Source of the DNA: a virus
Length of the DNA: 22,453 bases
Virus record (IMG/VR): IMGVR_UViG_3300020459_000074
Coordinates: 1-22,453 of that record
Reading direction: 5' to 3' (one strand)
Part shown: piece by piece, positions 1 to 22,453 of the stretch
How the letters are laid out: each line of letters starts with the position of its first letter
How positions within the stretch are numbered: the stretch's first letter is position 1
Made by a program: the position numbers and the translations under genes
The notes under the pieces: generated by a model
Told to the model about the DNA's origin: nothing
Databases searched by the model: none
Seen by the model: the letters and a program-made list of their open reading frames with translations, nothing else

Positions 1-159
1 ACCTTTGTCTAGAGAGATAATCTTAATGTAGTTGACAATGAAATATACAGGGTCATTACTACACTTAATAAATTCTGAAACTTGCTCATCGCTAAAATTC
101 TGTGCGATGTTTGCACGTTTGAGGTTGGGATTACCTAGATATATTTCATTTTGTGCCAT
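1..159 (-). CDS. 17: Terminase large subunit gp17, N-terminal fragment (runs off window)
   Basis: Only the first 53 codons are present; the gene continues past position 1. The start MAQNEIYLGNPNLKRAN, followed by DPVYFIVNYIKIISLD, is the characteristic N-terminus of T4-like cyanophage terminase large subunits, just ahead of the ATPase domain. The full protein would be the DNA-packaging motor and headful nuclease that docks on the portal and works with gp16. Its ATG (159-157) directly abuts the pcyA stop codon (162-160), and no clear Shine-Dalgarno is visible, so translation is probably coupled to pcyA. A late promoter motif (GATAAATA, 191-198) lies inside the 3' end of pcyA, 32 bases upstream, which would allow late expression independent of the accessory genes. 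The catalytic motifs are outside the window, so the call rests on the N-terminus and position only. Confidence 0.85.
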   Translation of the reverse strand, partial: MAQNEIYLGNPNLKRANIAQNFSDEQVSEFIKCSNDPVYFIVNYIKIISLDKG

Positions 160-834
160 CTAGGGTTTATCAAATAGGACGTTACTTATATATTTATCTG
201 CCCACTCTTCACTAAACCACGCACTGAGCACTGCTTTAGTTTTCTTATTCTTCATCTGTGAGGTAGAATACCAACACTGGTCATCTAATCTTAGCATAGT
301 GCCAACCCAGTCATCAGAGTGTTTTGCATTCATGACGTTTTTATTGTATATGTTTAGATACTCGAGAACTACCTGATAGAATTTTGTCTGCTCATCTTCT
401 GTTTTTAGTCTTGCAAACTTACAGTATGGTGAGAATATCTCACCCCATTCGGGTAATTGACGATTATCTTTAAATTGATATAACTTACTAATAGGTGCTA
501 TGCTATCACTCCAGTCAACTCCTTCCACATATGATATATCTACTATGGCAGCAGTAACCCCTGCAGGAGTTTGTATTATATCTGCACCAAATATAGGTAG
601 GTAGTATGTTGGGTCTGGCCAAAAGACACAGTGGACAATTTGTATTTTATCTGTCTCTGCTGTTTCTAAATGTATCCTACGCAAACCTCTACACTTCCAC
701 ATTTCATTTTTAATAACAACCTTCTCGTGTGTTATTAAGTCATGCAGAGTAGTTATTTGCTCTAACTCTGGGAAGTCTGCAATACTATATCTAATTAGAT
801 TAGCAATGTCATCACGTATTTTTGGATAATGCAT
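160..834 (-). CDS. pcyA: Phycocyanobilin:ferredoxin oxidoreductase PcyA
   Basis: This 224-residue ferredoxin-dependent bilin reductase reduces biliverdin IXalpha to phycocyanobilin, the chromophore of phycobiliproteins and cyanobacterial phytochromes. In cyanophages it acts as an auxiliary metabolic gene in the infected cell. Family signatures are visible in order: RRIHLE (His55, Glu57), IVHCVFWPDP (His68), LPIFGADI (Asp85), PAGVTAAIVDIS, LPEWGEIFSPYC (from 127) and the C-terminal ISNVLFD. His55, Glu57, His68 and Asp85 correspond to His74, Glu76, His88 and Asp105 of Synechocystis PcyA, so the bilin-protonation residues are all kept. Motifs such as AAIVDIS and WGEIFSPYC fit PcyA better than PebA, PebB or PebS. 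It is about 20 residues shorter at the N-terminus than the Synechocystis enzyme, and its start lies 23 bases inside an upstream small membrane ORF. The stop codon touches the gp17 start. No heme oxygenase, which supplies the substrate, is in this window. Confidence 0.93.
   Translation of the reverse strand: MHYPKIRDDIANLIRYSIADFPELEQITTLHDLITHEKVVIKNEMWKCRGLRRIHLETAETDKIQIVHCVFWPDPTYYLPIFGADIIQTPAGVTAAIVDISYVEGVDWSDSIAPISKLYQFKDNRQLPEWGEIFSPYCKFARLKTEDEQTKFYQVVLEYLNIYNKNVMNAKHSDDWVGTMLRLDDQCWYSTSQMKNKKTKAVLSAWFSEEWADKYISNVLFDKP
191..198 (-). promoter_or_regulatory. Late promoter motif GATAAATA ahead of gp17
   Basis: GATAAATA on the minus strand inside the last codons of pcyA, 32 bases upstream of the gp17 ATG. 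Its location is what would be needed to uncouple late terminase expression from the accessory genes. Confidence 0.5.
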
Positions 835-979
835 ACCCTACCGCCAAAAATAATATAGCAAACACTAATAACACTAGGGGAGAGGTTACGATAGGATCCC
901 AATTACCATGCTGTATTAGTGGTTGTTTTTCCCAAGTACCTGGTAATGAATATACCGAAGGGTTTGATAAAAATATCAT
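812..979 (-). CDS. Small single-pass membrane protein (55 aa)
   Basis: This 55-codon ORF fills the apparent gap between pcyA and the 71-residue gene. Its ATG (979-977) overlaps the upstream stop codon as ATGA, and its 3' end overlaps the pcyA start by 23 bases, so it sits in a tightly coupled run. The protein has a polar N-terminal half with several Trp and Pro residues, then one clear hydrophobic segment (about residues 34-50, SPLVLLVFAILFLAVGYAL) and a very short basic tail, SKNT. This predicts a single membrane span. No family is recognised. Its position directly ahead of a bilin-synthesis gene makes a membrane or thylakoid role conceivable, but nothing in the sequence shows it. It does not carry the ExxNGRxAM motif of high-light-inducible proteins. 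Confidence 0.6.
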   Translation of the reverse strand: MIFLSNPSVYSLPGTWEKQPLIQHGNWDPIVTSPLVLLVFAILFLAVGYALSKNT

Positions 980-1191
980 CTATTTAAAAAGTAATGATTA
1001 ATAATTTCAATTTTCTCATGTGCTTGAGCAATAGCAGCAATCTCGCCATCTATTGCTGACATAACATCAGAGTGCTCACCAATACCTACAGGTTGGTTGA
1101 GATAGATTTCTACATTTTGGGAATGTTTTGCAATCAAACCATTGTAATAGGTGATTTGATTACTCAGAATGTTGTCACGTAAGTTGACCAT
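976..1191 (-). CDS. Small conserved-type hypothetical protein (71 aa)
   Basis: A 71-residue, mostly helical, soluble protein of unknown function. The sequence (start MVNLRDNILSNQITYYNGLI, end IEIINHYFLNR) has no membrane segment, Cys pair or catalytic motif that I can recognise. The central part is Ala/Ile/Glu-rich and could form a helical hairpin or a short coiled coil. The start has a reasonable ribosome-binding site (AAGG about 7 bases upstream) and follows the nuclease stop by three bases. Its stop overlaps the next small gene as ATGA. The coupled position supports it as a real gene; the function is open. Confidence 0.7.
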   Translation of the reverse strand: MVNLRDNILSNQITYYNGLIAKHSQNVEIYLNQPVGIGEHSDVMSAIDGEIAAIAQAHEKIEIINHYFLNR

Positions 1192-1194
1192 AAA

Positions 1195-1659
1195 TTAACC
1201 TTCATTAAGTGTGCCTAGACCTCTACGAATTTCACGTAGCTCTTCAAAATTCTTATTTTTCGTGCCCCCATCATACTCCCACGCATACCCCTCAGCAATC
1301 ATTTGCTCGTTGAGAGATACATCCTCATCACCAATATATAACCAACCAAGCAGACGACCATACTTACCCATCCCTCCTTTGAGTTCAGTTCGTATAGTAA
1401 GCTCATGCTCTCCATTGATTGTATCCTCTAGTGTGCCCTTCATCCAGTTTGTTGCATCAATACCGAGTGCCTTTTCTTCTAAGTCTCTCGTCCTTTTCTC
1501 AGGTGTATCGATACCCGCAATTCTTACACGCTCGTGCTTATAGATGTCAAATCCTAAGTCGATAACGACGTCAATGGTATCACCATCAACTACTTTTTTT
1601 ATCTCCGTCACTCGGAAGTTGTAACAACTCTTCCTGCTTGGGGGTGTCATCGCTCCCAT
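1195..1659 (-). CDS. Thermonuclease-family (SNase-like) endonuclease
   Basis: This is a staphylococcal-nuclease-fold protein, a Ca2+-dependent phosphodiesterase of DNA/RNA in characterised relatives. The signature VVDGDTIDVV is followed by VRIAGIDTPE and KYGRLLGWLY. Counting from the start chosen here, Asp27, Arg46, Asp51, Glu54 and Arg102 match the Asp21, Arg35, Asp40, Glu43 and Arg87 active-site set of the staphylococcal enzyme. The C-terminal NEQMIAEGYAWEYDGG is also typical of the family. I chose the ATG at 1659 because GGAG lies 7 bases upstream; an in-frame ATG at 1680 adds seven residues (MHIRRWI) with a poorer site. No secretion signal is seen, so it probably acts inside the infected cell, for example in host DNA degradation or nucleotide recycling (inference). 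It overlaps the 3' end of a small membrane ORF by 74 bases. Confidence 0.9.
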   Translation of the reverse strand: MGAMTPPSRKSCYNFRVTEIKKVVDGDTIDVVIDLGFDIYKHERVRIAGIDTPEKRTRDLEEKALGIDATNWMKGTLEDTINGEHELTIRTELKGGMGKYGRLLGWLYIGDEDVSLNEQMIAEGYAWEYDGGTKNKNFEELREIRRGLGTLNEG

Positions 1660-1762
1660 AATCCATCTCCGAATATGCATACTTCATTATATATGCGATA
1701 ATAATAGTGACTGCTATCACCAATATTAACACCATTACATTTACGGAATGGACGACGGTCAT
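1586..1762 (-). CDS. Small membrane protein with charged tail (58 aa), overlaps nuclease
   Basis: A 58-codon ORF whose ATG overlaps the stop of the upstream 27-codon ORF (ATGA at 1762-1759). The N-terminal third is strongly hydrophobic (residues 7-26, ending IAVTIIIAYI), giving one membrane span. It is followed by an acidic, polar tail (SEMDYGSDD, then QEELLQLPSDGDKKSS). The tail is encoded in a different frame over the first 74 bases of the nuclease gene. The sensible topology and the coupled start argue that it is translated. The long overlap with an obviously functional gene lowers confidence. No family is recognised. Confidence 0.5.
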   Translation of the reverse strand: MTVVHSVNVMVLILVIAVTIIIAYIMKYAYSEMDYGSDDTPKQEELLQLPSDGDKKSS

Positions 1763-1842
1763 TTCTTAGACTCTTCGTATTGGTATATAAAAAATAATCC
1801 TAGTGTAACCCAGAAAATTATCTCAAGACCATAACCAGACAT
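1759..1842 (-). CDS. Micro-ORF, 27-aa membrane peptide
   Basis: A 27-codon ORF (MSGYGLEIIFWVTLGLFFIY, then QYEESKK) starts one base after the stop of the 102-residue gene and ends in an ATGA overlap with the next small ORF. It consists of a single hydrophobic segment with a charged C-terminus, as in many phage micro-membrane proteins. Its length is at the limit of what can be argued from sequence; the tight spacing on both sides is the main evidence. Function unknown. Confidence 0.45.
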   Translation of the reverse strand: MSGYGLEIIFWVTLGLFFIYQYEESKK

Positions 1843-1843
1843 G

Positions 1844-2152
1844 CTATTGTATTAGGGGTAAGATTTGCTCCTTTACCTTATCTGCAATTTCGCCAACGAT
1901 ATTGATATCTATACCCAAAAATGGTGGAATAAATCCAATCATTCTAAAGAATCCTTCTGCAAACAATGCTAGAAAAACAAAACCTAATACCATACTAATC
2001 AAGCCAGCATTTCTATTGTGCTGACGAATAGCATCGTCTATCATTTCTTGTACTTGTGATTCAGTTACAGTAATTGTTTTTTCTTTAGGACGTTTATTAT
2101 CCTTTAAAACAGTTGTTACTGGAAACTTTTCTCTTCCTATTGTTGATAACAT
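1844..2152 (-). CDS. Membrane-anchored hypothetical protein (102 aa), first gene after the sigma70 promoter
   Basis: A 102-residue protein. The polar, Lys-rich N-terminal half includes a probable amphipathic helix (TESQVQEMIDDAIRQHNRN). It is followed by one or two hydrophobic segments (about residues 50-69, LISMVLGFVFLALFAEGF, and a Pro/Ile-rich stretch 72-86) and an amphipathic C-terminal helix (IADKVKEQILPLI). It looks like a membrane-anchored protein with a cytosolic N-terminal domain. It is the first gene downstream of the perfect sigma70 promoter at 2202-2230 and also has a late-like CTAAATA motif 22 bases before its start, so it leads the transcription unit that reaches the nuclease and pcyA. 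Family not recognised. Confidence 0.7.
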   Translation of the reverse strand: MLSTIGREKFPVTTVLKDNKRPKEKTITVTESQVQEMIDDAIRQHNRNAGLISMVLGFVFLALFAEGFFRMIGFIPPFLGIDINIVGEIADKVKEQILPLIQ

Positions 2153-2173
2153 GGACTTTTCTCTATTAAGGTT

Positions 2174-2181
2174 TATTTAGA
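2174..2181 (-). promoter_or_regulatory. Possible degenerate late promoter (TCTAAATA)
   Basis: TCTAAATA on the minus strand, 22 bases upstream of the ATG at 2152. It differs from T4 late TATAAATA at one position. The spacing matches the better late motifs in this window, but the motif is short and AT-rich, so chance is a real alternative. Confidence 0.35.
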
Positions 2182-2201
2182 TAATAAGGTAAGTCAACAC
2201 C

Positions 2202-2230
2202 ATTATAGATGATGAAGAATTATTTGTCAA
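2202..2230 (-). promoter_or_regulatory. Host-type sigma70 promoter, consensus -35 and -10
   Basis: On the minus strand TTGACA (2230-2225) and TATAAT (2207-2202) are separated by exactly 17 bases. Both hexamers match the sigma70 consensus at every position, and the spacer is AT-rich. It lies in the only clearly non-coding gap of the accessory block, between the 53-residue gene ending at 2239 and the 102-residue gene starting at 2152. In T4-like cyanophages, early genes are read by unmodified host RNA polymerase from such promoters. This one would drive the 102-residue gene, the micro-ORFs, the nuclease, pcyA and possibly gp17. Confidence 0.85.
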
Positions 2231-2238
2231 TGAATATA

Positions 2239-2400
2239 TTAATCTAGTCTAACTACATATTCGCTTGCGTGTGGATGTCCAATTAACTCAGGCAAATCCA
2301 GTTGTGCTTGCTGAATAGCATTGTATGCGTCTGTGGCATACTCACAAATTTCTTTGGTATGGTTGGAATTGTCATGATAACCAACGAGGTAGTGTGCCAT
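2239..2400 (-). CDS. Small hypothetical protein (53 aa)
   Basis: A 53-codon soluble protein beginning MAHYLVGYHDNSNHTKEICE and ending in HPHASEYVVRLD. It has a good ribosome-binding site (GGAG, 6 bases before the ATG). His, Tyr and Asp are frequent, but there is no recognisable metal-binding arrangement or membrane segment. The central segment AYNAIQQAQLDLPELI is probably helical, flanked by beta-like ends. It lies between the 55-residue gene and the sigma70 promoter and is probably the last gene of the preceding late unit. Function unknown. Confidence 0.65.
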   Translation of the reverse strand: MAHYLVGYHDNSNHTKEICEYATDAYNAIQQAQLDLPELIGHPHASEYVVRLD

Positions 2401-2423
2401 GAGGTCTCCGTCTAATCTGCTTA

Positions 2424-2431
2424 TATTTAGT
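2424..2431 (-). promoter_or_regulatory. Possible degenerate late promoter (ACTAAATA)
   Basis: ACTAAATA on the minus strand, 24 bases upstream of the ATG at 2400, in a 71-base intergenic stretch. One position differs from the NATAAATA pattern. Support is positional only. Confidence 0.3.
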
Positions 2432-2448
2432 AAGAAGCCAAACCTTTT

Positions 2449-2476
2449 GGTCTCGCTAATGTGTGGACTCGCTAAT
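2449..2476. repeat. 12-bp imperfect direct repeat
   Basis: GGTCTCGCTAAT (2449-2460) is followed by GGACTCGCTAAT (2465-2476). The copies match at 11 of 12 bases and start 16 bases apart. The second copy contains the stop codon of the 55-residue gene. This could be a protein-binding site or a small duplication; no function is evident. Confidence 0.6.
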
Positions 2477-2639
2477 AAGATGCTTCTTCAATACAGACTT
2501 CATCATAACAAACTGAGTATGTTATATCGTCTTTCCAATATGAAGTATAAAGTTTATCCCATATTAAAGTAAACTCTTCTAGTGTCAGATTTTTAAAGAG
2601 CACTTCTTGTCTGAAGTAGATGTGATAACTTGAGGTCAT
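2472..2639 (-). CDS. Small hypothetical protein (55 aa, ends EEASY)
   Basis: A 55-codon protein starting MTSSYHIYFRQEVLFKNL and ending CIEEASY. Its ATG overlaps the stop of the cupin-like gene as ATGA (2639-2636). The pattern of an N-terminal YHIYF beta strand, a LTLEEFTLIWDKL helix, and a conserved-looking EEASY end resembles small uncharacterised proteins I associate with other T4-like cyanophages, from memory and unverified. No catalytic motif or membrane span. Two Cys residues (45 and 49) lie in the C-terminal part. Confidence 0.7.
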   Translation of the reverse strand: MTSSYHIYFRQEVLFKNLTLEEFTLIWDKLYTSYWKDDITYSVCYDEVCIEEASY

Positions 2640-3109
2640 TCTCCTAGTGTGTGGACTACAGGTTTTTCATGCATTAGAATCCTATACAGTTTTGGATTCT
2701 CAGCAGCAGAGACAGGTATAAAATCTGTCTTAGCGTCAAACATTTCATATCTCTTTGCTTGATTTATAACTATAGACCCATCTTCTCCTGATACTGAGCG
2801 ATGGTAAGTCCCACGTGGTATAAAGAGTGCACCACTATGCACATTCAAATGGACTATATGATATGGATAATGCCAATCTTCATTCACTAATTCAAACTGC
2901 CTTTCACCAGAAAGGACTCTATTATAATCATCTTGAAAACCATGAATATAAAATTGCTTTGCACCAACTGCATCATTAGGTGGTGATGTAGCAGCACCTG
3001 TATGACATACTAGGTCTGCAGCATTAGATTCATCTACAGATATATCATAAAAAATAACATCGTCAGTCTCTCGAAACACACGATGTTTTTTAAATTGCAC
3101 GTCACTCAT
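2636..3109 (-). CDS. Cupin-fold protein (157 aa)
   Basis: A 157-residue beta-rich protein with a cupin-like core. The stretch GALFIPRGTYHRSV follows the second cupin motif (G-x4-P-x-G-x2-H), preceded by a His pair in HIVHLNVH that could supply further metal ligands. FYIHGFQ and the FELVNEDW strand would form the other side of the barrel. Cupins range from dioxygenases and isomerases to non-enzymatic binding proteins, and the substrate cannot be inferred. Start and stop both overlap neighbours as ATGA, so it belongs to the same coupled unit as the small membrane gene upstream and the EEASY gene downstream. No signal peptide. An auxiliary metabolic role is possible but unproven. Confidence 0.65.
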   Translation of the reverse strand: MSDVQFKKHRVFRETDDVIFYDISVDESNAADLVCHTGAATSPPNDAVGAKQFYIHGFQDDYNRVLSGERQFELVNEDWHYPYHIVHLNVHSGALFIPRGTYHRSVSGEDGSIVINQAKRYEMFDAKTDFIPVSAAENPKLYRILMHEKPVVHTLGE

Positions 3110-3294
3110 TTTGTTTCTTCAATCGCTTCTTTGACAATTTTTTTAAGTTGTCTTGATTGTCTTTTACTAAAAGAATCAGTGCCAAACTTATTGTCTATCC
3201 ATTTCTTTCCATACCAGAATACAAATAAACAAATCATTAAGGCGATACCATCACCCCATGATAAATTCCATGCCCATTCAAAAAATTTCCACAT
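3106..3294 (-). CDS. Small membrane protein (62 aa)
   Basis: I chose the ATG at 3294 over an in-frame ATG at 3351. The shorter form starts two bases after the stop of the upstream small gene and gives a sensible membrane protein; the extra N-terminal 19 residues would overlap that gene. The protein begins MWKFFEWAWNLSWGDGIAL, with one membrane span (about residues 17-30) ending in WYGKKW. A Lys/Arg-rich amphipathic tail (KRQSRQLKKIVKEAIEE) follows. Topology predicts a positively charged cytoplasmic C-terminus. The stop overlaps the cupin-like gene as ATGA. Function unknown; holin-like size alone is not enough for that call. Confidence 0.65.
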   Translation of the reverse strand: MWKFFEWAWNLSWGDGIALMICLFVFWYGKKWIDNKFGTDSFSKRQSRQLKKIVKEAIEETK

Positions 3295-3296
3295 AA

Positions 3297-3437
3297 CTAT
3301 AATGCAATAATAATCATACCAATAATAAGACCTTTGGTAAATGCTAACCAAAGCATTTGGTAGTCGGATAGATTAAATTTATCTTGCCACTTTTTAGCAA
3401 GGTCTCTATCCCATTCTAGAAATCGTTTAATTAACAA
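3297..3437 (-). CDS. Small membrane-tail protein with apparent TTG start (46 aa)
   Basis: An open frame of 46 codons lies in the apparent gap between the DUF6321-like gene and the 62-residue membrane gene. It has no ATG near its start. Two TTG codons occur at 3443 and 3437, and GAGG sits 8 bases before the second, which I chose. The product reads IKRFLEWDRDLAKKWQDKF, then SDYQMLWLAFTKGL and a hydrophobic end IIGMIIIAL: an amphipathic charged N-terminus with a C-terminal membrane anchor. It resembles small uncharacterised proteins of related phages as I remember them (unverified). It overlaps the upstream gene by 7 bases and ends 2 bases before the next ATG. A GATAAATA late motif is 20 bases upstream. 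Confidence 0.6.
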   Translation of the reverse strand: MLIKRFLEWDRDLAKKWQDKFNLSDYQMLWLAFTKGLIIGMIIIAL

Positions 3438-3718
3438 TTCCAAGCCCTCAAAGATTTATTTATCCTGCTATCAGGGTCACTAGCAGTTTTTTTAGAAGTC
3501 AACTTCTTCTTCATACCCTTCATCCTAGCACAAAAACTAGCACGTCGTGGGTTACCAACTTTTTTACTAGGTGCTTTTAAATCGCTACCTGGGTTAGCAC
3601 GCTCATAAGACTTGCGACCCTTTTCATTGAGTCCGCCTTCCTTATTTTTTCCTGCTTTCTTTGTCCATGCTTCTTCAGCAATGAATTGATTGAAAGACTT
3701 TATCCTGCTGCTTGACAT
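3431..3718 (-). CDS. DUF6321-like basic protein with capsid-targeting-like N-terminus (95 aa)
   Basis: A 95-residue, very basic protein. Residues 14-70 carry the pattern I associate with DUF6321: WTKKAGKNKEGGLNEKGRKS, then ANPGSDLKAPSKKVGNPRR and SFCARMKGMKKKL. The N-terminal extension MSSSRIKSFNQFIAEEAW closely resembles the capsid-targeting peptide of T4 internal proteins (IPIII begins MKTYQEFIAEA), which the prohead protease gp21 removes after the Glu of I-A-E. This suggests an internal head protein packaged with DNA and possibly injected. Its ATG lies 19 bases inside the upstream Cys/His gene. Strong positive charge fits nucleic-acid binding; the mature function is unknown. Confidence 0.75.
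   Translation of the reverse strand: MSSSRIKSFNQFIAEEAWTKKAGKNKEGGLNEKGRKSYERANPGSDLKAPSKKVGNPRRASFCARMKGMKKKLTSKKTASDPDSRINKSLRAWNC
3457..3464 (-). promoter_or_regulatory. Late promoter motif GATAAATA (T4 type)
   Basis: GATAAATA on the minus strand matches T4 late TATAAATA at seven of eight positions. It lies in the 3' end of the DUF6321-like gene, 20 bases upstream of the proposed TTG start at 3437, and could start a late transcript for the small-gene run. Confidence 0.45.
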
Positions 3719-3834
3719 GTTGGATTCTTAGGACAGTTTTCTTCGTGTTTTTCTATCCATGTATATGGTCTCCAATGCCCTTGCGGTGCAGTGATTCCAC
3801 AGTAACGACAGACTTTACTACGCTCTTCAGCCAT
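3700..3834 (-). CDS. Small Cys/His (zinc-ribbon-like) protein (44 aa)
   Basis: The ATG at 3834 is preferred because GGAG lies nine bases upstream and the protein then begins cleanly as MAEERSKVCRYCGITAPQGH; a longer in-frame start at 3927 would overlap the upstream gene by over 100 bases. The arrangement C-x2-C, a Trp/Tyr-rich middle (HWRPYTWIEKHEENC), then KNPTC gives four Cys and two His in 44 residues, consistent with binding one zinc ion. Such mini zinc fingers often bind nucleic acid or act as protein adaptors; which applies here is unknown. It overlaps the DUF3008 gene by 8 bases and the DUF6321-like gene by 19 bases. Confidence 0.7.
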   Translation of the reverse strand: MAEERSKVCRYCGITAPQGHWRPYTWIEKHEENCPKNPTCQAAG

Positions 3835-5725
3835 AATGATACGCTCCTTTTTTGGATTTGTTAGGTAGTTTACCACTCCTGACTTTATCGCCAGAAGTTT
3901 GACCCATACCAGATGGGTTAGACCCACCTTTAGATTTACCTACGTTTATTGACTTCCCAGGTTTCTTGCTCTCGGTATCATGCAATCTTGCGGGTTTCTT
4001 TTTATCCTTAGTGATTACAGATTCTTGTCCGTGCTTTCTACCTAGACGACGCATGGTTTTTCCAAAACGACGTTTTGACATTTTATCAGGTTTTGATGTC
4101 TGATAGGATACTTCTGTGCCAGTTTCACCACTGTCATACTTGTATTTGCCAACACCTTTTTTGTAACCAATTCCTTTCTTTTTAAGGTCTTTTTCTAGCC
4201 CCTTTCTAGAGGCTTGGTTCTTTTTTTCGTCGCCACCTCTATCTGCAGATATATTACCTGTAACAGAAGTTTTAGACTTATGTAACATTCTAGCAGTATT
4301 ATTGCCTTCTGTAAAGTAGTTCTTAAAACTTACGTGCTCATACTTGTTTCTACCAGATGGTGAAGGTTGTGTGCTATCAAAATGAGGATTGTTTTTAGCA
4401 GCATCAGACTGTGCTTCTCTCTTCTTAGTCAGCATCTTTGCTTTCTTATCAAGATACTTCTTCATAGCACCTGATGCTTTTCCTGACCCTTTGTATAGAC
4501 CATAAGAAGTGCCTTCGTTTGCAGGCAAGAAACCAACATACTTATTCTGTTGCTTGTCTCTCATTATCTTAGCAGCAATAGCACCCGCATCTCTACCAGT
4601 TGTTTTCTTTGCTTTTACTTTAGCTGCTCTCTTTATCATACCCATCACACCTTCTGATGTGAGTTTGTCAGTTGCTTTCAAGACACCATCCTGTCTTTTC
4701 TTTGTCTTATCATAGTCACCTTTTACAGCACTTGTTGCCATGTCTGTAGATGCTTTCTTAATGTAGCTACCTAAAGTTTTCTTACTTACTTCTTTGATAA
4801 CTTCTTCTTTTTTATATGCAGGCACTTTAGCACCTTTCACACCACGACGTGCTTTGTGCTCTTCTCTACGCTTGTCAATAGTTTTACCTCTCTTACCCTC
4901 AGGGTCAAACATTCCAGGATCATCATGCCCAGGTCCGCTTCTCCTATAGTTTCTGATAGATGCTTTACCATAATCACTACGTCCTTTATCTACCTTTGCT
5001 TCATCAACTCCTTGCATCTGTCCTCTTCTATTCTTTGCTGCAACCTGTAGAGGAAGTCCACCAGTGTTATCTTTCTTTTTCACATGGACTGCTTTATGTT
5101 GCTCATATGCCCCTTCTACATTAAGTGTCTTAGGATAGTCTTTCTCACCTGGCCTTGCTTTTCTCTCGCCACGTTTTCTCTTTGCATGGATGTTATCCCA
5201 AAGACCTTTCTTCTTTTCTTCAAGGGTTTCTTCTTTTGTTACCCCTGCCTTTGCTCTATTTTTCTCGGCAAAACTTTTGATAATCATTTTCATTTTAGCT
5301 CGTTTACCATAAGGGTTAGCACCTTCGCCCATTATTTTACCACCATCTTTTCTGATTCTGTCCTTGACTAACTCAAGTGCAGACTTACCTTTTGCTGCTT
5401 TCTGTGCAGCAGTTTGCCCTTTCATCTTTTTATCAGACCTAGGCATAGTCGTAGCATCCTTCTTTTTGGGAGAAGAAATATCAATTCCAGCTACTGCCAT
5501 CTTGTCTTTGTAATGGTCGTAACCTTCTTCGTTTACAGATTCTTTAGACATTTTTTTCTCAGGTAAACCTTTATGTTTAGTTGATGCAAACTTCTTTGCA
5601 TCTTTCATTTTTATGCTGGAAGCAACTCTGGCAACCTCAGGTGAGGCAGCTTTCGCTTGACCCTCCTTTTGAGCTTGTCGAACCATCCCGAAGAATCTTT
5701 GTTGTTTTCTCGAGACTGCGGGCAT
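3827..5725 (-). CDS. Large lysine-rich modular protein with N-terminal DUF3008-like domain (632 aa)
   Basis: A 632-residue, extremely basic, low-complexity protein built from separable modules. Residues 1-58 (start MPAVSRKQQRFFGMVRQAQK) match the DUF3008 pattern. Residues 67-134 hold a YDHYKDKMAVAG segment, and 173-199 hold KKGLWDNIHAKRKRGERKA. Residues 312-356 hold VSKKTLGSYIKKAS with KATDKL. Residues 463-473 (HVSFKNYFTEG) resemble an internal capsid-targeting peptide. Residues 487-575, with NQASRKGLEKDL, a G-x-Y strand and GRKHGQESVI, resemble DUF3293. Junctions between modules repeatedly carry a hydrophobic-x-Glu or similar Glu site (for example VNE66, LEE170, VDE242, IKE312, FTE473), as expected for gp21-type prohead protease cleavage. 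The start is supported by GGAGG 10 bases upstream. It probably is a head-internal protein; the enzymatic role, if any, is unknown. Confidence 0.8.
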   Translation of the reverse strand: MPAVSRKQQRFFGMVRQAQKEGQAKAASPEVARVASSIKMKDAKKFASTKHKGLPEKKMSKESVNEEGYDHYKDKMAVAGIDISSPKKKDATTMPRSDKKMKGQTAAQKAAKGKSALELVKDRIRKDGGKIMGEGANPYGKRAKMKMIIKSFAEKNRAKAGVTKEETLEEKKKGLWDNIHAKRKRGERKARPGEKDYPKTLNVEGAYEQHKAVHVKKKDNTGGLPLQVAAKNRRGQMQGVDEAKVDKGRSDYGKASIRNYRRSGPGHDDPGMFDPEGKRGKTIDKRREEHKARRGVKGAKVPAYKKEEVIKEVSKKTLGSYIKKASTDMATSAVKGDYDKTKKRQDGVLKATDKLTSEGVMGMIKRAAKVKAKKTTGRDAGAIAAKIMRDKQQNKYVGFLPANEGTSYGLYKGSGKASGAMKKYLDKKAKMLTKKREAQSDAAKNNPHFDSTQPSPSGRNKYEHVSFKNYFTEGNNTARMLHKSKTSVTGNISADRGGDEKKNQASRKGLEKDLKKKGIGYKKGVGKYKYDSGETGTEVSYQTSKPDKMSKRRFGKTMRRLGRKHGQESVITKDKKKPARLHDTESKKPGKSINVGKSKGGSNPSGMGQTSGDKVRSGKLPNKSKKGAYHYG

Positions 5726-5731
5726 TCCTGA

Positions 5732-6265
5732 TTATCCTCCGACAATCTGTACTTGCTCAACGATAACATTGGCAGAACCTGCAGTAAGTTTAACTGCTTT
5801 CTGAATGACAGGGACTGTGCCTGCTTCGACATCTGCTGATGATAGTGCGTAGTCTGCACTTGCTGCTGATGAGTCATAATCTGTTGTAATTGTTGTATCT
5901 GTGACAGCAGTAATTTTCTTACCACCGCTAGCTGCTGATACGAAATCCGAGGTGAATGCAGTATCACTATTTGCAGCAGTAGAAATGTAATCTCCAACGA
6001 CAAATCTATGAGCAGGAGTGCCTCCGCCTAATACGGTAACTACCATAGCGGCTGCATCTGTTGCTGCTTTAATTTGAGCATTCTTTGATTTACCTACTGA
6101 CAAAAGAATTGCTTCCCCTGCAGCAAGAGTTATAGCAGGTCCTGCATCAATCGTTAGAGTTGAAGCACTTGCTGCATACGCACGAATCACGCCAGATTTT
6201 ACCGTGATATAGCCTGAGCCAGACGCGGTAATTGTTTGTGTGTCAATGACATTTAATACTGACAT
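5732..6265 (-). CDS. Beta-rich virion structural protein (177 aa)
   Basis: A 177-residue Ala/Thr/Ser/Val-rich protein with alternating short beta strands and no Cys or Trp, typical of phage head- or tail-decorating proteins. It starts MSVLNVIDTQTITASGSGYI. The segment RFVVGDYISTAANSD followed by AVTDTTITTDYDSS suggests a small beta-barrel or Ig-like insert, and the C-terminus ends VEQVQIVGG. AAGGAG lies 12 bases before the ATG, and a GATAAATA late motif is 26 bases upstream, overlapping the gp16 stop. It is followed six bases later by the DUF3008-like gene. A structural role is inferred from composition and from its place beside the head-completion genes; I cannot name its T4 counterpart. Confidence 0.65.
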   Translation of the reverse strand: MSVLNVIDTQTITASGSGYITVKSGVIRAYAASASTLTIDAGPAITLAAGEAILLSVGKSKNAQIKAATDAAAMVVTVLGGGTPAHRFVVGDYISTAANSDTAFTSDFVSAASGGKKITAVTDTTITTDYDSSAASADYALSSADVEAGTVPVIQKAVKLTAGSANVIVEQVQIVGG

Positions 6266-6289
6266 TGTATTTGGATTCTCCTTACTAGA

Positions 6290-6733
6290 CTATTTATCGC
6301 GTTCTTGTTTTAAGAATTTAGCAAGGTCAGCAGTGCTACCAACAAACATTGTATTATTTGTTGTATTAACTTGCTTCTCTTTTTTTGGATTCTCAATCTC
6401 ATTAACCTTCTTTTGTAGGTCAACAAGTTTGTCAGCAACGTCACCGACATGTTTAATTAATTGTCCTGCAACCTCAAACGCACGAGGTTGGTCTGACTCT
6501 TGTGCCAATTCAAGTATTCCATCAACTGCTTCTTGTCCCTTTTCAACCAACGAATATAAGTGACCACGAGTATACTCATAGTCTTTTTTAAGTTGGTCTT
6601 TAGTCGCAGTCAAGTCTAATTCTGTGGCAGGCTTTACTACCTCAGGTGTGACATCTGTCTCTACAGAGAGAGCATCAGATATCCCATCAAACTTATTCGT
6701 CTTGTCCTGTGACTGGGTTTCTTGATTTGGCAT
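6290..6733 (-). CDS. 16: Terminase small subunit gp16
   Basis: A 147-residue acidic-helical protein (start MPNQETQSQDKTNKFDG) located just after gp15, as in T4-like genomes. The core YEYTRGHLYSLVEKGQEAVD with GILELAQESDQPRAFEVAGQ is the typical small-terminase helical pair, and DKLVDLQKKVNEIE continues as a coiled coil, the oligomerisation region. Gp16 recognises viral DNA and stimulates the gp17 packaging ATPase. An upstream in-frame ATG at 6775 adds 14 residues with no better ribosome site; I chose 6733, near the T4 length of 164 residues. It overlaps gp15 by 41 bases. Its stop codon (TAG) is part of a GATAAATA late promoter motif. Unusually, gp17 is not adjacent but about 6 kb downstream. 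Confidence 0.85.
   Translation of the reverse strand: MPNQETQSQDKTNKFDGISDALSVETDVTPEVVKPATELDLTATKDQLKKDYEYTRGHLYSLVEKGQEAVDGILELAQESDQPRAFEVAGQLIKHVGDVADKLVDLQKKVNEIENPKKEKQVNTTNNTMFVGSTADLAKFLKQERDK
6291..6298 (-). promoter_or_regulatory. Late promoter motif GATAAATA (T4 type)
   Basis: GATAAATA on the minus strand, 26 bases upstream of the structural protein ATG at 6265. It overlaps the last codons and stop of gp16. Same motif and similar placement as the motifs before the giant fibre gene and gp17. Confidence 0.55.
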
Positions 6734-7490
6734 CTTGGAACTCACTGAATATTTCGTTAAAACCGAAGTTGTCATCAGGGTCAGCAGTTAGTGGGTCTGG
6801 TGTGACCTGATATCTGACTTCCCTTGTAGGCATGGTCTTATCTTTTGTATTATAATCAACAATAGCCTTCTTGATAATTTCATTGTCTGTATCTTGTACA
6901 GGACCGTAAAGAAATGTCTTAGCTATAAACGATAGGTTATAAACTAGAGTACGACGTGTATCGTAGTCTCCTTCATAAACATCTTCATAATCAATGGCAG
7001 TTAGAGTGACAGGGTAGTCTCTCTTTTCACCCAAATCAGCAACTAGATTCATTGTTATACTGAATGATGGTTGAAAGAATGGAAGAATCTGCTCTAGTAT
7101 TTGTAGAGAATCATCTTGATTCTTTGCCATAATAGACAACTCAAAGTTAATGTTATATGGTATTGGCATATAACTCTTTACATTGTCTCCTGTGGATTTA
7201 GTATTACGTATGTATTGTGTGGGTGATAGTTTTCTTGTTGCATCATAACTAATACCCTGTATCTCGAAAGATAGTCTAGGTAAAGTAATCTGCACTTGGT
7301 CTTTAGTAGTTAAATCTCCTACTGCAGCTAAGCGAGTAAGAAACTTCTGTCTAGGACCATAAGCAAGAGGGACTTTCATCACCTCTGTTTTGCTACCTTT
7401 AGTGCGTCGGATTTCAATGTTATTAAACAGTGTACCGAAACCGATAACAGTCTTTTTAATTATTTCATGATAAGAATATGTCCCTAACAT
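6693..7490 (-). CDS. 15: Proximal tail sheath stabiliser gp15
   Basis: A 265-residue T4 gp15-type tail-completion protein. The N-terminus MLGTYSYHEIIKKTVIGFGT with LFNNIEIRR is diagnostic, followed by VPLAYGPRQKFLTRL, the PRLSFEIQGISYD strand and NFELSIMAKNQDD. The hexameric gp15 ring caps the tail tube and sheath and joins the finished tail to the neck (gp13/gp14). The length is close to the 272 residues of T4 gp15. GGAGGT lies eight bases upstream, and the ATG overlaps the gp14 stop as TAATG. The C-terminal region is acidic (TADPDDNFGFNE), and its coding end overlaps gp16. Confidence 0.93.
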   Translation of the reverse strand: MLGTYSYHEIIKKTVIGFGTLFNNIEIRRTKGSKTEVMKVPLAYGPRQKFLTRLAAVGDLTTKDQVQITLPRLSFEIQGISYDATRKLSPTQYIRNTKSTGDNVKSYMPIPYNINFELSIMAKNQDDSLQILEQILPFFQPSFSITMNLVADLGEKRDYPVTLTAIDYEDVYEGDYDTRRTLVYNLSFIAKTFLYGPVQDTDNEIIKKAIVDYNTKDKTMPTREVRYQVTPDPLTADPDDNFGFNEIFSEFQDAKSRNPVTGQDE

Positions 7491-8365
7491 TATAAGGTAC
7501 CTCCAGAGTTTCCAAAGTCACCGAAAGGATTACTCTCAGTGAAATCTATAATAGCATCAGCCTGTGTTTCAAGTGTGAAGTTTTGGTCTGTTTCGCTATT
7601 CATATTATTTAGTGTATTATATGTAGCAGAAGTCCACGCTGCACCTGATGTATTACCTGTTAAAGTCTCAGGTATAGCATACATTCCAGACCTATTATAT
7701 ACTACCAACTGACGTGTAGCGGAATTCCATGTCTTAACTTCGGAAGTTACATTAGAGCTACCACCTGTTACAATCTCTCCTGCAACAAAGTCTCCTGTGC
7801 CACCATCTGCAACGTTGATAGTGACTGCATTAGCAAAGTTAACTTCAACTGCATCAATCTCTGCAACACCAGTGTTGAAGTCTTCGTCGCTGTATTCAAA
7901 CAACTCACAACGTAAACCCCATACATGCACTTTACCTAACTGGTAGAAAGGTATCTCATGCTCTACAAACTGTATCTCAAAAGTTTTATTTGCCATTGGC
8001 AAGTGAATCAAGTCTCCTTCATTAGGACGACCTTCTACAATTAACTGTGCATTATCATCTACGGCTGCTGTAAATCTTTCTCTTGAAATTATAAATGTAA
8101 CTTGGTCTGATATTCTTACACCAAACTTACTAAACATATCTCCATCGCCACGAAATCCTGTAGCATCTTCAATGTATGCTTCTATCAAATATGCACCATT
8201 GAATGCTGATAAACTATCCTCTTCAAATACTGAGTCTCTATCTACTAATGTGCGAGGTATGTAATATACATCCTTACCAAACATCTTGATTTGCTCGGTA
8301 ACTAAACCGCCAACCAAGTCCTGCTCGCCAGTTGTGCCTTGTGTGAAATAAGAATTAGTAGCCAT
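7490..8365 (-). CDS. 14: Neck protein gp14
   Basis: A 291-residue neck/head-completion protein. MATNSYFTQGTTGEQDLVGG, then IKMFGKDVYYIPRTLVDRD and GFGVRISDQVTFIISRE-like text (residues 78-97) are clear gp14 features. Gp14 forms the ring between gp13 and gp15 that lets head and tail join. The start at 8365 was chosen over an ATG at 8398 because it gives the same TAATG overlap with gp13 seen at gp14/gp15 and gp13/87-aa gene. Residues about 183-250 form a Gly/Thr/Ser-rich stretch with FVAGEIVTGGSSNVTSEV and LTGNTSGAAW that looks inserted between the neck core and the conserved C-terminus DFTESNPFGDFG. The same kind of module occurs in the large structural protein at 17685-22453. Confidence 0.92.
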   Translation of the reverse strand: MATNSYFTQGTTGEQDLVGGLVTEQIKMFGKDVYYIPRTLVDRDSVFEEDSLSAFNGAYLIEAYIEDATGFRGDGDMFSKFGVRISDQVTFIISRERFTAAVDDNAQLIVEGRPNEGDLIHLPMANKTFEIQFVEHEIPFYQLGKVHVWGLRCELFEYSDEDFNTGVAEIDAVEVNFANAVTINVADGGTGDFVAGEIVTGGSSNVTSEVKTWNSATRQLVVYNRSGMYAIPETLTGNTSGAAWTSATYNTLNNMNSETDQNFTLETQADAIIDFTESNPFGDFGNSGGTL

Positions 8366-9165
8366 TATCCTATCATATCTAGAGGTGGTGTTTCCCAAAC
8401 CATTCTAAGTTCTTCATCAAGTCGTTTTAATTCATCAACTGCGTCGTTGTAAATCATTTCACCATTCAATGTGACGCCCCCTGGCATTTGCACACCAGTA
8501 AACTTAGTTAAGTTAGTGCCCCACTGCTTTTTAATCTTAGCAGTAGCATAGTCCTTAACCCACATTTGGTTATAAATTTCAGTCCAAGTTGTAGGGTCTA
8601 ATGCCCTCCATGCTTTAATCACAATAAAAGTATCCAACAACGCATCAGTTGTCCAATCAAAATCTAGATATAATCTATCTTGCACTTGAGAATATCTAAC
8701 TGGTTTTTGTCCCTCTAGTAGAAAGTCAATAGTTTCTAAATGTTGTTTAATCATATAGTAATGATAAAACTGTGTAGATGTAAAATCATACAAGTCATTC
8801 AATCTCATCTGATATCTAATATCAAATATATTTGATGTGCCCTTATCAGTAAATGAGAATATACCTTCAATAGAAAGGATATGCTCTGGCACTTCAAGAT
8901 ACTTATTAGACTCTAGCCATGTATCATTTCCTGCGTCAGATGTTGTAGTGGTATTTGTCTCAGCACGGTCAATAACATCTTGTGTAATCTTGTGTTTTAG
9001 ATAGCACCTCTCAGCACCATCGTAGTGATACTGTTGAAACTTTTGTAGAGTATAATCAATAGCATCATCCACTTGGTCATCAGAAACATTCACTTCTAAG
9101 ACTGGTTTACCAAGTCTACGAAGAGCGTATTCTTTTAATTCTGCTTTAGAGGTAGGGGTTGCCAT
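8365..9165 (-). CDS. 13: Neck protein gp13
   Basis: A 266-residue gp13-type head-completion protein. The N-terminus MATPTSKAELKEYALRRLGK, then VSDDQVDDAIDYTLQKFQQY is diagnostic of this family in T4-like phages. Further features are YQMRLNDLYDFTSTQFYHYY and DFDWTTDALLDTFIVIKAWRAL. Gp13 binds the portal after packaging and seals the head for tail docking. T4 gp13 is 309 residues. AGGA is seven bases upstream, and the ATG overlaps the stop of the preceding 87-residue gene (TAATG). The acidic, helix-forming C-terminus ends ETPPLDMIG. Confidence 0.92.
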   Translation of the reverse strand: MATPTSKAELKEYALRRLGKPVLEVNVSDDQVDDAIDYTLQKFQQYHYDGAERCYLKHKITQDVIDRAETNTTTTSDAGNDTWLESNKYLEVPEHILSIEGIFSFTDKGTSNIFDIRYQMRLNDLYDFTSTQFYHYYMIKQHLETIDFLLEGQKPVRYSQVQDRLYLDFDWTTDALLDTFIVIKAWRALDPTTWTEIYNQMWVKDYATAKIKKQWGTNLTKFTGVQMPGGVTLNGEMIYNDAVDELKRLDEELRMVWETPPLDMIG

Positions 9166-9428
9166 TACTTTTCCTGTAATTTTTGCACGACTGTTTTAGC
9201 TTGCATGGGTGCGATATCATTAAGACCGTTAGCATCAAACCATGGTGCCTCTTCCCAATCAAATCCTTCACCGAATGTATTGTCAGGTGACATGACATAC
9301 CAATGACACTTAGCGTCAGGCACATCTACTGCACACACTGCCCAATCATCTGCCCACTGAGGCACTTGCACATACATCACTGGTAAGTGATTAGCAAATA
9401 AAGAAATAATAAAAGAGAATAAAATCAT
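9165..9428 (-). CDS. Hypothetical protein with hydrophobic N-terminus (87 aa)
   Basis: An 87-residue protein whose start overlaps the stop of the giant fibre gene as ATGA and whose stop overlaps the gp13 ATG. Residues 1-20 (MILFSFIISLFANHLPVMYV) are hydrophobic and could be a signal anchor. The rest is Trp/Asp/Pro-rich (QWADDWAVCAVDVPDAKCHW, then TFGEGFDWEEAPWFDANG) with two Cys. No Shine-Dalgarno precedes it, so it depends on coupled translation from the fibre gene. Family not recognised. A chaperone-like or tail-assembly role would fit the position next to a fibre, but nothing in the sequence shows it. Confidence 0.65.
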   Translation of the reverse strand: MILFSFIISLFANHLPVMYVQVPQWADDWAVCAVDVPDAKCHWYVMSPDNTFGEGFDWEEAPWFDANGLNDIAPMQAKTVVQKLQEK

Positions 9429-12400
9429 AATGCAGCGATTGCAGTTTGGAATGCTGCAAAATCAGCAGCAGCCGCAGTGACGGACTTGAGAGTTGCTAAT
9501 GTAATTGTTTCTGCCTGTAATGCAGATGCAGCAAGAGCACCTTGTGCAGCAGTAGCATATGCTGTGCTATTAGTAACAGCAGCAGAGCCCAAACCAAGAG
9601 TGGTGCGAGCAGCAGAAGCGTTAGCGTCATCAATCAGAGTGCCACCAAATGTACTTACAGCAGACGCAGCGAGTGCGTTGGTTGCTAAAGTACCTTGTGC
9701 AGCAGTCGCATAATCAGTGGATGCAGTTGCAGCAGCACTTCCTAATGTAGGTTTACCACTTAGGTCATTGTATGCTCCACTGGTTGCTACAGTTGCCAAG
9801 TCACCTGGCTGTGTAGCAGAGGCAGCAAGTGTGCCCTGTGCAGCAGTGGCATAATCAGATGATGCAGTAACAGCAGCACTACCTAATCCTAATGTGGATC
9901 TAGCAGCAGATGCTGATGTATCATCAACAAGTGTTAGACCAAATGTGCTGATTTCAGAAGCATCAAGTTTTCCAGTGATACCCGCAACAACACGAGCATC
10001 CGCTCTAGCATCTGTATAGTATAGATTTGTGCCTTCACTTAAATTGCTTGTAGACTTACTGGATAGGTCTAAGTTTGCACCTGTTTGTAAGTTAACTCTT
10101 GCATCGGCACGGTCATTAGTGTAATAAAGATTGCTACCCTCTGTAATACTACCTGTGTCAAACTCAGTAAAGTCAATCGCCAAGTCAGCAGAGGTGAGTT
10201 TAATACCTGTGCCATATGTGAAGTGGGTGCGTGTCCTAGTTGCAGTAGTGAATAAATTAGTGCTTCCCTCTGTAACATTATCTGTATTAATGTCACTCTG
10301 TGTAACTGATAATGTATAAGTGTTAGCAGCGTCATCATATACCTTAGTGATACCTGTGCTTGCAGTGAAGAGATTGTTTACTCTGTCATCTACTCTTTCG
10401 TCAGTGTAATATAAGTTGCTTCCTTCTGCTAAGTCATCTGTATCATGATTAGATAGAGATGCAATAGTGGTTGGTATAGTATATGAGAATACACCAGTGG
10501 ATGCGTTGTATGATAAATCTCCTGTTGCACTTAAATGTCCACGAGTTCTTGCAGCAGTAATGAATAGATTAGTTGACCCTTCAGTTACGTTATCAGTATT
10601 AATGTCTGCCTGAGTTACAGAAAGTGTGCCAGTATCTAACTGAATACCTGTGCCATATGAGAAGTGAGTCCTTGTCCTAGCAGCAGTAGTAAAGAGATTA
10701 GTGCTACCCTCAGTAATATTATCAGTGTTGATATCTGCTTGAGTTGCACTCAATGTTAAGATATTTCCTGCATCATCATAAGTGGCAGTAATACCTGTGC
10801 CACCTGTGATTAGAGCGTTAACTCTATCATCAACTCTTTCATCAGTAAAGTATAGATTAGTTGTGCCTTCTGTTAATGCATCAGTATCATGGTTTGCAAT
10901 ACTACCAACCTGTGACTGGAAGAATGTTAATGCTCCAGTAACGTTTAAGTTACCTTGAATCTCAAAGTCAGTAACTGACTTAAAGTTAGTTACCGTAAGG
11001 GTATTGGAGAATGGGTTGTATTGTAAGTTTTGTGAGTCAGTCCTTATCTCAGTGTTTCCAGATGAAGCAGAAACGAATGTTGGGAAGTATGTTAGGTTTG
11101 AAGATGCAGTCTCAGATACATCAACCAATGATGCAGAAGAAGCATTACCAGTTACCTCACCAGTAACGTTACCAGTTATCTGTCCTGTCACACCAAGTGT
11201 GCCACCGATAGTTGAGTTAGAAGTTACATCTAAAGTATTTGTTGTTGTTAATCCTGCGAATGTTGCATTACCAGAAGTAGATTGTAATTCAACCTTAGTT
11301 GTGTTACTTCCATTTTGTAACTTAAGTGTCTTAGAAGCACCACGTATCACCATACTATCTTTGAATAGTGATGTGCTATCTACAGTCAGTGTGCCATCTA
11401 GTTGCTGATTACCATCAACATTTAAGTTAGTATCGAAGTCAACATCATTAGTTACTCTTAGAGTGTCATCAATAACTGTTGAGCCACCAACGTCTAGAGT
11501 GCCTGCAATATCAGTGTTACCACTAGACCCTGTAACGATAAACTTGTCAGTGTTGACGATAATACTACCACCAACGTTGACGTTAGATGTGGTAGTGATA
11601 GTAGAGATATTACCAGTTGTGCCACTAAAGGTTGCTGCAGTAACTGTGCCATCTGCTGTGATATTACCTGTGCCACCAAACAATGTGATTGTTTGATTCT
11701 GGTCAGGTCCTACAAATACATCCTCTCCAAAGTATGAATCTTCAAATACTGTGATACCACCGTTAGGTACCATGATTGCTGCACTTCCTGCAAGACGAGT
11801 TGCAGTTGTATTTGCATTAGCAGTTACGTTACCGCTTAGCATTGAAGTTGTGCCAACCGATATTGACTCATCAACTTGTGCTGTGCCACCTATTACAGTA
11901 TTACCGTTATCAGAGTCAACTGTAAACTGGTCGACGTTAGAATTATTTTGTATCTTGAATGCTTTATTATCTGCATTAAGAATTACATTGTCTTGGAATG
12001 TTGCTTGACCATCTACATTTAACGTAGTGTCAAAGTCAACAGCACCTGTTACACCTAAGTCATCATTGATAGTTGTAAGACCTTCGATTGTTGCAGTGCC
12101 TGCGATGAAAGTATTACCGTTATCTGTGTCAATAGTAAACCTATCAACTAGAGAAGACCTAACAATAAACTGCTCATTGGTTGAGTCTATAATTAGGGAG
12201 TCAGTGATTTTTGTTTGGCCAGTAACTTCTAGCTCACCGCTAATTGTAGCGTTATCTGTGATTGAAACTGTGCCTGCCTGAGAGTCTAGTACTAAGTTAC
12301 CCGCAGTAGTGCTGATTTCGTTTGCAGCATCAACACCAATCTTAATACTGTCAGCAGTGATGTCTGTGGATGTGATTGCAGCATTAAATGTTGAGGTTGC

Positions 12401-15400
12401 ATCAACAGTCAAACTGTCAGATGATAGATTACCTATTTGTGTATTGCCATCAACTTGAAGATTACCATCTACCTCAGCATTATCTGTGATGTGTACCTTT
12501 CCACCTTGTGAGTCGAGGATAAGGTTACCAGATACGGTACTAATCTCGGTAGCACCATCGACCCCGATTTGGATGGAGTCTGCTGTGATATCTGTGGAGG
12601 TGATTGCTTGGTTAAATGTAACCGTGCCAGTGAATTGGTGAGCATCTCCTGAGGCATTACCGATAGTAGTATTACCATCGACAACAAGAGTGCCATCAAC
12701 CTTAGTATTACCGTCAACATTTAAGTCTCCATCTACGTCAGCATCATCTGTAATATTAACTGTGCCACCATCAGAATCTAATATTAGATTTCCAGAGGTA
12801 GTAGAAATTTCTGTTGCTCCATCTACACCAATCTTAATGTTATCAGCAGTGATATCTGTTGATGTAATTGCTTGGTTAAACTGGACTACACCTGTAACCA
12901 CATGTGAGTCAGTTCCAGCATTACCAATCGTTGCGTTTCCATTAACACCGAATGTCCCTGCAACAAATGTATTACCTGTCTGTGCATCTACTGTGAATGT
13001 AGCAGCAACAGCAAAGTCATCTGTTACATCGAGCGTGCCAGTGATGTCGACATTTCCACCAAAGCTTCCATCGTCAACGACGATGAGGTCGTCACCGACG
13101 TGTAAATCAAGACCAATACCCGCGCCACCACCAACGATGAGAGTACCTGTAGCAGAATTCGTTGCATTTGTTGTATCAAATAATTTAATTGAGCCTGCGT
13201 CAATGCCAGACCTAGTGCCACTAAATGCTTCACTACTGTTAGTTGCTGCATGATAAACTGCAAATCTTTCTGCTGAGTTATCCCAACCAAAGAATCCAAG
13301 ACGTGCTTGTGAATCATAGTATCTAAACTCAACACCTCTGTCCTTAGCATCATCTGATCCAGGAGCAGTGTCACCACCAACTGTGATGATAGGGTCATCA
13401 ATAGTGGTTACTGTAGAATTTACAGTTGTAGTTGTGCCATTAACAGTGAGGTTACCCTCTATTAAAGCATTTGTATTAACAGTTAAACTACCGTCGACAG
13501 TTACATCATCGGTAAATTGAGAGACAGCATTTACTGTTAAGACATCAGAGTTAGCATCTCCAATCGTGGTCAAAGGACCGTTGATTGTTACCCGCTCATT
13601 CATTGTAACAAATCCATGCACAGTTAGCGAGCCATCTGTGGCATTTCCTTGACCGACACGTCCTATTGTGGTAGCACCTGATTCTCCTAAGATAGAGAAT
13701 TCAACAGTGTCATTAGTTGCTACTTTACCAACGTAGAAGTCATCACCAACATGTAAGTCTGCAACTATTCCTACACCACCCGCAACTCTTAAGTTAGCAT
13801 CTGCATCATCAGCGAATGTAGCATTGTGTGCTGCTGATGCTCCAATATACTGACGATATTTTACATCAACGTTATTAAGTAGAGAAGGACGTGTGCGAGC
13901 AGTGCCTGCGTCCTTAACTACGATTCTATCAGAAACATATAAGTCAGTGCCAACTCTGACATCCTTATCAATATTAACACCACCCGCATATGTTGCGTTA
14001 CCACCAGATGATAATGTTATTGCTGATTCAGAAGTTGTAGAGTCAACAGTAATATTATTTGTCCTTTCAAAAGTATTGACACCGCCTACATTTAGACTAC
14101 CTTCTATGTCTGTATTACCATTTGTAGAAGACACTTTAAATGTCTGGCCACTACCATTGGTTATCGTGAAGAATTTACCAGTAGTATCGAGTGTAATATC
14201 ATCGTGGAATACTGAATCATTATCAACATCCAATGTTGAATTAAATGTAACAGCAGAATCTACATCTAGAGTGCTATTAAATGTTACTCCACTATCTACA
14301 TCCAGTGTGCCATCTGTATGTGTATTACCATTATCTGTATCAATATCAAATACGCTAGTGCCACCCGCAGTTTGAATCTCGAATTTTTTATTGTCTGCTT
14401 GTAAAAGAAGACCATCAGTTATAGTTGTTTGTAACTGAATGTCAACTGTACCTTCAATAACTGTGTTACCTGTCGCACTTGCAACAGTAAACTTATCAGT
14501 AGTATTATCTCTAATTGCAAAGTTGGCATCTATGTCGACAGTGCCATCTATCTCAACGTTACCATTCAAGTGAGATGTGCCACCAACGTTAAGATTTTCA
14601 GAAATGCCTGCACCACCAGTTACTACCAGTGTGCCAGTTGTAGGTGTCTTCCAAGTAGAAGACGTATTGGTTGTTAGACGGAGATTCCCTGCAATAACAG
14701 GAGCGTCAGTGCCAGAGTAAACTTCGCTGACATTGGTCGCGTCGTAGAGGAAGCGATAGCCGCCAGTGCCAGACCACATGTTAGAGTCCGCGTAATTCTC
14801 ATCCCAACCGAAGAAACCAAATCTTTCTTGTGTATCATAGTACCTAAATTCTACACCACGATCCTTATTATCGTCAACTACTAAAGTATCTTCACCACCA
14901 AGTGTGATGATAGGGTCTTGCACAGTAATAGTTGTGGAGTTGACAGTCGTGGTTGTGCCATCAACTTGTAAATCACCACGAATTTGGACTAGACCTGTGA
15001 CTGCATCGTCATCATTAGGGTCTAATACCATTGTGGCATTTGTTGTAGATAAGGTATTATCTTGGAATTGATAACCTTCTACGTTTACTCTATTAGAAAC
15101 ATTAGTTGCACTAATAGTGATATCATTATCAGATGTTATATTGATGTTAGCGTCACCACTACCTGAGTTAGTAGATGAAATACTAAGTGCTCTAGGCATC
15201 GTAGTATTCTGGGTGAGTTTAAAGTCTAGATTACCATCACCAGTCTTGTCTAGTATCTGGTCGATTGCACCATCTAATGTGATGTCTGTATCAGAGAAGT
15301 AAGTTCTTACATTAATATCAACTTCTCCTGCACCACCATCAGTGAGAGATATACTGTTACCTTGTCCTGTATGATGATGACACCAATACCAAAGAGTTGC

Positions 15401-17077
15401 GGGTGCATCAGCCTGCACTATCCATGTTACTGTGCGATTTGTAGCAGAAGCAAACTCAGCAGTATACTCTGCCATAGTTTTCTCAACACCATCTAATGTA
15501 TAGACAATCCCAGGCATATAGTGAGCACCACCAGGGATTAAGTCTCCATCTTCTGTGAGACTAAACATTAATGGATGAGGTTGACCTCCACCATAGGTAG
15601 CATTAGTGGAATCATTCTGATTGAAGACGTATGTTACTCCTCTCTTGACATTCAAGACAGGTGTTTCTACACCATCAATATAGAATACACCAGTTGATTG
15701 TCCACCTACTGTGTCTGTGCCTACTGTGACTGTATAGTTAGTAACTAACTGTTGAGTCCCACCACTACCATCACCTGTATTATTAACACTAAAGAGTAAG
15801 TTACCAGTTGTATCATTTACCTTCGTATAGTTAAGGTAATTAAATCCTCTATAACCAGTAACAGGAGTTAATTCTTGGTCTAATTCAAAATGCTCATGTG
15901 AGTTACCATCAGCAAACGAAACGCGATTATTTTGTAGTTGAGTATTATCTACACCCGCAGCAGCGATGGTTACGAAACCACCTTCTATACTGTTTCCTGC
16001 ATCCCATGCAGTTACATCAAAATCTTCTTGGTTAAATGCTGCTATACCTTTTTGTGGTGCAATAGCAGTACCTAAGTATCTCCAACTTCCTGCATCAGAT
16101 GAATCTGTGTGAGTAGGTTCTCCTACTCCTGCACCGATATCTAATATTGCTTCATATAAAACGTCAGCACTATTCTTTATCTTAGAATATCTTGGATATG
16201 CTGAAGAATTACTATATGCTAAAGCAAGACTACCCTGTGTTGCAGTTGCAATAGGAGAGGTTTGTGCATATGTTAAACGACCATATCTGTCAACGTTGAA
16301 GTTAGTTACGTTAACAGTTTGTGTGCCTGTGGTAGCAGAAAGAAGAGGTGTATCTGCATTACCTATTGGGTTATAATTGCCAACAACAACTGTTGTATCA
16401 GCAAGGTCTAAGAATGGGTTAGATGATTGACCATTACCATTCTGGACTATAATACGTCCACTACCACCAGTAATTGTGCGGTTAACTAATGTACCTTCTG
16501 CTTGTCTTGATATAATACCAAAACCTGACATACCCGCAAGTGATGTTAAGTCACTATCTAATGGTTGAGCGTCAGCAATTCCATACGCTGCTAAAGACGT
16601 AGGAGTTGTAGCATCTACAATACGACCTCTAGAGTCGATAGTTACCTGAGAATATGTCCCTGTTGCGTCTAAATCGTTTGCATCATAATGTGGCAGTGCG
16701 ACCACATAGTTTAATTCTGCTGTGATGGTTAAGTTTGCAGACCCATCAAAAGTACCTGCTCCAGACATATCACCACCAAGTGATATCTGACGAGCGTTAG
16801 CAAGACGTGTAGCAGTTGCAGCATTACCAATTACAGATGCAGTAATTGCACCCGCTTCAAAGTTACCGTCAGCATCCCTTTTAACAAGAGTGTTAGCGGT
16901 GTTTGATTCGGTTTCAATGGGTCTCTCATATTTGAGAGAGTTCCACGATGTAACTCCGTCTCCGATTTTAATACGTGAAGTATCAATCTCAATTCCTAAC
17001 TCACCCTGAGCGAGAATCGGATTGACGTTAGCCCATTGCTGTGCACCGTCACGTCGTAATTGTAGTCTATTTGCCAT
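9425..17077 (-). CDS. Giant repetitive tail-fibre-like virion protein (2550 aa)
   Basis: Residues 1-50 (start MANRLQLRRDGAQQWANVNP, then LAQGELGIEIDTSRIKIGDG) match the attachment domain of major-tropism-determinant and fibre proteins. Residues about 447-580 form a cupredoxin-like domain (His501, Cys566, His569). Residues about 700-1900 are beta repeats of the type LDVDGNTTIGN and include two diverged copies of a KDRGVEFRYYD domain and a triple repeat near 12.2-12.9 kb. Later come EGSTNLFTTAARTRTHF and EGSNLYYTDERVDDRV repeats, then three LGSAAVTxSxxYATAAQGTL repeats and an Ala-rich end. This predicts a long trimeric beta fibre that contacts the host. AAGGA is eight bases upstream. No C-terminal chaperone domain is visible. 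The T4 counterpart is uncertain; length far exceeds T4 gp37 (1026). Confidence 0.85.
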   Translation of the reverse strand: MANRLQLRRDGAQQWANVNPILAQGELGIEIDTSRIKIGDGVTSWNSLKYERPIETESNTANTLVKRDADGNFEAGAITASVIGNAATATRLANARQISLGGDMSGAGTFDGSANLTITAELNYVVALPHYDANDLDATGTYSQVTIDSRGRIVDATTPTSLAAYGIADAQPLDSDLTSLAGMSGFGIISRQAEGTLVNRTITGGSGRIIVQNGNGQSSNPFLDLADTTVVVGNYNPIGNADTPLLSATTGTQTVNVTNFNVDRYGRLTYAQTSPIATATQGSLALAYSNSSAYPRYSKIKNSADVLYEAILDIGAGVGEPTHTDSSDAGSWRYLGTAIAPQKGIAAFNQEDFDVTAWDAGNSIEGGFVTIAAAGVDNTQLQNNRVSFADGNSHEHFELDQELTPVTGYRGFNYLNYTKVNDTTGNLLFSVNNTGDGSGGTQQLVTNYTVTVGTDTVGGQSTGVFYIDGVETPVLNVKRGVTYVFNQNDSTNATYGGGQPHPLMFSLTEDGDLIPGGAHYMPGIVYTLDGVEKTMAEYTAEFASATNRTVTWIVQADAPATLWYWCHHHTGQGNSISLTDGGAGEVDINVRTYFSDTDITLDGAIDQILDKTGDGNLDFKLTQNTTMPRALSISSTNSGSGDANINITSDNDITISATNVSNRVNVEGYQFQDNTLSTTNATMVLDPNDDDAVTGLVQIRGDLQVDGTTTTVNSTTITVQDPIITLGGEDTLVVDDNKDRGVEFRYYDTQERFGFFGWDENYADSNMWSGTGGYRFLYDATNVSEVYSGTDAPVIAGNLRLTTNTSSTWKTPTTGTLVVTGGAGISENLNVGGTSHLNGNVEIDGTVDIDANFAIRDNTTDKFTVASATGNTVIEGTVDIQLQTTITDGLLLQADNKKFEIQTAGGTSVFDIDTDNGNTHTDGTLDVDSGVTFNSTLDVDSAVTFNSTLDVDNDSVFHDDITLDTTGKFFTITNGSGQTFKVSSTNGNTDIEGSLNVGGVNTFERTNNITVDSTTSESAITLSSGGNATYAGGVNIDKDVRVGTDLYVSDRIVVKDAGTARTRPSLLNNVDVKYRQYIGASAAHNATFADDADANLRVAGGVGIVADLHVGDDFYVGKVATNDTVEFSILGESGATTIGRVGQGNATDGSLTVHGFVTMNERVTINGPLTTIGDANSDVLTVNAVSQFTDDVTVDGSLTVNTNALIEGNLTVNGTTTTVNSTVTTIDDPIITVGGDTAPGSDDAKDRGVEFRYYDSQARLGFFGWDNSAERFAVYHAATNSSEAFSGTRSGIDAGSIKLFDTTNATNSATGTLIVGGGAGIGLDLHVGDDLIVVDDGSFGGNVDITGTLDVTDDFAVAATFTVDAQTGNTFVAGTFGVNGNATIGNAGTDSHVVTGVVQFNQAITSTDITADNIKIGVDGATEISTTSGNLILDSDGGTVNITDDADVDGDLNVDGNTKVDGTLVVDGNTTIGNASGDAHQFTGTVTFNQAITSTDITADSIQIGVDGATEISTVSGNLILDSQGGKVHITDNAEVDGNLQVDGNTQIGNLSSDSLTVDATSTFNAAITSTDITADSIKIGVDAANEISTTAGNLVLDSQAGTVSITDNATISGELEVTGQTKITDSLIIDSTNEQFIVRSSLVDRFTIDTDNGNTFIAGTATIEGLTTINDDLGVTGAVDFDTTLNVDGQATFQDNVILNADNKAFKIQNNSNVDQFTVDSDNGNTVIGGTAQVDESISVGTTSMLSGNVTANANTTATRLAGSAAIMVPNGGITVFEDSYFGEDVFVGPDQNQTITLFGGTGNITADGTVTAATFSGTTGNISTITTTSNVNVGGSIIVNTDKFIVTGSSGNTDIAGTLDVGGSTVIDDTLRVTNDVDFDTNLNVDGNQQLDGTLTVDSTSLFKDSMVIRGASKTLKLQNGSNTTKVELQSTSGNATFAGLTTTNTLDVTSNSTIGGTLGVTGQITGNVTGEVTGNASSASLVDVSETASSNLTYFPTFVSASSGNTEIRTDSQNLQYNPFSNTLTVTNFKSVTDFEIQGNLNVTGALTFFQSQVGSIANHDTDALTEGTTNLYFTDERVDDRVNALITGGTGITATYDDAGNILTLSATQADINTDNITEGSTNLFTTAARTRTHFSYGTGIQLDTGTLSVTQADINTDNVTEGSTNLFITAARTRGHLSATGDLSYNASTGVFSYTIPTTIASLSNHDTDDLAEGSNLYYTDERVDDRVNNLFTASTGITKVYDDAANTYTLSVTQSDINTDNVTEGSTNLFTTATRTRTHFTYGTGIKLTSADLAIDFTEFDTGSITEGSNLYYTNDRADARVNLQTGANLDLSSKSTSNLSEGTNLYYTDARADARVVAGITGKLDASEISTFGLTLVDDTSASAARSTLGLGSAAVTASSDYATAAQGTLAASATQPGDLATVATSGAYNDLSGKPTLGSAAATASTDYATAAQGTLATNALAASAVSTFGGTLIDDANASAARTTLGLGSAAVTNSTAYATAAQGALAASALQAETITLATLKSVTAAAADFAAFQTAIAAL
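9480..9960 (-). repeat. C-terminal fibre repeats (LGSAAVT...YATAAQGTLA), three copies
   Basis: Within the fibre gene the protein repeats LGLGSAAVTASSDYATAAQG, LGSAAATASTDYATAAQGTL and LGLGSAAVTNSTAYATAAQG, the first and last each preceded by DDxxASAARxTLG. This is the usual composition of phage tail-fibre C-terminal repeats. Copies are close enough for recombination to change their number. Confidence 0.75.
10020..10870 (-). repeat. TEGS(T)NLxxT repeats in fibre gene
   Basis: The protein alternates between two related units: TEGSTNLFTTAARTRTHF and EGSNLYYTDERVDDRVN. At least six copies of the EGxxNL(F/Y) core are visible, each preceded by a DINTDNVT or NHDTDxL(T/A) lead-in. The DNA copies remain clearly similar, with repeated phrases such as gtaacattatctgtattaat. 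Confidence 0.75.
12230..12890 (-). repeat. Triple tandem repeat in fibre gene (76-88 codons per unit)
   Basis: Three consecutive units begin FNQAITSTDITADNIKIGVD (from 12880), FNQAITSTDITADSIQIGVD (from 12616) and FNAAITSTDITADSIKIGVD (from 12388). Each continues through an EIST-x2-GNL(I/V)LDS segment and a (V/I)xITD(D/N)A segment. The offsets are 264 and 228 bases, so units have gained or lost codons in the VDGNT linker. Confidence 0.85.
13190..13450 (-). repeat. KDRGVEFRYYD domain, second copy in fibre
   Basis: The protein TTTTVNSTVTTIDDPIITVG, then DDAKDRGVEFRYYDSQARLG and FFGWDNSAERFAVY is a diverged copy of the domain encoded at about 14700-14965. The two copies lie about 1.5 kb apart in the gene. 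Confidence 0.8.
14700..14965 (-). repeat. KDRGVEFRYYD domain, first copy in fibre
   Basis: TTTTVNSTTITVQDPIITLG, then DDNKDRGVEFRYYDTQERFG and FFGWDENYADSNMWSG. It has a longer insert after FFGWD than the copy at 13190-13450. This is an internal duplication of a domain of unknown function. Confidence 0.8.
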
Positions 17078-17098
17078 TTATAGGATCCTTGGGCACTG

Positions 17099-17113
17099 CA
17101 GACAGTCCGTCTG
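17099..17113. other. Short hairpin in fibre leader
   Basis: CAGAC (17099-17103) and GTCTG (17109-17113) form a perfect 5-bp stem with a 5-base loop. It lies between the late promoter motif and the ATG at 17077, so it would be in the 5' untranslated region of the fibre transcript. It is small enough to be chance. Confidence 0.35.
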
Positions 17114-17116
17114 ACT

Positions 17117-17124
17117 TATTTATG
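17117..17124 (-). promoter_or_regulatory. Late promoter motif CATAAATA (T4 type)
   Basis: CATAAATA on the minus strand matches T4 late TATAAATA at seven of eight positions. It lies in a true intergenic gap, 40 bases upstream of the giant fibre gene. This is the best-placed late motif in the window. Confidence 0.6.
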
Positions 17125-17135
17125 CAATAACGAAG

Positions 17136-17151
17136 AGACCCCTAGAGGTCT
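17136..17151 (-). terminator. Possible weak terminator hairpin after the 75-aa gene
   Basis: AGACC (17136-17140) and GGTCT (17147-17151) form a 5-bp stem with a 6-base loop one base after the stop codon of the 75-residue gene. On the minus strand it is followed by the T-rich run TCTTCGTTATT. The stem is short and the T-run broken, so termination would be partial at best. Confidence 0.35.
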
Positions 17152-17152
17152 G

Positions 17153-17380
17153 TTATGCTGCAGGCACTTCTGCAGGTTCTTCTACCTCAGTAGGTTCTGG
17201 GGCAGGAGGATTGAGATACTGTAATGTCTCAATAGCACCTAGTAATTTAAGAGCTGTTGCTTCATTATCTTTAATCTTTTTTGCCATTTCCTGATTTTCG
17301 GAAATGAGATTGTTATAGCGAGTTTGAAATTGCTCTAGTAACTCTTCTTGAGTAGCAGTTTCTTTCACATCAACTGGCAT
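17153..17380 (-). CDS. Small coiled-coil protein (75 aa)
   Basis: A 75-residue acidic protein. Residues 8-55 are strongly helical and heptad-like (TQEELLEQFQTRYNNLISEN, then QEMAKKIKDNEATALKLLGA), followed by a Pro/Glu-rich disordered tail (PPAPEPTEVEEPAEVPAA). It starts 11 bases inside the preceding gene, with GGAG six bases before the ATG. A coiled-coil bundle or tail-assembly adaptor is plausible from its place between a large structural protein and the fibre, but no family is recognised. Confidence 0.7.
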   Translation of the reverse strand: MPVDVKETATQEELLEQFQTRYNNLISENQEMAKKIKDNEATALKLLGAIETLQYLNPPAPEPTEVEEPAEVPAA

Positions 17381-17654
17381 TGTTTTCTCCGTTTACGATA
17401 ATTTGTTTGAGAAGTGATTTGATTTCATTCAAACCTAATTTTAACCCATCAACGTCAGTTTGTAAAGTCTTAAACTTTTCATCCTTCAGTTTCCTCTTAT
17501 TATAAGCTGTCATATAGTCATCATACTCTGTTTTGTTACAGTTTACAACAGCGTTTGAGTCTGGGTCTCTATACCATCCATCCTTTCCCTTCACAGGGAT
17601 TAGGTCTGATGAGAATGGCTCAATGTGGTCTTTGTCTTTATCAGGGGTTGACAT
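17370..17654 (-). CDS. Small structural-region protein (94 aa)
   Basis: A 94-residue protein. The N-terminal half is a compact polar domain with aromatic residues (SSDLIPVKGKDGWYRDPDSN, then NKTEYDDYMTAYNKRK). The C-terminal half is an amphipathic coiled coil (FKTLQTDVDGLKLGLNEIKS with LLKQII). It starts 30 bases after the stop of the very large structural protein. No clear Shine-Dalgarno is present. The layout of a small globular head plus helix resembles small proteins beside tail genes in related phages; it has no recognised T4 name. Confidence 0.7.
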   Translation of the reverse strand: MSTPDKDKDHIEPFSSDLIPVKGKDGWYRDPDSNAVVNCNKTEYDDYMTAYNKRKLKDEKFKTLQTDVDGLKLGLNEIKSLLKQIIVNGENNAS

Positions 17655-17684
17655 AGGTATTCATTATGTGTACAATCAACCGTG

Positions 17685-20600
17685 TTAGGTTGCAAGAGCG
17701 ATTGCTCTAAGGTCAGCTATGAGTGGGACTCGTGCCTGATTTTTGGAGCGCATCACGATTTTTAATTGGAAAGCATTGAAACTTAATCCTTTCTTTTCGT
17801 AAGCGTAATCCTTCCACAAATATTCATCTGTGGGACTTGTATCATAATCTTGATTTAAGGTTGTGATAGGATCTCCAATCGGTGACCATCCAACATTATT
17901 GGGGTCAGCATTGTCACCTGTTTTGAAAGCACGATAATATATCCTTACTTCCGTTTGTGGGTGTCTAGTAATTTGGAAATCAACCTTAACTGCTCGCGCT
18001 TCACTACCCAATCTTGCAAGACGAGTAATATAAACCGCGTCATTTTGGTCACCTGTAGGTAACGTTGACACGTCCTGAGTCCTGTCAATATCACCTTGTT
18101 GTCCGTATGGTGAAGGTCCACCAGGCCACATATTGACTCTGTTAGTAGTCGTAATAAGTGACATTCTATCTAGGTCAATACAAGGGGATACAGTTGACTT
18201 CTCAGTCGTTAAAGTAATTGCCATTGTTAGTGACTTGTTACCATCCAGTTTGTTTTGCTCATTAACCTTAGATGCAATCATCTGAGGAGATGTAAATGAG
18301 TTTTCTTCATTCAACACGACATCATAATATGTGCCATTGTTAATGAATGAAGACTGGTCTCTAGGAGATGACCCTCCTTCACCACCACCATCTCCAACTG
18401 AAGTGGCAGTAGTAGTATTTACACGAGCAATAACCTCAGTTTCTGGAAGTTGCATTGTAGATACTGTTGGAGTTAGACACTCAAACTGGACGTTTTGTGT
18501 GCCCCATACTTCTGCTCCACCACCACGAATACCATTAGAAGCAACGTGGTCAACTGCTAACATGTAAGTATCAATCCAAGGACACTCAATGCTAGAGTGG
18601 ACTTTATTTATTTCTGTTAGTGGTATACCATCTAAGTTATAACATTCTACTACTTCTCCCGATGTATGCTCTACATCTGCTGTGCCATTACTTCCCCTAC
18701 CTGATGTTGCAACAGTTATAACCTGACCATTACTTGAGATAGCAGAGTATTGTATAATTTCATCACCAATTTTTAGATACCCAGGATTTAAGTTTCCTAT
18801 GTTAGCACCACCGATAATTTGGTGGAATTGTGAAGAATCCTGCACCTGTATACTTGTGCTTGCTTGTGCAAGTGTAGTAGTAAGTGTTGTTTGAGGTACT
18901 TCAGACTTAACACCCATAATCTCAACGTTGTTTGTACGTTGATGCATACCATGATTCCTGTGGTAGATAAGGACTTCCTTATCATCAGAAGGATAAGATG
19001 GTGCTGCAGTTGGATATGCAGTGTATGAGTCTCCACTGTAATTAATAGATGTAATAGTAGCACTTGTGCCACCAGGTTCGTTTAGAGTATCACTCGTATC
19101 AAATGCTTTAGTAATGAAATTCAATATTAAAGTATTTGTTCCTGCTGTATAAGATACAACTGTGCCTACCGCACCTGATGTTGACCCAGTTACAGTATCA
19201 CCTGTCTCAAATACACCGTTGAATATAGCAGATAATACTATAGTTGATGTAGACTGAGATGAAGTTAAACCTTGGAATGGGTCACCGTTAGTATCGAGGA
19301 AACCAGCTGAGAATATTCCACTGATATCTGTCAATGTCATTTTCTCTGGGTCAGATACTGCATCGTATTCTTTAATAGTACCTGCAGCACCTGATGGTTG
19401 CTGTACTATTCTTGCACCAACTGTAAAGTTATAATTACTACCCGCAGGCATTAATAACTGTTGTGATGGTTTGATTGTTTGAATTGGGTTTTCAATAAGT
19501 TGGTGAATACCTCTGTTACCTCTACCTAATTCAGCATTATTAAGAATACATGTGCCACTTGTTTGTGTAAAGTTTGCACGATATATTGTGAATTTTAAAT
19601 CCTCATACTGGTCAGCAGTCCATGTAGATGCGTTTTGTGATTTGAATAATACACCTGAGTATGGTTGCTCAGATATAGTCCTTGTGCCTGACACATCAAT
19701 GTCACCCATTCTAGATATCCATACTTGATATTCATTAGAGTCTGATAGAAGCACAACACAATATTCTGTGTCTGCCTTGATGTATACAGGTGACCTAAAT
19801 GTAAATCTTGATGGTATTGCAGCATTATCTGACAATTCAATTTGGTCAGAGTCAACTGTGCAATCAGAGAAAGGTAAAATCTCTTTACTTGGATAACCAT
19901 TCTCCATAGACCTTATCTGCATAGAGATAGGAATATTACTATCCTTAGTCTTGAAGAATATGTCAACACCACTTAAGAATACACCACCTTCTTCTGCAAC
20001 AAGGAATGATTGTGCAAGAGGGTCATACCAACCAATCTGACGTGTAGACGTCCTAGTAGTTGTAACTGTCCTAGTATCACTAACTGTATCACGGACAGTT
20101 TGAGCATTACGTATAGCAAGAATATTTTCTCTAACAGTCTTCAATGTACCTGTTGCCTGATATGTGGTATCTGCAGAAGAATCTACATCACCTGATGCCT
20201 TACTGTTAGTAGGAGATGTTGTAAATCTAACTGAGCGAGTACCTGTTGCCCAACGTGGGTTTGAATCATTCTTAGGTGATGGGATAAACAATGCACCTTG
20301 TAGGTTACCAATGTTATCAGTTAATAGACGTCTGTCTCTAACAACTGCACGTGCACCAGATGTTTGTCCTACCAATATCTCACCAACGTTAACGTTACCG
20401 AAGAAGTTTGGATTGACACTTTCTGCCATTGCAGTGATATCAATATTTAAGAAAGGTGTTTGTGATGCATATGATTCTGCTAATGTTGCTTGTCCAACAC
20501 CGTAAGGGTCAGTCTTAAGACCATCATTTGCTGCAGCAACTTTTAATTGACATTTAGATGTTGAGCCAATAACTGTCTCACCAACAACGAAAGGAGTTTC

Positions 20601-22453
20601 GTTTGTATTAGGGTCAGATGTAGATGACTTAGTAATCTCTATAACTTTAGGAATCATGTAACCAGTAACTTCAACTCCATCAAAGAATGCATACATTCTT
20701 GTACGTGGTTTTAGTCTGTCAACGTTGAATCCAATATTTCTTGAGCGAATCCAAGGTACTACTGATTGTGATAATACAGTATCACCAAGTGATTTTCTAT
20801 CAATCTTAGGTATAATACGTGTCCTAATACCTTGTCTTGCTTGGTTATTAACAACTCTCCATGTCCTTCTTTCGTGGACAAATAATGGTTGTCTTCCTTG
20901 TCCGTGACCTAATCTACCAAGTCTACGTCCACCAGCTGCAAAACTACCAGACCTGTTTCTAAATCTAGAGCTAGAAATTAGTGATTCACCAGTCCAGTTA
21001 GTTCTCCAACCACCCCATTGAATAGGAGCAAAACCGTTTTGGTCAACCTGTAAATCTCTTGCTACAGCAGAGAAGTCACCTTCTACGTTTTCAACACGAG
21101 CAGGAAGTCTTTCAATATCAATCCAGTCATCAGATGCAGGAGTTAGGTCAATACGACCAATGAAAGTAAACACGTTAAATGGGTTTACATTCTCTGTCCT
21201 TGATGCATATGGTTGCACAACAATAGAGGTGTCTGTGTATGGCAACATAATCATGTTACCACCAGTCTTAACTATGTTAGTTGACTCAGCTAAGTTTAAT
21301 TGGAGCGGGACATTGGTTGTATAATGAGAAGGACGTAAATGACCTTGGCTAAAGTCCATGCTGCATTTATAGTCAACATTAAGGACGTCACCAATAGTGT
21401 GGTCTGTAAAGTCATCAACAATGTATCCATTCTTAAGTCTATCAAATCCATTATCGTCATAAGATTTAGTGTTCTCTGCTTGTGATTCTAGCATAGTCAG
21501 AGACGTATAGTACTCAACATGTGACAATCTTGTTTCAATGTCACCAATATCCTTCATCGTATAACGACGAATAATCTCTGGGTTGATTAAAATGTCTCTT
21601 TCTACATCATAGGTGTAAGGGCGATATTCAATCTGTGCTAACAACATAGCATTATCAATGTTGTCAGGGGGTGGAAGGTCTTCCGAAGATACACCTTTAA
21701 CAACTTTTAATTGATTATCATGTGTTAGGAATAACTTATCTGCTCTAGGTAAGTAGTAACAGTAATCACATCTAAACTCACTATTAATCTTAGGGACGTC
21801 AAATATAGTTGACCCTCCTGCACCACCACTGGTATCAAAAGTCCTTGCTGCAAAATCTAAGGATGCACAGTTTACATAATAAGGTGCAGTGATAAGACCA
21901 CTACCAGATGCTAATTCACCTACACCTGGGCGGAAGTCAATTTGGTCTCTTAAGAAATTAATAGAACCATCCAGTTTGTATTTAGGAATCTCTTTGAAGG
22001 TGATACCAGTATATGATTGGTTACTGAAATAATCACCTGATGATTCATGGACGAAGTAGTCAAAGATAACAAGAATCTTTCTAATAGGTGGAGTAAACTG
22101 TGGAAGTCTAGTCATCTTAGACACATCATAATAATGTGCTTTCTGACCTGGGTCTAATTCAAATTGACTTGTAACAACTTTACTACCTTGAGTTACAGAC
22201 CCTTCTGCGTCATCAATAATACCGCTCAATGGGACAGAATCATCATCAACACCATCGATAGTTTCACCTGGGATGAATGGAATTTCATTAAGAGCAACAA
22301 AGTATAGTCTTAATGTGGAGTTGATAAACTGAATAACTCTACCACGAGCACCAGATGTCTTACCTACAACAACACTACCATTATCAAAGAATCTAGATTC
22401 TGTTAATACAAGATAAGGTGCTGTAGCATCAGCATCATTCTCTGATTCATATA
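17685..22453 (-). CDS. Very large virion structural protein, 5' end beyond window (at least 1588 aa)
   Basis: The frame stays open from the stop at 17685 to the right edge. A TTG at 22229 could be mistaken for a start, but coding sequence continues upstream through NEIPFIPGETIDGVDDD and VVVGKTSGARGRVIQF, so the gene is 5'-truncated by the window. KAHYYDVSKMTRLPQFTPPI, ILVIFDYFVHESSGDYFSNQ and KDIGDIETRLSHVEYYTSLT resemble the DUF4815-type structural proteins of T4-like cyanophages. DPLAQSFLVAEEGGVFLSGV is another typical segment. At least four short G-E/D-x-V-x-G-x-T-S-G beta modules occur (near 22350, 20580, 20370 and 19160). It probably is a baseplate or tail component, though its exact location in the particle is unknown. 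Confidence 0.85.
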   Translation of the reverse strand, partial: YESENDADATAPYLVLTESRFFDNGSVVVGKTSGARGRVIQFINSTLRLYFVALNEIPFIPGETIDGVDDDSVPLSGIIDDAEGSVTQGSKVVTSQFELDPGQKAHYYDVSKMTRLPQFTPPIRKILVIFDYFVHESSGDYFSNQSYTGITFKEIPKYKLDGSINFLRDQIDFRPGVGELASGSGLITAPYYVNCASLDFAARTFDTSGGAGGSTIFDVPKINSEFRCDYCYYLPRADKLFLTHDNQLKVVKGVSSEDLPPPDNIDNAMLLAQIEYRPYTYDVERDILINPEIIRRYTMKDIGDIETRLSHVEYYTSLTMLESQAENTKSYDDNGFDRLKNGYIVDDFTDHTIGDVLNVDYKCSMDFSQGHLRPSHYTTNVPLQLNLAESTNIVKTGGNMIMLPYTDTSIVVQPYASRTENVNPFNVFTFIGRIDLTPASDDWIDIERLPARVENVEGDFSAVARDLQVDQNGFAPIQWGGWRTNWTGESLISSSRFRNRSGSFAAGGRRLGRLGHGQGRQPLFVHERRTWRVVNNQARQGIRTRIIPKIDRKSLGDTVLSQSVVPWIRSRNIGFNVDRLKPRTRMYAFFDGVEVTGYMIPKVIEITKSSTSDPNTNETPFVVGETVIGSTSKCQLKVAAANDGLKTDPYGVGQATLAESYASQTPFLNIDITAMAESVNPNFFGNVNVGEILVGQTSGARAVVRDRRLLTDNIGNLQGALFIPSPKNDSNPRWATGTRSVRFTTSPTNSKASGDVDSSADTTYQATGTLKTVRENILAIRNAQTVRDTVSDTRTVTTTRTSTRQIGWYDPLAQSFLVAEEGGVFLSGVDIFFKTKDSNIPISMQIRSMENGYPSKEILPFSDCTVDSDQIELSDNAAIPSRFTFRSPVYIKADTEYCVVLLSDSNEYQVWISRMGDIDVSGTRTISEQPYSGVLFKSQNASTWTADQYEDLKFTIYRANFTQTSGTCILNNAELGRGNRGIHQLIENPIQTIKPSQQLLMPAGSNYNFTVGARIVQQPSGAAGTIKEYDAVSDPEKMTLTDISGIFSAGFLDTNGDPFQGLTSSQSTSTIVLSAIFNGVFETGDTVTGSTSGAVGTVVSYTAGTNTLILNFITKAFDTSDTLNEPGGTSATITSINYSGDSYTAYPTAAPSYPSDDKEVLIYHRNHGMHQRTNNVEIMGVKSEVPQTTLTTTLAQASTSIQVQDSSQFHQIIGGANIGNLNPGYLKIGDEIIQYSAISSNGQVITVATSGRGSNGTADVEHTSGEVVECYNLDGIPLTEINKVHSSIECPWIDTYMLAVDHVASNGIRGGGAEVWGTQNVQFECLTPTVSTMQLPETEVIARVNTTTATSVGDGGGEGGSSPRDQSSFINNGTYYDVVLNEENSFTSPQMIASKVNEQNKLDGNKSLTMAITLTTEKSTVSPCIDLDRMSLITTTNRVNMWPGGPSPYGQQGDIDRTQDVSTLPTGDQNDAVYITRLARLGSEARAVKVDFQITRHPQTEVRIYYRAFKTGDNADPNNVGWSPIGDPITTLNQDYDTSPTDEYLWKDYAYEKKGLSFNAFQLKIVMRSKNQARVPLIADLRAIALAT

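Follow-up and report, generated by a model that had tools for sequence, protein, structure and literature searches.

The DUF6321 protein encoded in a 22,453-nucleotide stretch of viral DNA (IMG/VR record IMGVR_UViG_3300020459_000074, here the window) is probably a basic protein housed inside the head of a T4-like cyanophage, whose N-terminal leader acts as a capsid-targeting sequence and is cut by a gp21-type protease, with the adjacent 632-aa protein as cargo of the same system. Taken as a whole, the data are best read as pointing to a capsid-targeting and prohead-protease system of the T4 type that cyanophages apply to polyprotein cargo as well. This is the first role proposed for DUF6321, for which no paper was found in the literature searched, and it connects phages that are among the most abundant in the ocean with the injected anti-restriction proteins of T4. 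The window, taken from a virus record, carries genes for the T4-type neck proteins gp13, gp14 and gp15, a gp16-like small terminase and a bilin reductase; it is a fragment that ends before the gp21 region and holds neither gp21 nor gp23, and its relatives encode gp21. The features discussed are listed in Table 1, in which, as in the text, an arrow marks a cut, predicted for all cyanophage proteins.

Table 1. Positions in the window of the DUF6321 protein, its 632-aa neighbour and their predicted sites and modules.
Feature	Position	Strand	Basis
DUF6321 protein, 95 aa, pI 10.5	3431..3718	-	ORF list; PF19846 E 3.4e-24
Leader IKSFNQFIAE (residues 6-15), probable T4-type capsid-targeting sequence; cut predicted after E15	3674..3703	-	T4 ipII/ipIII register; determinants 4, 7, 8, 10; relatives MKTFNQFIAE↓EAW
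Predicted mature DUF6321, 80 aa + stop, 23 K/R vs 7 D/E	3431..3673	-	Composition; AF2 helices, mean pLDDT 73
632-aa modular protein, probable cargo, pI 10.2	3827..5725	-	PHROG matches to separate segments
N-terminal DUF3008-like module, about residues 1-65	5531..5725	-	phrog_10538 match; S-SCSM1 gp279 (PF11450, tagged virion protein)
EGYD module, about residues 67-150, after SVNE↓	5276..5527	-	Standalone relative MKTFKEFISE↓EGYD (L217)
NIHAKR module, about residues 171-236, after ETLEE↓	5018..5215	-	PHROG matches; junction analysis
Internal junction HVSFKNYFTE (residues 464-473), resembling a capsid-targeting sequence; cut predicted before GNNTARM	4307..4336	-	36 distinct relatives
Putative SAM lyase module, residues 474-632	3830..4306	-	PF23780 E 7.5e-7; Foldseek best 6znb E 5e-3

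The Pfam family PF19846 (DUF6321) covers residues 23-93 of the 95-aa ORF with 85.7 bits against a gathering cutoff of 28.5, and ahead of it the protein begins MSSSR-IKSFNQFIAE↓EAW (full start MSSSRIKSFNQFIAEEAWTKKAGKNKEGG...). The initial annotation had likened this N-terminus to that of T4 IPIII; the register and the determinant positions do match, but the string in question (IKSFNQFIAEEAW, residues 6-18) starts at residue 6, the annotated start placing MSSSR ahead of it. Near relatives (L086-L088) open directly at the motif, MKTFNQFIAE↓EAW, and the window ORF has five residues more. When aligned with the IPII and IPIII leaders taken from the sequence of the T4 record (MKTYQEFIAE↓A), the window leader has F, F, I and E at positions 4, 7, 8 and 10; for T4, a review of the head attributes targeting mainly to residues 4 and 7, and processing to residues 8 and 10, as established by mutagenesis (PMC9026906). 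The mature N-terminus had been expected at residue 17. The T4 register, with its E at position 10, instead predicts a cut after E15 and a mature protein starting at residue 16, with a cut after E16 as a possible alternative. The AF2 model of DUF6321 consists of helices (pTM 0.47) and gave no useful PDB match by fold or sequence. The start of the gene is overlapped by an ORF of 45 aa (window 3700-3837, minus strand) whose Cys and His residues are arranged like those of a zinc finger (CRYCG...HEENC).

With the core of the motif defined as [FYW]xx[FYW][ILMVF]xE, its occurrence in the first 12 positions of the shuffled DUF6321 protein has P = 0.00025. Among the window's basic proteins only the DUF6321 ORF and the 632-aa neighbour match it; a third match, in a 1514-aa structural protein, is no more than chance would allow, with 0.65 matches expected over the whole window. 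The exact T4 register stands at the N-terminus of 93 of 6656 first-ATG ORFs, where shuffling yields 2.6 (at most 6) and the motif read in reverse yields 0. The count of 93 is inflated because the loci were gathered around the families concerned; the family specificity is not inflated, and the 93 sit nearly all in few families, T4 IPII and IPIII included. A DNA-level leader pattern run over 19 records caught real starts together with random matches and hence served for spotting only.

DUF6321 is present in 472 phage records, where in most cases it ends a longer protein (100 to 900 aa), and a scan of bacterial genomes placed it in 55 contigs, mostly metagenome bins. All DUF6321 ORFs were taken from their loci under one rule, the first in-frame ATG. 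Standalone forms in T4-type contigs start MKSFNEFITE↓DWQKK, MKTFSEYLNE↓DW, MKTFNQFIAE↓EAW, MKNYKEFKELAE↓AAW and similar, and the leader is found in 34/36 of them, contigs with only gp17 excluded; elsewhere about 48/49 standalone forms are leaderless (MAKTPAWQRK, MAKSPAWTRK, MGIMSSPAWTRK). Terminase gp17 was dropped as a T4 marker, since it turned up in some leaderless non-T4 contigs as well, and the four contigs with gp17 as their sole T4-type marker were moved out of the T4 class. A match to gp21 is present in P-SSM2, T4 and S-SCSM1 and, in the same comparison, in none of four named leaderless phages (HTVC104P, Lederberg EXVC029P, P-SCSP1k and MinM2). Homologues without the N-terminal extension, named in the initial annotation as evidence that would count against capsid targeting, do exist, but only in phages with no T4-type head genes in view, a distribution that agrees with the hypothesis and does not refute it.

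Where DUF6321 is fused to other segments, a Glu lies no more than 6 residues upstream of the domain in 115/115 proteins (background 26%), and the commonest form of the site is xE↓GAAW. The exact T4 spacing is kept in 12/28 unique DUF6321 leaders; the other 16 depart from it, most of them with LxE two or more residues later. A single branch separates the leaderless rows from all others in a tree built from 92 DUF6321 domains, and the association of leader with T4-type phages therefore counts as one event for DUF6321. On the T4-type side standalone and fused forms are intermixed; well-supported branches require no fewer than 5 changes between them, each of which preserves the Glu site. A small family encoded beside DUF6321 (S-SCSM1 gp030 and relatives, MKTFKQFMSE↓SVNISGDFNGNLYV...; L166 44215-44535, plus strand) has a near-perfect leader and no Pfam match.

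The string SFKNYFTEG in the 632-aa neighbour had been proposed as related to the leader, and this holds: it is the same kind of site, placed at a domain junction (core residues 467-473), with SFKNYFTE (residues 466-473) abutting the last module. In the ten residues that precede this module in 36 distinct relatives, S or T occurs at position 3 in 32, F or Y at position 4 in 32, F, Y or W at position 7 in 32, a hydrophobic residue (L/I/F/M) at position 8 in 36, and E at position 10 in 36, the last being the column by which they were aligned; the general form is S/T-F-x-x-F-L-x-E. In proteins that begin with this module, the site serves as the leader, as in P-SSM2 (MRTFQEFLQLCE↓GG) and S-CREM2 gp6 (MKDFDSFLEE). 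The module is identified as a putative SAM lyase (PF23780), an anti-restriction enzyme family, by its Pfam match (29.6 bits against a gathering cutoff of 28; S-CREM2 gp6 matches with E 2.3e-19) and by a weak fold match. The latter, to the phage SAM lyase 6znb (TM 0.36-0.43), is weak because the model of the module is itself weak (mean pLDDT 59), and its profile gave chance matches only against PDB sequences. T3-type SAM lyases strip the cofactor from several restriction systems, and T3 makes its SAM-degrading enzyme early after entry. The module resembles the phage SAM lyases (PF23780; Svi3-3, T3 SAMase) in its Pfam match and best fold match; unlike them, it would belong to a virion-type polyprotein in which a targeting site precedes it.

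The NIHAKR module behaves in every respect as DUF6321 does, being leaderless outside T4-like phages (MAKKGLYANIHAKRK), preceded by a leader within them (MKDFKEFKELAE↓KKRGLWDNIHAKRK) and following a Glu site inside long proteins (...LEE↓GKKGLWDNIHAKRK). As far as sequence can indicate, these internal sites suggest packaged polyproteins; no account of such a variant, or of this cyanophage system, was found in the openly accessible literature searched. For the VSKK module of the 632-aa protein, junction analysis yielded no usable contexts. Long cargo proteins also contain another motif at junctions, [FY]S[ND]WRx[DE]LxE, seen in 39 distinct contexts (L001 23914-24729, L166 and other loci); here W replaces the residue at position 4, while the L and E of L-x-E fall on positions 8 and 10.

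Several cyanophage virions have been analysed by proteomics. Mass spectrometry of CsCl-purified S-SCSM1 particles identified 45 proteins (PMC9602691), and about 47 genes are tagged as virion protein in the S-SCSM1 record, with the terminases and nearly all replication genes untagged. Consistent with PMC9602691, gp029, which ends in DUF6321, bears the tag 'virion protein'; gp030 has a perfect leader yet lacks the tag. A leader scan of the whole S-SCSM1 genome returned two annotated genes, gp030 and the NMN adenylyltransferase (MKSFLQFLKEAA). This cytidylyltransferase/NMNAT (leader MKSFLQFLKE) has been found repeatedly in virions of several independent cyanophages, and its leader is present in 40/40 loci examined and in the distant P-RSM6 and S-N03, which were unseen checks. 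A universal leader on the cytidylyltransferase is rejected, those of S-CAM1, Cr30 and RaK2 having none; in S-CAM1 the enzyme is split (L437 683-1518) into a catalytic part without leader and a separate C-terminal part that starts MKDFKKLREQ. In relatives of S-SM1 the DUF6321 protein (T4-GC 119) is annotated 'similar to S-SM1 protein', a note otherwise found on gp13, 14, 15, 18-21, 23 and 3 and absent from gp16, 17 and 22; set beside the 41-protein S-SM1 virion proteome (PMC3037559), it is an indirect sign of virion presence.

In S-CREM2 the virion note agrees with the published table for the named proteins (PMC10665884), and the virion tag is therefore taken as detection by mass spectrometry. 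The core lies within the first 30 residues of 5/52 detected and 1/167 undetected proteins (Fisher P 0.003), and the exact register in 4 detected and 0 undetected. The five detected carriers are the SAM hydrolase, Cas9-like nuclease, APH-like kinase, gp136 and cytidylyltransferase. Taken with the conservation at T4's experimental determinants and the association with T4-type phages, the virion proteomics of relatives supports the capsid-targeting reading of the initial annotation, and packaging of tagged cyanophage proteins is well supported.

We propose that, as the prohead assembles, IKSFNQFIAE would bind the scaffolding core and so carry the DUF6321 protein into it, and that a gp21-type protease would then cut after E15, leaving the 80-residue basic protein in the head. 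A cut at the last junction of the 632-aa protein would free the SAM lyase, which could shield incoming DNA from restriction. Glu-ending sites also stand before other modules, and internal copies of the sequence would release the modules of packaged polyproteins. As in T4 gp21 processing of gp23 and others, the cyanophage gp23 propeptides end in F or L, then L-x-E↓A (FLSE↓AP in P-SSM2, FLAE↓AP in S-SCSM1, LLTE↓AP in S-CREM2; FLTE↓AE in T4), the cyanophage cuts being predicted. Each of the tagged internal proteins of T4 is injected and acts by blocking one type IV restriction enzyme (PMC12373910); on that precedent, a SAM lyase packaged in the head would be their natural counterpart. We infer the cleavage, module release, ejection with the DNA and function of DUF6321, which, being small and strongly basic, may have a DNA-condensing role, a role in the host, or the two combined.

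A serious alternative, to which we give somewhat less than an even chance, is that DUF6321, targeted and matured through its leader, has a purely structural role in the head, DNA-condensing or as part of the core, and stays in the capsid without acting as an injected effector. Its small size, very basic character, recurrence across the phage records and location among the gp13-gp17 head and neck genes would all suit such a role, as would the leaderless relatives that adjoin capsid and tail genes in some non-T4 phages; yet the same tag is borne by enzymes with no obvious structural role (SAM lyase, NMNAT, kinase and Cas9-like nuclease), and its T4 bearers are injected anti-restriction factors. 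That DUF6321 and the other tagged proteins are contaminants of virion preparations, the motif marking another late-expressed complex, is improbable: contamination could not be excluded by the S-CREM2 authors for the enzymes they found (PMC10665884), but the tag predicts detection within that phage and the cytidylyltransferase recurs in independent virions. It is no more credible that the leader is a mere N-terminal helix or spacer, the Glu-rich junctions flexible acidic linkers and the T4 likeness convergence without packaging, since the K- and E-rich composition, the helix modelled by AF2 and the many junctions missing the full motif are outweighed by the fixed register at T4 determinant positions with far lower chance rates, by the leaderless state of both NIHAKR and DUF6321 outside T4-like phages, and by virion proteomics.

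The T4-type targeting and processing system favoured here shares with T4 IPI, IPII and IPIII the leader chemistry and register (MKTYQEFIAE vs IKSFNQFIAE), basic cargo, Glu at the predicted cut, T4-type head genes and, likely, anti-restriction cargo; unlike in T4, there is no sequence likeness beyond the leader, and the site recurs within multi-module proteins and on enzymes. Its proposed cargo would also be like the ejection proteins of giant phages (phiKZ, SPN3US) and DarA/DarB of P1, which are head-packed, several of them processed after Glu by a prohead protease. We see an even chance that T4-like cyanophages have a general addressed-cargo system, in which one short sequence, N-terminal or repeated at module junctions, would load and release a reshuffled array made up of DUF6321, NIHAKR, SAM lyase, NMN adenylyltransferase, kinase and Cas9-like nuclease, the cargo entering the cyanobacterium with the DNA to disarm restriction and reset metabolism before phage gene expression. 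Because the tag is common to the DUF6321 protein, its neighbour's junction and enzymes found in related virions, ocean-phage cargo should be predictable from sequence, and an address tag readable in this way could be applied to any T4-like genome, where virion proteomics alone left cargo versus contamination open.

Two further proteins bear similar strings. The virion-detected S-CREM2 gp12 (L372 7704-10313, minus strand), annotated as a Cas9-like nuclease, has RFASFMAE↓A at residues 18-25 and is possibly a Cas9-like protein packaged in a phage head. T4 gp61.1 (54 aa; L432 967-1131, minus strand) starts MKTFKEF, identical to IPI, and may be an unrecognised internal protein.

What the first reader, a model, noticed from the sequence alone, without database searches (positions are those of the whole stretch)
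3827..5725. Candidate head-internal polyprotein with prohead-protease sites between modules
The 632-aa Lys-rich protein is a string of modules (DUF3008-like, GLWDNIH box, KKTLGSYIKKAS box, DUF3293-like). Near module junctions there are hydrophobic-x-Glu or similar sites: VNE66, MGE134, LEE170, NVE204, VDE242, IKE312, ANE404, FTE473. T4 gp21 cleaves after Glu in L/I-x-E contexts in head precursors. The protein may be packaged intact and cut into several basic peptides that enter the host with DNA. A programmed, protease-processed injection cocktail of this kind would be new to me.
Basis: partly seen in the sequence, partly recalled or inferred. Interest (0 to 1): 0.8.

Follow-up and report, generated by a model that had tools for sequence, protein, structure and literature searches.

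The report
Packaged phage polyprotein ending in SAM lyase
A marine cyanobacterial virus encodes a long patchwork protein whose pieces appear to be cut apart by the virus's own head-assembly protease and injected into the host with the DNA; the last piece is almost certainly an enzyme that destroys SAM, the fuel of bacterial DNA-methylation defences.

Summary
The 632-aa Lys-rich mosaic protein is real, but on the minus strand (3827-5725), in a fragment of a T4-like cyanomyovirus, just after gp16. In this protein alone, hydrophobic-x-Glu sites are no more common than chance (8 vs 5.7). Across 241 non-redundant module junctions from relatives they are strongly enriched: 187 vs 100.8 expected, with hydrophobic residues at P3 only (62%, background 26%). 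Two listed sites (NVE204, ANE404) do not fit. FTE473 is the key site: it ends a T4-type capsid-targeting sequence (CTS; VSFKNYFTE|G), conserved mid-chain before the last module and N-terminal where that module is a stand-alone gene (P-SSM2). The last module is a SAM lyase (Pfam PF23780; fold matches T3 SAMase and Svi3-3; catalytic residues invariant). A SAM lyase with an N-terminal CTS was found in S-CREM2 virions by published mass spectrometry, as were other CTS-headed enzymes and mosaic proteins sharing modules of this family. Best reading: a mosaic internal head protein, targeted by its CTS, cut by the gp21-type protease, delivering SAM lyase plus small basic peptides. Cleavage itself is not shown, and one direct homologue (S-SZBM1_194) was not detected in its virion.

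The parts
3827..5725 (-). Whole 632-aa mosaic precursor (pI 10.2, 25% K+R)
   Evidence: ORF; homologues in the same locus of Kyanoviridae; phrog_26015 E=2.8e-126
5528..5725 (-). Module 1, aa 1-66: DUF3008-like (MPAVSRKQQRFFG...), ending VNE66
   Evidence: PHROG matches; homologue S-SZBM1_194 gives PF11450 DUF3008 E=0.0046, below the curated cut-off
5324..5527 (-). Module 2, aa 67-134: EGYDHYKDKM box; site VNE|E before it
   Evidence: 14/14 non-redundant junctions carry [ILVMF]xE; stand-alone with CTS MKTYSDFISE|EGYDHYRD in L097
5216..5323 (-). Module 3, aa 135-170: NPYGKRAKMKMIIKSFAEKNR; site MGE|G before it
   Evidence: 4/6 junctions
5000..5215 (-). Module 4, aa 171-242: KKKGLWDNIHAKRKRGER...; site LEE|K before it
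   Evidence: 29/29 junctions; stand-alone with CTS MKTYTQFIEE|GKKGLWDNIH in L303
4790..4999 (-). Module 5, aa 243-312: AKVDKGRSDYGKASIRNYRR...; site VDE|A before it
   Evidence: recurs in P-RSM6, P-RSM1, P-TIM40; 2/3 non-redundant junctions
4514..4789 (-). Module 6, aa 313-404: VSKKTLGSYIKKAS...GRDAGAIAAKIM; site IKE|V before it
   Evidence: 8/8 junctions
4334..4513 (-). Module 7, aa 405-464: GTSYGLYKGSGK...; border ANE404 is a poor site
   Evidence: only 4/18 junctions of this module carry [ILVMF]xE
4307..4333 (-). Internal T4-type capsid-targeting sequence VSFKNYFTE473 with cleavage-type end
   Evidence: 51 distinct upstream 12-mers conserve the motif while their flanks differ; V465 is GTA and cannot be a start codon; N-terminal in P-SSM2_114 MRTFQEFLQLCE|G
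3830..4306 (-). Module 8, aa 474-632: S-adenosylmethionine lyase (SAMase)
   Evidence: PF23780 29.6 bits, cut-off 28; AF2 model best matches T3 SAMase 7ock Z 11.5 and Svi3-3 6znb Z 9.4; G526, Y528, E538, Q567, E568 invariant in 29 homologues
3431..3718 (-). Next gene: DUF6321 protein, 95 aa, with its own CTS (K7-E15 KSFNQFIAE at 3674-3700)
   Evidence: PF19846 E=3.4e-24; the same module is fused at the end of mosaic proteins in P-SSM2, P-RSM1, S-SM1 and S-CREM2

Best explanation
The ORF is a mosaic precursor of internal head proteins of a T4-like cyanomyovirus. It is drawn into the prohead core by a T4-type capsid-targeting sequence (CTS), here in the middle of the chain at aa 465-473, possibly helped by its other modules. 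The gp21-type prohead protease then cuts after hydrophobic-x-Glu: most probably at E473, likely at E66, E170, E242 and E312, and perhaps at E134. This frees a 17-kDa SAM lyase and several 4-10-kDa basic peptides that stay with the packaged DNA and enter the host with it. The SAM lyase destroys SAM at time zero and so blunts SAM-dependent restriction or BREX-type defence (as T3 SAMase does when made early). Shown here: the modules, the conserved CTS, the junction enrichment, the SAM-lyase family, fold and catalytic residues, and published virion detection of related CTS proteins. Inferred: cleavage, packaging of this protein, injection, anti-restriction role.
For: CTS consensus and L/I-x-E cleavage come from T4 work (PMC9026906). 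The CTS before the SAM-lyase module is conserved in 51 distinct contexts, mostly inside longer open frames (44 of 52 by the mechanical criterion), and it is N-terminal in the stand-alone P-SSM2 and AG-345-F15 genes. Junction test: 187/241 vs 100.8 expected, z=11.9, P3 62% hydrophobic vs P2 24% and P4 29%. Four modules exist as CTS-headed stand-alone ORFs. S-CREM2: the MS-detected SAM hydrolase gp6 (19 peptides) is PF23780, E=2.3e-19, behind MKDFDSFLEE; the MS-detected kinase, cytidylyltransferase, Cas9-like protein, gp13 and gp136 also carry the CTS; CTS motif on 7/52 detected vs 4/167 undetected proteins, p=0.0045. MS-detected S-CREM2 gp137 and gp160 share modules with mosaics of this locus. 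The relatives encode gp21. All predicted fragments are basic, pI 9.8-10.5. SAM lyase.
Against: No cleavage datum exists. S-SZBM1_194, a direct homologue with about 30 observable tryptic peptides, is not among the 30 proteins found in S-SZBM1 virions. In T4 the CTS is N-terminal; I know of no demonstration that a mid-chain CTS works. YGLYKG and VYWSSEAL module borders lack the motif. Module anchors were chosen after seeing the sequences, and the junctions are not fully independent. S-SZBM1 alone shows no excess of CTS among detected proteins (1/30 vs 6/188).
Confidence: 0.62

Rival explanations
1. Single-cargo reading: only E473 is cut. The SAM lyase is the packaged and injected product (a fused T4-type internal protein), and everything upstream is a core or propeptide part, or one unprocessed basic DNA-binding protein. 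The other junction motifs are relics of former CTS or N-terminal ends of genes that were fused.
For: Only E473 has the full CTS. Stand-alone CTS forms suggest that modules were once separate genes, so fusion alone would leave x-x-E ends behind. YGLYKG and VYWSSEAL borders lack the motif.
Against: P3 hydrophobicity is kept at most junctions while the rest of the CTS is lost and the residues vary (L, I, V, F, M in many codons), which looks like maintained selection for the site itself.
Confidence: 0.24
2. Not a head protein: a modular basic protein that works in the infected cell, its Glu-rich linkers only marking places where modules recombine.
For: S-SZBM1_194 not detected in virions. DUF6321 also occurs, without a CTS, in a T7-like podovirus.
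Against: CTS conservation before the SAM lyase; CTS-headed stand-alone copies; MS detection of related mosaic proteins in S-CREM2; S-SM1 flag on T4-GC119. P3 codon diversity argues against DNA-level recombination signals.
Confidence: 0.1
3. The last module is made separately by internal translation initiation at the CTS rather than by proteolysis.
For: A minority of fused copies have ATG at the start of the CTS.
Against: In the window the codon is GTA, and more than half of the copies have no start codon there. The motif's Glu and aromatic residues are conserved regardless.
Confidence: 0.04

Closest known systems
T4 internal head proteins (IPI, IPII, IPIII, Alt) with capsid-targeting sequence, cut by gp21
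   Same: Aromatic-x-x-aromatic-hydrophobic-x-Glu targeting and cleavage motif, small basic products, T4-type prohead protease in the relatives, anti-defence cargo (IPI* blocks a restriction enzyme)
   Different: Here the CTS lies mid-chain in a multi-module precursor with further hydrophobic-x-Glu junctions; the cargo is a SAM lyase
Phage SAM lyases (T3 SAMase, Svi3-3; Pfam PF23780)
   Same: Family score above cut-off, same fold, same catalytic Gly-x-Tyr, Glu and Gln-Glu/Asp
   Different: T3 SAMase is an early-expressed stand-alone protein; this one is fused behind a CTS in a mosaic protein of the structural gene region. S-CREM2 gp6 is a virion-found relative with N-terminal CTS
Ejection/inner-body proteins of giant phages (phiKZ, SPN3US)
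   Same: Multiple head proteins cut after short x-x-Glu motifs by a gp21-like protease (PMC5694885)
   Different: Different motif (S/A-x-E) and long propeptides; I found no description of shuffled small modules there
Polyvalent proteins (Iyer et al. 2017, PMC5512222)
   Same: Many-domain proteins thought to be packaged, cut into units and injected against host defences
   Different: They use an embedded peptidase domain; none is found here, and the authors report few in cyanobacteria

Membership tests
SAM lyase (PF23780) | Profile score above curated cut-off | tested here: met
   29.6 bits vs 28 for the window module; 32.6-33.5 for P-SSM2, S-SZBM1 and AG-345-F15
SAM lyase (PF23780) | Fold of T3 SAMase / Svi3-3 | tested here: met
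   AF2 model (mean pLDDT 66, higher in the core); the four top rows are phage SAM lyases, Z 11.5, 11.0, 9.4, 8.7, unrelated rows at 8.4 and below
SAM lyase (PF23780) | Conserved Gly-x-Tyr, catalytic Glu, Gln-Glu/Asp (Svi3-3 G56, Y58, E69, Q104, E105) | tested here: met
   G526, Y528, E538, Q567, E568 invariant in 29 homologues; matched to T3 SAMase through S-CREM2 gp6
SAM lyase (PF23780) | Enzymatic activity on SAM | not testable with these tools
   needs an assay
T4-type internal head protein | CTS motif (aromatic 4, aromatic 7, hydrophobic 8, Glu 10) | tested here: met
   VSFKNYFTE and KSFNQFIAE; conserved in 51 contexts
T4-type internal head protein | CTS at the N-terminus | tested here: not met
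   aa 465-473 of 632 in this protein; met in P-SSM2_114 and in the neighbouring DUF6321 gene
T4-type internal head protein | Present in virions | tested here: inconclusive
   related CTS and mosaic proteins detected in S-CREM2; direct homologue S-SZBM1_194 not detected
T4-type internal head protein | Cleavage by gp21 | not testable with these tools
   sites present; gp21 encoded in relatives, outside this fragment
Polyvalent protein | Embedded peptidase domain that releases the units | tested here: not met
   no Pfam, PADLOC or NCBIfam peptidase match in the 632 aa

The most novel reading that the evidence does not exclude
Cyanomyoviruses carry shuffled, head-packaged polyproteins in which a prohead-protease motif separates interchangeable effector and DNA-binding modules, so that one gene loads a cocktail (SAM lyase plus several basic peptides) that is cut in the head and injected together. 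The same CTS marks a wider injected set: SAM lyase, NMNAT-like cytidylyltransferase, kinase, Cas9-like protein.
Probability: 0.5. Interest if true: 0.8.

Novelty: new variant of a known kind. Interest (0 to 1): 0.64.

Why it matters
Virion proteomes of cyanophages keep listing enzymes and unknown Lys-rich proteins with no explanation; the S-CREM2 authors could not exclude contamination. A readable CTS on exactly those proteins says they are head cargo and gives a sequence rule for finding injected effectors in abundant marine phages. A SAM lyase delivered with the DNA would act before any phage gene is expressed, and a protease-cut mosaic would explain how such phages swap effectors so freely. 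Much of it can be tested by re-searching existing mass-spectrometry data.

Tried and rejected
Counting hydrophobic-x-Glu in the window protein alone: not above chance. Internal initiation at the CTS: no start codon in the window. DNA-level recombination signal at junctions: P3 uses all synonymous codons and five residues. DUF3293 as the family of the last module: only E=0.05-0.2, SAM lyase is better. PDB sequence search with the module profile: no SAM lyase hit, only the fold search found it; S-CREM2 gp6 does reach T3 SAMase by sequence (E=0.005). Looking for CTS excess among MS-detected proteins of S-SZBM1: none. A first CTS pattern in S-CREM2 limited to 20 residues gave only p=0.057; the wider one gave p=0.0045, so the exact p depends on the pattern, and its 7 detected hits include one chance hit (tail protein gp122). 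No relevant PADLOC or NCBIfam hit. A Foldseek search against viral models was started and not collected.

Full report
What is there. The finding lies in a 22.4-kb virus fragment of a T4-like cyanomyovirus: tail and neck genes gp13, gp14, gp15, the small terminase, a DUF7243 protein, then the 632-aa ORF on the minus strand (3827-5725), an overlapping Cys-rich small ORF and a DUF6321 protein, followed by further genes including a bilin reductase. The same locus in Kyanoviridae isolates (P-RSM6, P-RSM1, S-WAM1, P-TIM40, P-SSM7, S-SZBM1) holds homologues built from shared modules in other orders and numbers.

Chance check. In the protein itself, [ILVMF]-x-E occurs 8 times, 5.7 expected after shuffling (p=0.19); strict [LI]-x-E 3 vs 2.2. 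Six of the eight sites do sit at the start of a recurrent module.

Family-wide test. Five IMG/VR scans gave about 375 loci. I anchored 12 module cores by residues downstream of the border and kept 241 non-redundant junctions. 187 carry [ILVMF]-x-E within 9 residues upstream; 100.8 are expected from the number of Glu residues and the background rate at other Glu of the same proteins (z=11.9). The signal is position-specific: taking the nearest Glu (first of a run) without looking at its context, the residue two before it is hydrophobic in 62%, against 24% and 29% at the neighbouring positions and 26% at other Glu. By family, 10 of 12 modules exceed expectation; YGLYKG (4/18) and VYWSSEAL (0/4) do not. 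All six Leu, three Ile and four Val codons are used at P3 (there I preferred hydrophobic sites where several Glu were present, so that table is not an unbiased frequency).

The capsid-targeting sequence. T4 internal proteins carry a 10-19-residue N-terminal CTS; residues 4 and 7 matter for targeting, 8 and 10 for cleavage, and gp21 cuts after L/I-x-E (PMC9026906). The last module of the window protein is preceded by VSFKNYFTE|G. Across relatives this stretch reads KTWQEFLDE, KSFKEFLEE, ESFSDFLNE, ITYREFIAE, MSFSAFLAE and so on: 51 distinct 12-mers, motif kept, flanks different. In P-SSM2 and AG-345-F15 the module is a gene of its own and begins MRTFQEFLQLCE|G or MKTFQEFLQLCE|G. In the window the CTS cannot be an internal start (GTA). 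Stand-alone CTS-headed copies also exist for the GLWDNIH, YDHY and DUF6321 modules.

Virion evidence in relatives. In S-CREM2, whose virion proteome lists 52 of 219 proteins (PMC10665884), the CTS pattern in the first 30 residues is on 7 detected and 4 undetected proteins (p=0.0045; 11 observed against 2.25 expected from shuffled N-termini). Six of the seven are clear: SAM hydrolase gp6, Cas9-like gp12, gp13, kinase gp14, gp136 and cytidylyltransferase gp154; the seventh, a tail protein, is a chance hit. These include the enzymes whose presence the authors discussed while leaving contamination open. Mosaic proteins sharing modules with this family, gp137 (DUF6321 end) and gp160, are detected too. 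I infer, without having seen the table, that S-SM1_115, the T4-GC119 member of S-SM1, was among the 41 virion proteins of S-SM1. Against this, S-SZBM1_194, a direct homologue, is not among 30 detected proteins although it has about 30 observable peptides.

The last module is a SAM lyase. It exceeds the Pfam PF23780 cut-off, more clearly in its relatives. The AF2 model from 29 window and IMG/VR sequences (mean pLDDT 66, ordered core) matches T3 SAMase and Svi3-3 best (Foldseek E=3e-4; Z 11.5, 11.0, 9.4, 8.7 against 8.4 and below for unrelated folds). Residues important in active SAMases (G56, Y58, E69, Q104 in Svi3-3; PMC7877911) correspond to G526, Y528, E538 and Q567, invariant in 29 homologues; the register is supported through S-CREM2 gp6 against T3 SAMase. 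S-CREM2 gp6, the virion-found relative, scores E=2.3e-19.

Mechanism. Most likely the precursor joins the prohead core through its CTS, gp21 cuts it at E473 and at several other borders, and the basic fragments (pI 9.8-10.5, 4-17 kDa) remain with the DNA and are injected. The SAM lyase would then deplete SAM before phage genes are read. Packaging, cutting and injection of this protein are inferred. Likely sites: E473 (full CTS), E66, E170, E242, E312; possible: E134; unlikely: E204, E404.

Novelty. CTS, gp21 and SAM lyase are each known. The combination, a shuffled multi-module precursor with a mid-chain CTS and hydrophobic-x-Glu separators, I did not find described: the open-access library holds one paper with both 'cyanophage' and 'capsid targeting sequence', a T4 review. 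Absence from that library is not proof of novelty. It works like T4-type internal head proteins and I rate it a new variant of that kind; as a strict member it fails the N-terminal-CTS criterion.

Noticed in passing
L009:3837-13331 and L008:30609-31469 (S-CREM2): The Cas9-like protein, APH-like kinase, SAM lyase and cytidylyltransferase found in S-CREM2 virions all carry a T4-type CTS (Cas9 at about residues 19-25, FASFMAE); a phage-packaged Cas9-like nuclease with a head-targeting signal deserves its own look.
   Followed up: partly
L162:1492-2766, L242:3731-5005, L167:2793-4004, L102:4457-5680, L135:4087-5295: About 400-aa NMNAT/cytidylyltransferase-like ORFs (PF01467) in IMG/VR contigs begin with a CTS (MKSFFQFLTE, MKSLSNFFGE, MKLSQFLSE, MKKFSDFLTE, MKNFAQFITE), as do the virion-found cytidylyltransferases of S-CREM2 and S-SZBM1.
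   Followed up: partly
L323:6242-6568 and similar ORFs in L287, L346, L347, L382, L384, L389; L007 S-SZBM1_191: A family of about 105-aa proteins of unknown function with a CTS (MKSFKQFLSE|SVNISGDFNG...) is a further candidate injected protein.
   Followed up: no
window 3700-3927 (-): 75-aa ORF with a Cys/His pattern (CRYCGITAPQGHWRPYTWIEKHEENCP) overlapping the 3' end of the SAM-lyase module; a similar small ORF overlaps in S-WAM1 (P090810_100).
   Followed up: no
L394:2865-3119 (P-SCSP1d): A DUF6321-like protein lies between the major capsid and tail tube genes of a T7-like Prochlorococcus podovirus, without a CTS, so this module is also used in an unrelated phage group.
   Followed up: partly
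window 160-834 (-) and 1195-1680 (-): Ferredoxin-dependent bilin reductase (PF05996) and a staphylococcal-nuclease-like protein (PF00565) in the region that in relatives lies between gp16 and gp17.
   Followed up: no
window 5732-6265 (-): DUF7243 protein directly upstream; the protein in that position in S-SZBM1 (S-SZBM1_195, 87 aa) is among the most abundant virion proteins by emPAI.
   Followed up: no
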